Origin: Planctomyces sp.
Lineage (GTDB): Bacteria; Planctomycetota; Planctomycetia; Planctomycetales; Planctomycetaceae
Length of the DNA stretch: 64,000 bases
Reading direction: 5' to 3'
Assembly: GCA_016795105.1 (NCBI GenBank)
Contig: JAEUIH010000009.1
Location: 1-64,000 of the forward strand
Shown: piece by piece, positions 1 through 64,000 of the stretch
Position numbering within the stretch: the first letter of the stretch is position 1
Layout: every line of letters starts with the position of its first letter
Notes under the pieces: generated by a model
The model's input: only the letters and a program-made list of their open reading frames with translations
The model's database searches: none
What the model was told of the DNA's origin: nothing
Program-made: the position numbers and the translations under genes

Positions 1-2
1 GA

Positions 3-2237
3 ATGGACGCCGACGAGATTGAGAAGACTCTGAAGGCGATTGCAGCTCGCCAACCGGACGTTGAATCGATGGGGATTCGCCAGCTGGATTCGAAGCTAAT
101 CATCCAGCTGGGGAATCATGCAGAGCTCTGGAATACATCGCAGGTTACGGGGCTTTCGGATCGACAGTTCTCGGTTCCGGTATCTGCGGCCGGTAGTCCC
201 TGGGGGCAGCTCGAAGTCCGCTATCGACCTGTTTCTGTTGGTCCATGGGGGTTACCGGTCCGGACCGACGTTGCCCTCTCAATCTTTATGGGAATTGGTC
301 TTTCGATTTCGTTCTGGATATATCTCCGAAAGGTTCTTGAGTACTTCAATCCGTCCCGTGTCGTGCCTCCGCGAGTCAGAGAGGCATTGAATGCACTGGC
401 CGAGGGGCTGTTACTTTTGGACAGAAGTCAGCGAATCGTGCTGGCGAACAGGGCGTTTTCCACGGCGACGGGAATCGATGAGGACAGCCTTGTTGGAAAG
501 CATGTCAGTGAAGTCGGATTTCAGATGCCAGGTGAAGCTGAGGAGTCACATTTGCCCTGGGAGCAGACATTAATCGACAACAGTTCGGTCAGAGGCGCTT
601 TGATGCGTCTTGGGGGGGCTGGCGAAGAACGGATGTTTTCCGTCAGTACAGTACCGATCAATGATGAGCCTGGAGAGTGCCGGGGAGTTGTGGCGAGCTT
701 CGAAGATGTCACGGAGCTGGAACAGAAACAGCGAGAACTCCGCGAAGCACTTCGCAGTTTGCGTCAGTCCAGTGAAGAGATCAAACAACAGAATCGCGAA
801 CTGGAATGGCTGGCCACTCGAGATGCACTGACGGGCTGCATGAATCGCAGAAGCTTCTTCAAGCTGTTTGAAGAGACCTGGATTCGTGTACCTCTGGAAA
901 TGCAGCAGGTCAGTGTCGTGATGGTGGACATTGATCATTTCAAAGCGATCAATGACAACCACGGACACTCGAAGGGCGATGAGGTTCTGAAACGCGCAGC
1001 AACAGTGATCATGGGAACTGTCCCCGATGCGGACGTCGTGTGTCGCTATGGAGGAGAAGAGTTTTCGATCCTGATGCCGGATACAGGAATCGATCAGGCA
1101 GAGATTCGCGCTGAACGCGTTCGACTTGCTCTGATGGGAATGCGAGTCGACGGTCTGAAGATTACCGCGAGTCTGGGAGTCTCGTCGGCATGTCAGCTCG
1201 CTGCTTCTCCTCAGGATCTGCTGGATCAGGCAGACAAGTGTCTGTATGTAGCCAAACGGCATGGTCGAAATCGAGTGATTCGGTATGACGAGGCGCAGGA
1301 TCAAATCGGAAAACTCAGCGAATCGCTGGCTTCTTCTCGACGAGACGCAGCACGTCAGCAACCCGTGACATCGATTCCGTTTCAGGCGGTTACTGCACTG
1401 GTTTCAGCGATGTCATTTCGTGATCACCATACAGCGGCGCACAGTCGGCGAGTTGCTGATTTGTGTGTTGCGACTGCAGAGGGTCTGTTGTCGATGAGAG
1501 ACTGCTATTCTCTGGAAATAGCAGCCCTCCTGCACGATATCGGAAAAATTGGAGTTCCGGACAATGTGCTGAACAAAGCAGAAAAGCTGACTTCTGACGA
1601 GTGGGAAGTCATGCGACGGCACAATTCTGTTGGTGTGCAGCTCGTCAAAGCATCCTTTGGCTCCGACGCACTCACGGAGATCATGGAGCAGCATTCATTG
1701 TGGTGCGACATGAGCAATGCGAACGATCGACAGAGAAGCTGTGGAAAGCCGTCACTGGCGGCAAGGATTCTCGCTATTGCCGATGCCTACGATTCTATGA
1801 CGACAGAAGCTGCGTATCGCCGACGTTTGACCCGCGCTGAGGCAATTGAAGAGCTCCGTCGATGTGCCGGCACACAGTTCGATTCGGAACTTGTGGAACG
1901 ATTCGTATCTGCTGTGAAACTGAAATCGCAGGAGTATGTTGAGATCCCGAGAATCTCAACAGATACGGCGCTCAGTATTGGACTGCAGATCGAGCGACTG
2001 GTTGCCGCGCTTGACGATCATAATATGGAAGAGCTTCGTGAACTGACAGAGAAACTTCAGCACACGGCAAGGCGAACGGGTATCGATCACATGGTTCGAG
2101 TCGCTGCCGAACTTCAACAGGCGCTTACGGACGAAACGGATATCATCGAAGTCACCCAGATCGCAAACGACCTCCTGGACCTTTGTCGTCTCACGCAGGT
2201 TTCGCTGATTCAGGGTTACTCAGCGGTCTCATTCTGA
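3..2237 (+). CDS. GGDEF / HD-domain (degenerate HD-GYP) signalling protein with PAS and Hpt-like domains, 5' partial
   Basis: Predicted cyclic-di-GMP signalling protein. The reading frame is open to the window edge, so the true start probably lies upstream. Domains in order: remnant of an extracytoplasmic sensor region (about 1-85), one membrane segment (about 88-108), a PAS domain (about 122-235), a coiled linker, a GGDEF domain with GGEEF at 350-354, an HD domain with HDIGK at 511-515, and an Hpt-like helical tail with a candidate histidine at 687. The I-site Arg five residues before GGEEF is Pro (PDAD instead of RxxD), so product inhibition by that site is unlikely. The GYP signature expected after the HD core is missing: only His and Trp of the usual HHExW segment can be recognised. 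Synthesis of c-di-GMP is therefore plausible, while phosphodiesterase activity is doubtful. It ends 14 bp from the convergent oxidoreductase gene. Confidence 0.85.
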   Translation: MDADEIEKTLKAIAARQPDVESMGIRQLDSKLIIQLGNHAELWNTSQVTGLSDRQFSVPVSAAGSPWGQLEVRYRPVSVGPWGLPVRTDVALSIFMGIGLSISFWIYLRKVLEYFNPSRVVPPRVREALNALAEGLLLLDRSQRIVLANRAFSTATGIDEDSLVGKHVSEVGFQMPGEAEESHLPWEQTLIDNSSVRGALMRLGGAGEERMFSVSTVPINDEPGECRGVVASFEDVTELEQKQRELREALRSLRQSSEEIKQQNRELEWLATRDALTGCMNRRSFFKLFEETWIRVPLEMQQVSVVMVDIDHFKAINDNHGHSKGDEVLKRAATVIMGTVPDADVVCRYGGEEFSILMPDTGIDQAEIRAERVRLALMGMRVDGLKITASLGVSSACQLAASPQDLLDQADKCLYVAKRHGRNRVIRYDEAQDQIGKLSESLASSRRDAARQQPVTSIPFQAVTALVSAMSFRDHHTAAHSRRVADLCVATAEGLLSMRDCYSLEIAALLHDIGKIGVPDNVLNKAEKLTSDEWEVMRRHNSVGVQLVKASFGSDALTEIMEQHSLWCDMSNANDRQRSCGKPSLAARILAIADAYDSMTTEAAYRRRLTRAEAIEELRRCAGTQFDSELVERFVSAVKLKSQEYVEIPRISTDTALSIGLQIERLVAALDDHNMEELRELTEKLQHTARRTGIDHMVRVAAELQQALTDETDIIEVTQIANDLLDLCRLTQVSLIQGYSAVSF

Positions 2238-2251
2238 TCTCAGCGCTACGA

Positions 2252-3628
2252 TCAGACTTCGGTGGATCGGACCTCAAATCCTGGTCGCTGTTGTCGTGAG
2301 ATCATTCGGGCTGCGTCCGCGTCATCAATGATTGTCTCTGCGGTGGGATCCCAGCGAATTGGTCTGCCGACTCGCATCGCAATATTGCCGAGGTGGCATG
2401 TTGTGGCACTTCGGTGCTGGCTTTCAATATCCGAAACAGGCGTACGACTCTCTCGAATACAGTCAAAGAAATTGCCCATATGATTGAGTATCGCGTCCAG
2501 CTTTCCGGCGCGTTCAGGTCGAGTCAGGTTGTCGAAGTCATATGCCGACCATGATTCGCGTGGCAGTGGATTGTTTGCAAGTTCGTCAATCGGTGTTCCT
2601 GAGATCGTTCCTCGATTTACGAACAGGCGACCCTCAGTGCCGGTAAACAGGATCCCATTTCGGCCGTTGTCGAGAACCGTCATTTCCACTCCGTTGGCAT
2701 AGCGATAGCGGGCCTGAAAATCGACAGCCACATTGAAACGGTCCGATCCGAATTCCGGATAGCTGGCTGTTCCGCTAATTTCAACTGGATCAGAGTTGAT
2801 GGCCCACTGAGCAATATCCAGATGATGGGCGCCCCAGTCCGTCATCTGGCCTCCGGAATATTCGTACCACCAGCGAAACGTATAATGGCTGCGTTCAGCG
2901 ATATACGGCATCTCAGGCGTTTGCCCCTGCCATAGATTCCAGTTGAAGTGGCGAGGTACAGGCATTTCCGGAAACGGGCCGCCCTGTTCATTTTTCCCCA
3001 GAACAACTTCGACGTGCGTCAGCTTGCCAATTCTTCCGCTGCGAATCAGTTCTACTGCGAGGCGAAATCTGGAATCACTTCGCTGCCATGAACCGACCTG
3101 GACAATCTGACGTACAGTTGCAGCAGCCTCTCGTACTGCTTTCCCTTCATCTATTGAGAGTGTAAGCGGCTTTTCGCAGTACACGTGTTTTCCAGCCTTG
3201 AGTGCGTCGATCGTCATTCTTGCATGCCAGTGATCCGGAGTTCCGATCAGAACCACATCCAGATCGGCCAGCTGAAGAAGCTGTTGATAGTCCTCAAAGA
3301 TCCTGGGAGTACTGCCAAAGGAAGCTCGAGCTTGTTCTCGGACATGCTGGTCAACATCACAAAGCGCAACAACGTCACCGTATTCTCTTGCTTTGTCAGT
3401 GATCACAGTGCCCTGATACCGAAGGCCAATTGCACCAATGCTCAGACGCTGATTCGCGGATCTTCCGTTGTCAGTCTGAGTTGCTCGAAGTGGAAGCCCC
3501 GGCAGCAGGACTGTGCCGAGTACAGTGCCCGTTGCTCTCTTCATGAATCGTCGACGACTGGTCACCGCGTCCGAGTTGGTAACTGCGTTCGAATTGATCA
3601 AAGCGCCGGAATTGGCCGATGGCTTCAT
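2252..3628 (-). CDS. Tat-exported Gfo/Idh/MocA family oxidoreductase
   Basis: NAD(P)-dependent oxidoreductase of the Gfo/Idh/MocA superfamily, which typically acts on sugars or inositols; the substrate is unknown. I chose the ATG at 3628 because a GGGAGAA Shine-Dalgarno sequence sits just upstream; an earlier in-frame start at 3751 would overlap the preceding gene. The N-terminus carries a twin-arginine signal (SRRRFMKR followed by a hydrophobic stretch ending LRA). A Rossmann glycine-rich turn (IGAIGLRYQG) follows, then the family EKP motif (CEKPLTLS) and a C-terminal GFO/IDH/MocA-like domain. It lies 106 bp downstream of a paralogue on the same strand, so the two are probably co-transcribed. 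Confidence 0.88.
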   Translation of the reverse strand: MKPSANSGALINSNAVTNSDAVTSRRRFMKRATGTVLGTVLLPGLPLRATQTDNGRSANQRLSIGAIGLRYQGTVITDKAREYGDVVALCDVDQHVREQARASFGSTPRIFEDYQQLLQLADLDVVLIGTPDHWHARMTIDALKAGKHVYCEKPLTLSIDEGKAVREAAATVRQIVQVGSWQRSDSRFRLAVELIRSGRIGKLTHVEVVLGKNEQGGPFPEMPVPRHFNWNLWQGQTPEMPYIAERSHYTFRWWYEYSGGQMTDWGAHHLDIAQWAINSDPVEISGTASYPEFGSDRFNVAVDFQARYRYANGVEMTVLDNGRNGILFTGTEGRLFVNRGTISGTPIDELANNPLPRESWSAYDFDNLTRPERAGKLDAILNHMGNFFDCIRESRTPVSDIESQHRSATTCHLGNIAMRVGRPIRWDPTAETIIDDADAARMISRQQRPGFEVRSTEV

Positions 3629-3734
3629 CGAATGTTCTCCCTGTACTGAACGGTCGCGCAGGTTAATCAACCACCCCATCTCCGGCCATGAGCGTCTGAG
3701 ACGGGGTGGGATTGGTATTGCTGTTTGCGTGCTG

Positions 3735-5246
3735 TTACACGTCTTTTGCAAGCGGACAAATATAGGGCGCTCGGTATTCGCGAGTCAGGAATGCATTTGC
3801 TGCATCATTGTTCGTGAAGACTTCTTTCTCGGGGTCGAACTGAAGCTGAGGGCCGAGTGCAATGCGATACTTGTCGAGATCAACTCCGTTCTTCTGCAGG
3901 TGCTTTACCGTTCTCTGCAGAGTTGCCTGGTTGTCGTCAAGGCTCTTGACGCTCTTGAGCGCTTCAGCAAGATCGTCCACCGTGACCAGGTTCTTTTCGC
4001 CCATGTAGTAAGAAATGTTGCCCAGGTGACTGATGGCAGCTGACAAGTGTCCTTCCCGGACGTCTGCGTTCAGGTCTTCCATCTTTCGGGACTGACAGGC
4101 AGAAATAAAGTTTCCGAAGTGATCACCGCCGCCCTTGAATTCCTTAATCACGTTCCTGTTGATGTCATAGGCGATGCAGTGAGAATACGAGACCTGCACG
4201 AGATATCCGGAAGTCCCATAGAACACGACACCCACTTTGTTTCCGGATGTACTCTGGAACAGTGCGTTGAGTTCTTCATCCTCGCTGTTGTCGACATCAA
4301 GTCCGCGTGTTTCGAATACGATGCACTTGTCGCCGTAGTCGTAAATGGAGACTTCGGTATTTCCGGTGTCCCCTGCATCAACGTAGTTGTCGTCCTTGCG
4401 TTCGGCCTGGTATCCAAGTCTTCCACCGTAGCAAATAATGCTGGTCGGATGACTGTCGATCCCCAGCCCCCAGCGAGCGATGTCTGTCTGATGAGGCCCC
4501 TGATTTCCAAGGTCGCCGTTTCCGTAGTGCCTTTGCCAGTGCCAGTCGTAGTGGAAATTTGGTCTTGTATTCTTTGGCTCGGTGAATGAGGCGGGTCCGC
4601 ACCACAGGTCAAAATTGACATTGTTCGGCACCGGATAGTCGCCAAGCACACCGATCGACTTTCTTCGCTTGTAGCAAAGACCTCGAGCAAGTTTAACTTC
4701 GCCAATTCCCCCGGCATTCATCCAGGCAAAAGCTTCGATAATGGCCTGGCTGGAGCGGCACTGAGTTCCCACCTGACACATTCGGCCGTACTTTCGGGCG
4801 GCTGCGATCAATGCGGTCCCTTCCCAGACATTGTGACAAACAGGCTTTTCGATGTACGCGTCTTTTCCCGCCTGCATTGCCCAGATGCCTGTCAAAGCAT
4901 GCCAGTGGTTTGGTGTCGCAGTACTCACCAGGTCAATACTGTCGTCCTCGAATGCCTTCCGCATGTCGGTGATCAATTGGGGGCGAGTTCCCTGCTTTTC
5001 AGCAATCGCGTCACATCGTTTAGCTCCGACGACTTCATCGACATCCACAATGACTCGAATTTCCGTTCGTTCGTCACCGAGGTAAGAACCAATGTGTTCG
5101 CCGCCGCGACCGTTGACACCGACCACGGCCACGCCGATTTTTTCGTTCGGAGATGTTCCGGCCCGGAGGATCGCAGGAGCGGAGAAAACGGCTGACGCGG
5201 CTGCGACAGATGACTTAAGAAAACGGCGGCGACTTTGAGCACTCAT
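3735..5246 (-). CDS. Tat-exported Gfo/Idh/MocA family oxidoreductase
   Basis: Second member of the Gfo/Idh/MocA family, 503 residues. It starts MSAQSRRRFLKS, a canonical twin-arginine motif followed by an Ala-rich hydrophobic segment and a probable cleavage site near ILRAG, so the enzyme is expected outside the cytoplasm. Visible motifs are the nucleotide-binding turn VVGVNGRGG, the NHWHA segment and the catalytic-lysine motif IEKPV. The C-terminal half has the long insertions common in planctomycete exported members of this family. It is upstream of and co-oriented with the paralogue at 2252-3628. The substrate cannot be inferred. Confidence 0.88.
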   Translation of the reverse strand: MSAQSRRRFLKSSVAAASAVFSAPAILRAGTSPNEKIGVAVVGVNGRGGEHIGSYLGDERTEIRVIVDVDEVVGAKRCDAIAEKQGTRPQLITDMRKAFEDDSIDLVSTATPNHWHALTGIWAMQAGKDAYIEKPVCHNVWEGTALIAAARKYGRMCQVGTQCRSSQAIIEAFAWMNAGGIGEVKLARGLCYKRRKSIGVLGDYPVPNNVNFDLWCGPASFTEPKNTRPNFHYDWHWQRHYGNGDLGNQGPHQTDIARWGLGIDSHPTSIICYGGRLGYQAERKDDNYVDAGDTGNTEVSIYDYGDKCIVFETRGLDVDNSEDEELNALFQSTSGNKVGVVFYGTSGYLVQVSYSHCIAYDINRNVIKEFKGGGDHFGNFISACQSRKMEDLNADVREGHLSAAISHLGNISYYMGEKNLVTVDDLAEALKSVKSLDDNQATLQRTVKHLQKNGVDLDKYRIALGPQLQFDPEKEVFTNNDAANAFLTREYRAPYICPLAKDV

Positions 5247-5350
5247 CGTTACAGCTCCATTTCAATGACTCACCTCGATGCTGAATACTGCCGAATGTGC
5301 ATGGGACCGTATTTCAGCGATCGATGCAAGTGAGTCGTTGAAGTGCGCCG

Positions 5351-5437
5351 CAATTCAAGCTTGCAGGCCGCAATTCAAGCTTGCAGGCCGCAATTCAAGC
5401 TTGCGGGACGCAATTCAAGCTTGCGGGCCGCACTTCA
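5351..5437. repeat. 20-bp tandem repeat, 4 copies plus a partial copy
   Basis: Four consecutive 20-bp units begin at 5351, 5371, 5391 and 5411, and a degenerate partial copy follows. Each unit contains the 8-bp palindrome CAAGCTTG. Copies 1 and 2 are identical; copies 3 and 4 carry one or two substitutions. The array lies in the 219-bp gap between the oxidoreductase start and the small lysine-rich gene. No gene or known element explains it. Confidence 0.9.
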
Positions 5438-5466
5438 AACGAAGCTCCATCAGTGATGCGATCAGC

Positions 5467-5667
5467 TTACTTCTGCTTCTTTGACTTTGAAGCAGGTGCT
5501 TTTTTCCCGCTGCTCTTCGCGGTGGCCTCAGTCTTCTTTGTGGCCTTCTTTGCGCCCGACTTACCAGTCCCTGACTTCTTGTTGTCTGATGAGGTGTCTG
5601 AAAATATGCGATCCCAGCCATCAACAAACTTCTTGCTGGCTCCCGTGTGAACAGTGTATCCGGTCAT
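5467..5667 (-). CDS. small lysine-rich basic protein, function unknown
   Basis: Short protein of 66 residues. The N-terminal third (MTGYTVHTGASKKFVDGWDRIF) looks folded and conserved, while the last 40 residues are almost entirely Lys, Ala, Ser and Thr. Such tails are typical of nucleic-acid-binding or histone-H1-like bacterial proteins. AAAGGA lies 8 nt before the ATG and supports the start. It is downstream of clpC on the same strand but separated from it by a strong terminator, so it likely has its own promoter or depends on read-through. I recall similar short proteins in other planctomycetes but cannot verify that here. A DNA-binding role is inference from composition only. Confidence 0.65.
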   Translation of the reverse strand: MTGYTVHTGASKKFVDGWDRIFSDTSSDNKKSGTGKSGAKKATKKTEATAKSSGKKAPASKSKKQK

Positions 5668-5711
5668 GAGGTTGTCCTTTGAATCTTTCCTTCTTCAAGC
5701 AGAGTGAATTA

Positions 5712-5756
5712 AAACAAAAAACGCCCTGCGGCTGAATGGATCAGCATGCAGGGCGC
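5712..5756 (-). terminator. Rho-independent terminator of clpC
   Basis: Read on the minus strand, this is a perfect 8-bp stem (CGCCCTGC at 5722-5729 paired with GCAGGGCG at 5748-5755) followed by a run of Ts interrupted by one G (5711-5721 on the plus strand is almost all A). It lies 40 bp after the clpC stop codon, as expected for an intrinsic terminator. Confidence 0.85.
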
Positions 5757-5796
5757 TGGAGAAAATTTCAAGAGATGTTGAGACGATCAGTTGAGA

Positions 5797-8343
5797 TTAC
5801 TTGTCACCTTTGGCCGCGGAGACTGGTGTGTCTGAAGCGGTTGTATCTTCAATCGCACCGTCGAAGTTCAGCTGCTTCATATCGCCAACTTCCTTCACTG
5901 AAACTCGAATCACGTTCTGTCCGTCGAAAGTGCCTCGCAGCAATTCTTCGGAAAGCGGATCTTCGATGAAGCGTTCGACGCTTCTTCGCAGAGGACGAGC
6001 ACCATAGTCAAGTCCGTCATCTGCTTCGCCCTTATCAATGATGAAACCACGAGCTTCATCGCTGAGGTCCAGGCGTTTTCCGCGTTCACGAAGTCGATCG
6101 TAAACCTTCTTCAGTTCGATATCGACGATCGCCATAAGTTCATTACGAGTGAGTTTGCGGAAGACCACGACTTCATCAAGACGGCCAAGAAATTCCGGCT
6201 TGAACTGTCGCTGCAGCTCATGCATCAGGTTGACCTTCATTTCCTCATACGAGCGTTCGTTGTCCTTCTCGCGGAGTGTATGAAGCCCCATGTTTCCGCC
6301 ATGAGCCATTTTGCTTGCTCCGGCGTTTGTGGTCATGATCAGGACAACGTTCTTGAAGTCGACACGGCGTCCGAAGCTGTCCGTAAGATGTCCTTCTTCC
6401 ATGATCTGAAGGAGCATGTTGAACACATCAGGATGGGCCTTTTCGATTTCGTCGAGCAGAACCACCGAGTAAGGACGTCGGCGAATCTTCTCTGTCAGCT
6501 GACCGCCTTCTTCATATCCGACGTAGCCCGGAGGGGCACCGATCAGTCGGCTGACGTTGTGTTTCTCCATGTATTCGCTCATGTCGATCTGAATGAGCGC
6601 ATCTTCATCACCGAACATGAATTCTGCCAGGGTCTTCGCCAGCAGGGTTTTACCCACACCGGTCGGACCGCAGAACAGGAAAGCGCCTGTAGGACGTTTT
6701 GGGTCCTTCAGACCGCTGCGACTTCGTCGAACGGCTTTGCAGACCTGCTTGATTGCTTCATCCTGGCTGATCACGCGTTTGTGCAGTTCCTGCTCCATCT
6801 GCAGAAGCCGAACAGCATCCTCGCTGGAAAGCCGGGTCAGAGGAATTCCGGTCATTTTGGCGACCACTTCCGCCACAACTTCGGCATCGACAACACCATC
6901 CGTCTGGCGTGATTTTTCGCGCCATTCTTCGGTGAGCTGATCCTTCTTGCGACGAAGTTTGTCGGCCTGATCGCGGAATGAAGCAGCCTTTTCGAACTTC
7001 TGCTCGGCCACTGCGTCTTCTTTGGCCTGATTCAGTCGCTGAATTTCTTCTTCAAGTTCCTTCAAATCCGGTGGTCGAACCATGGATTTGAGGCGAACAC
7101 GAGCGCCAGCTTCGTCGATGACGTCGATCGCTTTGTCCGGGAGACACCGGGCAGTAATATAACGTGATGACATTTCAACCGCAGTTTCGAGAGCATCATC
7201 GGTGATTTGAACACGATGATGTTCTTCGTAGCGATCGCGGAGCCCCTTGAGGATTTCAACGGCCTGCTGAGGCGACGGCGGATCGACGATCACGGTCTGG
7301 AATCGACGTTCCAGAGCACCGTCTTTTTCGATGTACTTGCGGTATTCATCGAGTGTAGTTGCTCCGATGCATTGAAGTTCACCGCGACTCAAAGCTGGCT
7401 TAAGGACGTTTGAAGCGTCGATTGCGCCTTCAGCACCACCGGCACCGACGAGTGTATGAAGTTCGTCGATGAACAGGATTGTGTTGCGGGCGCGTCGAAC
7501 TTCGTTCATGACGGCCTTAATACGTTCTTCGAACTGACCTCGATACTTCGTGCCAGCAACCATCATTGCAAGGTCGAGCACGATAATGCGTCGATCAGCG
7601 AGGATGTCCGGCACAGTGCCGTCGATCACCATCTGAGCGAAGCCTTCAACGATGGCCGTCTTACCGACCCCGGCTTCACCGAGCAAAACCGGGTTGTTCT
7701 TCTGGCGTCGGCACAGGATCTGGATGACTCGTTCGATTTCTCGTTCTCGACCAATAACGGGGTCAAGTTTTTTCTGTCGAGCGAGTTCTGTGAGGTCGCG
7801 GCCGAAGCTATCCAGAGCGGGAGTCTTACTGCGTGAGGCGCCTTTCTGAGCCCCAGCGGCGCCGCCGGTCCCACGTTCTTCCGAACCTGGTTCTGCGGCC
7901 TCCATCCCATGGCCCAGCAGATTCAGGACTTCATCGCGCACGTCGTCCAGTTTCAGGTTCAGATTCATCAGAACCTGAGCAGCTACGCCTTCCTGCTCCC
8001 GGAGCAGGCCGAGAAGTAAATGCTCCGTGCCCACGTAATTATGGTTGAGGTTTCTGGCCTCATCCATTGCATATTCGATCACCTTCTTTGCTCGTGGTGT
8101 CTGAGGGAGTTTACCCATCGTCACCATGTCCGGACCGGTCTGAACAATCTTCTCGACCTCAATGCGTATCTTCCGCAGATCGACGTCCAGATTCTTCAAT
8201 ACGTTTGCTGCGACTCCGGATCCTTCCTTCACAAGCCCCAGCAGGATATGTTCCGTTCCAATGTATTCGTGGTTGAATCGCTGAGCTTCCTGGTTGGCCA
8301 GCTGCATCACTTTTCGAGCACGATCAGTGAATCGTTCGTACAT
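5797..8343 (-). CDS. clpC: ATP-dependent Clp protease ATP-binding subunit ClpC
   Basis: AAA+ unfoldase that feeds substrates to the ClpP peptidase. It has 848 residues, the normal length for ClpC. The N-terminal domain has two Clp_N repeats (about 1-145). The first AAA module has Walker A GEAGVGKT at 222-229, a UVR-type coiled middle region follows, and the second AAA module has GPTGVGKT at 559-566, ending in a ClpB-type D2 small domain. The ClpP-docking loop is present as MGL at 685-687, in the position where other ClpC proteins have VGF; this separates it from ClpB. AAAGGAAG precedes the ATG. It is transcribed alone, with an intrinsic terminator 40 bp downstream and a divergent hrpA upstream. 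No CIRCE element was found upstream. Confidence 0.96.
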
Positions 8344-8698
8344 TCGACTTCCTTTACGGTTTCAAAAACCTGAACTCAACGCTCCTCAGGGACACTGAAC
8401 TCTAGCGGCTAAACGCCGGAAACCTCGATTTTTTTCGAGGATGAAACAGACGAATGAACCGGTTCGCACGAAATTCTGTCTTTACCGGTCAGACGGTCAG
8501 GCAAAACCCCCACCTTCCTTGCGGTTTCTTGATCGCAAATCTCATACAATCTCTATAAGACAACTTTTTGTTGCACTGAATTCTAGGAGTGCACAGCAGT
8601 CCGGACAAGACATCAGCCGATGACACTCGCTCCGTTTCTCTCCATTTCCATCCGATTCCATCTGAATTTTGCTTGATTCTGCTTTGACCCTCTGATCC
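8344..8698. other. divergent intergenic region between clpC and hrpA
   Basis: No gene is seen. The part that would form the clpC leader contains two small hairpins: CCTCGA/TCGAGG at 8423-8440 with a six-T loop, and CGGC/GCCG just before it. On the hrpA side, a weak promoter-like pair TTGATC (8529) and TATAAG (8554) with 19-nt spacing is visible, but the spacing is poor and support is low. Confidence 0.4.
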
Positions 8699-11600
8699 AT
8701 GACGCGTTTCCACGAGTTCGACAAGTCAATTTCCCTCGCAATGCACTCCGATCAGTTCATTCTGCGACGGTCATTGCGCGGACTGCGGGATGCTGAGAAA
8801 TCAGGAAAGCCTTTTGATCGGGCGCTCGAAAAATTTACTCGGCTTCTGACCAAATCGTGTGAACAGCGGGAATCTCGTGTAAAGCTGATCCCACCGCTCA
8901 CCTGGGATGAACAACTGCCGGTGTGCGAGCGACGGGCGGAGATCGCTGACGCAATACGCGACAATCAGGTCGTGATTGTCTGTGGTGAAACCGGGTCCGG
9001 AAAATCGACTCAGCTTCCCAAAATCGCCCTGGAACTTGGGCGGGGCGTGGGAGGAATTATCGGCCATACCCAGCCTCGTCGAATTGCTGCTCGCTCAATC
9101 GCCGCGAGACTTGCGGAGGAACTCCGATGCCCGCTCGGCCAGCAGGTGGGATATCGCATCCGTTTTCAGGACGCGACAGGTCCAAATACCCTGATCCGTC
9201 TGATGACCGACGGGATCATGCTGGCAGAAACTCAGGCCGACCGATTTCTCGACCAATACGATACAATCATTGTGGACGAGGCACATGAACGCAGCCTCAA
9301 TATTGACTTCCTGCTCGGTTATCTGAAGCGTCTCCTCCCAAAGCGTCCGGATTTGCGAGTCATCATTACCTCGGCCACCATTGATGCCGAACGGTTCTCG
9401 GACCACTTTTCCAGTCATGGTCGCCCTGCGCCTGTGATGATGGTGTCCGGAAGAACGTATCCGGTCGAGATTCGTTGGCGACCTTTGGATTCGTCTGACT
9501 CAAACACCGAGTCTCGATCGCGCAATCAACCAAATGACTCTGCACCTGAACCTCGCGACTGGCTGGACGGAGTTTCCGACGCTGTTGACGAGCTCACCGA
9601 AATCGACAGTGGTCATATTCTGGTGTTCCTTCCGACCGAACGTGACATCCGCGAAGCAGAACGCCGACTGAGTGGTCGCCGCTATCCGGGGGATTCTCCC
9701 AAACACGCCACGGAGATTGTCCCCCTGTATGGAAAGCTGTCGTCGGGTGATCAGGACAAGGTGTTTCGGGCGTGTTCGCACCGCAGGATTGTTCTGGCAA
9801 CCAACGTCGCGGAATCTTCTCTGACCGTTCCCGGAATTCGATATGTCGTTGACACCGGGACAGCGAGAATCAGTCGCTATTCTGCTCGATCAAGAATGCA
9901 GCGACTGCCGATCGAGCCAATTTCCAGAGCATCGGCAAACCAGCGGGCCGGGCGATGTGGTCGAGTCGCGCCGGGAGTCTGTATCCGTTTATATAGTGCA
10001 GACGATTTTGCTCAGAGGGAAGATTTCACCGCTCCTGAAATCCAGCGTACAAATCTGGCTCAGGTGATTCTGCGAACTGTGTCTCTTCAGCTGGGTGATA
10101 TTCAGGAGTTCCCATTTCTCGATCCTCCGAAACCCACCACAGTTCGCGAGGGATATCGTACGCTGGAAGAGCTGGGCGCTCTGGATGCTGACGGACGACT
10201 GACTCAAATCGGGAAGCAGATGTCCAGACTGCCGGTCGATCCACGGATCAGTCGTATGATTCTGGCCGCGATTGATGAACATGCGGTGCCCGAGGTTCTG
10301 GCGATTGCTTCTGCTCTTGAGATTCAGGACCCTCGGGAACGGCCGATCGAAAAACAGCAGGCGGCTGACGAAGCTCATGCCCAGTTCAAGCATCGTGATT
10401 CGGACTTTATGACGCTGCTCAACCTCTGGGATACCTGGCACGAACGCAGTCACAAACTCTCCGGGGGACAGCTGAGAAAATGGTGTCAGCAGAATTTTCT
10501 CTCGTGGCTCAGGATGCGGGAGTGGGTTGACGTGCACCGCCAGCTGCGTGAGTTGTTGTCGGAGAGCGACGACGATCTGATGCGTAAAGCCGGTTCGCTG
10601 CACCCCGTCAACGATCGCAAAAATGACTTTGCAGCGATACACAGAGCATTGATGACCGGGCTGCTTGCAAATATCGCATTTCAGAACGTTGAAGGTGACT
10701 ACACCGGTGCTGGCGGCAATCGTCTGACTCTATGGCCGGGATCCGCTCTTCATCCGAAGGGCCCCAAATGGCTGGTTGCCGCTGAACTGGTGGAGACCAG
10801 TCGTCGTTATGCGAGGACTGTGGCGAGAATCCAGCCGGAGTGGATCGAGCCACTTGCATCACATCTGATCTCCCGGGACTACTTCGAACCTCATTGGGAT
10901 CCGGAAGCCGGTAACGTGATGGTCTTCGAGAAGGTCTCTCTCTGGGGCATGCCGATTGTACCAAGGCGCAAGATTACTCTCGCACGAGTCAATCCAGCGA
11001 AGTCACGGGAGATGCTGATCCAGCATGGACTCGTCGAATTCGGTTTGCTGCATGGTGCAACCGACGATGAAGACTCATCAGACTATGATGAAGAGGAAGC
11101 GTTTCTTCGCCGCGGGCAAAAGGCTCGAGTTCGCCCTGGCCAGGCTGCGCCGAAATCAGGTTCGGGGACTGGAGGGGGCAATTCGGGATCGAAAGGTCGG
11201 AGGCCGGGCGGAAAGGGCTGGGGAAGTGACTTTCCGTTCCTGCGACACAATCACGAGATCCTCCAGCAGTTGCGTGAAGTGCAGGCGAAGACAAGGCATC
11301 ATCATTTGCTTCCGGAAGATGATGTGCAGTTTGAATTCTATGCGTCACAGATTCCGGAAGAATGTGTTGATCGTGATCGGCTTCGTCGCTGGTACCATCG
11401 CATCAGCACCCGCGACAACAAGCTTCTGCAGTTTGACCTCAATCAATTCTCTGATGAAGCACAGCGAACTGAACATGCTCGACTCTTTCCGGAGTCCGCT
11501 CAATTCGGAATGATGCATCTTCCGCTCGCATATCAGCTTGATCCTGGCAGCGAGGCGGATGGTGTGACCGTGACCGTTCCGCAGGAGGGAGTTGGCCAGC

Positions 11601-12907
11601 TGAGTGAATCGCGACTTGAGTGGCTGGTGCCGGGACTGCTGGAGCAAAAAGTCCTCGCACTGATTCGCTCACTGCCAAAAACGTTGCGGACTCACTTTGT
11701 ACCGGCACCAGAGACGGCCACGAAAGTGACAGCTGAACTGGATTTTGGTCGAGGAGACCTGTTGACCAGTCTTGCGGCTCGATTGTCGATCTTCAGTGGT
11801 CAGAAAATTGACCCGAGGGAATTTGATGTTTCCAGTCTTCCGGATCATCTGAGATTCAATATTCGAATCGTGGACGATGATCGCAAAACAGTTCTTGAGG
11901 GACGGAGTCTGAAGGACGTCCGGAATCAGCTGCTCGCTCAGGCTCAGGCACTGCTGCAGGCTGGTTCTTCAGCTGTGGGGTCTTCTCAGCCGGGCTCACG
12001 TACGGCCGCGACGCCTGCAATTGCTCCGGAAGAACAACAGTGGCAGCGGAAAGGATTCATGGCATGGGATTTCTTTGATGTTCCGGAGTCCATTGATATT
12101 CGCCGCGCCGGACTGGTGTTGAAATCATTTCCTTCGGTCCACGATGATGTGACTTCGGTCTCACTCATGCTGTGCCAGGACCCTCGCGAGGCGACTCGGG
12201 AACTGCGAACCGGCCTCAGGCGATTGATCTACCTGATGGAAAAGAAGCGGTTGTCATCTCAGGTTGAACACCTGCCGCAGGTCAGTCAGCTTCGGTTGTT
12301 GTCTTCATCGATCCGAGGTCTGGAGTTCGTTCATCATCTGGCGTTGCTGATGGCGGATCGTGCGTATCTGGGTGATCAGCCTCTGCCCAGAACTCGAGCG
12401 GCATTCGATCAGACCCTGAAGTTTGGGCGTAACCGAGTTGGCCTGGTGGCACAGGAATTTGTTCAGCTCATGCCTCGACTGCTGGAACAATATCATGAGA
12501 TTCGGCGAGCGCTGGAGAAGGCGAAAGGTCCAGGCTGGGAATTCCTGCTCGAGGATATGAAGCTGCAGCTTGGTGGCCTTGTGCATTCCACCTTTCTGAT
12601 TGATACACCATGGCCATGGCTGATTCAGTTTCCTCGTTACTTTCAGGCGATCGGAGTCAGGCTTCAAAGGTTGACATCCGGAGGACTGAAGACTGAAACC
12701 AGCCTTGCCCGTGACTTTCAGCCGTATCTTGCTCGGTACGAACAGCGTTTGAAGGACCATCAGAAGACAGGCCGCAGGGATCCGATGCTGGAACACTTCC
12801 GCTGGATGCTGGAAGAGTTTCGCGTCTCGTTGTTTGCTCAAAAACTCGGAACCGCCATCTCAGTGTCACCCACCAAACTGGATGAACACTGGAACAAAAT
12901 CGAATAG
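8699..12907 (+). CDS. hrpA: ATP-dependent RNA helicase HrpA (DEAH-box)
   Basis: DEAH-box RNA helicase of 1402 residues, slightly longer than Escherichia coli HrpA. Walker A GETGSGKS lies at 96-103 and DEAH at 193-196. Further helicase motifs (SAT in IITSATID, QRAGRCGR) follow, then the helicase-associated and OB-fold regions and a long C-terminal HrpA-specific (DUF3418-like) domain. A Gly/Lys/Arg-rich low-complexity linker occurs near residues 810-845 and may be an extra RNA-binding insert. The start is uncertain because no convincing ribosome binding site precedes 8699; the ATG at 8741 is an alternative. A dispersed hairpin repeat begins 2 nt after the stop codon. Confidence 0.92.
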   Translation: MTRFHEFDKSISLAMHSDQFILRRSLRGLRDAEKSGKPFDRALEKFTRLLTKSCEQRESRVKLIPPLTWDEQLPVCERRAEIADAIRDNQVVIVCGETGSGKSTQLPKIALELGRGVGGIIGHTQPRRIAARSIAARLAEELRCPLGQQVGYRIRFQDATGPNTLIRLMTDGIMLAETQADRFLDQYDTIIVDEAHERSLNIDFLLGYLKRLLPKRPDLRVIITSATIDAERFSDHFSSHGRPAPVMMVSGRTYPVEIRWRPLDSSDSNTESRSRNQPNDSAPEPRDWLDGVSDAVDELTEIDSGHILVFLPTERDIREAERRLSGRRYPGDSPKHATEIVPLYGKLSSGDQDKVFRACSHRRIVLATNVAESSLTVPGIRYVVDTGTARISRYSARSRMQRLPIEPISRASANQRAGRCGRVAPGVCIRLYSADDFAQREDFTAPEIQRTNLAQVILRTVSLQLGDIQEFPFLDPPKPTTVREGYRTLEELGALDADGRLTQIGKQMSRLPVDPRISRMILAAIDEHAVPEVLAIASALEIQDPRERPIEKQQAADEAHAQFKHRDSDFMTLLNLWDTWHERSHKLSGGQLRKWCQQNFLSWLRMREWVDVHRQLRELLSESDDDLMRKAGSLHPVNDRKNDFAAIHRALMTGLLANIAFQNVEGDYTGAGGNRLTLWPGSALHPKGPKWLVAAELVETSRRYARTVARIQPEWIEPLASHLISRDYFEPHWDPEAGNVMVFEKVSLWGMPIVPRRKITLARVNPAKSREMLIQHGLVEFGLLHGATDDEDSSDYDEEEAFLRRGQKARVRPGQAAPKSGSGTGGGNSGSKGRRPGGKGWGSDFPFLRHNHEILQQLREVQAKTRHHHLLPEDDVQFEFYASQIPEECVDRDRLRRWYHRISTRDNKLLQFDLNQFSDEAQRTEHARLFPESAQFGMMHLPLAYQLDPGSEADGVTVTVPQEGVGQLSESRLEWLVPGLLEQKVLALIRSLPKTLRTHFVPAPETATKVTAELDFGRGDLLTSLAARLSIFSGQKIDPREFDVSSLPDHLRFNIRIVDDDRKTVLEGRSLKDVRNQLLAQAQALLQAGSSAVGSSQPGSRTAATPAIAPEEQQWQRKGFMAWDFFDVPESIDIRRAGLVLKSFPSVHDDVTSVSLMLCQDPREATRELRTGLRRLIYLMEKKRLSSQVEHLPQVSQLRLLSSSIRGLEFVHHLALLMADRAYLGDQPLPRTRAAFDQTLKFGRNRVGLVAQEFVQLMPRLLEQYHEIRRALEKAKGPGWEFLLEDMKLQLGGLVHSTFLIDTPWPWLIQFPRYFQAIGVRLQRLTSGGLKTETSLARDFQPYLARYEQRLKDHQKTGRRDPMLEHFRWMLEEFRVSLFAQKLGTAISVSPTKLDEHWNKIE

Positions 12908-12908
12908 A

Positions 12909-12935
12909 GTAGCTTGGGCATTCCTGCCCGAGCCG
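12909..12935 (+). repeat. REP-like hairpin element, copy 1 (GTAGCTT subtype)
   Basis: It can fold into an 8-bp stem with one G-T wobble: CTTGGGCA, loop TTCC, TGCCCGAG. It begins 2 nt after the hrpA stop codon. The same core GGGCATTCCTGCCC recurs at 50592-50773 (four copies) and 61602-61625. Here the outer pairs are CT/AG, whereas the other subtype has GA/TC. Confidence 0.85.
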
Positions 12936-13185
12936 CAGAGACTTTAAACGGTGAGTTGCGTGAGGTCATTGATTCCGGCGTTTTGCGCAGCGAGGACTGC
13001 AGTTTTTTGATTCCGACTTCATACAGTGTGTAGCCAGCGTGATTGGAAACCACGAAATCCCCGTCAATTCAACTGGCTGCCACTAAATCCCGTGAAGAAC
13101 CCGAATGCTGCTTGAACAATTTCCAAGGGCTTTTGAAGACATCAGACCAACATGCTGACGTATTGACAGTAAGCTGAACTCAATA

Positions 13186-13278
13186 GCCCCAACCGACCCC
13201 GCGTCGGTTGAGCCAAGGTCTGGCAACTAGAAACACGACCGCAGCACTCAACAGGCCCCACTTCGCCTTCACGCCGAT
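13186..13278 (+). repeat. structured repeat, plus-strand copy A
   Basis: It begins with a perfect 8-bp hairpin (CAACCGAC, loop CCCGC, GTCGGTTG), followed by a 20-nt tail ending TGGCAACTAG, then a degenerate second hairpin of the form TTCGCC-TTCAC-GCCGAT about 71 bp after the first. It closely matches the copy at 13348-13439. The tail matches 16 of 20 positions in the minus-strand repeats at 13481-13741. Confidence 0.8.
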
Positions 13279-13347
13279 CAACCGCATTGATCAACACAGA
13301 TCAACAACCGACACAGTTCAGACTTTGGCAAAAAAACAAGCACACAG

Positions 13348-13439
13348 GCCCCAACCGACCCCGCGTCGGTTGAGCCAGGGTCTGGTAACTAGAAACACAA
13401 TCGCTACGCACAACAGGCCCCCTTCGGCTTCACGCCGAT
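13348..13439 (+). repeat. structured repeat, plus-strand copy B
   Basis: Second copy of the element at 13186-13278, offset by 162 bp. It has the same perfect CAACCGAC/GTCGGTTG hairpin with loop CCCGC and the tail TGGTAACTAG. A second hairpin unit follows about 71 bp later (TTCGGC-TTCAC-GCCGAT), and that unit resembles the minus-strand family more closely than the first. Confidence 0.8.
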
Positions 13440-13480
13440 GGAGCCCAGGTTTCACGACGTTCGGGCATCCAAAACAGCGG

Positions 13481-13741
13481 CTCGCTAGTTGCCAAACCGG
13501 CGCTCCACCGGCGTAGAGCCGGGTGGGGGCGACGGGCGACGTGTTGCGGCTCGCTAGTTGCCAAACCGGCGCTCCACCGGCGTGAAGCCGGGTGGGGGCG
13601 ATGGGTGATGTGTTGCGGCTCGCTAGTTGTCAAACCGGCGCTCCACCGGCGTAGAGCCGGGTGGGGGCGATGGGCGGCGTGTTGCGGCTCGCTAGTTGTC
13701 AAACCCGCGCTCCACCGGCGTAGAGCCGGGTGGGGGCGGTT
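13481..13741 (-). repeat. 69-bp tandem repeat array, four units, minus orientation
   Basis: Units begin at 13481, 13550, 13619 and 13688, an exact 69-bp period; the fourth decays near 13741. Read on the minus strand, each unit folds as CCACC(C)GGC, loop TCTAC or TTCAC, GCCGGTGG, then a 20-nt tail ending TGGCAACTAG. Compared with the plus-strand copies, two stem positions differ on both sides so that pairing is kept (A-T to C-G and A-T to G-C). The array faces the plus-strand copies head to head. Confidence 0.88.
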
Positions 13742-13887
13742 GGTAGCGGGCGACGATCTTCCGGGAGTTTGTTTCAGGAAATCAAATGCTGATCCCCAGA
13801 CGCGTTCCTCATTCTTCTGACATACTCAATCTGATGGCATCCCTGAATCTGCTGGACAACAAACGCTTACCGGCAGCTCTGTCGTGT

Positions 13888-14112
13888 TCAGTAATAACAG
13901 TGCTCGTGGTTGTAATCGATAGCGAAAGGCACAGGATTGATGATGCCCCTGCTTGTGTCACTCGTGACAGAACGGCAGCCTGAAGAGCCGAAGCAAGCGG
14001 AACCGATTACGAGCACGAGCATCGCTGCGCTGACCACGAGCACGATGGGACGGAATGATCCTTCAGCCAAAACCGTCGCGGTAGTTTCATGCCCGCTTTC
14101 AGGCACTCCCAC
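13888..14112 (-). CDS. possible small membrane or lipoprotein, unknown
   Basis: Weakly supported 74-residue frame with a GTG start. It has one hydrophobic segment (about residues 22-40) that ends in Cys-containing sequence (IGSAC, SSGC), compatible with a membrane anchor or lipoprotein signal; the rest is polar. A G-rich stretch lies too close to the GTG to be a good ribosome binding site. It stands alone in a repeat-rich region and no family is recognised. It could be chance. Confidence 0.28.
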   Translation of the reverse strand: MGVPESGHETTATVLAEGSFRPIVLVVSAAMLVLVIGSACFGSSGCRSVTSDTSRGIINPVPFAIDYNHEHCYY

Positions 14113-14123
14113 ATCCCCCTGTG

Positions 14124-14155
14124 ATTCTTTCGTGTGGTTTGTGTCTTTCGTGGTT
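14124..14155 (-). repeat. short ACGAAA-type dispersed repeat motif
   Basis: On the minus strand the sequence reads AACCACGAAAGACACAAACC followed by ACACGAAAGA, an imperfect internal duplication of a (C)ACGAAA unit. I recall similar motifs as dispersed intergenic repeats in several bacterial genomes, but only this one copy was found here, so the identification is tentative. Confidence 0.35.
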
Positions 14156-14425
14156 AAATTGCCAGCCCTGACTGCGATTGGAGTTCAAGTGCAGAACCAC
14201 TGAGTCTTTGTTCGATGGCATCCAGCGTGCATATGTGATGCCAGGGTTCGACATCACGGCGGAGGGGGACAGTATTTTGGTTTTTTGTGTCACCAAAATC
14301 CAGGTGAACAGCGAGATTTTCAATCAGTGGGATGCAGCCATAGAATTCGCGAAGAACCCAAAATCGAAAGATATTCTGACAGAATATGTTTCCGGCTGTG
14401 TTAGACCCCGCAGGAGACGAATTTC

Positions 14426-15031
14426 TTGAGCGAATTTCCGGAAACACGTGACAGCCTGCTGGTTCAGGTTCGGGATCCCGCCAACCGGGACGCGTGGGAG
14501 CGGTTCGCACAGATTTATCGACCTGTCATCTTTCGTATTGCCATGGCTCGCGGCCTACAGCATGCCGATGCACAGGATTTGTCGCAACAGGTGCTGATGG
14601 CGGTAGCGGGGGCGATTGGTGCCTGGGAAAAACGTGACGAATCAACTCGGTTCCGGCATTGGCTGAGTCGCGTCACAAAGAACGCAATACTCAACGCGTT
14701 GATGCGCCGTCCCAGGGACAGAGCCTCCGGTGGGTCGTCTGCTGATGAACTATTGCGGGATGTTGTCGATCGTGAAGGAGTGACTTCTGTATTGATCGAG
14801 GACGAGTATCGTCGGGAGCTTTATCTGCGAGCGGCTGAAATTGTGAAACGGGAATTCCGCTCGGACTCGTGGCAGGCATTCGAAATGACGGTCGCAGGAA
14901 ATGTGGGGATCGAGGAAGTGGCAGCAGCATTCGGCAAGAGCATCGGAGCGATCTACACAGCTCGCAGCCGAATCATGTTTCGACTTCGGGAAGTCATTTC
15001 TCAAATTGGCGAGGGGGAGCAAGACTCATGA
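14426..15031 (+). CDS. ECF-type RNA polymerase sigma factor
   Basis: Sigma-70 family factor of the extracytoplasmic-function type, 201 residues. Region 2 is recognisable (YRPVIFRIAMARGLQHADAQDLSQQVL) and region 4 follows near residues 150-195 with a helix-turn-helix (VEEVAAAF-like, here IEEVAAAFGKSIGAIYTARSR). The start is a TTG at 14426, supported by AGGAG nine nt upstream. Its TGA overlaps the ATG of the following kinase gene by 4 bp, so the two are translationally coupled. Pairing an ECF factor with a Ser/Thr kinase is a known planctomycete arrangement, which suggests that the kinase controls this factor. Confidence 0.88.
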   Translation: MSEFPETRDSLLVQVRDPANRDAWERFAQIYRPVIFRIAMARGLQHADAQDLSQQVLMAVAGAIGAWEKRDESTRFRHWLSRVTKNAILNALMRRPRDRASGGSSADELLRDVVDREGVTSVLIEDEYRRELYLRAAEIVKREFRSDSWQAFEMTVAGNVGIEEVAAAFGKSIGAIYTARSRIMFRLREVISQIGEGEQDS

Positions 15032-18000
15032 CATTGACTCATCAAAACTGCACTACCCCGGACCAGCTTCTTGCGTTATTGCGAGGCGGGCTGAGTTCAG
15101 ATGACGAGACTCAGCTGCAGATGCATCTGGACGAATGTACGTTCTGTCGAGAGCGACTCGAAACGGCTGCGGCAGACGTGACATCATGGAATGAAGCGGG
15201 GCGGTTCTTAAGGCGGGAAGCTGTACATGAAGTGATCGAGGATTCCGGTTGTGACCGTGAAGAAGTAACTCAATGGTCAGCGAGAATCCGACAGGTTCTT
15301 GACTCACTTGCGCCAACAGACGACCCGGAGTCGCTGGGACGCATTGGCGGTTATGAAGTGACCGGCGTCGTAGGTGCGGGTGGAATGGGGGTTGTGCTCA
15401 AGGCTCACGATCGTTCGCTGGACCGCATCGTTGCGATTAAGGTCATGGCGATTCATCTTGCCAGCAGCGGTTCAGCTCGCAGGCGATTTGCGCGAGAAGC
15501 CAAGGCTGCGGCGGCCGTTCTTCACCCCAATGTGATTGCAATTCACAGTGTCGCCAGCACAGATGATTGTCCGTATTTAGTGATGCCTTATGTACGCGGA
15601 GCGTCGCTGCAGAAACGAATTAACTCACAGGGGCCACTGCCGCTCAAAGACACGTTGCGGATCGGTTCGCAGATCGCTGCGGGACTTGCCGCTGCACACG
15701 GGCAGGGGCTGGTTCACCGAGACATCAAACCGGCGAACATCCTGCTTGAAGAAGGTGTCGAACGAGTCACCATTACTGATTTCGGCCTGGCACGAGCCGT
15801 CGATGACGCATCAATGACGTGCAGTGGAGTCATCGCCGGAACGCCGCAATACATGTCCCCCGAACAGATCCGTGGCGAGTCGATTGATGCACGAAGCGAT
15901 TTGTTTTCACTTGGCAGCGTTTTGTATGCCATGTGTACTGGTCGTTCGCCGTTTCGCGCAGAAACTACGTATGGAGTTCTTCATCGCATCGCCAACGACA
16001 GTCCGACTCCAGTCTGTGAAGTGAACTCAGATGTTCCGATCTGGCTTGGTCGGGTCATTGAACGATTAATGGCCCGGCGACCTGCAGATCGTTTCGAATC
16101 TGCCACTCAGGTGGCTGAATTGCTCGAAGGCTGTCTGGCTCATGTGCAGCAACCCACTGCGATATCACTTCCGGCCTCGGTGGTTGCGCTGGAAAACAGT
16201 CAAAGAAGTGGATCAGGCATTCCGCCTGTCGGGTTGATGACTCGATTGTGGAAGACTGTGACAGAGTACTTTGACAGGCCGGAAGCCAAATCCTCGACAA
16301 ACATGGACAAGCGTCCGCAATCGAACGGGATTCGTCGGCCACCGATTGCCAGGCTTATGGCCGCTTCGGCGTTTGCGTTCGTTCTGATCCTTGCCGGTGT
16401 CGTGGTTGTGCTGGAGCTGAACAAAGGAACGCTGACGATCGAGTCAGAACTGGAAAACGTTCCCATCCGGATCATTCAGGGCGACAAAGTTGTAGATCGA
16501 CTGACGGTGACCAGGTCCGGCAATTCAGTTCGTGTCGCTGCAGGGACCTACGTCGTGGAACTGGATACAGAACTGGATGGCATGACGATTGAGAATGATC
16601 AGGTCCTGTTGAAGCGTGGTTCGACTGAACTCGTCAGGATTCGACATTCAACAACAGAGGGCAACTCAACTGTCGCGGCAGCCCGTAACCGCTTTGAAAC
16701 GCCGGAAGCGCTCATGAAGTACGCTGCGGACTGTCAAAACAGCGACGACACTGCTGGCTTTATGGCGTGCTGGACTGACGAGCCAGTAAGGCAGTTTGCA
16801 ACCTCATACCTCGTGATGTCAGTTATGATGCTGCAGGAATTTGAGAACGATCCTTCGTCATTCAATGCGCCTGGATATGACGAGCAAAGGGCAGAATTGG
16901 GGAGAATACTCTCCGAAGAAATTAAAGACAAAGACGCGGCGATCAGTGTTTCGGCTTTGACACTTGCGCATAAAGAAATTGCTGACAAAGCCATGAATGA
17001 TCTGGAGAAAACGGCGAAGGCAACCGTAGAAAGTCCACTGGTTCAAATGCTCGCGACTCTGACCGTAGACCACCTGAAAGATCCCCGTCGCTTTGTTGCA
17101 AGAATCAACGCGCTGCATGACAAATTTCAGGAGCCGGATGAAGAGCAGGACCAGCATGTCTTCAATTACACGGTTGAACAGGATGGAGACAAGGGAGTTG
17201 CCACCGATACGACGAGGGGAAACAAATTCGGATTGATCAAAACCGAAACTGGCTGGCGAATCAACGACCTGTGGTATGGACTAAAGTCCCAGGAAGCCCC
17301 CGCTGAAACGGCCGAGTCTACTGAACAACGACCTGAGTTACTGCAGGGAGTTTGGGAATATACTTCGGTTGAGTCAGACGGTGTGATCACGGAGTACACG
17401 ACGTTGAAGTCTCAGACGTCATCTTTCCAGCTGACAATTCAGGGTGACCGATGGATGGTGAATGCCGGAATTGGCAGTGGGGGCCATCGTGTAAAGATCG
17501 AAGGGAATCAGCTCACGTTCTACGGGATGACATCCCCCAACGGCATGACATCATCGTTACCGGGCCTGAACAACAACACTGAAGTGCCAACGATCGGCTA
17601 TGGACTCTTCAGGCTCGAAGGCGACTCTCTGGTTTACCTCATGACACCAACTCACGTCATGACACCAGGGATGCCGGGCGACGACGCCACCGGGCAGAGT
17701 GAAATGCCAATCAGGATGCCCGAGACGTTTGAAACGAGGGGAACGCAGAACAATGTCTTTCGTTTACGGAGAGTGAGAGCGAACGAAGCACAGGGAGATG
17801 GGCTCAATTCGGCAAATCGAGTTCCGCCCCCAACGTCTTCTCCCGAATTTCCGCCCGTCAGAATCGTGGTTCATGACGAAGAAGGCAGACCGCTGGAAGG
17901 TGTGCAGGTAAGTTTATTCCAGGTGCCAACGAAAGAAGACGGGAAGATTGTTGAGATCGGCGAGACGTCTGATGCTCAGGGCCTTGCAGTCAATCGCAGG

Positions 18001-19389
18001 TTGCCGTTTGGTCACTACGAAATTTCCGCAAGGACGATGGATGGATGGTATTTGCCGGGACACGGAAGCCGCATTAATGTCGAATTCGAGAAGGGATTCG
18101 ACCTGACTTTGGTCGCGCCGGCACCACGCCGAGTTGGAAAATTGATCATTGGTTCGGACCTGGGAATTCGGTCCACATTAATCAGTGAGTTGCGATTTGG
18201 AGAATTGCAGGAGACTCATGGAATCGGTTACTCGGTCGGCTATGCTCCGGAACCGGAAGCAGATCGACCGGACAGCGATACTCAGGCAGGAAATGCGGTA
18301 TCGCCTTCAGGCTTTGCATCTTCACGCAACGGCAACTATGAGTCATTTCCGACGGTCGCGAATGGAATCGAGCAGGTGGGTGCTGAGATTCGGCTTGAGA
18401 TCTCCAGGACAATTCAGCAGCCGGCTTTGACTTCATCGCAGCATGTCAACACAGAATGGCAATGGTCCCCCGGTAACACGACGACGTTCTCCCATCGCTA
18501 CCTGATTGTTGAGGGAACGGCGCGTGGCGTTGAGGATGGTGTGTCTCAAGGTAAATCGCTTGATCGAAATCCTGCTGAAGGGAGCGAGTTCTTTCGTTTT
18601 TCCAGCGCCAATCATCGGGTGGGTGGGGCGTTGCTGTCACTGAGTGAGCCATGGGAGTTGCCGCTCGAACTGGACATACCGACCGGAAAAGTTCGTGTGT
18701 TTGTTGAGCGATTTCTTGGGCGTCCGAATGACGTCGTGCTGAGATCGTTGAGTTGGCGATCTCAGGGCAATCAGCCGGAGTTGTGGTTGCACGCCAATAT
18801 CCGACGCCAGTCCGCCTGGATCGAGCGGATCATTGATACAACGGGCTGGACGTATTCTGTGCCGGGCGAAGATGGCTCGACGATCTCCGGGCATCTACTT
18901 CAGCGGGAACATTCATTGCAGCCTGGTGAAATCTTCGAACTATGGCCAAAGACAAATCACGTGGAAGCCGCGCGGGTGAGCTCATTTGAAGCTCGAACAC
19001 TCGATGAAGTGACGTCCGTGTTCAACGAAGAGACTCGGAAGTTGAGGATGGAGTTATTTCATCCGGCAATTCCCGATTTGACCCCGGAACAATTGAAGTC
19101 TGCAATGCTCGATTCTGCAGCAGCGTATCGGAGTCAGGGCAAGTTGGGCATTCCATTCGCACTGGAATCATCGGTTAACGCGAATCGTCTGGTTGAGGAA
19201 TTGAAATTTGTTCCCATGACCGGAGCGACATCAGAGAATTTCAGGCAGATTATGCCATCGATGCAGTACGAGGATTCGCTCCGGAATGCAACGGTCGTAG
19301 TACTTCCGAAGGCCGAGATTCGTTACAGCCGTGACGGCTGGTCCTCGCCGGCCTGGGGTGAGATTCATCCGCCTGTCACAGGAACATGA
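15028..19389 (+). CDS. membrane Ser/Thr protein kinase with anti-sigma zinc finger and sensor domains
   Basis: Giant regulator of 1453 residues. The ATG at 15028 follows GGGGGAG and overlaps the sigma-factor stop. Residues 1-60 hold a zinc-binding anti-sigma motif (H33, C37, C40). The kinase domain spans about 108-370, with the glycine loop GAGGMG at 116-121, Lys138, HRD at 230-232 and DFG at 251-253. One membrane segment lies near 444-464. The extracytoplasmic part contains a TIGR03067-like domain beginning QGVWEYTSVE near 772 and a carboxypeptidase-regulatory-like domain near 950-1030. Expected role: to hold or release the neighbouring ECF factor in response to an envelope signal. The frame ends at a TGA (19387) that falls where a second TIGR03067-like domain should have its conserved Trp, and the same frame continues open to 19746. 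Confidence 0.87.
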   Translation: MTLTHQNCTTPDQLLALLRGGLSSDDETQLQMHLDECTFCRERLETAAADVTSWNEAGRFLRREAVHEVIEDSGCDREEVTQWSARIRQVLDSLAPTDDPESLGRIGGYEVTGVVGAGGMGVVLKAHDRSLDRIVAIKVMAIHLASSGSARRRFAREAKAAAAVLHPNVIAIHSVASTDDCPYLVMPYVRGASLQKRINSQGPLPLKDTLRIGSQIAAGLAAAHGQGLVHRDIKPANILLEEGVERVTITDFGLARAVDDASMTCSGVIAGTPQYMSPEQIRGESIDARSDLFSLGSVLYAMCTGRSPFRAETTYGVLHRIANDSPTPVCEVNSDVPIWLGRVIERLMARRPADRFESATQVAELLEGCLAHVQQPTAISLPASVVALENSQRSGSGIPPVGLMTRLWKTVTEYFDRPEAKSSTNMDKRPQSNGIRRPPIARLMAASAFAFVLILAGVVVVLELNKGTLTIESELENVPIRIIQGDKVVDRLTVTRSGNSVRVAAGTYVVELDTELDGMTIENDQVLLKRGSTELVRIRHSTTEGNSTVAAARNRFETPEALMKYAADCQNSDDTAGFMACWTDEPVRQFATSYLVMSVMMLQEFENDPSSFNAPGYDEQRAELGRILSEEIKDKDAAISVSALTLAHKEIADKAMNDLEKTAKATVESPLVQMLATLTVDHLKDPRRFVARINALHDKFQEPDEEQDQHVFNYTVEQDGDKGVATDTTRGNKFGLIKTETGWRINDLWYGLKSQEAPAETAESTEQRPELLQGVWEYTSVESDGVITEYTTLKSQTSSFQLTIQGDRWMVNAGIGSGGHRVKIEGNQLTFYGMTSPNGMTSSLPGLNNNTEVPTIGYGLFRLEGDSLVYLMTPTHVMTPGMPGDDATGQSEMPIRMPETFETRGTQNNVFRLRRVRANEAQGDGLNSANRVPPPTSSPEFPPVRIVVHDEEGRPLEGVQVSLFQVPTKEDGKIVEIGETSDAQGLAVNRRLPFGHYEISARTMDGWYLPGHGSRINVEFEKGFDLTLVAPAPRRVGKLIIGSDLGIRSTLISELRFGELQETHGIGYSVGYAPEPEADRPDSDTQAGNAVSPSGFASSRNGNYESFPTVANGIEQVGAEIRLEISRTIQQPALTSSQHVNTEWQWSPGNTTTFSHRYLIVEGTARGVEDGVSQGKSLDRNPAEGSEFFRFSSANHRVGGALLSLSEPWELPLELDIPTGKVRVFVERFLGRPNDVVLRSLSWRSQGNQPELWLHANIRRQSAWIERIIDTTGWTYSVPGEDGSTISGHLLQREHSLQPGEIFELWPKTNHVEAARVSSFEARTLDEVTSVFNEETRKLRMELFHPAIPDLTPEQLKSAMLDSAAAYRSQGKLGIPFALESSVNANRLVEELKFVPMTGATSENFRQIMPSMQYEDSLRNATVVVLPKAEIRYSRDGWSSPAWGEIHPPVTGT

Positions 19390-19746
19390 GAACTGGTGTC
19401 GGTGGAAAAGGGCGGAGAATCGCTTGCACAGGAGGCCTTCGAGCAGTGGCAGCTGGAGCATGCGGGCTGGAAGCAGCTCACTATTGATGGAACCTCAGTA
19501 CGAATGTCAGACGAACATGCTACGACATTCGATGTTCACGTTGACCACGATGCAACCCCGGCCCCCGAGTACCGGCTGAGTCATCAAGGTGAGACGAAGT
19601 ATGAGGGAATTCTGATGGGGAACGGATTTGTTGACAACACTCAGCTGGTCATTGCCATTGATCCCGAAGGCGGCACAAAGGTGCGGACATTCAAGACGAG
19701 TGATGGCAGGACTACGTGTTTGAGTTATCGCCGTGTAACAAAGTAG
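19390..19746 (+). pseudogene. severed C-terminal TIGR03067-like domain of the upstream kinase
   Basis: This stretch is in the same frame as the kinase and is separated from it only by the TGA at 19387-19389. Reading through gives VTGT-stop-ELVSVEKGG, which matches the start of a TIGR03067-like domain (GxW-E-x-x-SVE). The internal paralogous domain of the same kinase has QGVWEYTSVESDG at the corresponding place. The remaining 118 codons are open and look intact (for example the GILMGN and LSYRRV segments). A GTG at 19396 could in principle restart translation, but no good ribosome binding site precedes it. It is best read as a recent nonsense split, a sequencing error or a read-through stop. 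Confidence 0.7.
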
Positions 19747-19752
19747 CAGTGG

Positions 19753-20484
19753 TTAGATCAACCGCAGCGCAGAACACGTTTGTTGATATGAGAGCTCAAG
19801 GTCAAGAGAGACGGACAGATCATTACTGAGCCAGATTGGAAGCACTGGCAATCGTTGGCCGACAGTCATTGGATACGCCCACGACTCAAATCGCGATCGA
19901 TTCGCCAACTGGTGACTGCGGCAGGTGACAGCATAGGTCGCTGGCCGATGTGTGGCGAATGCCGGGTCGGACTGGCCAAAGACTTCGAGCACTTCGCAAT
20001 ACAGATTAAATTGCTTCACGGTTACGAGGTCAACAATTGAAACGCAGACCTTCTTTTGTAGAAGGGCGGCGCACTTCGAGACAAATGCCTGACGAGCCTC
20101 CGGGCGATCCTTGTTTGCGGGACTGACGAGTTCAATGGCGGCTACCAGCTCTCGACCTCTCTGCTGATCAAAAATCAGCACTTCGTATTCGTAGTTCTCA
20201 GTCGGATCGAGTTCCAGCGTCAGAGTCGGTTCCGGGGGAGTCCATGTTGCAGTGGAGCCATCTGAGCCGGAAGTACCCGAGCCGAAACCATTTTCCCCTT
20301 CAACATCGAACGTACACACATCAACTTCGAAGCTTTTTCCGAGATGAACTCGAGGCTCGGCTGTGTATTGGTCAGGCAGCGATTTGCAAAGATCCATGAC
20401 AATCGTCATGGGGCAGCCACCGTGAAAACCCTCCCATGAACCCTTATTAAAAGTCGGTGGTCGAAAATGATCCAACAATGGCAT
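19753..20484 (-). CDS. DUF4058 family protein
   Basis: Protein of 243 residues matching DUF4058, a family common in planctomycetes and cyanobacteria and without an established function. Recognisable segments are the N-terminal MPLLDHFRPP, the central VLIFDQQRGRELVAAIELVSPANKDRP and the following KCAALLQKKVCVSIVDLVT. The start is supported by GGAG nine nt before the ATG, and a TATATAAT box lies about 25 nt further upstream. It converges on the kinase gene with a 6-bp gap. Confidence 0.8.
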   Translation of the reverse strand: MPLLDHFRPPTFNKGSWEGFHGGCPMTIVMDLCKSLPDQYTAEPRVHLGKSFEVDVCTFDVEGENGFGSGTSGSDGSTATWTPPEPTLTLELDPTENYEYEVLIFDQQRGRELVAAIELVSPANKDRPEARQAFVSKCAALLQKKVCVSIVDLVTVKQFNLYCEVLEVFGQSDPAFATHRPATYAVTCRSHQLANRSRFESWAYPMTVGQRLPVLPIWLSNDLSVSLDLELSYQQTCSALRLI

Positions 20485-20802
20485 TGGGCGTCTCCATGGG
20501 GAAAATTATATAGGAGTTCGCTGACGGTGCGAGTGAAATTCGCGAGCACGTTGTCAATGATTGGACTGTATCGGCTTCGGTAAGATCGCAGTGACGTGGG
20601 GAGTTCTTCAGCTCGCGTTCACAGTCTTTTCTCGAGAAAGCAGTCGACGAGGGCGATCCCGATCTTTCGAAAACGAAATGAATGGCATGATCCCCTTTGG
20701 CGAAACGCGCGAATCAGGGTACACTCTGCGTCCCGAAGTCCTCAGGGTCGAGGAAATTCGTTGCGTTTGACCAGTGCTCTGCTTCTCGTGTTTTGACTTC
20801 TT
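20485..20802. other. divergent intergenic region upstream of rimO
   Basis: Short frames here (for example 20561-20770) have no ribosome binding site or recognisable composition and are not called. The region holds the rimO promoter described separately and a TATATAAT box for the divergent DUF4058 gene. Nothing else is seen. Confidence 0.5.
20697..20725 (+). promoter_or_regulatory. sigma-70-type promoter for rimO-pgsA
   Basis: TTGGCG at 20697-20702 and TACACT at 20720-20725 are separated by exactly 17 nt, about 77 nt before the rimO ATG. This is a good vegetative promoter by sequence; no experimental support. Confidence 0.5.
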
Positions 20803-22260
20803 ATGACATCACTTCCAATTATCGATTTGAATTCACCCGGCGCCGGTTCAGGCGGTTCTCCTCTGATTCTGGGGCAGGGTGACGGCACAGGACCACGTAC
20901 ATCTAAAGGCACTTACGCGTTTGTCAGCCTTGGGTGCCCGAAGAACCTTGTCGACAGCGAGAAGATGCTGGGATCGCTGGCGATCGATGGTTACACGCTT
21001 GTTTCCGATCCAAACGGAGCAGACTTTGTTATTGTCAATACGTGCGGCTTCATTGAGAGCAGTCGTGCGGAATCTCGGTCCGTAATTCAGGAAATGCTGG
21101 ACCTGAAAAAGGCTGGAGGCACCAAAGGCGTCATTGTCGCCGGATGTCTTCCTCAGCGGCTTGAGGAAGGCGGACTCCTGAAGGAAATGCCTGAGATCGA
21201 TCACGTTGTGGGTGTCTTTGGACGCGATGAAATCAGTCGAGTTGCCGATCGACTTGTGGGTGGAATGCGGGAACAGAGAGAGCTCTTTCGTCCGGCGCCG
21301 ATCAAAGCGATGGATGACAGAGCGCGATTGAGAATTACTCCACAGCATTTTGCGTATCTGAAGATCTCCGAAGGCTGTGATCGCACCTGCACCTTCTGTT
21401 CCATCCCGGGAATGCGTGGAAAGCACGTCACCAAGCCGATTGAGATGGTGCTGGAAGAAGCTCGTGAGCTGGTCGCCGATGGTGTGCGAGAGCTGATTAT
21501 TGTTGCTCAGGACACGACCTACTATGGTCTGGATCTCTACGGTGAAGTTCGGCTTGCTGAACTGTTGCGGCAGCTCCACGATGTAGAAGGTCTGGACTGG
21601 CTGCGATTGATGTACCTCTATCCGGTGAACTTTTCAGATGAACTGATTGATGTCATCGCAGGTTCACCTCTGATCCTGCCATACCTCGATATGCCACTGC
21701 AGCATATCAGTTCCGCTGTATTGAAGCGGATGCAGCGACGAGTGAATTCAGATCAGACGCGCGAGCTGGTCTCAAAGCTGCGTGAACGAATTCCGAATCT
21801 CGTTCTGCGAACGACTTTCATTGCAGGGTTTCCGGGAGAAACCGACGAACAGTTTGAAGAGCTCCGACAGTTCGTTGAGGAGACTCGCTTCGAACGCATG
21901 GGTGTCTTCACATACTCGCTTGAACCCGGAACGCCGGCCGTTAAGCTCGATGGGCATCTTCCAGAAGACGTTAAAGAGGCTCGCCGGGATGAGCTGATGG
22001 CGCTTCAGCAGGAGATTGCATTTGAGCATGCCGATTCACTTGTGGGATACGAACTGGACGTCATGATTGACGAACAGATCGAAGACGGTGTCTGGGCAGG
22101 TCGCACGTTTGCAGACGCACCGGAGATTGATTCGACCGTGTTTGTAAGTGGTGAGGATCTTCAGCCGGGGGACCTTGTTCCGGTGGAGATCCTGGAGAGA
22201 CGCGACTACGACCTGATCGGCGTTGTGTCAGAGCAGCTTGAGGAAGTTGACGAGGAGTAG
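20803..22260 (+). CDS. rimO: ribosomal protein S12 methylthiotransferase RimO
   Basis: Radical-SAM methylthiotransferase that modifies an aspartate of ribosomal protein S12. It has 485 residues. An N-terminal extension of about 35 residues precedes the UPF0004 domain (SLGCPKN with C45, NTCGF, AGCLPQR). The radical-SAM cluster motif is C192-x3-C196-x2-C199. A C-terminal TRAM domain closes the protein. The N-terminal SLGCPKNLVDSE signature distinguishes RimO from MiaB. pgsA begins at its stop codon, forming a two-gene unit. Confidence 0.94.
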   Translation: MTSLPIIDLNSPGAGSGGSPLILGQGDGTGPRTSKGTYAFVSLGCPKNLVDSEKMLGSLAIDGYTLVSDPNGADFVIVNTCGFIESSRAESRSVIQEMLDLKKAGGTKGVIVAGCLPQRLEEGGLLKEMPEIDHVVGVFGRDEISRVADRLVGGMREQRELFRPAPIKAMDDRARLRITPQHFAYLKISEGCDRTCTFCSIPGMRGKHVTKPIEMVLEEARELVADGVRELIIVAQDTTYYGLDLYGEVRLAELLRQLHDVEGLDWLRLMYLYPVNFSDELIDVIAGSPLILPYLDMPLQHISSAVLKRMQRRVNSDQTRELVSKLRERIPNLVLRTTFIAGFPGETDEQFEELRQFVEETRFERMGVFTYSLEPGTPAVKLDGHLPEDVKEARRDELMALQQEIAFEHADSLVGYELDVMIDEQIEDGVWAGRTFADAPEIDSTVFVSGEDLQPGDLVPVEILERRDYDLIGVVSEQLEEVDEE

Positions 22261-22874
22261 TGGTGAATCAGTCGGAAGCGGAACCACAGCGAAAAAAGGG
22301 ACCCATCGGTCGCGAATCGCTGAACCTCCCGAACTTTATCACCTGTACTCGGCTGGTGATGGCTTTCGTTCTGTTTGCACTGATTTCAGCACAGGGCTGG
22401 TGGTTGACATCCGCCATTCTGTTTGTGTTTGCAGCATCAACAGACGCATTAGACGGCTACCTTGCCAGAAAATACAAGCAGATTACGGTCCTTGGTAGAA
22501 TTCTCGACCCTTTTGTCGACAAAGTGATCGTGTGTGGGTCGTTCGTCTTTCTGCTGGAAAAGAAGGGTGTTCCGGAGTCCGGAGTTACGGCCTGGATGGT
22601 GATTGCCATCATTGGACGTGAGATGTTCGTATCGAGCCTTCGCGGGATTCTGGAGAAGGAAGGTAAGGATTTTTCCGCCAATGCGATCGGGAAAGCCAAA
22701 ATGGTGCTCCAGTGTGTGGCGATCACTGTCAGCTTGCTTTCGTTGTCGCCCGACCTTCCATGGCCATGGCTTCCAGGCGCTCGCGACGTGCTGCTATGGG
22801 CCGCCGTTGCTGTGACAATCTGGAGTGGTCTTGTGTACGTGATTCGGGCATTTACGCTTTTGCGGACTGGGTAA
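22260..22874 (+). CDS. pgsA: CDP-diacylglycerol-glycerol-3-phosphate 3-phosphatidyltransferase
   Basis: Integral membrane enzyme of phosphatidylglycerol synthesis, 204 residues. The CDP-alcohol phosphotransferase signature D-x2-DG-x2-AR-x8-G-x3-D-x3-D is intact (DALDGYLAR ... GRILDPFVD). About five hydrophobic segments follow the N-terminal LNLPNFIT. Two adjacent GTG codons (22260 and 22263) can serve as start. GAGGAG inside the end of rimO gives 6-nt spacing to the second, so 22263 may be the real one. It overlaps or abuts the rimO stop and is likely translationally coupled. Confidence 0.92.
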   Translation: MVNQSEAEPQRKKGPIGRESLNLPNFITCTRLVMAFVLFALISAQGWWLTSAILFVFAASTDALDGYLARKYKQITVLGRILDPFVDKVIVCGSFVFLLEKKGVPESGVTAWMVIAIIGREMFVSSLRGILEKEGKDFSANAIGKAKMVLQCVAITVSLLSLSPDLPWPWLPGARDVLLWAAVAVTIWSGLVYVIRAFTLLRTG

Positions 22875-22921
22875 AAATCGCTTCTGAGTTTTCGCAAATC
22901 GTATCGACTTTCGGGAATCAA

Positions 22922-22951
22922 TTGCCAAAACCGGGATTCGGACTGTACACT
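22922..22951 (+). promoter_or_regulatory. sigma-70-type promoter for the DUF1501 gene
   Basis: TTGCCA at 22922-22927 and TACACT at 22946-22951 with 18-nt spacing, 66 nt before the ATG at 23018. The TACACT box is identical to that of the rimO promoter. Confidence 0.45.
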
Positions 22952-23017
22952 CGTTCGGCTTGCTGATGATCCCCCGCCAACTGCCTTCCTAATTTGGCCT
23001 CATGCTGGAGTCGAAGA

Positions 23018-24490
23018 ATGTTCGTAATTCCCGGACGTTACGGAAAAGACACCTGTGATGGATTCTCACGACGAGAGCTGCTGCGAGTGGGCAGTTCAGC
23101 ATTCACAGGGTTGAGTCTTGCATCACTTCTGCAGGGCAAGGCTTCCGGAACACAACTCTCCGACGAAGAAGCTCGCTATGGTGGCAAGGGCTTTGGGTCT
23201 GCCAAAAGTGTGATCATGGTCTATCTTCAGGGCGGACCAAGTCACCTGGATCTTTGGGATCCAAAGACGAACGTTCCTGACAACGTAAAGAGTGTGTTTT
23301 CGAACATTGATACCTGTCTGCCTGGTATTCAGTTTACAGAACTGCTTCCGAAACTGTCGCAGCAGATTCATCGGGCGACCTTGATTCGCTCACTGAGCTA
23401 CACGCCGGTCGGATTGTTCAATCACACGGCGGCGATCTATCAGATGTTGACCGGCTATACGGCCGACAACGTCAGTCCATCCGGACAACTGGAACCACCG
23501 AGCCCCAAAGACTTTCCAAACTTTGGCTGTAACATCGTCAAACAGAAGCCGCCTGTTGTCCCGATGTTGCCCTATGTCATGATGCCACGTCCTCTACAGG
23601 AAAGCAATGTGATCGGGAAGGCCGGCACGGCCGGGTTTCTGGGCCGAGCGTATGATCCTTACTACCTGTATCCACCGGGCGACGATATGGATATGGCAAA
23701 GATGGAACGCATTCGAATCGATGACCTGACACTTCGAAAAGAGGTTTCGCTCGATCGCCTCAACCGACGCGCTTCGCTGCGAGACACTGTGAATGCCGGC
23801 ATGAAGGAGCTCGATCGAGCCGTTGAACAATATGCCCTGGACGACTACTACGAGAAAGCACTCGGACTGGTTCTGTCCGGCCGAGCCAGAGAAGCGTTCA
23901 ATCTGAGTTCTGAATCGGAAGAGTTGCGAGAGAAGTACGGCAAGAACACTTTTGGGCAGAGCCTTCTGCTGGCTCGCCGATTGGTCGAAGCCGGGACCCG
24001 AGTTGTGGAAGTCAACTGGCCAAAAATTGCGAACTCAGATAACCACTCATGGGACGTCCACACGGGACTGAGTCAGCGAATGAAAGAGCAGTCCGCACCA
24101 ATGCTGGACTCCGGACTTGCCGCACTGCTGGAAGACCTCGATGAACGTGGTTTGCTTGCGGAAACAATGGTCATCGCTGTGGGTGAATTTGGACGCAGCC
24201 CGAAACGAGGGGTCAGCACGTCCGGCAACAGCAACAGTGACGATGGTCGCGACCACTGGCCATATTGCTATACAGGTTTGATTGCAGGTGCCGGGATTCG
24301 TCGTGGCTATGTTCACGGAAAATCGGATGATACGGCATCGGCTCCGTCCGAGAATCCGGTTCATCCGGGTGACCTGCTGGCCAGCATTTACCACGCGGTT
24401 GGGCTCTATCCACGCAAAACGATCCTCAACCACCTCAACCAGCCGCGTGAGATGGTGAAGAACGACGCTGTGATGGAATTCTTTGCCTGA
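23018..24490 (+). CDS. DUF1501 domain-containing protein, Tat-exported
   Basis: Secreted protein of the DUF1501 family, a planctomycete-expanded group related to the alkaline phosphatase/sulfatase fold; the biochemical role is not established. The ATG at 23018 is preceded by GGAG at 8 nt, better than the TTG further upstream. A twin-arginine motif ([10 protein letters not shown]) precedes a short hydrophobic stretch. Family motifs include [15 protein letters not shown] near the N-terminus, [16 protein letters not shown], and the C-terminal GEFGRSPK and [17 protein letters not shown]. It has 490 residues, normal for the family. Confidence 0.88.
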
Positions 24491-24573
24491 GATTCTGTCG
24501 TTCGATGAGCATACCTGCGGTCATAACGCGGCGACGGAACTGAATGTCGACCGCACTTTGACCGGAGAGTAAT

Positions 24574-25659
24574 GTGAAACGCAAACCGAATTCACTTTGG
24601 CGTAACGTAGCAGCCGTTTTCATTCTTGGGGTGCTGTTGAACGGTTCAGCAATTGCCGATTCTCGCGATGAGCGGCTGGACCTGTACTTCATTGATACTG
24701 AAGGCGGCGCCGCCACCCTGATTGTTGCGGCAGCCGGAGAATCGATTTTGATTGATTCGGGATACCCGGACAATCATGGTCGCGATCTGGATCGGATTGT
24801 TCAGGTCTGCCGTGAAGTCGCCGGACTGACTCAGATTGATCATGCCGTTGTGTCGCACTGGCATCTCGATCACTTCGGTAACCATGCCGCCTTGAAGGCG
24901 AAGTTTGGAATCGGAACATTCTGGGATCGAGGAATTCCGGATGAACTGCAGGAAGATCCTGAGTTTCATAATAGAATCGCTGCGTATCGGGCAGCCTCCC
25001 AGAACCAATCCCGACCGTTGAAGGCGGGCGATCAACACCAATTGACGGGCGGGCGGCTGCCACTCAAGGTTCGAGTATTGACGTCTGGACGTGACGTTGT
25101 TCCGAACGTTGGCGACCCAAATCCTCATGCTGCACTTCATGAACCGCAGCCGGAAGATCCTACCGATAATGCTGCAAGTCTGAGTCTGCTGTTTTCTTAC
25201 GGCGACTTTCGGTTTTTGACGTGTGGCGACCTGACCTGGAATGTGGAAGGTCAGCTGGTCATGCCCAACAACCCTGTAGGTACCGTCGACCTGTTCATGG
25301 TGACACACCATGGGCTGCCAGTGAGCAATAACCCTGCGATGGTACTGGCGATAGACCCAACAGTTGCAGTGATGTGTAACGGACCGACCAAGGGTGGTGC
25401 TGAATCGACAATGAACACTCTTCGAAAGGTTCGATCGCTGAAGGACTGGTATCAGCTCCATCGAAACGTACAATTGGATGCATCGCTGCAGGCCCCGCCG
25501 GAGTTTATAGCAAATCCCGGTGGAACGAATGGCTGCCTTGGACGCTGGATCAAAGCCAGTGTCGCAGCTGATGGCAAAACGTATACGGTGCAGATCGGAG
25601 CTGAGGGACCTGTCAGGACTTATTCAACTCGATCGCATACATCACAAACAGCAAAATGA
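24574..25659 (+). CDS. secreted metallo-beta-lactamase-fold hydrolase
   Basis: Protein of 361 residues with a GTG start preceded by CGGAGAG. The first 29 residues form a signal peptide (MKRKPNSLWRN then a hydrophobic core ending AIADS). The metal-binding motif SHWHLDHFGN gives the HxHxDH signature of MBL-fold hydrolases. Further candidate ligands are the Asp in TCGDLTWN and the His pair in VTHHGLP, like the ComEC/Rec2-type MBL domain. The substrate is unknown. It lies between a DUF1501 gene and surE on the same strand. Confidence 0.82.
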   Translation: MKRKPNSLWRNVAAVFILGVLLNGSAIADSRDERLDLYFIDTEGGAATLIVAAAGESILIDSGYPDNHGRDLDRIVQVCREVAGLTQIDHAVVSHWHLDHFGNHAALKAKFGIGTFWDRGIPDELQEDPEFHNRIAAYRAASQNQSRPLKAGDQHQLTGGRLPLKVRVLTSGRDVVPNVGDPNPHAALHEPQPEDPTDNAASLSLLFSYGDFRFLTCGDLTWNVEGQLVMPNNPVGTVDLFMVTHHGLPVSNNPAMVLAIDPTVAVMCNGPTKGGAESTMNTLRKVRSLKDWYQLHRNVQLDASLQAPPEFIANPGGTNGCLGRWIKASVAADGKTYTVQIGAEGPVRTYSTRSHTSQTAK

Positions 25660-25669
25660 GTTTTCGTAA

Positions 25670-26458
25670 ATGAAGTTCCTGATCACGAACGATGATGGAT
25701 ATGACGCCCCGGGACTCGCTGCACTTTATCAGGCACTCCAGCCGTTCGGAGAGGTGACCGTCGTTGCTCCTGCGACCTGCCATAGTTCGAAGGGGCATGC
25801 AGTTGATACGAAACAGCCGATTCGCGTCACTCGAAAACTCGTGGAACCCTTCGGTCGGATTCATGTCGTGCATTCATCGCCGGCAGACTGTATCCGAGTC
25901 GGACTGAAACATGTCCTTCAGGACGCCCCGGACTTTGTGGTTGCCGGAATCAATCCGGGTGCCAACCTGGGTGTCGACTTGTACTATTCGGGAACAGCCG
26001 CAGCAGCTCGAGAGGCAGCACTGCTGGGAGTACCGGCGTTCGCCGTTTCCAGGTATCTGATGGGAGATCGCCCAATCGACTGGCCGAAACTCCGACAACA
26101 GGTCAGCCGGTTGATGGGCACCATGCTGGCTCGCGAGTTTCACCCACCAGGGGGGCATTTCTGGAATGTCAACTTTCCAGCAATTCCAGGCGATGTTTAT
26201 CCGGATCGTGTGACCATTGTGCCGCATGGAACTGAACCCCATGCAGTCAGGTTTTCGGTCCTGGAAACCGGTGACGACAGCGAATTGCTGGGTTACACGG
26301 CCGCATACCGAGAGCGAGGAAAATCGGGCAGTTGCGACGTGAGTCATCTGTTTGATGAGCACATTACGGCCACTCTTGTTGGTCCTCAAACTTCCGTCCT
26401 TGGGGATTTTCGTCCCCACAGTCAGGTTTCTCTTGTCAGCCTGCCTCTCCCGAATTGA
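25670..26458 (+). CDS. surE: 5'/3'-nucleotidase SurE
   Basis: Metal-dependent phosphatase acting on nucleoside monophosphates and related substrates, 262 residues. The N-terminus MKFLITNDDGYDAPG carries the metal ligands D8 and D9. The CHSSKGHA segment and the GINPGANLGVDLYYSGTAAAAREA block are diagnostic for SurE. It starts 10 bp after the MBL hydrolase stop codon and is probably co-transcribed with it. Confidence 0.94.
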   Translation: MKFLITNDDGYDAPGLAALYQALQPFGEVTVVAPATCHSSKGHAVDTKQPIRVTRKLVEPFGRIHVVHSSPADCIRVGLKHVLQDAPDFVVAGINPGANLGVDLYYSGTAAAAREAALLGVPAFAVSRYLMGDRPIDWPKLRQQVSRLMGTMLAREFHPPGGHFWNVNFPAIPGDVYPDRVTIVPHGTEPHAVRFSVLETGDDSELLGYTAAYRERGKSGSCDVSHLFDEHITATLVGPQTSVLGDFRPHSQVSLVSLPLPN

Positions 26459-26528
26459 CTAAGCTGCCTCGTTTCGTCAGGATTTGCCGCGCGTTTGAGA
26501 CCTGTCGCTTCATCCCCAGCCCGCAGTC

Positions 26529-27482
26529 GTGGATATGTACGAGCACTTAACGATTCTGAGTGGCCGAGCGAATCCTGAACTTGCCCGAGAAATCACGGGT
26601 TATCTGGGAATCGGGCAGGGGCACGTGGACGTCGGGAATTTTCCGGACGGAGAAATCTGCGTCAAGTTGAACCAGAACATTCGCGGGTGCGATGTGTTCA
26701 TCATTCAGCCGACGTGTCCTCCGGTGAACGAGAACTTGATGGAGTTGCTGGTGATGATCGACGCCTGTCGTCGCGCCAGCGCTGCTCGAATCACGGCCGT
26801 GATTCCCTATTTTGGATATGCGAGACAGGATCGCAAAGATTCGGGCCGAGTACCGATCACATCGAAGCTCATTGCCAACTTGATTGTTCAGGCCGGCGCG
26901 CATCGAGTGTTGACGATGGATCTTCATGCGGCTCAGATCCAGGGCTTCTTTGACGTACCGGTTGACCATCTGTATGCGGCCCCGATACTTGACAAGCACT
27001 TTAGTTCATTAGGAATTCCGCGAGAAGAGTTGGTGATTGTCAGCCCGGACGAAGGCAGTATAAAGCGTTCGCTGCAGCATCTGGAACACCTTGGAGGATC
27101 GCTGGCAATTGTCGATAAGCGGCGGGCGAACGCACTTGAAACGAAGCAGGCCAACCTGATTGGCGGACCGATTCAGGGCAAGACTGCACTGATCTTTGAT
27201 GACATGATTACAACGGCTGGTTCGATTTGTGGAGCCGTGGAAGTTGTTCGGTCGCATGGGGCCAAGCGGATTTATCTGGGTGCATCGCATCCGGTCTTCT
27301 GTGGACCTGCGATCGAAAGGCTTCAGAAGGCGCGAGTGGATGGTATTGTCGTTACCAACAGTTGTGCGTTGTCTCCCCAGCAGCGACTGCCGAATCTGAC
27401 AATCGTGAGTGTTGCCGAGCTTTTGGGTGAAGCGATTCGTCGGGTGCACAGGAATGAATCTGTGAGTTATCTGTTCGACTGA
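26529..27482 (+). CDS. prs: ribose-phosphate pyrophosphokinase
   Basis: Enzyme that makes PRPP from ribose 5-phosphate and ATP for nucleotide, His and Trp synthesis. It has 317 residues, the usual length. The family signature DLHAAQIQGFFDVPVDHL and the PRPP-binding loop IFDDMITTAGS are present, together with the flexible-loop segment PYFGYARQDRK. The start is a GTG at 26529; an ATG two codons later at 26535 is equally possible, and no strong ribosome binding site decides between them. Confidence 0.95.
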   Translation: MDMYEHLTILSGRANPELAREITGYLGIGQGHVDVGNFPDGEICVKLNQNIRGCDVFIIQPTCPPVNENLMELLVMIDACRRASAARITAVIPYFGYARQDRKDSGRVPITSKLIANLIVQAGAHRVLTMDLHAAQIQGFFDVPVDHLYAAPILDKHFSSLGIPREELVIVSPDEGSIKRSLQHLEHLGGSLAIVDKRRANALETKQANLIGGPIQGKTALIFDDMITTAGSICGAVEVVRSHGAKRIYLGASHPVFCGPAIERLQKARVDGIVVTNSCALSPQQRLPNLTIVSVAELLGEAIRRVHRNESVSYLFD

Positions 27483-27508
27483 ACATCGCGAATTACCAGG
27501 CTCTTTCT

Positions 27509-30500
27509 TTGGGTGCCGGAAATGAGTATGCTGCGGTACTGCACGATGAACACCGAAGCTGCCCTGAGAATCCTGAGATAGACTGCACGCTGGAATGCCT
27601 GCAAGTGGCGATACTGATTAAATGCCCGAATGTTCAGTGTCAGAAAGCCGTTTCCGTTGACGAATCGGTGTCCGGGAAGAACGTACGCTGTCGGCGATGC
27701 GGGACCAGCTTTGTTGCGACACCAACAGTTGAAATCGCAACGTCGGAAACACGACAGGCGACTCCTGATACGGTGCCCCGCGATACTCAGTTGCTCCCCG
27801 CCAGCTTTGGCCGTTATGAGCTAAGGCAATTACTGGGTAAAGGAGGCATGGGGGCCGTATATCTTGCGATGGATACTCAGCTGAATCGCCGGGTTGCATT
27901 GAAGATCCCGTTTTTTAATGCGAGCGAGGAGCCGAAACGTGCTGAGCGATTCATGCGGGAGGCTCGTTCAGCGGCGCGTTTGAATCACCCCAACATCTGT
28001 ACGGTTTTTGATGTTGGCGAGTATTCGGGACGACTGTTTCTGACGATGGCATTTATTGAAGGTTCAACCCTCGAAGACTTGCTTGAAGTCAGGGGGGCAC
28101 TCTCGGTCTCGGAATCGCTGGAGATCATTCGCAAGCTTGCGTTGGCGATGCAGACGGCCCATGAACAGTCGATTGTTCATCGGGATCTCAAGCCGGCAAA
28201 CATCATGATGACTCCGGCATCAGAGCCCGTGATTATGGACTTCGGATTGGCCCGACTGGTCGATGAACCTGAACATCGATCGGAAAAGCAGCTGACGAAA
28301 GATGGAGCCTTGCTTGGAACGCCTCGGTACATGGCGCCAGAGCAGGTTAATTCAGAGTTGGATCGGATTGGTCCGGCCACTGATGTGTATTCCCTGGGAG
28401 TGATACTCTTTGAATTGCTGACTGGGCAGACTCCATTTACTGGACCACTCTTGTCGGTGCTTTCGCAGATTGCGAATTCGGCGGTTCCCGAGGTGAGTCG
28501 CTTTAAGCCGGAAGTGAGTCCACAAATTGACCTGATCTGTATCCGGGCGATGGCTAAGAACCCGGCGGATCGGTTTCGCAGCATGAAGGAGCTTTGCGAA
28601 GCAGTTCAGTCGGTACAGCGTTCGGCAGATACAGTGCGAATCACTCCCTCAGTATCCTCTGTAACCGCAGAATTCGACGACGAGAGCGGTAAGGTCGATG
28701 AGCCATCTTCGGAAGTCCCTCCAACGATCCGCGTGTCTGCCGGAAAGACTCGTGCCGAGCCGCGATCACGCCGCAGGACTGAACGAACTGTTCCGGAGGC
28801 CGTTACACCTGCAACGCGGGATGGCCAACCATCCGCAGCGGCGAAAACGCTGAGAGCGTTTGGGCAACTGCTGTCTCGGGTTCGAGCCGGAGTGAAGTAC
28901 ATTCTTGCGGACGAAACCCGAATCGCTTACTTCATGAGTGCTGTGGGTGTTTCGGTACTTCTGGCGCTGGTTCTTTTGTACCTCGTCGAACAGCGGCGAA
29001 GAGGAGTCGTGGGTCAAACGAACTCCGAGGGGACTGGATCAGGTGAGATCGTTACTCAGTCATCCGCGGATTCAGCTGCGATTGTCGTTGCAGAAAAGTC
29101 GTTTAGCGCCGAGGATGCCGACAAATGGGTCAGTACCGGGAGTGCCACCTGGAGCTGGAATGGCGATATCATGTCGATGGGGCCGGGCACTGGAACAGTG
29201 TTGACGGAAACAGACCTCGCGGACTATGAACTGCATTTTGAGTTTCGGGTCGGAGCGATCAGTTCCGGGGGGGATTTTGGAGTCGTTGTGAATCTGCCGT
29301 CGGGGCGAACCCCAACGGACTCCGAGATCGTGTCCGGGAATTCAGGTCCTTCGGTCGTCATCGAGCCACTTGGAGGATCGTCATCGGCAAATCCAGGAGT
29401 TGGCATTTTCATCCCGCCGGCCCAAAGCCAGATTCATCAAAATGACTGGAATGCCGTCCGAGTGATAGTGCGAAATGGCAATGTGGTACTGTATCTAAAC
29501 GACGTTGAATCCGGCCGTTTTGAGAAGAGTGCATCTGGTCAGGGGACCGTGACTGGATCTGCATCGGATGTGAAGGGTGGACGGCTTGGGTTTCTTCAAC
29601 GATCGGGATTGTCATCAGAATTTCGAGCAATTCGAGTACAGCCGATCAGCACCGAATCTGAACTTGATTCCGGTGTCGAAGTCAACGCGGCCGCTTCAGG
29701 ACAGACTCCGGATGGTTTCACCAAATTATTTAACGGCAAAGACTTTGATGGCTGGGTTCTGGATCCCAAAGACACTGCTTACTGGAATGTTGGCAACGGA
29801 ATGATCGAAGCGACTGGGCGAGATTCGCTTGTCGATTCGTGGTTGTTGACAAACAAAGAGTACGGCGATTTTACTCTGCGATTTCAGTTTCAGATGCGGC
29901 AATACAGTCTGGCAAATGGTGGGTTTGGAGTGAGAGTGGCGGCGACGGAATCCACACCATTGCCAATTAAGCTTCTGGATGACAACGATCTCTCCTTCGA
30001 TTCACGTAAACAGCAGGAGAAGACAGGTGCTGTGATTCTGAAGAGATCAAACAGTTCCATTGTTTCCATCCAGCCGCGAAAGTCAGCTGTGCTGCGCAGA
30101 AACGGTTCGTTTCAGGGAGAATGGAACGACGTTGAAATGACAGTGTCGGGAAACCACTTCCAACTGAAGGTCAACGGTGATGTGATTCAGGAAGGCGATG
30201 CCGACACAAGTGCGGGAAATTTCGGAGATGTGAGCTGGTTGAAAGCGACTCGTGGTCGGATTGGATTTCAGATTCGCAGGAGCACAATCCGATACCGCAA
30301 CATCGAAATTCGTGAAGGCGGCTTCGCGGCCGATGAATCGACGATACCTTTTGAGTCACTGTTCAACGGGCGGGATCTAACCGGCTGGCAAGCTCGCGCT
30401 GCGGCAAATCGATGGACTGTCGAGGGCGATGAACTGGTTGTCAGCGGAAGTGAAGGCGATCAGGCGGCTGTGACCGGCAGCTGGCTCAGGACCGAACGTC

Positions 30501-31414
30501 GGTTTACTGATTTCATACTTCGGATGGAATATCGTGTGCAGCCATATGGCAGGAGCGGGGTTGCCTTCCGGCTGGCGAATAACGATGAGGCTGTTATCTC
30601 GCATATTCCGTTACTTGATGAAGAACACTTTGTCTGGGCATCGTTGCCAAGTGTCAATCGGACTGGGAGTCTTCAGAGTTTTGTCAGAGACCGGGCTCCG
30701 GAGTTAAAGCCAACAAGTTCTCGCGAGTGGAACAGACTTCAGGTAGAGCTTCGAGGCGATGAACTTCGAGTCGCGGTCAACGGAACCACGACGTTGGTGA
30801 CTCGGTTGCAGGATCATGAAGCAGAGGGACGACGACGCGGTGCTCCGGGTGAATGGCGTACGCCGGCCCCGATCGCGCTCCAGCAATGGACCGGCAAAGT
30901 GCGTTTTCGGAAGATCGAAGTGAAGGATCTTTCACCAGCTTCAGCGACAACTGCTGCGAACGGGTCAGCACCAAAGTCTTCGAATCAGACTGGAGCATTA
31001 ATTCCAGCTCAGGCGCGGATGTTTCGAGGGCGAGCGTATGCTGTTTATACAGAGCCTCTCAGCTGGCAGCAGGCGAAGACCCGCTGTGAGTGGCTGGGTG
31101 GGAAGCTCGTGAGTGTCAAATCCCAGGAACTCAACGACTTTCTTGTTGGTCTGATCTCTGAATCGACCGTTCAGTCGGTCTGGGTTGGCGGCAGTGACCA
31201 GGACCTCGAGGGAACGTGGAGATGGCAGGATGGTACCGCCATTACGTATACCGTGTGGCGCAGCGGTCACCCGGAGAATGTGATCGGCGCTGAAGATTAC
31301 CTGATGTTGACCCTGGCGAATGGCACCAGAGGGTTAAGAAGTGAGTGGACTTCGCAGCTCAATGTGTCACCTCAGCACAATGCGGGCTTCATCTGTGAAT
31401 GGCCGAGCCCCTGA
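27509..31414 (+). CDS. membrane Ser/Thr protein kinase with three concanavalin-like (DUF1080-type) modules and a C-type lectin domain
   Basis: Protein of about 1300 residues. An N-terminal zinc ribbon (CPNVQC ... CRRCG) precedes a kinase domain at about 100-370 (glycine loop GKGGMG, VALK, HRDLKPANI, DFGLARL). One membrane segment lies near 473-493. The outside part contains three successive jelly-roll modules of the DUF1080 / 3-keto-disaccharide hydrolase type (about 530-715, 734-935 and 950-1140; LFNGKDFDGW and LFNGRDLTGW mark the last two). A C-type lectin-like domain follows at about 1165-1300, with WVGGSDQDLEGTWRWQDG and paired cysteines (TRCEW, GFICEW). The architecture predicts a receptor kinase that senses glycans or cell-surface ligands. 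The start is unsure: TTG at 27509 or GTG at 27605, neither with a strong ribosome binding site. It begins 26 bp after prs. Confidence 0.87.
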   Translation: MGAGNEYAAVLHDEHRSCPENPEIDCTLECLQVAILIKCPNVQCQKAVSVDESVSGKNVRCRRCGTSFVATPTVEIATSETRQATPDTVPRDTQLLPASFGRYELRQLLGKGGMGAVYLAMDTQLNRRVALKIPFFNASEEPKRAERFMREARSAARLNHPNICTVFDVGEYSGRLFLTMAFIEGSTLEDLLEVRGALSVSESLEIIRKLALAMQTAHEQSIVHRDLKPANIMMTPASEPVIMDFGLARLVDEPEHRSEKQLTKDGALLGTPRYMAPEQVNSELDRIGPATDVYSLGVILFELLTGQTPFTGPLLSVLSQIANSAVPEVSRFKPEVSPQIDLICIRAMAKNPADRFRSMKELCEAVQSVQRSADTVRITPSVSSVTAEFDDESGKVDEPSSEVPPTIRVSAGKTRAEPRSRRRTERTVPEAVTPATRDGQPSAAAKTLRAFGQLLSRVRAGVKYILADETRIAYFMSAVGVSVLLALVLLYLVEQRRRGVVGQTNSEGTGSGEIVTQSSADSAAIVVAEKSFSAEDADKWVSTGSATWSWNGDIMSMGPGTGTVLTETDLADYELHFEFRVGAISSGGDFGVVVNLPSGRTPTDSEIVSGNSGPSVVIEPLGGSSSANPGVGIFIPPAQSQIHQNDWNAVRVIVRNGNVVLYLNDVESGRFEKSASGQGTVTGSASDVKGGRLGFLQRSGLSSEFRAIRVQPISTESELDSGVEVNAAASGQTPDGFTKLFNGKDFDGWVLDPKDTAYWNVGNGMIEATGRDSLVDSWLLTNKEYGDFTLRFQFQMRQYSLANGGFGVRVAATESTPLPIKLLDDNDLSFDSRKQQEKTGAVILKRSNSSIVSIQPRKSAVLRRNGSFQGEWNDVEMTVSGNHFQLKVNGDVIQEGDADTSAGNFGDVSWLKATRGRIGFQIRRSTIRYRNIEIREGGFAADESTIPFESLFNGRDLTGWQARAAANRWTVEGDELVVSGSEGDQAAVTGSWLRTERRFTDFILRMEYRVQPYGRSGVAFRLANNDEAVISHIPLLDEEHFVWASLPSVNRTGSLQSFVRDRAPELKPTSSREWNRLQVELRGDELRVAVNGTTTLVTRLQDHEAEGRRRGAPGEWRTPAPIALQQWTGKVRFRKIEVKDLSPASATTAANGSAPKSSNQTGALIPAQARMFRGRAYAVYTEPLSWQQAKTRCEWLGGKLVSVKSQELNDFLVGLISESTVQSVWVGGSDQDLEGTWRWQDGTAITYTVWRSGHPENVIGAEDYLMLTLANGTRGLRSEWTSQLNVSPQHNAGFICEWPSP

Positions 31415-31446
31415 AAGGTGAAGGCTTTGGGAAGAGCTGGATGCGA

Positions 31447-32661
31447 TCAGGCGTCTTCCGCTTTTGCTGCAAAAGGTTTGAGGCTTCGATACAGCGTATC
31501 TGCGGATTTGAGTCGCTGACTCAGGTCTCTCCGCAGGCCTTCCGCAATGATCTTTTCAAGTGCTTCCGGGACTTTCGGGTTGAATCGCCGTATCAGACGC
31601 GCATCTTCAGACATCCTTCGCTGGAACGACTCCATCAACGTTGACTCCGGGTACGGATACTCGCCGGACAGCAGTCGAAAGAGGCAGGCGACAACAGCAT
31701 AGACATCACATTCAGGGCCAGCACTACGACTGTCGGTCAGTTGTTCCGGGGCCATATAAGCAAGTGTTCCGCAGAGTTCTCCGGTATTGGTAATTCCCGA
31801 GTGCCCGGCAGTCTCAAAAATCTTTGCCAGTCCAAAATCGGCTACCTTTAGGCGAAGCCTGTCAGCACTGCGACACGCCAGAATATTCGAGGGCTTGATG
31901 TCACGATGGACAATACCCTTGCTGTGTGAATAAATGAGAGCTTCAAGAACCTGCAGAACGACCTTAACTGCGAGGCGGATTCGTCGAGCCTGATCGTGTC
32001 GCCAGACCAGAGCTTCCAGATCCGCTGATGCAATGTATTCCATGACCAGATACGGGCGGATGCCGGCAAATCCAAATCCCAGGCACTGAACGATTCGGGG
32101 ATGATTGAGCCTTGAAATGATGGATGCTTCCCGGATGAACAACTTTTGAGCCTTTCCATCCAGTTCGAGTTCCGGGCGAATGAGCTTGATAGCAACTTTT
32201 CTGTCGGTGCCGAGTTGTCGAGCGGCATAAATGACACCGAGGGAACCGGAACCGATTGGCCGCAAATCTGAGAAGCCGGGAACGACCAGATCAGACCGGT
32301 GTACGCCAGCGTTCGGCAGATCCCCGGGGCTCAGAGACAACGTTTCCGCAAATTTTTCACCTCGCAATCGCTGTTCTTCGGCTGTGAGATCCGATTGTTG
32401 TGCGGGTGTCATCATCGGAAACATTCGGACATAATCTGCGACGAGCAGGTGGTCATGATCATCAGAGACTTCACGACAGCGATGCCGGAGATCGACGGCC
32501 AGCAGTGCAGGCAGGATTTGGTCCCGAAAGGCGATGCTGTTAGTCTCGAGTCCATGTTGCTGAACAAATGTGCTCAGATTGACCGAATGACCGCCGCGGT
32601 ATTCCGCTGCCAGTCGCATGATCAGGAGTTCGATCGTCCCGTGATCCACCTTATCTGACAT
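31447..32661 (-). CDS. soluble Ser/Thr protein kinase
   Basis: Cytoplasmic-type kinase of 404 residues with no membrane segment. The N-terminal 125 residues form a helical region of unknown role. The kinase core has the glycine loop GSGSLG at 137-142, Lys159, HRDIKPSN beginning at 252, DFG at 275-277 and APE at 304-306, so the catalytic residues are intact. It converges on the lectin-kinase gene with a 32-bp gap and stands alone in its orientation. Substrates are unknown. Confidence 0.88.
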   Translation of the reverse strand: MSDKVDHGTIELLIMRLAAEYRGGHSVNLSTFVQQHGLETNSIAFRDQILPALLAVDLRHRCREVSDDHDHLLVADYVRMFPMMTPAQQSDLTAEEQRLRGEKFAETLSLSPGDLPNAGVHRSDLVVPGFSDLRPIGSGSLGVIYAARQLGTDRKVAIKLIRPELELDGKAQKLFIREASIISRLNHPRIVQCLGFGFAGIRPYLVMEYIASADLEALVWRHDQARRIRLAVKVVLQVLEALIYSHSKGIVHRDIKPSNILACRSADRLRLKVADFGLAKIFETAGHSGITNTGELCGTLAYMAPEQLTDSRSAGPECDVYAVVACLFRLLSGEYPYPESTLMESFQRRMSEDARLIRRFNPKVPEALEKIIAEGLRRDLSQRLKSADTLYRSLKPFAAKAEDA

Positions 32662-32804
32662 GAATTCTTGTCCGTCAAATTGCTGAACTAACCGGTATTG
32701 TCACTCGCGTGGAGCGATTCGCTCAATTGACGGCATTGGAACCGGTTCACCGCCCTGGCTCAAGCGTTCGTCTTTAATGTGATGAATTTGTCCGTAGCAT
32801 GGCA

Positions 32805-32837
32805 TAAAAAAAGCGTTGCAGAGAACACTGCAACGCT
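32805..32837 (-). terminator. Rho-independent terminator of the kelch operon
   Basis: Perfect 10-bp stem (AGCGTTGCAG at 32812-32821, loop AGAACA, CTGCAACGCT at 32828-32837), followed on the minus strand by seven Ts. It lies 19 bp after the stop codon of the kelch-repeat gene. Confidence 0.93.
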
Positions 32838-32856
32838 TCATATGTATTTGGGGAGC

Positions 32857-34482
32857 CTACCGAGTCGTACCGGAAGGTCGAAGAAGCTCGACGGTGTTGG
32901 TTTTTCCCGTTTGCATACTGGCCCCACCAACGAGCAGGATATCTCCGCTGCTGGTGGTGAGTTGACGATGGAAGAACCGAGGTTCTGCGGCTGTTCCGGC
33001 AACCGTCCAGGTTGTTGCGCCCTTTGACAGAGACTGGACAGCTCCTGACATGGTTGTAACGACGAGTTGATCACCCGCAGCAAACGCGGATGTCCCGAAT
33101 CCTTCCATACCATTTCCGAGAAGAGTCGGTGCAGCAGACCAGGTACCAGTGGCCGGGTCAAAGACGGCAACTTCTGTCGTTGTAGAGTCAGCTTCTGTCA
33201 TTCCGCCCATCACGAAGATTCTTCCATCAAATGCCGCAAGACTGACAGCTCGACGCTGGAACGGAGGTGTTGGAAGTTCTTCCCACTTGAGTTCGGGGTT
33301 GTTCAGATCGCAGACAAGGGCAGTTGTGTGCCATGTCGTTGAATCGGCACCCTGCATGTTCCATCCGCCGACAACATAGAGTTTTCCATCCATAACTGCG
33401 GCATCATGAGACGATCTGCCGGAGGGCATTGCGGGCAGCTGCTCCCAGTGACCGGTGGATGGATCGAATCGAGCAAAATCGGATTGAGACCAGAGACTTT
33501 GATCCTGATCTTCGCTGTTCTTTGCAGTGAAACCTCCGATTCGATAGAGCTTGCCATTATATTCGACGAGAGCAAGGCCGGTGAGTTTTGGTCCGCCTTC
33601 AAGTTGTTCCCACTGAGGCCTTTCTGCATTCATAGCAATCCGAAGGAAGTCGCCTGACTGGCCACTTTCGGAATAGTGATGAGCTTCCCCGAATTGGCCG
33701 CCGTAGACGTAGATTGAGTCACGGGCAATCGCAGCTCCAAAGCTCGTGATTCCCTGGGGCAATGCTGGCAACTGATGAGTCACAGGCGAAACTGAAGGAA
33801 TTGAGATGGGAAGTGTCAGGGTCGAATACGTTCTGACTGAATCGTATTTCCTGCCGTCCAGTTCCCCTGATTGTTCAAGCACGTGTTTTGCGCGAACGGA
33901 CATCACTCCGTTCTCTGTTGGCTGGCATAGAACTGATCCCTGCGAATCGGTCGTAAGTGTTTCGCTGAGTCCACAGCCGGCGACGCTGACTTCCAGACCC
34001 TCAACGGGCTTTCCGCTGAGAGTCACAGTCAGGACGATTGATTGATCTTTCCATGAAGGCACGATCTCAAAAGGCAATTTCTCCGGATCATTGACGGCAG
34101 TCCACTGACCAGGCAGATCGGATAAATTCTGTTTTGCCAGATACTTCAACAGAAACGCGGCCCCTCCTTTGTTGACAACACCGTAGTCGTGCGATGCAAC
34201 GACTACATCCGCTTTTGAATCCAGTTTTGCGGAGAGTGAATCGGCAGCCAGACTGAGAGGAGTCTCCTGCATGGTTGCTTTCGAACGACCGCCAGGGATA
34301 CGAGCCCACACTTTGGCGGCGGCAACATTCTTCAGCAGTTCTGGTTCCGTGGACTCCGCAGATTCACTGAATCGGACATACACAGAATCTCCGGATCGCA
34401 TCACCCAGACGAAGTGGGCATGGACCTGAGGCATCACACATACGGTGAGTCCGAATACAAGCCAGCTCAGAATTTCCTTCAT
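32857..34482 (-). CDS. secreted kelch-repeat protein with N-terminal DUF4198-like domain
   Basis: Exported protein of 541 residues. A signal peptide of about 22 residues ends at VHA, followed by HFVWV, the characteristic mature start of DUF4198-like (metal-uptake-related, Ig-fold) proteins. Residues up to about 235 form this region, including a transthyretin-like segment (KPVEGLEVSVAG). The C-terminal 300 residues contain kelch repeats (YVYGGQFGE, YRIGGFTAK, YVVGGWNMQ, FVMGGMTEA, LLVGGASMQ) predicted to form a beta-propeller. GGAAAG lies 8 nt before the ATG. It is the last gene of a three-gene unit with the lipoprotein and DUF1559 genes and ends at a strong terminator. Confidence 0.83.
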   Translation of the reverse strand: MKEILSWLVFGLTVCVMPQVHAHFVWVMRSGDSVYVRFSESAESTEPELLKNVAAAKVWARIPGGRSKATMQETPLSLAADSLSAKLDSKADVVVASHDYGVVNKGGAAFLLKYLAKQNLSDLPGQWTAVNDPEKLPFEIVPSWKDQSIVLTVTLSGKPVEGLEVSVAGCGLSETLTTDSQGSVLCQPTENGVMSVRAKHVLEQSGELDGRKYDSVRTYSTLTLPISIPSVSPVTHQLPALPQGITSFGAAIARDSIYVYGGQFGEAHHYSESGQSGDFLRIAMNAERPQWEQLEGGPKLTGLALVEYNGKLYRIGGFTAKNSEDQDQSLWSQSDFARFDPSTGHWEQLPAMPSGRSSHDAAVMDGKLYVVGGWNMQGADSTTWHTTALVCDLNNPELKWEELPTPPFQRRAVSLAAFDGRIFVMGGMTEADSTTTEVAVFDPATGTWSAAPTLLGNGMEGFGTSAFAAGDQLVVTTMSGAVQSLSKGATTWTVAGTAAEPRFFHRQLTTSSGDILLVGGASMQTGKTNTVELLRPSGTTR

Positions 34483-34522
34483 GGCACTACTTTCCAGTTG
34501 TTGTTTTCAATGGACTGAGTTG

Positions 34523-34978
34523 TCAGTTGACGTTTGTGTTCAATTCAAAAACCAATGGCGCTGTTTGAGGACCATTGATTGTTGTGGTGAGTTTCGATGC
34601 AGTGTTGTAACACGACGGAACCGGATTGTCAGACACCGGGGATTTTCCACTTTTTGCCATCTCAGCTGCAAATGCAGCTTCATCATCAATATCAAAAATC
34701 TGATGATCGGTGGCCTCGATTTCCACACGATGGACTCCGGAAACCGGCCCGTTTTCGTCGGAGAATTCGAAATCCCCGCCGACGATTGTCGTCATGGCCC
34801 CGGGGCCACCGCTGGGAGATGTGGGGATCAGTCGAATGAGACCAAGCCCGAGTGGAATACCATCCAGTGTTACCGTTCCTTTGACGGCAATTCTCTCCGG
34901 CTGATTACTTCCGGAACATCCCATCGTGAAGAAGATGAGCAACATCAGATAACGATGAGTCAGTTGTTCAAAATTCAC
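34523..34978 (-). CDS. small transthyretin-like lipoprotein
   Basis: Lipoprotein of 151 residues. I chose the GTG at 34978 because GGGGAGG precedes it at 5-6 nt and because it gives a compact signal peptide ending in the lipobox TMGC (Cys21). The longer frame starting at 35035 would lie mostly inside the upstream gene. The mature part begins [22 protein letters not shown], typical of the planctomycete carboxypeptidase-regulatory/transthyretin-like lipoproteins that accompany DUF1559 genes. The start overlaps the DUF1559 stop by 11 bp, so translation is coupled. Confidence 0.8.
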
Positions 34979-35894
34979 TGATGACCTCCCCGCCTGATCG
35001 GCTTCCGGCAGCGTCCAGTACGGCCTGGCTGACATTTTCGCTTACAAACCGGACAGAACCATCAACCAGCGTGAACTGAGAACCTCCGACATGCTCACTC
35101 CGGAACCGCGAGAGTACGGCGGAACCGCCTCGTTTGGGATTGAAGGGTGCCATCGTTGTAAATGCGGTTGCCAGAGGATAGGGGGATGACCAATAGGTGA
35201 AACCCCATCGAACCTGTCCCGCACATGGGCCTGAAGTAAACAGGTAATCGGGAAGATTCCATGCTGCTTCGCCAACCAGCAATGTGTTTGATGTTCCGTC
35301 TGTGATGTCTCGCATTGCAGTTCTGCCCGAAGCAGGATTGACAATAGCTCCGTTGTGCGGGTTTCCGGTCGCCACCGATCCCCATGGATCACCACTTCCG
35401 GTGCAGATCGCGTAAGTGCCAGGGGCCCGCATATTGACGTCGCAGCCGGGGATCGGAATCGGCCGTCTCAACGGAGCCGATGGGCAAAGGTATGTGGGAA
35501 TCACGTGTTGCACAGCCTGCATATTGGGAGCATCGCTGTTTCCGAGTGACGAGTTGTACACAGCAGCGATGTTTGCCTGTTCCAGATACGGCAGGATCGC
35601 GACGAATGCACTGGCTTTGGCCAGGGTACCAGTGCCCCCCACTTCAGAGTTTGGAAAGACTGCATAGGTGTCATGGTAGTTGTGAATCGCAAGCCCAATT
35701 TGTTTGAGATTGTTCTTGCACTGAGTTCTGCGGGCAGCTTCACGTGCCTGCTGAACAGCGGGGAGCAGCAGGGAAACAAGGATCGCGATGATTGCGATCA
35801 CCACCAGCAATTCGATGAGTGTGAAACCACGAGCCGAACGGTGTCGGAAGCGTGAAGGCGCATAGCGAACAAGAGAACGAGGCGACTCGAACAT
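34968..35894 (-). CDS. DUF1559 domain-containing pseudopilin-like protein
   Basis: Protein of 308 residues with a type IV pilin-like N-terminus: [21 protein letters not shown], with prepilin peptidase cleavage expected between Gly23 and Phe24. The mature part matches DUF1559, a family greatly expanded in planctomycetes, probably surface-located. The C-terminus carries the usual H-X9-DG-type signature ([16 protein letters not shown]). The ATG at 35894 has AGGA at 9 nt and is preferred over the upstream start at 35954. It is the first gene of the operon with the lipoprotein and kelch genes. Confidence 0.88.
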
Positions 35895-36185
35895 TTGCAA
35901 ATTCCTGCTCAAAGCAATGAAAGAATGAGTCCGCAACGGTGGCGGACCGAACACGGCGAAAGATTTGCGCGTTCTGCTGAGCGTGGCTGGCTACCTGACC
36001 AAGTACTTCGCGATTTGCGTCTCTGGCTGGCTGCGGCCTCAGCAATTTGCATCTGAAATCCCGGAAACCACAGTTGCCTGTGTGATACTGAGATTCAGTC
36101 TCAGATATGTTAGGGTGATTTAGCAGAGTTGCAAGCGATTTTTGGGTTTTCGGTGGCGGGAATTGTAAACTCCGGGAGGTGATCG
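35895..36185. other. divergent intergenic region
   Basis: It separates the DUF1559 operon from the DUF1648 gene. It must hold both promoters, but no clear -35/-10 pair could be picked. The right end carries a strong GGGAGGTGAT ribosome binding site for the DUF1648 gene. Confidence 0.4.
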
Positions 36186-36806
36186 ATGAGTAACAGCCAG
36201 GAATTCCGGAGTTCCTGCGAACAAACGTCAAAAGCCCGAACACGTTTCAAAAGCTGTTCAAGGTCTGTTCAGGAGCCTGAAATGCTGTTTTCAGTTCGCA
36301 ATCTCATCCTCTGTGTGTTTCTGCCCCTCGTTCTCGTCAGCCTTCTGCAGCATGGTTACTACTGGACGCAGCTGCCGGACCGAGTTGCTACGCACTTTGG
36401 CGCCGACGGGCAGCCCAACGACTGGATGCAGAAGACGTCTGCGTGTGTGGTGCTGGGTGCGTGTCAGCTCGTTGTCCCTCTGATCTTGCTGGGTGCAACG
36501 ACTCTTGCGAATCGGCTGCCTTCATCGATGGTCAATATTCCGCATCGGGAATACTGGTTGCATGCAGACCGGCGTGCGGAAACGATGGCGTGGATGAATC
36601 GGATGATGACGTGGATCGCGATCCTTTCGCTGATCTTCATGATGGCAATTTCTCGCCTGACTTTCGTCGCCAACATGCGGCAGGGAAGTCTGGATCTTCG
36701 CTGGTTTCTGATGCTGCTGGGTGGCTATCTGACAATCATCTTCATCATGGCAGGTCGTAGCCTGATACGTTTCGGTCGTCCGCCGAAAGGTGCGATTTCA
36801 AACTAA
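36186..36806 (+). CDS. DUF1648 domain-containing membrane protein
   Basis: Membrane protein of 206 residues with about four hydrophobic segments. The N-terminal segment followed by YYWTQLPDRVATHFGADGQPNDW is the DUF1648 signature (PxxxxxHFxxxGxxDxW), found in SdpI-like and related membrane proteins. The ATG at 36186 has a near-perfect GGAGGTGAT ribosome binding site; a second possible start at 36282 also has GGAG and would remove a polar 32-residue extension. Function unknown. Confidence 0.75.
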   Translation: MSNSQEFRSSCEQTSKARTRFKSCSRSVQEPEMLFSVRNLILCVFLPLVLVSLLQHGYYWTQLPDRVATHFGADGQPNDWMQKTSACVVLGACQLVVPLILLGATTLANRLPSSMVNIPHREYWLHADRRAETMAWMNRMMTWIAILSLIFMMAISRLTFVANMRQGSLDLRWFLMLLGGYLTIIFIMAGRSLIRFGRPPKGAISN

Positions 36807-37168
36807 TCGGCCAGACTCAGACGAGTCGTAACCGGACAGTCCGGACAATGGCTTTTGGTAGGTCTTTGAGCGTACAGCTTGCTGGAAAGCTCGAAGTCGG
36901 CGGTCGTTTCGGAAACGATCGTGATAACAAACGTCATAATTCAGACCAGCGTGTTTGCGACGTAAGTCGTTTTTTGAATTCATGTTGCGGCGTTTGTGCT
37001 GCAGGTGAGTGGATGATCGTGCCGCTGATTTTTTAGCTGAATCCGCGAAAATGCGTTCGACTTTTTATTTCTTTCTGGCGAGGACACTTGTCGGGCTCTG
37101 GATTGTTAAGAAATCATGTAGAATCCGTTAAGTCGATGTATTTCAGACCCGGATTCAAGGTTCATTCA
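36807..37168. other. intergenic region with palindrome upstream of the phosphate genes
   Basis: No gene is seen. Two inverted repeats follow the DUF1648 stop: GACTC/GAGTC at 36815-36828 and the 13-bp perfect palindrome CCGGACAGTCCGG at 36833-36845. The latter could be an operator or a weak terminator stem; no T-run follows. A -10-like TAGAAT occurs at 37119, 45 nt before the DUF47 gene, without a properly spaced -35. Confidence 0.4.
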
Positions 37169-37798
37169 ATGTTTTCGATTCAGAGGTTTTTCAGCCAGGA
37201 TGCCAAATTCTTTGACATGCTTGAACAGAGTGCCACGGAGGCACGAGCATCAGCACAGCTGCTGATTGAACTGCTGAAAGACCGCGAACATGCGCATCCA
37301 CTGGATCAATTTGCGTTGGCCCGCAGTAAAGACAAGCGGATTACTGAGCAGATTCGCCAGGATCTGGTGACAACGTTTGTGACGGGAATGGAGCGAGAGG
37401 ACATTGATGCTCTGGCCTATGCCTTGTATCGGATTCCGAAGACGATTGAGAAATTTGCAGAGCGATTCAATCTGGCTCCCCAGCGACTTCAGAACGTCGA
37501 TTTCACTCAACATATGCAGCTGGTGGATCGAGCAACGGCAACGTTATGTGAGATGGTCGGGCATTTGCGCAAGATGCCTCCGCTGGACATCATGAAGGAG
37601 TTGATGGACCGACTTCAGGCGATTGAAAGCGAAGCGGATCACCTCATTATCCGATTACTCGGTGAAGTCTATAACGGCAAATATGAGCCCGTGCAGGCGA
37701 TGTTTGTGCGAGACCTGTATGACCTGCTTGAGAAGATCATTGACCGTTGCAGAGACGTAGGCAATGTCATCTCGCACATCGCTCTGAAGAACGCCTAG
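37169..37798 (+). CDS. DUF47 family (PhoU-like) phosphate transport regulator
   Basis: Helical PhoU-like protein of 209 residues (DUF47/TIGR00153). Such proteins are normally encoded beside PiT transporters and modulate them. The ATG at 37169 (MFSIQRFFSQDAKFFDMLEQ) has AAGG at 8 nt and matches the usual start of the family; the longer frame from 37088 adds residues unlike the family. A C-terminal ExxxD-type motif (IESEADHL, LEKIIDRCRDVGN) is visible. It lies 34 bp upstream of the PiT gene. Confidence 0.88.
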   Translation: MFSIQRFFSQDAKFFDMLEQSATEARASAQLLIELLKDREHAHPLDQFALARSKDKRITEQIRQDLVTTFVTGMEREDIDALAYALYRIPKTIEKFAERFNLAPQRLQNVDFTQHMQLVDRATATLCEMVGHLRKMPPLDIMKELMDRLQAIESEADHLIIRLLGEVYNGKYEPVQAMFVRDLYDLLEKIIDRCRDVGNVISHIALKNA

Positions 37799-37832
37799 AT
37801 CGTCCTTTTGACACTCTCATATCGGCTGATTT

Positions 37833-38915
37833 ATGTTCCTGATTTTATGCGTCGTCCTGGTCGCGCTGGTCTTTGAATACATCAACGGCTTTCACGATAC
37901 GGCAAATTCGATTGCGACTGTCGTAGCAACCAAAGTGCTGACTCCTCGTCAGGCTGTTGCACTTGCTGCCGGTACCAATCTGATTGGTGCACTCTGGGGG
38001 ACGGCCGTTGCCAAAACAATCGCGGCCGGGCTTGTTGAAACCAGTGTTGTTACTCAGGAAGTTCTACTGTGCGCTCTGCTTGGTGCAATTGTGTGGAATC
38101 TTGTGACCTGGTATTGGGGGTTGCCGTCGAGTTCCAGTCATGCACTGATTGGCGGGCTTGTCGGGGCATCGGTTGCGGCGGCTGGAACATGGAATGTGGT
38201 CATCTGGTCGCAGCCTGACAAAGAGCACTGGTACAAGGGCAAGGGACTTCTTTGGAAAGTGCTTGTTCCAATGTTCTCGTCGCCACTCTGTGGATTTTTC
38301 CTGGGCTTGTTCATCATGGGCCTGTTGTATTTTCTATTGAGAAACTGGAAGCCTCGAATGGTAACTGCCGTCTTCGGGAAGGCTCAGATGCTAAGTGCCG
38401 GTGCGATGGGTTTTATGCATGGCACCAACGACGCCCAGAAGACGATGGGGATTATAGCGCTGGCGTTGGTCGCGGGAACGACGGACGGGAAGTTTGAAAA
38501 TCTTCCGTCATGGCTGAGTTTCCTGAAGACATCGGTCCCGGAGGCCGGCAAAGAGTTTGAAATTGCACTCTGGATCAAACTTGTCTGTGCCATCGTGATG
38601 GCATCGGGAACCGCAGCTGGCGGATGGCGAATCATCAAGACACTGGGGCACAAAATGGTTCGACTACAGCCAGTGCACGGTTTTGCCGCCGAAACAACGT
38701 CGGCCGCCGTGATTGGAATGGCATCGATGATGGGGATCCCGGTCTCGACGACCCACAACATTTCTGCTGCCATCATGGGGGTGGGCGCCGCGAAACGGTT
38801 TAATGCCCTCAAATGGACAATCGTTGAACGCATGGCATGGGCATGGCTCCTGACGATTCCGATTTCCGGAGGCATTGCATATCTTCTCATTAAGTTGATC
38901 CATATGTTCAACTGA
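37833..38915 (+). CDS. pit: PiT family inorganic phosphate transporter
   Basis: Low-affinity phosphate permease of 360 residues with about ten membrane segments. The two PiT signature repeats are present: GFHDTANSIATVVAT in the N-terminal half and GTNDAQKTMGIIAL in the C-terminal half. The paired motifs LPSSSSHALIGGLVG and IPVSTTHNISAAIMG are also conserved. It is co-transcribed with the DUF47 gene, the standard phosphate uptake pair. Confidence 0.93.
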   Translation: MFLILCVVLVALVFEYINGFHDTANSIATVVATKVLTPRQAVALAAGTNLIGALWGTAVAKTIAAGLVETSVVTQEVLLCALLGAIVWNLVTWYWGLPSSSSHALIGGLVGASVAAAGTWNVVIWSQPDKEHWYKGKGLLWKVLVPMFSSPLCGFFLGLFIMGLLYFLLRNWKPRMVTAVFGKAQMLSAGAMGFMHGTNDAQKTMGIIALALVAGTTDGKFENLPSWLSFLKTSVPEAGKEFEIALWIKLVCAIVMASGTAAGGWRIIKTLGHKMVRLQPVHGFAAETTSAAVIGMASMMGIPVSTTHNISAAIMGVGAAKRFNALKWTIVERMAWAWLLTIPISGGIAYLLIKLIHMFN

Positions 38916-38950
38916 GTGAAGGATCTGAGTCTTGTAAAGAGGACCTCGCA

Positions 38951-39700
38951 GTGCTCCGGAAACACCCCGCTGGTGACTATTCGTTCGTGCCCGGAATTGC
39001 TCCTTATTCGTGTGGAGTGATTTCCAGTCCGGGCTTTGAGATTGTCCACGTAACGCTCAGGAACATGGTGTCATGGCAGGCAGGCTTCGAGCTGATTCGT
39101 CAGGTGTTGCGAGATGAACGTCGGGATCAAACCGCTTTGTGCGCCGTCTCACTTCGCTCACCGAAGCCGTTTTCCTTTGCCGGATTTTCAGAGTTTAATA
39201 CCGAATACGAAGCTGTCCTCCGGTCCTGGGGAGTCTTTGTTGAGAATCTGAATCCGATTGCCCGAACGAACATTGTCCCGGAGACACTGCCCCCCGCGGA
39301 ACCTTCGTTGTTTGGCTTCGCGTATACTCGTCCGTGTCCGCCATCTCTTTCGCCGACGTTCGTCGTTGCGGGGGCCGGCGAACTTCCTGAAGGATTTCTG
39401 AACCGAGACTGCATTCACTGCCTGGGAGATGTGTCGCCCGACGGTATCCTTGCGAAGTCTCGGTTTGTACTGAATCTGATGTCAACCAGACTTCAGTCCC
39501 TCGGGACCGGATGGCAAGAAGTCACGCGTACGAACGTATACACGGTTTATCCCGTGAACGATGTTGTGGAGCGTGTCCTTGAGCCGGCGATTGGGCCAGC
39601 TTCGAGGCTCGGGATTTCGTGGTTCTATTCGCGTCCTCCCATCGAAGAGATTGAATATGAAATGGACGTGCGCGGAGTGCGATGTGAGAAATTGTTTTGA
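38951..39700 (+). CDS. CnbZ-like / RidA-related protein
   Basis: Protein of 249 residues that resembles the 2-amino-5-chloromuconate deaminase (CnbZ) family and RidA-like proteins. The pattern is FVPGIAPYSCGV, then GFEIVHVTLR, LNPIARTNIVPETLPPAEPSL and FVVAGAGELPEG. The actual substrate is unlikely to be a chloromuconate and is unknown. The GTG start at 38951 has AGAGGA at 7-8 nt. It follows the PiT gene by 35 bp. The family call comes from recollection of its conserved pattern. Confidence 0.6.
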   Translation: MLRKHPAGDYSFVPGIAPYSCGVISSPGFEIVHVTLRNMVSWQAGFELIRQVLRDERRDQTALCAVSLRSPKPFSFAGFSEFNTEYEAVLRSWGVFVENLNPIARTNIVPETLPPAEPSLFGFAYTRPCPPSLSPTFVVAGAGELPEGFLNRDCIHCLGDVSPDGILAKSRFVLNLMSTRLQSLGTGWQEVTRTNVYTVYPVNDVVERVLEPAIGPASRLGISWFYSRPPIEEIEYEMDVRGVRCEKLF

Positions 39701-39736
39701 CTGTTGATGCACCCCCGCGCAAACTCAGCATACTGA

Positions 39737-39787
39737 CAAAGATCATCGTGAGCCAAAGATCATCGTGAGCCAAAGATCATCGTGAGC
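39737..39787. repeat. 17-bp tandem repeat, three identical copies
   Basis: Unit CAAAGATCATCGTGAGC at 39737, 39754 and 39771. It sits directly upstream of the isomerase gene, so it lies in that gene's leader or promoter. The copies are identical, so the expansion is recent. Confidence 0.92.
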
Positions 39788-39806
39788 GTCCTGTAAGGAA
39801 GTCGCC

Positions 39807-40691
39807 ATGGAACGTCGTCGATTCATTCAGTCTGTCTCTTGTGCATCCATGGCGGCCTGTATACCCAGGGTTTTCGGGACGCTTTCTGCAGAGCACCGTT
39901 TTGTCCGTCAGATTGGACTTCAGTTGTGGACAGTCCGCAATCAGCTGGCAACTGATGTTGCCGGAACGATTCAGTCAATCGCTGACGCTGGGTATTACCA
40001 GATTGAACTCAGCGATGTGATGAAATCGGATGAAGTGATTCGAGCGGCTAAAGCATCAGGGCTTGCGTACACAAGCAGTTTTCTGGATTGGACAATCATT
40101 GGTCAGCCGGGTCAGTCCGGGACTGATTCCATCGACACCGTCGTCGAGAAAGCGCACAGCCTGGACCTGAAGCACCTCGTATTCGGTTACATTGGAAAGG
40201 GGCATCGAGAGACTTCGGACCATTATCGCCGCCATGCAGAAAACGCAAATCGCGCGGGTGAGAAATGCCGTGCTGCAGGGATCCAGCTGAATTACCACAA
40301 TCACTCATTTGAGTTTGGTCCACTGCCTGACGGAACAACCGGATTCGATGTGTTTGTTAAGGAGTTCGAACCGACTCTGGTCAAGTTTGAACTGGACGTG
40401 TTTTGGGTACAGATTGGCGGACGTGACGCTGTTGCGACCATCAAGTCGCTGCCCGGTCGCATTGCTCAACTTCATCTTAAAGACCTGAAGCAGGGAACAC
40501 CCGTCATTCATGACGAGGGCGCCGTTCCTGTTGATGCATTTAAGGAGCTTGGGCGGGGGACCATCAATATGGTCGACGTCATCAAGGCGGGTGATGCGGC
40601 TGAAGTGCAGCAGTGTCATGTGGAACAGGACCAGTCCGATCACCCTGTTCAGAGCATCGGCATCAGCCTCGCTCATATCAGGTCGATTTGA
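39807..40691 (+). CDS. exported sugar phosphate isomerase/epimerase-type TIM-barrel protein
   Basis: Protein of 294 residues of the xylose isomerase-like TIM-barrel family (AP endonuclease 2 fold). It begins MERRRFIQSVSCASMA, a probable Tat signal. Candidate metal ligands lie in QLNYHNHSFEF, VKFELDVFW and IAQLHLKDL. The substrate is unknown; planctomycete exported members often occur near Gfo/Idh/MocA oxidoreductases, although none is adjacent here. GTAAGGAAG precedes the ATG. Confidence 0.85.
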   Translation: MERRRFIQSVSCASMAACIPRVFGTLSAEHRFVRQIGLQLWTVRNQLATDVAGTIQSIADAGYYQIELSDVMKSDEVIRAAKASGLAYTSSFLDWTIIGQPGQSGTDSIDTVVEKAHSLDLKHLVFGYIGKGHRETSDHYRRHAENANRAGEKCRAAGIQLNYHNHSFEFGPLPDGTTGFDVFVKEFEPTLVKFELDVFWVQIGGRDAVATIKSLPGRIAQLHLKDLKQGTPVIHDEGAVPVDAFKELGRGTINMVDVIKAGDAAEVQQCHVEQDQSDHPVQSIGISLAHIRSI

Positions 40692-40724
40692 TCGTACCTG
40701 CGTTCGAAAACCCGTTTGATGACT

Positions 40725-42428
40725 TCAGTTCGGCGCTGTTCCGGCAAGTTGAAGGACTCTTGAGATCGGAAGAGCGAGTGTCGATTCTCTCGATCGGCGT
40801 GCAATGTTGATGCCGATCAGTTCGCCATGAGAATTCAGCAGTGGGCCACCACAGGATTCCGGAGAAATCGGAATATCATGCTGAAGTACCTCGTTAAATC
40901 CTGAACGTCTGGCGCTCAGAGGTCCGGAGCGTCCATCAAGAAATTCGGTTCGATCGAATTCCGCTGCCGGGTCAATGCTCAGTTGTCCTGTTGCAGTCGT
41001 CACAGTCTCGTTTCGCCTGTACTGAACCTGCACCCAGTCACCGGGCTGAAGTGAATCGAACAGCTGCTCCAGATCGTGGAGATTCTGTCCCTCGGGGAGT
41101 CGATCGTTGAGAGGTGCGATCGACATCAGCACATCGGCTTTTCGAATTCCGCAAAGAAAGGCCGTACTATTTAATGAGACGTCGGTCACCAGCATTCCGG
41201 AAGAAGCTCCCTGATCTGTCAGGCTGGCTCCGAATCTTGCGGGCAGCGATTGCTCTGAGTGTTGAACTCGAGAGATGATTCCCGGACGACTCAACCCCGA
41301 TGCATAGACGATCTCGTTCGTGGTGCATTCAGTCACTTGTTTCAACTCAGGAACAATTTGATTCCATGCAGTGAAGCGAAGTATGGCAAGGTCATCGGTT
41401 CGGCTATGTGCGATGAGTTCAGCTGGAACATATTCATTGGTCTCAGCGGTCCTGCACACGATGTTCTGAGAGTTTCTAAGCTGGCTTAACTTCGCTGCAA
41501 TGTGACGATCATTGAGCAGGGTGCCAACTCCCAGTTGAGTGACTGAATCTGCATCGGGCGATGTGACAGCCAGTGAAACAACTCGACGTCGGAACTCTGA
41601 GTCAATTTTCGAAGACGCGGGCAAAACTGTCGTGGAGGACATTTGTTCGTTCGATGTTGAAGGCATCGGCAGTTCATTGTTCCAGTCAGCGACAAACTGA
41701 CGAATAATTGCAGCAGACACATGCTGGTTGTGATCTGAGGCTGCGCCGATTCGCCAGTGGAGACCAATCAGAGTGACGTCCGTTCGAACGAGTGGACCTC
41801 CGGAGTCGCCTGCCGTCAGTGTGCAGGTTGATCGGAGAGTACTGTTGTCCTGAAACACAATTTTTCCGAGACGGACAACGGCAGACGATGCACCGTGTTC
41901 CCTGCCTGGAAAGCCGGCTGCAAGGACGGTTGCTGAGTCGAGCTGATCGCGGCTGACTGCTTTGACATCAGCGATGGGTAGTGGAGCAGGCAGTGCCGGT
42001 GTCGGGCGATGCAGTCTGAGAAGAGCCAGGTCTTTGGAAAGATCTGTGACCAGAACGGTCGCTTTCATTGACCTTCGATCGTGAAGCATAACAACAACGT
42101 TCAGTGACTTGCTGGCAGCTTCCGTCGGCAGACTGTGGGCGGTTGTCAGGATCAGTCCGCTGTCTGAGATCAGAACGCCAGAGGCAGAATCACCGGCCGA
42201 CCGAATGAAGACAGTTGCCTTGAGCAGTCGTTCTGCCGAGTCTCGAAGGTGGATTTGTGCCACTTCCTTATGGTCGTCGTCAGTCCGCTGGAGAATGGAT
42301 TTGCCGGGCTCATCAGCAAGTAGGCATTGGAGACTCAGGGAGAGCAGTGCACTCGCGAAAATGAAGATTGGGCGAATGCGTTGCAGTTTGTTGAGTGGAT
42401 GGAATTGTGATGTAGCAGATTCAGGCAT
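40725..42428 (-). CDS. exported double trypsin-like protein with embedded PDZ domain
   Basis: Protein of 567 residues with an N-terminal hydrophobic segment (about 20-38). The first trypsin-like domain has a complete triad: H98 (TTAHSLP), D133 (SKDLALL) and S209 (AGDSGGP). A second protease-like domain begins near 275 (LGVGTLLND). In it the histidine position reads KLSQ, Asp is kept (TDDLAILRF), and the serine position is C526 (PESCGGPLLN). A PDZ-like segment (GMLVTDVSLNSTAFLCGIRKADVLMSI) sits between its first and last strands. The second domain is therefore probably not a normal serine protease. The ATG at 42428 is preferred over the TTG at 42482 (GGAG upstream). It converges on the isomerase gene. 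Confidence 0.8.
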   Translation of the reverse strand: MPESATSQFHPLNKLQRIRPIFIFASALLSLSLQCLLADEPGKSILQRTDDDHKEVAQIHLRDSAERLLKATVFIRSAGDSASGVLISDSGLILTTAHSLPTEAASKSLNVVVMLHDRRSMKATVLVTDLSKDLALLRLHRPTPALPAPLPIADVKAVSRDQLDSATVLAAGFPGREHGASSAVVRLGKIVFQDNSTLRSTCTLTAGDSGGPLVRTDVTLIGLHWRIGAASDHNQHVSAAIIRQFVADWNNELPMPSTSNEQMSSTTVLPASSKIDSEFRRRVVSLAVTSPDADSVTQLGVGTLLNDRHIAAKLSQLRNSQNIVCRTAETNEYVPAELIAHSRTDDLAILRFTAWNQIVPELKQVTECTTNEIVYASGLSRPGIISRVQHSEQSLPARFGASLTDQGASSGMLVTDVSLNSTAFLCGIRKADVLMSIAPLNDRLPEGQNLHDLEQLFDSLQPGDWVQVQYRRNETVTTATGQLSIDPAAEFDRTEFLDGRSGPLSARRSGFNEVLQHDIPISPESCGGPLLNSHGELIGINIARRSRESTLALPISRVLQLAGTAPN

Positions 42429-42705
42429 TTCGGGAAGACTCCATAGAAACGCCGATTCGCACCTGCTGAACGACAGACACAATTGAATACATCGCTGGCG
42501 AGACTGACAGACGTATTGAGACTGGCATGAGTAGTGTAGACACAGTCAGGAAATGCGGAAAACGGGAATTCACTCTGAAAAATGGATTTATCATTCTCGT
42601 CGCTGGGGTTCAACCTCCTATGATTCCCGCGCCAGATGCCTTTGCTGGCAGGTTCGGATTCTGTTGTTGGATCCACGTCTTTCCCCTGTAAGTTGACTCG
42701 ATTTC

Positions 42706-43689
42706 ATGTCCTCCGCCGCAACGACTGAGCCGAAGAACAGCGGCAGTTCATGGAAAGGCGTCGCTTTGGGGCTCACCGCAGCGATTGCCTATTCAATCAC
42801 AAACCTGGCACTCCGAAAGCTCGCCGGTGGAACAGGCGGGATGGCATGGGATACCTGGATTTCGGGGACAAAGGCGATTCCTACTGCAGTGATCGCATCC
42901 ATATTGCTGGTCCTTGCCGTGCGTGCTGGCCACGCTGTTTTTCCGAGTCGCCGGGTGATTTGCGCCCTGGTTCTTTCTGCATTATTGATGCAGTTCGGCG
43001 GCAATCTCGGGTTTCAGATATCACTCAGGCTGATTGGTCTGGCGATTTCGGTGCCGATTGTGTTTGCATCGATCATCGTAAGCGGCGCAATCGTTGGTCG
43101 AACGGCCCTGGGAGATGCTGTTTCTGTTCGTACCGCGATCAGCATGGGGCTGATGGTGGTATCGATTGGATTCCTGTCAGCGGCTGCTCACCGGGCCGAA
43201 ACAACTGAAGCCGGAGCGATGGCTCAACAGGCTGCAGAATCGATGATTTCATCTTCGGTGATCGGTCCAGTTGGGTTGGGCGTGATTGTGGCTCTGTTGT
43301 CAGGTCTGTCGTATGGGCTTTGTGGAGTTGTGATACGCAGAGTCGTTCGGGGTCAGGTACCGGTCGCCACAACACTGTTTGTGTTCAGCCTGACGGGCCT
43401 GCTGACACTCTGTCCAATCAGCGGCTGGCAGCTGGGAATGAGTGGACTAAACGCGATCTCAGGAATGGATTGGTTCTACATGCTGCTCGCCGGAACATTT
43501 AATGCGATTGGTTTTTTTGCAATTACCTATGCCTATCGCCTGATGAATATCAGTCGCGCAAATGTGGTCAATGCATCTCAGAATGCAATGTGTGCGGCTG
43601 GCGCATGGCTGATTTTTCAGGAAGATCTGTCCGGGTGGGCATTGATCGGCATCGGATTAACGATCATTGGCCTCATCATTCTTGATTGA
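42706..43689 (+). CDS. EamA/DMT-type transporter
   Basis: Integral membrane protein of 327 residues with about ten hydrophobic segments arranged as two EamA-like halves (first half beginning GVALGLTAAIAYSITNLALRKL, second GLGVIVALLSGLSYGLCGVV). The C-terminus has the family-typical NVVNASQNAMCAAGAWLIFQE followed by GIGLTIIGLIIL. It probably exports or imports a small metabolite, which cannot be identified. It converges on the O-antigen ligase gene. Confidence 0.82.
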   Translation: MSSAATTEPKNSGSSWKGVALGLTAAIAYSITNLALRKLAGGTGGMAWDTWISGTKAIPTAVIASILLVLAVRAGHAVFPSRRVICALVLSALLMQFGGNLGFQISLRLIGLAISVPIVFASIIVSGAIVGRTALGDAVSVRTAISMGLMVVSIGFLSAAAHRAETTEAGAMAQQAAESMISSSVIGPVGLGVIVALLSGLSYGLCGVVIRRVVRGQVPVATTLFVFSLTGLLTLCPISGWQLGMSGLNAISGMDWFYMLLAGTFNAIGFFAITYAYRLMNISRANVVNASQNAMCAAGAWLIFQEDLSGWALIGIGLTIIGLIILD

Positions 43690-43700
43690 GCACTTCGTCG

Positions 43701-43740
43701 CCCCGAAGTTCTCAGCGCCGCCACGAAGTTCTCAGCGCCG
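43701..43740. repeat. 20-bp direct repeat spanning the 3' end of the ligase gene
   Basis: Two adjacent 20-bp copies (43701-43720 and 43721-43740) differ at one position. The copy nearer the gene body encodes the last residues; the other supplies the stop codon in a shifted phase. A duplication has therefore rewritten the last codons of the gene on the minus strand. Confidence 0.85.
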
Positions 43741-46576
43741 GCACCTGTTCGCGGATCGACAGTCTTCGGGACTCCTTGATCAGGTGTTCCAGCTTGACGT
43801 CTCCCGGATGCTGCTCATAGCACCACATGAAGTGCTCACTGGCTTCCTGATACTTCTCCATTTCATACAGCAGTAGTCCCAGCGCTCTTCTGGGCCAATA
43901 GGAGTCCTCAGCGACAGTGACAGCCTTTCGGAGGAAATTCTCGGCTCTCTCTCTCTGTTGCATCTGGTACGCGGCTTCATAGGCTTCCATGAGAAGGGCG
44001 ACCCGCATTTCGTTGGAAGTCTTCGTAAATTCTGCTTCTGAGTATCTTTCAATATGTCCGAGGATCATTTCGAGGTCATTTGAGCGATTGATGGCTCGAT
44101 GTACCTGAAGAACGTCCACCAGTTCCTGAGGTGAAGGATGAAACTCATCAATCAGAAAGCTGGACGGGGCAAGGGCTGCCAGCGCCTGAGTGATTTTTCG
44201 TCGTCGATCACGATTTGCGTGAAATACGATGTTCCATTCTCGAATTGCTTCATCCTGTCGCCCCGCTGCGAGGGCCTCTTTGCCGGAGATAAACCTGACG
44301 CGAGGATCAAACCCGCGAACAAGGACGGCCTGTTGAATATATGCCGCATGGTGGGTGTCCGAAGGATCTCGAAGAAATCCGGTAGACGCCAAAGTCAGAT
44401 ATGCATCGCCCTGGATCGGGCAGAGCTTCAGCGACATCCGCGACATCGTATTGGCCATCATCGGTAACCGAATTGTCTTCCGAAAGGCTCGGTTCAGCCA
44501 CTCCTGCATGGCCTTTGTATCTTTAAACTCTGCCGACAGAGCAGCATCCCGAATTTGAGCAAGATCAATAGGATTGTCGCTGTTCTGCTGCTGATGTGTG
44601 AACATCTTCAGACTCAGCAATGCGAGGCTCAGTTGGACTCTTGGCTGCTTTGGATTAGCTCGGACAGACTTCATCAGCAACGTCATCCTGGATCTCATCG
44701 ATTCGATCGACTCAGCGTCTTCGGACTGCTTTTTGCGATAGTCAGCCGTCCCGGGCGCTGCTGCATGTTCGGATTCTGTGGCAACCTCAGTGTCCGTCTC
44801 TTCTTCCATCGACTCAGGGTCGGCGCCCAGACTGTCAATTTGTTTCTGATCCGCGGACTCCGTATCGTGTGCGGCTCTCTGCAGTTCCAGCGTGTATGTC
44901 AGATACTGATTGAAGTAACGTTCTCCGAGGACACGTTGAGAGAGTTCGGGCTGGACGAAAATAAGGCCCACAACAGCGGCTGCGGCAAGGCCCATCCAGC
45001 CGATGCGAGGCATAAAGACCGTCTTCGTCTGAGCAAAGTCGGAGCTGAGTCTCAGACCGGCAACTGCCAGCGCGATTGTGGTAACGACGATCGCGGGAAC
45101 ATACCAGATGAAATCAAACGCCGCGTGGAACACGCCAGCAACAAGACTTGCAAGGATGGCGGCCAGATATTCGCCGTGACCATGGTTATGACGGCTGAAA
45201 AGTGTCGATGTAACCCGAAACAACACGAATAGAATTCCGACAGCAACAAGCCCGGCACCCGCAAATCCTGTTTCCAGTGTCAGGTGGATCCACGAACTTT
45301 CGGCATGTGTAAACTCCCAGCGGGAGAAGTCACCGAGTTCTGTCATATAGAGCGGGTAAACTTCTCGATGACTGCCAACGCCGGTTCCGACGATCGGAAA
45401 GTTCTGAATGGCTTTCAGGTCAGCCTTCCAGAGGGTCCGTCGAGCCTGCATTTCGTCAATCTTATCAGCATCCCCGGATGCCAGCTGATTCACTCTGTCA
45501 TCCAGTCGTTCGCCACCGAAAACAGCAATGCCTCCAGCCACAACAACAGCAATTCCCAGTACTGCGGCAGTCAGAGAAGATCGCACGCAGCCGGATTTCC
45601 AGAGACCTGCAAGACAGACGAAGCAGGCAAGTCCGGAAGCCACCATACCGCCTCGTGAGAGCGAGATCATGACCGAGAGTAAAACTCCAGCAATGGCACA
45701 GAGCAGCAGCAATTGCCTGACATCGATCAAATTGTCGAACTGAGAGTGATTTCCCTGAGCTGGTCCAAGACCACGGCGGATTTGCCGGGACTCCTTCTCT
45801 TCGCTTTCCCGCCTCGCTGCAACCAGCCACCAGATCAGTGGCCCTACAGAAAGAGCAAGGAACTGTGCAAAGTGGTTGCGATTCGTAAACGCGCCTTTGA
45901 GAACATCTCTGGTACCTGTGAATGGGTGGCGATAGAACCAGAAGAATCGGTCGTTGGAGGTGGCAAACTGAACGACTGCAAAGACCGCCATCAGCAGGCC
46001 TGAGAGTCCGACGAGTTTGAGTGCAAGTCGACAGTCACGTTCTGAGCGAAGTCGCTGTGAGATCACGGTGCCGATGATTGCATAGGCGGCCAGCATCCAG
46101 ACACCGTGTTTCGATTCAATCGGTGTCAGACTTGCTGTGTTCCATACTGACGTTTGCGAAGAGGATGTACTTCCTGTGATCTGAGAGGCGGACCATCCAT
46201 TCAGCAATCGAGAATATTCCGACGACAGTTTGTCCAGGAGGCCGGCATTCAGAGGCATTGTCTGGAACATTACAAGCATGAGCCCCGCAATTACCAGCGG
46301 CTCCAGCGATAGCAGCGCGAAGTTGCCACCTGTCTGCACCTTGTGAAAGCACCACGCAGCGCCGAGTGCAAAAGCGAGGGAGATGAGTATCTGATGCCCG
46401 AGTGCTTCGCGACCTCCCATGATGAATGGAAAGATCAGCAGGAGAAAACACAGAATGACATCTGTAACCAGCAGGCCAATCGTTTCAAAATGATAGCGCG
46501 GTCGAGGTCTTTCGTCGAAAGACTGTGTCTTTGACCGGCCTGAAGCTGAAAATCGTCTGGCGTGTTCCCCGGACAT
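43712..46576 (-). CDS. O-antigen ligase family (Wzy/WaaL-like) polysaccharide protein with TPR tail
   Basis: Membrane protein of 954 residues. About ten to twelve hydrophobic segments fill the first 560 residues, with a large exposed loop carrying the O-antigen ligase pattern (LSRGGMVASGLACF before it, and NFPIVGTGVGSHREVYPLY within it). The C-terminal 380 residues are helical and repeat-like, with a TPR-like region near 880-930. It probably polymerises or ligates exopolysaccharide. It is the last gene of an operon with the tyrosine autokinase (23 bp upstream) and the Wza-like protein. Confidence 0.82.
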   Translation of the reverse strand: MSGEHARRFSASGRSKTQSFDERPRPRYHFETIGLLVTDVILCFLLLIFPFIMGGREALGHQILISLAFALGAAWCFHKVQTGGNFALLSLEPLVIAGLMLVMFQTMPLNAGLLDKLSSEYSRLLNGWSASQITGSTSSSQTSVWNTASLTPIESKHGVWMLAAYAIIGTVISQRLRSERDCRLALKLVGLSGLLMAVFAVVQFATSNDRFFWFYRHPFTGTRDVLKGAFTNRNHFAQFLALSVGPLIWWLVAARRESEEKESRQIRRGLGPAQGNHSQFDNLIDVRQLLLLCAIAGVLLSVMISLSRGGMVASGLACFVCLAGLWKSGCVRSSLTAAVLGIAVVVAGGIAVFGGERLDDRVNQLASGDADKIDEMQARRTLWKADLKAIQNFPIVGTGVGSHREVYPLYMTELGDFSRWEFTHAESSWIHLTLETGFAGAGLVAVGILFVLFRVTSTLFSRHNHGHGEYLAAILASLVAGVFHAAFDFIWYVPAIVVTTIALAVAGLRLSSDFAQTKTVFMPRIGWMGLAAAAVVGLIFVQPELSQRVLGERYFNQYLTYTLELQRAAHDTESADQKQIDSLGADPESMEEETDTEVATESEHAAAPGTADYRKKQSEDAESIESMRSRMTLLMKSVRANPKQPRVQLSLALLSLKMFTHQQQNSDNPIDLAQIRDAALSAEFKDTKAMQEWLNRAFRKTIRLPMMANTMSRMSLKLCPIQGDAYLTLASTGFLRDPSDTHHAAYIQQAVLVRGFDPRVRFISGKEALAAGRQDEAIREWNIVFHANRDRRRKITQALAALAPSSFLIDEFHPSPQELVDVLQVHRAINRSNDLEMILGHIERYSEAEFTKTSNEMRVALLMEAYEAAYQMQQRERAENFLRKAVTVAEDSYWPRRALGLLLYEMEKYQEASEHFMWCYEQHPGDVKLEHLIKESRRLSIREQVPALRTSWRR

Positions 46577-46599
46577 AAACTCCTTAAACCTTTGCAGCT

Positions 46600-48936
46600 C
46601 TAAGCGGCTTTACGTCGGGATTTTGATTTGTGAGTGTCATCGAATTCACCAGCCAATGCTGACAGACCCTTTGCGACGTCTGCTTCCGTTGACTCCTGAT
46701 GCTCGTGGTGATCGTCATGGCCGTATCCGTACCCATATCCGTAGCCATAACCGTACCCGTATCCACCTTCGTCGTTTCCGCTCAGGTGATTCACGACGAC
46801 ACCGAGAAGTGAGCATCCAATTGTTCGCAGTGATTCAACTGCTCGAATGACCATTCGTCGTCGGTCCTTATCCGGGCGGACGACAAGAACTACACCATCA
46901 ACAAGTCGGCCGACAATTGCTGGATCACTGACCGCAAGGACAGGGGGAGCATCGACGATGATTTGGGAATACTTGGTCTCTGCCCAGCTGAGCAGATTCG
47001 CAAATCGCTCAGAGGACAAAAGTTCTGCTGGATTGACCGGGCGAGCTCCGCATGAGATCACGTCAAGCCCAGTCACGTTTGTCGTTCGCAGGTTTCGGGA
47101 GATAGCCGTTTCAAGGTCATCTGTTGATCGAAGGAGTCGGGACAATCCGGACTCATCTCGCATGCCGAGAAGTGTTGAAAGCCCGGGACGACGCATGTCT
47201 GCATCAATGATCAGAGTTTTCTTGCCGGATTGAGCAAAAGCGACGGCCAGATTCGACGAGACGGTTGTCTTGCCGTCGCCAGGTTCTGTGCTGGTAATCA
47301 GAAGCCTGTTGGTGTCCTGAGCGGAAAATTCAATGCTTGTTCGCAGAGCTCGAAATGCTTCGACTTCCCTTGAATGAGGCTTTGCATGGCTCATCACCGC
47401 ATCAAAACCATCTCCTTCAAGCTCCTGAATTCGGCCGATCATTGAGAGCACCTGAGTATCGAGCTGAAGTTTCAGCTCTTCCGGTGTTCGGAACCGATCA
47501 TCCATGATGTCCAGAATCCAGATGATTGCTAAGCCCACAGCACTCCCGAGGACCACGGACAGTATCCCGGTGACGGCAAGTCGTGGTGATACCGGACGGG
47601 CTGAAATGCTTGGCTTGCTGCTGACGCTCGTTCGAATAAACGTGTTCTTGTTCAGATCGATATTGCTCATTCGTTCCGTCAGTGAGTCGCGCTGCTTATA
47701 AAGCAGATCAATTTCGCGGCTCAAATCCTGCAACTGAGTCAGGGACTGAGACAGCAACTGAGCTCGGGACTGTTCTTCCGCAAGCTGGCGAAGCAGATCT
47801 CGTTCCTGCTGTTCACTAAACTGCAGCCGCTGCTGCGCCATTTGCAGAAGTTTCGGTGCCAGCTGTTCACGTCCAAGCTGAGCCAGACGATTTTGTTGTG
47901 CAAGAGGCATCTCGCGGAGGTGCCGTTCTTTGATCTCAATCTGCGACTTGAGATTTCCAATGATTGGGTTTTGTTCACCATATTTCAGATAGGCATCCTG
48001 CAGCTTCGCCTGAAGATCGAGAATCTCCTGGCTGAGTCGCGAGACCAGAATCGTATCCTGACTTCCCAGACCAACCGACTGTTCAATCAGCTGTCGACCA
48101 AAAGAATCGTTCGACTGCATCGCAAACTGAACGACATCTTCACCATTCTGAATTGCCAGCTGGATGGCCATGGCCATGGATCTGGCCTTGCTGGATTCTT
48201 CGCGAGCGACGGCGAGTTCCGTGGTAAGATGTTTGATCTGTTCCAGTGCAATGATGAGAACGCTGCCCTCTGTACCACCATCTACAATATCCGGATTGGA
48301 TTCTTTGAGCTTCAGTCGTTGTTTTGTCTTTTCATTGAGGTCGTTCAGATATTGGGCCAGTTTTCCTTCGAGTGTTCGAATGTTGTCTTCCGATGAACCC
48401 TGATACGTCTCGTTCATGTACTGCTCGTAGGCCGCCAATAGGGCAGTCAGAACAGCAGCTGCTGCTTTGGGGTCTCGAGACTTGTAATTCAGGTCGAGTA
48501 CGTTGGTGCTGTAGGCCGATGTGACAGAAAGGTTGTCTTTGACCTGTTTGACCCAGCCGCCTTCCGGAATTCCTTCCAGATCAACGCGAAACTTCTTCGG
48601 CAACCTGCTCAACGCTCGCCGGATCACTTCTTCGCTGGACATCAAACGCTGAAATGTGGGCATTTCGTTGTTTGGGTTCCCGTTGTCATTCGAATTTTCA
48701 TCGGTCACGCCGGAACCAACTCGTACGACATAGAGTGAAGCGTTGGATTCGTATCGCCTTTCGGCCGTAACGTAGTATGCCGCTCCGCAAATCCCCGCTA
48801 TCACCAGACTCGCAAGGAGGATTCCACTGCGATGTCGAACTGTGCGAAGAAATCGAAAGACGGAATGCAGTGTTGAAGCAGCCCCAACCTGACTGCCTCC
48901 GTGCATCGCCAGCACATTTCTTTCCTGCATGACCAT
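46600..48936 (-). CDS. polysaccharide biosynthesis tyrosine autokinase (Wzc-like BY-kinase)
   Basis: Chain-length and export regulator of exopolysaccharide, 778 residues. A Wzz-type N-terminal domain with two membrane segments flanks a long coiled coil. The cytoplasmic BY-kinase has Walker A (STEPGDGKTTVSSN), Walker A' (LIIDADMRRPGLS) and Walker B (IIVDAPPVLAVSD). The C-terminal tyrosine cluster is a pure (YG)7 run followed by a His/Asp-rich stretch (HDDHHEHQE). In this family the cluster is autophosphorylated in trans to control assembly with Wza. The ATG at 48936 has AGGAAG at 8 nt; the GTG at 48954 is an alternative. Confidence 0.9.
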   Translation of the reverse strand: MVMQERNVLAMHGGSQVGAASTLHSVFRFLRTVRHRSGILLASLVIAGICGAAYYVTAERRYESNASLYVVRVGSGVTDENSNDNGNPNNEMPTFQRLMSSEEVIRRALSRLPKKFRVDLEGIPEGGWVKQVKDNLSVTSAYSTNVLDLNYKSRDPKAAAAVLTALLAAYEQYMNETYQGSSEDNIRTLEGKLAQYLNDLNEKTKQRLKLKESNPDIVDGGTEGSVLIIALEQIKHLTTELAVAREESSKARSMAMAIQLAIQNGEDVVQFAMQSNDSFGRQLIEQSVGLGSQDTILVSRLSQEILDLQAKLQDAYLKYGEQNPIIGNLKSQIEIKERHLREMPLAQQNRLAQLGREQLAPKLLQMAQQRLQFSEQQERDLLRQLAEEQSRAQLLSQSLTQLQDLSREIDLLYKQRDSLTERMSNIDLNKNTFIRTSVSSKPSISARPVSPRLAVTGILSVVLGSAVGLAIIWILDIMDDRFRTPEELKLQLDTQVLSMIGRIQELEGDGFDAVMSHAKPHSREVEAFRALRTSIEFSAQDTNRLLITSTEPGDGKTTVSSNLAVAFAQSGKKTLIIDADMRRPGLSTLLGMRDESGLSRLLRSTDDLETAISRNLRTTNVTGLDVISCGARPVNPAELLSSERFANLLSWAETKYSQIIVDAPPVLAVSDPAIVGRLVDGVVLVVRPDKDRRRMVIRAVESLRTIGCSLLGVVVNHLSGNDEGGYGYGYGYGYGYGYGHDDHHEHQESTEADVAKGLSALAGEFDDTHKSKSRRKAA

Positions 48937-49014
48937 GAACCGGCTTCCTGCCACAATGCAGCTGACCGCCCCGTCAGCCTGGTAGATCCCAAAGTTTCTG
49001 GTGTTACCGATTTT

Positions 49015-50205
49015 TCAGAACAACGTTCCTACGCTTCCTGAAACACCAAACCGAATAATCTGAATCGCTTCAAGCACAACTGTTGAGGGTGTTTGTTCAA
49101 TAGAAACTACGTCTCCTGGACCAAGTCTCAGGTTCGACTTTCCGCTTCGCTTTGCCGTTCTGAGACTAACCTGAATCACGGCCGGATCCGGTGAATTCGC
49201 CAATGGTCGAATCACGTAAACTTTGTCTGCCAGTTGATTTGAGATCCCCCCCGCCAGAGCGATTGCATCCAGCACAAACAGGTCTCGACCAACCGGAAAT
49301 TCATATGGTCCAGGACTCTTCACAAGTCCGATGACCGAGATCGGAGCCGGATCACGCCTCTCTACATGGACAACGCCACCATCTTCAACCAGATAACTGC
49401 CTTCACCAGCCGTCTCCGCGGAGATCAGGTTAACGGTGTAGACGTTTAACTGTGATTCAGAACCACTGACCTGCGTGTCACTGACCGGAGCTATCCCGCT
49501 TCCATCAGCGAGTGCCACCGCCGGGCGATTTTGATTTCTCTGTATCGGGTTTTTGACCTCAACGTTTTCTCCGGCATCGTCCGCAAGTCCGCCCGCCGCA
49601 GCAATCGCTGAAACGACGTCGCTGCCGTTCGGTGGGAGCTCCACAAATCCCGGTTCACGGACCGCTCCAATCACTTTGATTCGATTTAGTCGAGCCTTCT
49701 TCACTTCAACGGTGACCACTGGATTCCGATACTGCCCCTTGTTGATCGTGTGCATCCGAATTACAGACTCTGCTGCTTCCGGAGCAAGTCCGGCAAGGTC
49801 GATAGCGCCCACGTTGGGCAACGTAATCGTTCCGTCTTCAGAGACTCGCACCGGAATTCGCACCTGATCATCTTCACTCAGGCCAGCCGCAATGGAAACC
49901 TCCAGAAAATCGCCCGGGCCAATCAGGTCACTGCGGCCATTGGCACTTGCAAGACGAGTCAGGTTGACTTCCTGAGGATTTGACCGCGAAGCAAGCCGAA
50001 GATTCTCCGGAAGACTCTCCGCCATGAAATGGTTCGGTCCAGTGCAGCCTGTCAAAAGCAGTATTGTAATTGCAGCAATTCCCATCCACCTGGGTCCTCG
50101 AAGTTCGATGTCTCGAAAACACAAAGCAACACTGTTCGACTCACGACTTTTCTGTCGTGAGTGCGGCAGCTTGCTTTGTTTGCAACCTGTTTGGTTGTGC
50201 TTCAT
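49015..50205 (-). CDS. Wza-like polysaccharide export lipoprotein
   Basis: Outer-membrane polysaccharide export protein of 396 residues. The lipobox LLTGC gives acylated Cys54, preceded by a hydrophobic helix. The Poly_export domain (LIGPGDFLEVSI) follows, then at least two SLBB domains (RIKVIGAVREPGFVELPPNGSD, ISVIGLVKSPGPYEFPVGRD). The long N-terminal extension before the signal helix is unusual, and a start at Met41 cannot be excluded, although that would remove the basic residues. It is the first gene of the operon with the BY-kinase (78 bp gap) and the O-antigen ligase. Confidence 0.9.
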   Translation of the reverse strand: MKHNQTGCKQSKLPHSRQKSRESNSVALCFRDIELRGPRWMGIAAITILLLTGCTGPNHFMAESLPENLRLASRSNPQEVNLTRLASANGRSDLIGPGDFLEVSIAAGLSEDDQVRIPVRVSEDGTITLPNVGAIDLAGLAPEAAESVIRMHTINKGQYRNPVVTVEVKKARLNRIKVIGAVREPGFVELPPNGSDVVSAIAAAGGLADDAGENVEVKNPIQRNQNRPAVALADGSGIAPVSDTQVSGSESQLNVYTVNLISAETAGEGSYLVEDGGVVHVERRDPAPISVIGLVKSPGPYEFPVGRDLFVLDAIALAGGISNQLADKVYVIRPLANSPDPAVIQVSLRTAKRSGKSNLRLGPGDVVSIEQTPSTVVLEAIQIIRFGVSGSVGTLF

Positions 50206-50591
50206 CGATAATCACTCGTCTGCCACTCATCATTCATCGCCAGACGTCATGACTTACGAACTTGTCGTTCGTCCGTCAGATGAAGCTGATTCATCCTCGA
50301 TTTCCGCTGAGAATTCAGAAGTCGAAGATGATGTTCGATTGAATGTGTGACTGGCAGTTCAGGCACATCACCCGACCAAAGCAGGTTTGGCCAGATCATG
50401 CATCAGGGAGAGAGAATGGGAGGTGAGACGATAAGACAGGAAATTGATTTCAATGTACTGAACCACGAGATCAATCAACGACCGGCAACTCTCGCCGCTG
50501 TCGATCAATGCCCTGCTCGGTTTTTATGGCAAATTCGCCGAACAGGTCAAGATGAATGTCATGCAGCAAAAACTGCCGTAAACTCAAAAAT
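50206..50591. other. intergenic region upstream of the polysaccharide operon
   Basis: No convincing gene is seen; frames such as 50024-50350 on the plus strand are shadows of the Wza-like gene. A 6-bp hairpin (ACGAAC/GTTCGT, 50256-50272) is the only structure seen. The operon promoter should lie here but no clear box was identified. Confidence 0.4.
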
Positions 50592-50618
50592 GTAGCTTGG
50601 GGATTCTTGCCCGAGGCG
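50592..50618 (+). repeat. REP-like hairpin element, copy 2 (GTAGCTT subtype, degraded)
   Basis: It has the same layout as copy 1, but one stem position is mismatched (GGGGA instead of GGGCA), so the hairpin is weakened. Confidence 0.75.
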
Positions 50619-50644
50619 TCCCTGTTGCGGCGAATCGCAAAGAA

Positions 50645-50671
50645 GTAGCTTGGGCATTCCTGCCCGAGCCG
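50645..50671 (+). repeat. REP-like hairpin element, copy 3 (GTAGCTT subtype)
   Basis: Identical to copy 1 at 12909-12935 over its full 27 bp. It faces copies 4 and 5 across about 50 bp, so the pair can form a larger cruciform-like inverted repeat (REPIN-like). Confidence 0.87.
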
Positions 50672-50719
50672 CCCCTGCTGCATTCCTGCTGCCACGACGA
50701 ATCGCAGCCAGGGGTTCTG

Positions 50720-50743
50720 GACGGGCAGGAATGCCCATCCTAC
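50720..50743 (-). repeat. REP-like hairpin element, copy 4 (GTAGGAT subtype)
   Basis: Minus-strand copy of the second subtype: stem GATGGGCA, loop TTCC, TGCCCGTC. The outer base pairs differ from copies 1 and 3 in a compensatory way (GA/TC instead of CT/AG). Confidence 0.87.
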
Positions 50744-50749
50744 ATTTGT

Positions 50750-50773
50750 GACGGGCAGGAATGCCCATCCTAC
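50750..50773 (-). repeat. REP-like hairpin element, copy 5 (GTAGGAT subtype)
   Basis: Identical to copy 4 and 30 bp away from it. It overlaps the 3' end of the adjacent minus-strand gene: the TAG stop codon at 50770-50772 is the TAG of the element. Confidence 0.87.
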
Positions 50774-52242
50774 TTATTTTTTGGAGACTTCTTCTTTTCT
50801 TCGCTGATGGAGCGAATCAGGCCGAGAATACTGCCGGGAAGGTCTTTCCTGACCTCTTCCTTGTCTGATTGACTTCCGCTTTGAATCAGGTCGAAGATTG
50901 CATTCGGTAGCGGTGCGGGTTCTTCTGTGTGGGATTCCGGTGCAACTCGCCGCGAAAGTTCACTGAGCACATCCAAACCTGGGGGCAACGCAAGCCGAGG
51001 TTGACTCACTGTTCCCAGGACTCGAACTGCAATCGGTTCGCGAACAATTTGTTCGAGCATCGACAGCAGAGGATTTTTCTGAGCGACAATCTCTGGAATT
51101 TTTACATCGAGGGTGAGGTCCAGAGATTCATCAAGTCCAATTGTCCCGCGAGACTCAGCTCTTAGATCCGATGCAATTTCCGGCAACAAGAACACCATTC
51201 CCTCGTGAAAAATACCACTTTCCTTCACTTCAAAAATGACGGCGGTGTCTTGTGCAACTGTAATCTGATTTGGAAGACTCGTCTTAGCCACCTGCCCGGT
51301 TAGCTGGACAATCTGTTTTGCCCATTCTTCCCGAAGCTCCGCTTCCAACGAATGAAACTCAGCCCGCCCCCGAATTGGAAATGGCGAAACTGGGCCCTTT
51401 GTAGAATCGAGCGAGATTCGGTATTCATCCATCCAGACTGAGGCAGTCCCTCGAATTCGGGTTGACTGCGATAGAATTGGTGCAATCAGGGCGAGGTTTT
51501 GCTTTGCGTGCTCTTCTGACAACGGCTGTTTTTCGAGCAACGCACACGGATCAATGGTCAGAAATCTCTCTCCCGCGGCGTCTGGTTGAACTCTTCCCTG
51601 AATGTTCAGATTCTCCAGTTCAACAATCGGGATGTCTCGCCATGGAACGGTCATCAAGAACTTACCGTCTTCAATACGAAACTCGCAGCGACTGTTTGAA
51701 GGGATGACCGACGAATACACGGGCCATGTTCCGTCGTCGCCAACATGGATTTCAACTTCTGGTTGGACGAACGTCAGTTCACCCAGGTCTCCGCCGTCGG
51801 TGAAATAGCTGAGCAGACCCTTAGTTGATCGCAGTTCACCCATTCGGCAAGTGATCTGCCCCTGACTATCTCGGACTTCCACATCCTGAAACGAAACTGG
51901 CAGCAACCATCCGCCGGAAGCAGACCCCGACGTTGCTGTCAATCCGTACGGGGAGACGGCTGAGGTCAGCGCCTGATTGCGGATACTGGTGCCCATGACA
52001 ATGGGTGGAGTCACAATGAGGGTAAAGCTGGAAATCGCAAACAGCACTGAGGATGCGACCATTGCTCGTCGCCACGGACTGGCAGGGATTGGTGTTTTCC
52101 CTTGCGAGGTGATTGTGCTCGAAGTGCCTGCTTCTCTGTGCTCTGGCACACCAGGGGTTCGGGATGCAGCAGCAACTGAGACATCGGCATCGGTCTGCCC
52201 CGACGGAATATGTGAGTTGTCTGAGCGGTTTGTGTGCATCAT
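50770..52242 (-). CDS. membrane-anchored protein of unknown function, possibly AsmA-like
   Basis: Protein of 490 residues. I chose the ATG at 52242, which has AAGGAAGG at about 9 nt; an in-frame GTG lies nine codons upstream. A polar N-terminal region (about 55 residues) precedes one membrane segment (VASSVLFAISSFTLIVTPPIVMG). The rest is predicted extracytoplasmic and beta-rich, with segments that recall AsmA/TamB-type lipid-transport proteins (VELENLNIQGRV, SRGTIGLDESLDLTLDVKIPE, VRVLGTVSQPRL). That likeness is only suggestive. The C-terminus is highly charged (SEEKKKSPKNK), and the stop codon is supplied by a dispersed hairpin repeat. Confidence 0.65.
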   Translation of the reverse strand: MMHTNRSDNSHIPSGQTDADVSVAAASRTPGVPEHREAGTSSTITSQGKTPIPASPWRRAMVASSVLFAISSFTLIVTPPIVMGTSIRNQALTSAVSPYGLTATSGSASGGWLLPVSFQDVEVRDSQGQITCRMGELRSTKGLLSYFTDGGDLGELTFVQPEVEIHVGDDGTWPVYSSVIPSNSRCEFRIEDGKFLMTVPWRDIPIVELENLNIQGRVQPDAAGERFLTIDPCALLEKQPLSEEHAKQNLALIAPILSQSTRIRGTASVWMDEYRISLDSTKGPVSPFPIRGRAEFHSLEAELREEWAKQIVQLTGQVAKTSLPNQITVAQDTAVIFEVKESGIFHEGMVFLLPEIASDLRAESRGTIGLDESLDLTLDVKIPEIVAQKNPLLSMLEQIVREPIAVRVLGTVSQPRLALPPGLDVLSELSRRVAPESHTEEPAPLPNAIFDLIQSGSQSDKEEVRKDLPGSILGLIRSISEEKKKSPKNK

Positions 52243-52456
52243 GGCGGTTTTCCCTTCCTTTGAGATCACTCTGCATTCCTGAATCTTATCGATTCGGGCG
52301 GTGAAGTCACGGTGTTAATCGCAGGTCCGATGTATTCGATTCTCACAAAACGTCGAATCATTGGAAATTCGACTGGAATTTGTTCACCATTCAGTGAACA
52401 GCAGCCTCGATTGAGGCAACTCTTGTTCATTTGGTTCCGGCTCGGAGGAGATTCGA

Positions 52457-53392
52457 ATGCGGTCACTGTTGGCTCAATGCTCAATCTGCATCCTTTCACT
52501 GACGATTGCTGGCATCATGTCAGTCAGTGTCTGCGGACAGTCGAAATCGAAAGTCACTGTCCACGAAGGTGAAAACGACACGATCGACATTCGAATTGAT
52601 GAACAGCCATTTGCGACATTCAACTTCGGTACGGGTCTGCCAAAGCCATTTGTCCTTCCGGTTCGCACAGCATCGGGCACGATCATCAACCGCAATCTGA
52701 ACGATCCATCAGACGCTGATCATCCGCATCATAAGGGGCTGTGGCTGTCCATTGATGAAGTCAATGGTCAGAAGTTCTGGGCAGAGAAAGCGCCCATCGT
52801 GAACGTCAGTCGCAAGACGGTGCACTCCGGCGATTCAAAAGCCGTCCTGCAGGTTGTCAATGAGTGGCGTCATGGTGAGACGGGTGCAGTTCAGGTTCGC
52901 GAGACAACAGAGATCACTTTCTTTGCACGTCGTGTCATCAAATATGATGTCACGTTTACGGCTGAGCAGGATGAGGTTGTATTTGAAGATACTAAAGAGG
53001 GGCTGTTTGGGTTTCGAGTTGCTCCGTCAATGAAGGAAACGAAAGGTGGAACAGTCGTCAGTAGCAGTCGAGTCGCCGGGACAAAAGACTGCTGGGGTAA
53101 GCCGTTTCCGTGGATTGACTATTCCGGAACAGTTGATGGGAAGGTTGTGGGGGTCACCTTGATGGACCATCCCCTCAACTTTCGTCCGTCACGATATCAT
53201 GTCCGTGACTACGGCCTGTTTTCGATCAGTCCCTTTGGCGACAAGGCTTACACAAATGGTGCACTGGAATCGCAACCACTGCATTTGAAAAAGGGAGATT
53301 CGATTCGATTGCGTTACGGTGCCTACTTTCACGATGGCGATTCCGGAGCCGCCAACATTCCTGCCGCGTGGGCCGTGTTTACTCAGGACTGA
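52457..53392 (+). CDS. secreted PmoA family (DUF6807) protein
   Basis: Exported protein of 311 residues with a signal peptide ending near VCGQ. The mature part matches the PmoA/DUF6807 family, whose hallmark is the DHPHHKGLWLS segment; the family name reflects annotation history rather than methane oxidation. GGAGGAG sits 7 nt before the ATG. Members are common in planctomycetes, often near sugar oxidoreductases. Function unknown. Confidence 0.85.
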   Translation: MRSLLAQCSICILSLTIAGIMSVSVCGQSKSKVTVHEGENDTIDIRIDEQPFATFNFGTGLPKPFVLPVRTASGTIINRNLNDPSDADHPHHKGLWLSIDEVNGQKFWAEKAPIVNVSRKTVHSGDSKAVLQVVNEWRHGETGAVQVRETTEITFFARRVIKYDVTFTAEQDEVVFEDTKEGLFGFRVAPSMKETKGGTVVSSSRVAGTKDCWGKPFPWIDYSGTVDGKVVGVTLMDHPLNFRPSRYHVRDYGLFSISPFGDKAYTNGALESQPLHLKKGDSIRLRYGAYFHDGDSGAANIPAAWAVFTQD

Positions 53393-53415
53393 CGAATCTC
53401 ACGACCTGAAACTTT

Positions 53416-54915
53416 TCAGGATCTGAAACTTCCGGAATACAGAGCATCAATTGGGGTGCCTGTATTGAGATGTACGGGGCGACCCAGGCGATCTCGGACG
53501 GTTGAATGCGGATCAATTCCGAGTGCCTGATAGATAGTCGCCCCAACATCATCGGGTGACCATGCGGTTGTGGCCGGATAGGCGCCGATTTCATCTGACG
53601 TTCCGAGAACCTGACCGCCTCGAACACCAGCACCAGCGAACAATCCGAAGAAGCACGGCCCCCAGTGATCTCGACCCGCGTCTTTGTTGATTTTCGGAGT
53701 GCGGCCGAATTCACCGAGCATGATGACCATTGTGTCGTTCAGCATACCGGATTCGTCGAGATCATCCAGCAGAGCCGAGACTCCAAGATCGAGAGGCGGC
53801 AGCAGTCGTTCCTTCAGCGTCTGAAAGATTGCGGCATGGTTATCCCAGTTCTGGACAGGACCGATATTGACCTGCACGACCGGGACACCTGCCAGTACGA
53901 GTCGCCGTGCGAGCAGGAGAGACTGGCCGTCGATGTTGCGTCCGTAGCGATCGCGAATTGCCTGTGGTTCTCGATGAAGTTCGAAAGCCGACACGAGACC
54001 GCTGGATGTCAGCATTGAAAACGCCAGACGCTGATCCTCAGACATTCGTGCTGTCGAACCACTTTGCAGGGCAAAGTTCTGCTGGCCATTCAGTTGATTC
54101 AGCAGACTGCGGCGCTGGTCGAGACGTTCGGAGCTGAGTCCGTTTGAAAGCGTGAGTGTTTCGACTCGGAAGTCGTCTTTCGCTGGATTTCCAACGATCT
54201 GCCATGGGTCATATTTCGACCCGAGGAATCCGGCATGCTGGCCGGGCCATGTCAGAGGAGAAGACATCAGAAATGTTGGCAGGTTAACTCCTGCCGGAAT
54301 ACCATCGCTGCGAGGTCTGAGGAACTCACAGGCGGCCGAATAGCATGGCCAGTCATCCCGCGAAGCGACTTTATCAAAGAAACCACCTGGCTGCTGATGA
54401 CCGGTCAGCAGGTGATGAGTTGACATCAGGTGATTGTTGTCACCGTGTGACAAAGTTCGGATCAAAGAATACTTGTCTGCCCGGGCTGCAAGTCTCGGAA
54501 GATGTTCACAGATTTGAAGCCCTGGAACCGATGTGGAGATCGGCTGGAATTCTCCGCGGATCTCAGCCGGAGCAAAGGGCTTCATGTCAAAGGTGTCATG
54601 GTGACTGGCAGCGCCGGTCAGAAAGATGATGATCAGCGACTTCGCTCTGGGGGAACTGACGGCAGAATCGCTTGGAGCCTCTGAAGAACCGGCAAGCGGA
54701 GAACGCGATTGTGTTTCGCCGGCTGCAGTTCCAGAGGCAGCCGCTAAACCAGAGGCAGCCGATGTTCGGCAGGCCGCCGCCGCGCCCAGGACTCCTGTGA
54801 TGCCGGACAGGAGGACCTGTCGTCGAGGTACTCCGGTACTCGAACGGCTGCCGTGATAACTCGACCGCTGCCTGCCGGCGTCATGGAGGAACTGAAACGG
54901 TTGCGGTAAGTTCAT
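53416..54915 (-). CDS. DUF1501 domain-containing protein, Tat-exported
   Basis: Second DUF1501 protein of the window, 499 residues. The N-terminus has a twin-arginine motif (GVPRRQVLLSG) and a long Ala/Gly-rich hydrophobic and linker region to about residue 85. Family motifs include IFLTGAASHHDTFDMKP, RTLSHGDNNHLMSTHHLLTG, GEFGRTPKINKDAGRDHWGP and FGLFAGAGVRGGQVLG. Its start is 4 bp after the stop of the M24 peptidase gene, so the two form an operon, and it converges on the PmoA gene. Confidence 0.88.
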   Translation of the reverse strand: MNLPQPFQFLHDAGRQRSSYHGSRSSTGVPRRQVLLSGITGVLGAAAACRTSAASGLAAASGTAAGETQSRSPLAGSSEAPSDSAVSSPRAKSLIIIFLTGAASHHDTFDMKPFAPAEIRGEFQPISTSVPGLQICEHLPRLAARADKYSLIRTLSHGDNNHLMSTHHLLTGHQQPGGFFDKVASRDDWPCYSAACEFLRPRSDGIPAGVNLPTFLMSSPLTWPGQHAGFLGSKYDPWQIVGNPAKDDFRVETLTLSNGLSSERLDQRRSLLNQLNGQQNFALQSGSTARMSEDQRLAFSMLTSSGLVSAFELHREPQAIRDRYGRNIDGQSLLLARRLVLAGVPVVQVNIGPVQNWDNHAAIFQTLKERLLPPLDLGVSALLDDLDESGMLNDTMVIMLGEFGRTPKINKDAGRDHWGPCFFGLFAGAGVRGGQVLGTSDEIGAYPATTAWSPDDVGATIYQALGIDPHSTVRDRLGRPVHLNTGTPIDALYSGSFRS

Positions 54916-54919
54916 GGCT

Positions 54920-56107
54920 TTAATCCCGCAGGATTGCTACGACTTCTGTCTGGATTGGACCACCTGTGACTTCGACACGACCATCGGCGTGAATGTAGAC
55001 ATCGATTTCACTGCGAACACCGAACTCAGGCAAATAGATTCCCGGTTCGATTGTGAACAATGTTCGTGGCAGGACAAGACGCGTCTCATGAGTTTCGAGA
55101 TTGTCCATGTGCGTACCGTTGCCATGTGTTTCCTGAGCCATGTTGTGGCCGGTGCGGTGGCAGAAGTACGGGCCATATCCTGCGTCTTCGATAACTTTTC
55201 GAGTTGCATCGTCGACCTCCCATCCACAGAGTGGTCTGCCCGCAGTGAATGCATCCCTGACGCACTCGATACCTGCATCTCGAGCCGCGGCGACGATCCG
55301 GAAGATGTCTGTATATTTCTGTGGGACCTCTTTGCCGACAAAACCGGTTCGGGTCAGGTCACTGTAAACAGCCCCGGGCCGATTCATTTTGGCCCACAGA
55401 TCGATCAGTACGAAGCTGCCTTCACGGATGGTGATGTCAGCCCCTGTGCCGGTTTCATAATGAGGATTCCCGCTGTTCGGGCCGACACCCACGATCGGAG
55501 GATGGTAGGTTGTGAGACCGTGCTCGGCGAAATGGTCCATGATGAGGTCTCGAACAGCCGTCTCAGAAATCGAACGGTTGGATCGAATCTGGTTGGCGAT
55601 GAACGCCCACGCTTTGTTGTAGGCGCTGGTGGTATGTCGAGTTGCTTCGAGATGGGACTGCCATTGGTCTTCGGACAAAGCCGATTCAAACTGTGAAATC
55701 AGGTCGCCCGAGGAGCGAACGTCACACCCGAACGAACGGATGAGTTCCACGGTCCCCGCGTCGACTCGGGAGATGTACGGATTGCCGTTGCGAGGTGAAT
55801 ACTCCATGGCCAGTGTTTTTGAAGAACTCACGATGGCGCGAAGACTGTCTTCCAGTTCCTGCCATTTGAGGTAGATCGTGGCGGAACCGGGGAGATGATC
55901 GAGCACATCGGATTCAATGCGGTGCACCAGTTTCCGAGGTTCGCCATGAGCGGGTATGAAGTAGAAGTATCGGCGAGAGCCGGAAAAGCCATGCGGCATA
56001 TGGAGGATTCGTTGAGCCAGAACGTTGCTGCCGCGGAAGTCATACAGCAGCCAGCCATCGAAACCAAAATTGCGGAGAGCGGATTGAATCAGGGTCAGGT
56101 CAAACAT
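54920..56107 (-). CDS. M24 family Xaa-Pro aminopeptidase-like protein
   Basis: Pita-bread-fold metallopeptidase of 395 residues with an N-terminal creatinase-like domain (about 1-165). Candidate metal ligands of the M24 core are the Asp in VLIDLWAKM, the Asp in VYSDLTRTGF, His in HRTGHNMAQETHG, Glu in FTIEPGIYL and Glu in VRSEIDVYI. The set is complete, so activity is plausible. The ATG at 56107 is preferred over the TTG at 56122; the ribosome binding site is weak for both. It is upstream of the DUF1501 gene in the same operon. Confidence 0.88.
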   Translation of the reverse strand: MFDLTLIQSALRNFGFDGWLLYDFRGSNVLAQRILHMPHGFSGSRRYFYFIPAHGEPRKLVHRIESDVLDHLPGSATIYLKWQELEDSLRAIVSSSKTLAMEYSPRNGNPYISRVDAGTVELIRSFGCDVRSSGDLISQFESALSEDQWQSHLEATRHTTSAYNKAWAFIANQIRSNRSISETAVRDLIMDHFAEHGLTTYHPPIVGVGPNSGNPHYETGTGADITIREGSFVLIDLWAKMNRPGAVYSDLTRTGFVGKEVPQKYTDIFRIVAAARDAGIECVRDAFTAGRPLCGWEVDDATRKVIEDAGYGPYFCHRTGHNMAQETHGNGTHMDNLETHETRLVLPRTLFTIEPGIYLPEFGVRSEIDVYIHADGRVEVTGGPIQTEVVAILRD

Positions 56108-56565
56108 CGGTTGGATCCGCAAAAAACGGGATGAACAGGGATCGGACGGAACTCAGAAAACGACCATGAAACCGCATTCTTGACATCTTTGCTGATTTTC
56201 GCCATGCGGAGGCCTGGTCCGTTCTCCCGGAATTCTCTGTTGTTTTCAGTTTAAACCCAACCACAGGACGCTTGTCACGGCCTGGAGAACTGCGCAGAAT
56301 CGGCGGACCTGCTTGAAAACGCAGGTCCTGCGGTCGGCACAGGACCTAAATGCGATATCAATCGGGCAATTGGCATATCCCCTCTGATCTCACTTCGTGA
56401 CACGCCGGTTGCTGGTTTTTCCGTTCATTTTCGGGATGGTGGCTGCCGGGTGGCCCCGTCGCGGGGAAATCTTGAAGTCAACAGCTGGAACCGACGATTT
56501 GGCATCGGATTGAGGCAATGGGGAATTCCTGGCGACAGACCTCCATTTGAGTACCGGAGTTTACT
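56108..56565. other. divergent intergenic region upstream of the pilus locus, with hairpin
   Basis: No gene is seen. A perfect 8-bp hairpin (GGACCTGC at 56305-56312, loop TTGAAAAC, GCAGGTCC at 56321-56328) lies between divergent genes, so it is not an end-of-gene terminator. A TTGACA box occurs at 56180 without a matching -10. I looked for a c-di-GMP riboswitch in this leader and saw no matching core. Confidence 0.45.
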
Positions 56566-58257
56566 ATGGCGGATTGGTTAGAGCGGTTTGTCGACGATGG
56601 CACGATTGGCGAGTCACAGCTGGAGGAGGCTCGCAATATGGCGGCCAGCCTCGGGATTCCCGTCGAAGATGCACTCGTCCGACTTGGCTATATTTCCGGA
56701 AGTGATCTCGGCCGAGCACAAGCCGACACTTTCGGATACGATTTCATCGAGCTGGAAGGGACGCAAATCCCCAACAGCATTATTGAACTCGTGACCGAGT
56801 CGATGGCCCGCGAAAATATCGTCATTCCGGTGGCCGTTGAAGGGGATGCTGTGGTGATCGCCATGCATAACCCCAATAACATTGAGATTCTCGACAAACT
56901 CAGGTTTGTTCTGAACCGGGAAATTCGGCCCGTCATGGCGCCCCTCGAATCCATTCAGGGGGCCATTAATCGGCACTATGGCCAGTCCGAAACCGAATCT
57001 GTGGACTCGATGATCTCTGAATTCACGGAAACGCAGATCGACTTTACGGCCGTTGAAGCTGCTCAGGCCATGAAGGGCGAAGAAGACGAAAGCGCGCCCA
57101 TCATTCGACTGGCAAATCTCATCATCTCCGAAGCCGTGGCGATGCGAGCCAGCGACATTCACATTGAGCCATTTGAAGACCGCGTCCGGATTCGATATCG
57201 AATTGACGGCGCCTTGATGGAACGCGATAGCCCCCCAAAACGGCTGCTGGGCGCACTTGTCTCTCGCTTCAAAATCATGGCCCGCATGGACATTGCTGAA
57301 AAACGTCGACCTCAGGACGGTCGAATTAAGACGCGATCCGGGACGAAGGAGTTCGACCTTCGAGTCTCGATCCTGCCGACAAATCACGGGCAGGCGGTGG
57401 TGATGCGAATTCTCGACCGAGACAACATCAAAATCGGTATTCGAAACCTCGGTTTTGGCGAAGATAACTACCGAACCTTCCAAAATATCATCAGACGCCC
57501 CAACGGCATTTTCCTGGTGACAGGTCCCACAGGAAGCGGCAAGACCACCACTTTGTACAGTGCGTTGGGCGAGTTAAACCGACCTGACCGAAAGATCATC
57601 ACCGCGGAGGATCCGGTGGAGTACTATCTTCCGGGGATCAACCAGGTGGAAGTGAAGCACAGCATTGGGCTGGACTTTGCGAGGATTATTAAAGCCATGC
57701 TGCGGCAAGCCCCCAATGTGATTCTGGTGGGGGAAATTCGAGATACGGAAACCGGAGAGATGGCTATTCAGGCTTCATTGACTGGACACTTGGTCTTTAG
57801 CACACTGCATACGAACGATGCGCCCGGAGCTATTACACGTTTGATTGACATGGGAGTGCAACCGTTCCTTGTCGCCTGTTCACTGATGGCCGTGCTGGCA
57901 CAGCGATTGGTACGAGTGGTTTGTCCGAAATGTCGGGAGCCCTATCAGCCAACGCCGGAAGAGATTGATTTCTTTAACATTAATAAAGAAGAGTTGGAGG
58001 AAGGGAACTGGGTTCGGGGTCGAGGCTGTAATAACTGCCAGCACACGGGCTTCAAGGGCCGGCGGGCGGTGTTTGAGCTGATGACGATGAACACCACCCT
58101 GCGAGAAATGGCGTTTAACAGCGAGCCGGCTCAGAACATTCGACGGCAGGCTCGTTTGCTGGGTATGCGTACACTGGTTGAGGATGCCAAGGACAAGGCG
58201 TTTGATGGAATGACGTCGCTGTCGGAAGTGATGAAGCTTTCGAAGGGTGGCCACTGA
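56566..58257 (+). CDS. pilB: PilB/GspE-type assembly ATPase, first paralogue
   Basis: Hexameric ATPase powering pilus or pseudopilus extension, 563 residues. The N-terminal MshEN-like domain (about 1-140) shows a degenerate first motif and a clearer second one (ALVRLGYISGSDLGRAQADTFG). The ATPase core has Walker A GPTGSGKT at 320-327, the Asp box and the His box (STLHTNDAPGAITRL). A tetra-cysteine zinc motif (CPKCREP beginning near 452, then CNNCQHTG) is typical of GspE/PilB. It is the first gene of the locus pilB-pilT-pilB-pilC-pseudopilin. Whether the machine is a type IV pilus or a secretion system is open; the presence of pilT favours a pilus. Confidence 0.9.
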   Translation: MADWLERFVDDGTIGESQLEEARNMAASLGIPVEDALVRLGYISGSDLGRAQADTFGYDFIELEGTQIPNSIIELVTESMARENIVIPVAVEGDAVVIAMHNPNNIEILDKLRFVLNREIRPVMAPLESIQGAINRHYGQSETESVDSMISEFTETQIDFTAVEAAQAMKGEEDESAPIIRLANLIISEAVAMRASDIHIEPFEDRVRIRYRIDGALMERDSPPKRLLGALVSRFKIMARMDIAEKRRPQDGRIKTRSGTKEFDLRVSILPTNHGQAVVMRILDRDNIKIGIRNLGFGEDNYRTFQNIIRRPNGIFLVTGPTGSGKTTTLYSALGELNRPDRKIITAEDPVEYYLPGINQVEVKHSIGLDFARIIKAMLRQAPNVILVGEIRDTETGEMAIQASLTGHLVFSTLHTNDAPGAITRLIDMGVQPFLVACSLMAVLAQRLVRVVCPKCREPYQPTPEEIDFFNINKEELEEGNWVRGRGCNNCQHTGFKGRRAVFELMTMNTTLREMAFNSEPAQNIRRQARLLGMRTLVEDAKDKAFDGMTSLSEVMKLSKGGH

Positions 58258-58717
58258 TTCCGCCGGGAATTTGATTTTGTGATTTGAAACGCGAAGACTG
58301 TGACATCTTTTCTTGAGCAGAAGCAGTGACATCTTTTTCTTCTGCAGGCACCGCTCGTGGTGCTCGTGTCGTGGTGGTTGGATCGCGGTCGTGAGATCGT
58401 GGTTGTTGGAACGTGGTGTTCGGTTCTTCGCAATTCATATCTGTTGTCTTCACATCTGATTTCGTTGTGCTTTTCTCAAATCAATTCATTGATCGTTCAT
58501 CCTGCACTGGTTCTTTGCTCAGCGGTACATTCCTGACTAGTCGTTTCTCGCACGTTGTGACCTCGACGGTTGCAACCTAAGCGGGTGTGACTGTTGTTTA
58601 GCTTTGGAATGTGAAGCGTGAAAGGGACGAGTTGGAGGCTCGAGCAGTCAATGAGGCCGATGGAATGACATCGAACGGACGACACTGAGTTTTATTGCTG
58701 AAAGACCGGAGACCCTG
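58258..58717. other. intergenic region between pilB and pilT
   Basis: 460 bp with no convincing gene. A direct repeat GTGACATCTTTT occurs at 58300 and 58326, and a low-complexity GTGGTTG/GATCGTGG stretch follows. GGAG sits 5-6 nt before the pilT ATG. pilT probably has its own promoter here, but none was identified. Confidence 0.4.
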
Positions 58718-59830
58718 ATGCGTTCTTTTCAGATTGATAAGCTTCTTGAAACAGTAGTCAAGGAGCGCGTGAGCGACCTGCATATCACGGTTGGCCAGCC
58801 TCCCGTGATTCGGTCCGGCGGTCACATGGTGCGGCTCGAAACTCGAACACTCGACGCCGAAGACACCACAAATCTGATGAAGAGCATTACTCCGGAGCGA
58901 AACCAGCAGGAGCTTCAGGAGCGAGGTGGAACGGACTTTGGATTTGCCTTTGGCGACAAGGCTCGATTTCGCGTGGCTGTGTTCAAGCAGCGCGGCATGA
59001 TCGGGATGGTGTTGCGGCGAATTCCGAATGAGTTTTTGACCTTCGAGCAGCTTGGACTTCCTCCGGTGGTGCGGGATTTGATTCAGCGACCCCGAGGCTT
59101 ATTCCTCGTGACCGGGCCCACGGGTTCCGGAAAGACGACCAGTCTTGCGAGTATGATTAACTGGATGAACCATAATATGGATCATCACATCATTACTCTG
59201 GAAGACCCGATCGAGTATTACCACGACCATCACAAGTCCACGATCAACCAGCGTGAGGTTGGGGTCGACGTTCCGAGTTTCCCGGAAGCACTTCGTCGTG
59301 CCCTGCGAATGGACCCTGACTGTATTCTGGTGGGGGAAATGCGAGACCTCGAGACGATTTCATCGGCCATTACGGCTGCTGAAACCGGTCACGTGGTGTT
59401 TGGAACTCTGCACACCACAGGTGCTCAGGGTACTGTTGACCGAATCATCGACGTGTTTCCAACGAACCAGCAGGAACAGATTCGTACTCAGCTGGCCAAC
59501 GCGATTATTGGTATTCTGAGTCAGGCACTGCTTCCTCGAAAGCCCAAAGGTCTCGTCGCCGCTTATGAAATGCTGGTGGTGACTCCTGCGATCTCGAATC
59601 TGATTCGAGAAGGCAAGACGTTCCGAATCAATTCATCGATTCAGACGGGCCGCAAGTACGGCATGATTCTGCTGGACGATTCGCTGTTCAATCTCTGGAA
59701 GAACGGGCTCTGCGAAGAGCGGGACGTGATTAATAAGTCCAACAATCCGGGTGAACTTCGAGCACGTATCGAACGAGCCAAGCGCGGCGTGTTTGATGAC
59801 GAAGTTGATGACGATGACGACGACGAGTGA
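58718..59830 (+). CDS. pilT: type IV pilus retraction ATPase PilT
   Basis: Retraction motor of type IV pili, 370 residues. Walker A GPTGSGKT is at 133-140. The Asp box, the Walker B region (PDCILVGEMRDLET) and the His box (FGTLHTTGAQGTVDRIIDVF) match PilT rather than PilB. The C-terminal AIRNLIRE-type motif appears as AISNLIREGK, typical of PilT. The C-terminus ends in a run of acidic residues (VDDDDDDE). Its location between two pilB paralogues supports a dynamic pilus. Confidence 0.93.
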   Translation: MRSFQIDKLLETVVKERVSDLHITVGQPPVIRSGGHMVRLETRTLDAEDTTNLMKSITPERNQQELQERGGTDFGFAFGDKARFRVAVFKQRGMIGMVLRRIPNEFLTFEQLGLPPVVRDLIQRPRGLFLVTGPTGSGKTTSLASMINWMNHNMDHHIITLEDPIEYYHDHHKSTINQREVGVDVPSFPEALRRALRMDPDCILVGEMRDLETISSAITAAETGHVVFGTLHTTGAQGTVDRIIDVFPTNQQEQIRTQLANAIIGILSQALLPRKPKGLVAAYEMLVVTPAISNLIREGKTFRINSSIQTGRKYGMILLDDSLFNLWKNGLCEERDVINKSNNPGELRARIERAKRGVFDDEVDDDDDDE

Positions 59831-59891
59831 GTCATTCACTTGTTTGAGCGTCTGGATCACAAATACGTAACCACTTTTCAGCGGCAATACT

Positions 59892-61598
59892 ATGGCACAG
59901 CGCAAGCTTGGGCAAATCCTGGTTGATCTCGGCTATATCAACGACGATCAGCTTTGGGATATACTTGAAGAGCAAAAGCAGAGTCCGGGGCAGGTGATCG
60001 GACAGGTCGCGGTCCGTATGGGATTTGTGACTCAGGCTCAGGTCACTGAGGCGCTGGCTGAGCAGTGGGGGATGCCGGTCATCAACCTCGAAGAGACCAA
60101 CATTGCGCCGAATGTACTTGAACTTGTTCCTCAGGCAATGGCTGAAGTCTACAAGATCATGCCGGTGTCTCTGAAAAACAATGTGCTGACGGTCGCGATG
60201 GCAGAACCTCAGAACGTTGCCTCACTGGATGACCTTCGCAACTTTTTGTCGATGGAGATCCGTGGCGCTGTTTCTTCTCAGGTCGAAGTCGATGCTGCAA
60301 TTGCTCGTTATTACGCAGACCGTGAAGAAAGCATTGAAGACGTTATCGGCGAACTGACGTCCGACGACGATCAGGAGAAACGAATCCGAGGTTATGACCT
60401 CGCGTCCTCGGATGAAATGACGGATGCGGCTCCCATCAAAAAGCTGCTGAACATGGTGATGCTGCTTGCGATTCGTGACCAGGCGAGCGACATCCATCTG
60501 GAGCCGTTCGAAGACGAGTTCAAGATTCGTGTCCGGGCCGACGGTGTGTTGTATGAAATGGTGCCTCCTCCGCGACACCTTGCGAACGCAATTGTGTCTC
60601 GCGTGAAAGTTATGGCCAACCTTGATATTGCCGAACGACGGCTTCCTCAGGACGGTCGTATTGAACTGAACGTCGGAGGGAACTCGGTCGACCTGCGAGT
60701 ATCGGTGCTGCCTACACTGTTTGGTGAAGCGGTGGTCATGCGAGTTCTTGACCGAACCGTGGTCGCGCTGGACCTGAACAAGATCGGTATGGATGCGGTG
60801 ACGCTCAGCCGCTTTCGTTCGATCATCAAGCGTCCGAACGGAATTATGCTGGTGACCGGCCCGACGGGGAGCGGTAAGACAACAACCCTGTATTCGGCTC
60901 TGAACGAACTGAACGACATTGAAACCAAGATCATCACCAGCGAAGACCCGATTGAATATGACATTGAAGGGATCATTCAGGTCCCGGTAAATCCCGATGT
61001 CGGCGTTACATTTGCGAACGTACTTCGAGCGATTCTGCGACACGATCCGGACAAGATTCTGGTTGGTGAAATTCGAGACTACGAGACAGCCGAAATTGCT
61101 GTTCAAAGTGCTCTGACCGGGCACTTGGTGTTTAGCACCCTTCACACAAACGACGCACCCAGCGCAGTGACTCGACTTCGAGACATGGGTGTTCCCGCGT
61201 TCCTGATCACAGCCACCGTGGAAGCCATTCTTGCTCAACGGCTCGTTCGTCGAATCTGTTCGGAGTGTCGAACACAGTTTGACCCGTCTGATGAGTTGTT
61301 GTTGGAACTGCAACTGCCTCTCGACACAGCTCGTAAGTACAAGTTCTATTACGGCAAGGGCTGTGCTCGCTGCAATAATTCGGGGTACAAAGGTCGAATC
61401 GGGATTTATGAGTTGATGACGATCACCGACGAAATTCGTGACGCCATTGCGGCCGAAGCGTCCGGCGACGACATCCGAGATGTCGCTCGTACTCAGGGTA
61501 TGACAACCCTGCGCGAAGCGGGACTCAAGTTGATCTTCGATGGTTTAACAACCATCGACGAAGTCGTCCGTGAAACCGTTATGGAGGACATCGACTAA
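59892..61598 (+). CDS. PilB/GspE-type assembly ATPase, second paralogue
   Basis: Second extension-type ATPase, 568 residues. Its N-terminus carries two clear MshEN-type motifs: KLGQILVDLGYINDDQLWD and IGQVAVRMGFVTQAQVTEA. In this family such paired motifs can bind cyclic-di-GMP. The core has Walker A GPTGSGKT starting at 323, the His box STLHTNDAPSAVTRL and the zinc motif (CSECRTQ, CARCNNSG). It is more canonical at the N-terminus than the first paralogue, so the two may be regulated differently. A hairpin repeat begins 3 bp after the stop codon. Confidence 0.9.
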   Translation: MAQRKLGQILVDLGYINDDQLWDILEEQKQSPGQVIGQVAVRMGFVTQAQVTEALAEQWGMPVINLEETNIAPNVLELVPQAMAEVYKIMPVSLKNNVLTVAMAEPQNVASLDDLRNFLSMEIRGAVSSQVEVDAAIARYYADREESIEDVIGELTSDDDQEKRIRGYDLASSDEMTDAAPIKKLLNMVMLLAIRDQASDIHLEPFEDEFKIRVRADGVLYEMVPPPRHLANAIVSRVKVMANLDIAERRLPQDGRIELNVGGNSVDLRVSVLPTLFGEAVVMRVLDRTVVALDLNKIGMDAVTLSRFRSIIKRPNGIMLVTGPTGSGKTTTLYSALNELNDIETKIITSEDPIEYDIEGIIQVPVNPDVGVTFANVLRAILRHDPDKILVGEIRDYETAEIAVQSALTGHLVFSTLHTNDAPSAVTRLRDMGVPAFLITATVEAILAQRLVRRICSECRTQFDPSDELLLELQLPLDTARKYKFYYGKGCARCNNSGYKGRIGIYELMTITDEIRDAIAAEASGDDIRDVARTQGMTTLREAGLKLIFDGLTTIDEVVRETVMEDID

Positions 61599-61601
61599 AT
61601 C

Positions 61602-61625
61602 GTAGGATGGGCATTCCTGCCCGTC
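61602..61625 (+). repeat. REP-like hairpin element, copy 6 (GTAGGAT subtype)
   Basis: It begins 3 bp after the stop codon of the second pilB-like gene, in the same orientation relative to the gene as copies 1 and 5. Stem GATGGGCA, loop TTCC, TGCCCGTC. Confidence 0.87.
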
Positions 61626-61690
61626 GGATCGGTCGGATCGGTCGGATCGGTCGGATCGGTCGGATCAGACGGATCAGACGGATCAGACGG
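61624..61690. repeat. 9-bp tandem repeat, about seven copies
   Basis: Unit TCGGATCGG is repeated with a change to ACGGATCAG in the last copies. It starts at the very end of the REP-like element and runs into the following hairpin. Its reading as a protein gives only RIG/RIR repeats, so it is not coding. Confidence 0.9.
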
Positions 61691-61722
61691 TGTTCGTTTC
61701 TGCTGAAGCAAAAACGAACACC
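61689..61722. other. strong 11-bp hairpin between pilB2 and pilC
   Basis: Perfect inverted repeat: GGTGTTCGTTT (61689-61699), 12-nt loop, AAACGAACACC (61712-61722). Only three Ts follow, so it is a poor intrinsic terminator but could attenuate transcription or protect a 3' end. The remaining 200 bp up to pilC hold no gene. Confidence 0.6.
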
Positions 61723-61922
61723 TTTGGGTGGGTTGTGCATGACGCTAAAGAACAGTTCCTGTAACGTCTTGCCTTGTAATACTTTGTGATCTATTTTGAA
61801 AAATCGGCACGGACTTTGCGGATTAGTGCCTGTTGGAAGTCACCAGCAGGAAGAATTCGTAAATCGTCAGGCTGGTCAGGGCGTATGTTCTGACCGGTGC
61901 CGGTGAAACCGGAGAATGTGGC

Positions 61923-63164
61923 ATGCCAGTCTTCACCTATGAAGCAATGGATAGTTCGGGGCTCGAGGTCAAAGATACCATCGAGGCGCCGTCCGAAGCC
62001 GAAGCCCAGACGATGATTCGCGAGAAGGGCTTTTACGTTACGAAGATCCGCGAGAAAGAGCGGAAGAAAAAGTCCACTCCGGCTAAAAAAGGCAAAGGCA
62101 AGAAGCAGGGGAAGACGTTCACCATTGGTGGCGTGAAACCGAAGCTGCTCTGCACGTTTACTCGCCAGCTGTCAACTTTGCAGGACGCCGGATTGCCGGT
62201 GCTGCGAAGTCTTCGCATTCTGGAAGGTCAGAGCAAACCCGGAGCATTGCGGAATGCTTTGATCGACGTGATTGAAGATATTGAAGGCGGTAATACGCTC
62301 TCTGAGGCGATGGCCAAGCAGCCAAAGGCCTTTGACAATCTGTATGTGAACATGGTGCGAGCCGGGGAGGCTGGCGGTGCTTTGGAAGTCATTCTGCAGC
62401 GTCTTGCGGAATTCAAAGAGAAGGCACAATCGCTGAAGCGAAAGATCGTCGGTGCGATGATTTATCCGGCGGCCGTCATTACGGTCGCGGTCGGTATCGT
62501 GTCGTTCATCATGATTTACATCATTCCGAAGTTCAAAAAGATCTTCGAAGACTTTGATACCGACCTTCCCGCGATGACTGTCGTGCTCATTGATATGAGC
62601 GACTGGATGATGAACTACTGGTACATGCTGATTGTGGGGCCGTTTGGGTTCTTCTTATTCATTAAGATTGTGAAGAAGAATAAAACAGGAGCGTACGTGG
62701 TCGACTGGCTCTCGTTACGTATCCCGCTGATCGGGAAGATTTTGCATATCGGAACAATTGCGCGAGTCACTCGAACGCTTGGAACTCTGATCGCTTCGGG
62801 CGTACCGATTCTTGAAGGCCTGCTGATTGCTCGTGATACGGCAGGTAACGCGGTGTTCGTGCGAGCCTTCGACAACATCTATTCGGCGATTCGCGAAGGG
62901 GAAACGATTGCGGTGCCCCTGAAAGAATCTCGCATCGTGGATGACCTGGTCGTGAACATGGTGGACGTCGGTGAAGAGACCGGTGCTCTCGACGACATGC
63001 TCTACAAGGTGGCCGACGTTTACGATGAAGAAGTGGAAGTTCGAGTTGAGAGTCTGGTGAGTTTGCTTGAGCCCATCATGGTCGTTGTGCTCGGGTTGAT
63101 TGTGGGTTTCATCGTGATTGCCCTGTTCCTTCCTCTCATTAAGCTGCTGAACGACCTGTCGTAG
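61923..63164 (+). CDS. pilC: PilC/GspF-type inner-membrane platform protein
   Basis: Polytopic platform protein of the pilus or secretion machine, 413 residues. A basic Lys-rich linker (about 38-60) follows the N-terminal VFTYEAMDSSG motif typical of PilC/GspF. Two T2SSF domains are present, each with a hydrophobic hairpin (first IVGAMIYPAAVITVAVGIVS; last IMVVVLGLIVGFIVIALFLP). The conserved GEETGALDDML and GEAGGALEVIL segments mark the repeat. GGAG lies 8 nt before the ATG. It lies between the second pilB and the pseudopilin gene. Confidence 0.93.
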   Translation: MPVFTYEAMDSSGLEVKDTIEAPSEAEAQTMIREKGFYVTKIREKERKKKSTPAKKGKGKKQGKTFTIGGVKPKLLCTFTRQLSTLQDAGLPVLRSLRILEGQSKPGALRNALIDVIEDIEGGNTLSEAMAKQPKAFDNLYVNMVRAGEAGGALEVILQRLAEFKEKAQSLKRKIVGAMIYPAAVITVAVGIVSFIMIYIIPKFKKIFEDFDTDLPAMTVVLIDMSDWMMNYWYMLIVGPFGFFLFIKIVKKNKTGAYVVDWLSLRIPLIGKILHIGTIARVTRTLGTLIASGVPILEGLLIARDTAGNAVFVRAFDNIYSAIREGETIAVPLKESRIVDDLVVNMVDVGEETGALDDMLYKVADVYDEEVEVRVESLVSLLEPIMVVVLGLIVGFIVIALFLPLIKLLNDLS

Positions 63165-63215
63165 ACGAATCGTTCGGAATCTGTTTTGTTCGCATCCAGC
63201 TGAAGGTTTCTGAAG

Positions 63216-64000
63216 ATGAAACGATATTCCGTTAAGCAACAGCAGCTCCGGTCGCGTTCGGCGTTTTCGCTTGTCGAACTGCTGGTCGTGATCATGATCA
63301 TCGCGATTCTGATCGCACTGATCGTGCCCGCCCTGAACGGTGTTCGCCGACGAGCACAGGTGGCTGAAGTGACTGCTGAAATCAACAAGATTGACGCCGC
63401 CATCACTCAGTTCAAGAGTGACTTCGGCGTTGAACCTCCAAGCAATATTGTGATTCCGGCAGTGGGCGATCCATGGGATGCTCAAAGCCGCAGCAAGGTG
63501 CGATCGATCTGGCCACAGTTCAATTTCACGACGAATGGCGGGTTTGGTAATGCAGCAGCTCTGCACATGAACGGTGCGGAATGTCTCGCTTTCTTTCTGG
63601 GTGGCGTTCCACAGGTCACAGCGACAAGTCGAACTGTCATAGGCTTCTCAAAGAACCCGGCTCTTCCCTGGACGGCGGCCGGTACAAACCGGATCGGACC
63701 ATTTCTGGAGTTTGAAGGTGCCCGACTGATCGACCTTGATGGTGATGGACTGCTGGAATACACGGACCCGATTCCGGATCAGCGAACACCAATCCTGTAC
63801 ATCGCATCGCAGGGTAAAAACTACAACCGTATGAATGACGCTGCTCAGGCAGATGACTTCGATGTTCATGGTACTCCCACCAATCCGCTCGATATGACAT
63901 CGATTTACTTCGATGCAGCGAACCGTCCGATCAACCCAAATGGTTATCAGCTGATTTCTCCGGGCTTTGATGGAACGTACGGTGCAGGTGGAGTCTATTT
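63216..64000 (+). CDS. type II secretion / type IV pilus pseudopilin, 3' partial
   Basis: The frame starts at an ATG at 63216 and is open to the window end (261 codons seen). The N-terminus is a class III prepilin signal: a basic leader of 17 residues (MKRYSVKQQQLRSRSA), then FSLVELLVVIMIIAILIAL with the Glu5 of the mature helix. The residue before the cleavage site is Ala rather than Gly. The body has Gly/Asn-rich segments such as FDGTYGAGGVYF, typical of large GspG/H-like pseudopilins in planctomycetes. It is the last visible gene of the pilus locus. Confidence 0.82.
   Translation, partial: MKRYSVKQQQLRSRSAFSLVELLVVIMIIAILIALIVPALNGVRRRAQVAEVTAEINKIDAAITQFKSDFGVEPPSNIVIPAVGDPWDAQSRSKVRSIWPQFNFTTNGGFGNAAALHMNGAECLAFFLGGVPQVTATSRTVIGFSKNPALPWTAAGTNRIGPFLEFEGARLIDLDGDGLLEYTDPIPDQRTPILYIASQGKNYNRMNDAAQADDFDVHGTPTNPLDMTSIYFDAANRPINPNGYQLISPGFDGTYGAGGVY

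Follow-up and report, generated by a model that had tools for sequence, protein, structure and literature searches.

The closest described systems to the locus reported here are the planctomycete loci in which a gene for an ECF sigma factor lies directly upstream of, and overlaps, the start of a gene for a membrane-type multidomain Ser/Thr kinase with a mosaic of C-terminal domains. One domain of relevance is TIGR03067 (Planc_TIGR03067), which is beta-rich, carries a G-x-W motif and is known in other planctomycete proteins and kinases; a literature search on TIGR03067 found nothing. Lipocalins and fatty-acid-binding proteins, which form calycin barrels, also have a G-x-W motif in their first strand. 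In nonsense-mutation pseudogenes and truncated alleles, one substitution produces an in-frame stop at a position where homologues carry a sense codon (PMC2916853, PMC7918605), and read-through has been argued for many of the in-frame stops that stand alone in a bacterial gene (PMC7918605).

The locus was found in a window of 64,000 nucleotides (the whole stretch of DNA analysed) from the genome of a Planctomyces sp. (G000), and its features are listed in Table 1. The TGA of the sigma factor gene (15029-15031) overlaps the ATG at 15028, which is most likely the kinase start, in the form ATGA, an arrangement which suggests that translation of the sigma factor and of the kinase would be coupled. 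A weak carboxypeptidase-regulatory-like domain is also present in the kinase protein. Upstream of the sigma gene are found a tandem repeat (13477-13738; 3.8 copies of 69 bp with 93% matches) and a pair of direct repeats of 74 nt (at 13186 and 13348) having inverted relations to the 69-bp repeat. With 138 matches to the protein-kinase domain over its 8.9 Mb, the genome as a whole has many kinases by bacterial standards.

Table 1. Features of the sigma factor-kinase locus (window positions).
Feature	Position	Strand	Remarks
ECF-type sigma factor gene	14426..15031	+	TIGR02937 sigma70-ECF, 51.8 bits, above cut-off
Kinase gene as now read	15028..19389	+	1453 codons, TGA end
Ser/Thr protein kinase domain	15352..16110	+	PF00069, E 1e-48; E 8.3e-50 in genome search
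Internal TIGR03067-like domain, G-V-W intact	17335..17640	+	18.5 bits, and 22.9 bits in genome search, both under curated cut-off
Conserved module F-N-x-x-T ... RYSRDGWSSPAWGEIH, immediately preceding the tail	18982..19365	+	Also in other planctomycete kinases, whether or not TIGR03067 follows
In-frame TGA in the column of the invariant Trp	19387..19389	+	TGG in G804, G957, G341 and G916
Putative cut-off C-terminal TIGR03067-like domain	19390..19743	+	118 codons, without further lesion
TAG, end of the longer frame	19744..19746	+	

The kinase frame, open from 14869, terminates at a TGA that is codon 1454 when counted from the ATG, and beyond it this frame has no stop for 118 codons, up to a TAG. 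These positions, given in the first-pass annotation of this DNA, can be read directly from the sequence, as can the internal copy of the domain (LQGVWEYTSVESDG) that it had pointed out in the same protein. When window genes are read in their wrong forward frames, only 1.4% of 118-codon stretches are free of stops, and the codon score of the tail in frame (+0.17) is comparable to that of the kinase body (+0.13), all other frames being negative. Neither a second stop nor a frameshift was found in the tail.

Several lines of evidence indicate that the tail corresponds to a TIGR03067-like domain having the TGA in place of its invariant Trp. TIGR03067 matches the tail only with a W at the TGA position (19.3 bits, E 0.001), and no such match is found with an X there; like that of the internal copy, this score falls short of the curated cut-off (40.15 bits). 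The G-x-W lies where the domain starts, and the tail aligns along its length with TIGR03067 matches; an alignment of 18 domain copies, taken from this genome and others, has the G and the W of this motif as its sole invariant columns. The first-pass annotation had placed the stop exactly on the conserved Trp of such a domain after a comparison made by eye, which proved right: the codon is TGG in the four homologues that span the junction and the residue is Trp in 18 of 18 copies. Predicted structures are beta-rich both for a typical TIGR03067 copy (pLDDT 91) and for the tail with the Trp restored (pLDDT 69.5, i.e. moderate). TIGR03067 might adopt a calycin-type barrel, given the G-x-W in its first strand and a weak resemblance, by profile and by fold, to lipocalin-like and fatty-acid-binding proteins (the best profile match, E 0.0015, is with a designed barrel; fold matches are no better than E 0.01). 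Such a structure, if adopted by the tail, would suit a ligand-sensing end domain.

Homologues aligning across the junction were found in four genomes (G804, G957, G341 and G916). The single co-linear orthologue, on a 3.1-kb contig of a genome that is 80% complete (G804), displays 47% identity over 615 aa and the same domain order, and proceeds in frame through the stop column. At the junction, G804 reads GDIHLPINGKWELVSVEQRGETL and G957 reads GEIHPPIDGTWKLHSV, with GEIHPPVTGT-stop-ELVSVEKGGESL in the window; the junction is also present in G916, where it reads IQGNW. Within the same taxonomic class, a kinase of G341, a genome belonging to the same family as G804, aligns unbroken through the stop (query 1331-1568, 254 columns, 30% identity, E 2.6e-28). 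The Trp expected at position 1454 from the first-pass annotation is thus present in all four, and the case it had raised against its own reading, that of orthologues ending naturally at this point, does not apply to the co-linear orthologue. No orthologue carrying the tail was detected in 170 genomes of the same family, scans of genome contigs for relatives found none, and no paralogue that could supply the domain occurs in the same genome.

The module directly preceding the tail is also found in kinases with no TIGR03067 behind it, some of which (such as those of G829 and G942) end soon after the module. This module (FN-T-R-FxPPIxDLT ... YRxDGxSSxxYGD) has no family name in the libraries searched, and domain order varies among the planctomycete kinases in which it recurs; counterparts of the window copy (18982-19365) occur at L013, L015, L045 and L114-L118. 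A TGA that lies within the G804 match was considered as a shared stop and rejected, since it is found ca. 75 codons later, where the short contig has a break. There (L119; G804:C742, ca. 75 codons past the Trp), the tail breaks at a TGA after KYSGV and the contig passes into another frame resembling a Clp N-terminal domain, so that either a rearrangement has occurred or the contig is chimeric.

Relaxed constraint after the stop was looked for by comparison with G804 and was not found. The part upstream of the stop is 52% identical to this orthologue and the tail 49%, with pN/pS of 0.40 and 0.38, respectively, and dN is 0.38 in the tail versus 0.36 upstream, the difference being 0.02 (95% -0.13 to +0.18). 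Toward the outgroup G957, pN in the tail is 0.506 for the window and 0.509 for G804, so that the window branch is not faster. The tail is conserved like the upstream part and has no second lesion, and the stop is therefore either young or not real. The age bound derived from the absence of a second stop is loose, with 95% upper bounds of ca. 0.16-0.20 neutral substitutions per site. From these comparisons, the tail appears to have been under normal constraint until recently, or to be so still; a very young stop, a base error and read-through would all leave the tail unrelaxed, and this result does not on its own tell them apart.

The most probable explanation is that a recent change of TGG to TGA has truncated a dispensable C-terminal domain of the kinase. 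In this scenario, the ancestral protein, encoded behind and overlapping the sigma factor gene, would have extended to the TAG at 19746, with a TIGR03067-like beta-barrel domain at its end, until a single G-to-A substitution placed a stop in this last domain of the membrane-type Ser/Thr kinase, on the Trp of the invariant G-x-W of its first strand. The present product would be a kinase of 1453 residues with all other domains, and the remnant of 118 codons would go untranslated, bar ordinary low-level leakage at UGA, which would mostly insert Trp. This supposes that the G-to-A change is real in the cell and that the shortened kinase still works; loss of the tail without loss of the kinase is plausible because related kinases carry the preceding module without TIGR03067 after it.

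The main competing explanation, which we regard as rather unlikely though to be taken seriously, is a sequencing or assembly error, in which case the cell would have TGG and make the kinase in full length, C-terminal TIGR03067-like domain included. This would agree with a tail that looks fully functional, being as strongly conserved as the upstream part and without a second lesion, with a TGA only one base away from the TGG of all homologues and with the draft status of the genome (391 contigs). Against it, the site is a G-to-A substitution outside any homopolymer, and poor assembly offers no explanation because in-frame stops occur in none of the 138 kinase-domain matches and none of the 10 other TIGR03067 places of the same assembly, a background rate judged from these two types of match which, since the locus was chosen for its stop, does not by its low value clear it. 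The tail retains its coding character, and UGA is leaky in some bacteria with Trp inserted when it is read (PMC7918605), two points in line with a functional read-through in which UGA would be partly read as Trp to yield a short and a long sensor kinase. A young stop nevertheless accounts for the conserved tail equally well, and the TGA is not conserved, the codon being TGG in 4/4 homologues. Furthermore, the only tRNA-Trp located has a CCA anticodon and the only UCA tRNA located is a tRNA-Sec, RNA 3' of the stop folds no better than shuffled sequences (z -0.25 for the 50 nt from the stop onward), and UGA is the main stop of the window, ending 19 of 29 long ORFs as well as the sigma gene just upstream. 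These data make functional read-through improbable. No suppressor tRNA was found among the tRNAs located, and an Rfam search over 12800-20900 returned nothing significant. An alternative genetic code was also considered and rejected on account of this same use of TGA as a stop, in the long ORFs and in the sigma gene. As to the three explanations put forward in the first-pass annotation, nonsense mutation and sequencing error are thus both retained while its two-form read-through has found no support, given the homologues devoid of TGA, the CCA tRNA-Trp, the lack of a downstream signal and the common use of UGA as a stop.

Traces of full-length kinase could possibly be produced through general UGA leakage rather than through a special mechanism. 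A leaky switch at the level of the species, by which conversion of the Trp codon to UGA would leave a small share of the kinase, made by read-through with Trp, with its C-terminal barrel and thereby create two sensor forms, retains some slight chance because the tail is still intact; nothing specific speaks for it, and we consider it quite improbable. Decoding of the UGA as selenocysteine by the organism's own SelB and tRNA-Sec is hardly credible. Both components were detected, the former above its curated cut-off (G000:C325:94136-95989) and the latter with a UCA anticodon and a score of 68 bits (G000:C50:12296-12386), and the organism probably makes selenoproteins; yet Trp occupies the column in all copies and Cys in none, 23% of random positions have a hairpin as good as the best bSECIS-like one at this site (-4.0 kcal/mol), and the folding value for the 50 nt from the stop onward speaks against this decoding as well. 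Finally, a GTG at 19396, 7 bases past the stop, opens a frame of 116 codons that might represent a separate small gene encoding a free-standing domain. We give this very little weight: in homologues the domain is fused in frame and none is split at this point, and a product begun at the GTG would be without the G-x-W and the first part of the first strand.

The main consequence is for annotation: the C-terminal domain of the kinase should be labelled as interrupted by a stop, and no gene should be called for the 116-codon ORF past it. If read-through were proved, the locus would be a rare instance of a bacterial sensor kinase made in two forms.

When compared to known systems, the locus resembles other planctomycete ECF sigma-kinase loci in the sigma gene lying directly upstream, the overlapping start, the membrane-type kinase and the mosaic C-terminal domains, and differs from them in its exact domain mosaic, which none of the other genomes searched in the family was found to share. 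Its TIGR03067-like copies have the G-x-W at the same place as TIGR03067 and are likewise beta-rich. Calycin barrels share with TIGR03067 copies the G-x-W of the first strand and a beta-barrel-like model, and show weak matches to them in profile and fold. The finding is in itself an ordinary one and, as in the nonsense-mutation pseudogenes and truncated alleles described (PMC2916853, PMC7918605), one substitution here accounts for the in-frame stop, homologues have a sense codon at its position and homology continues in frame past it. In contrast to an ordinary pseudogene of this type, the last domain alone would be lost and the kinase itself may stay functional.
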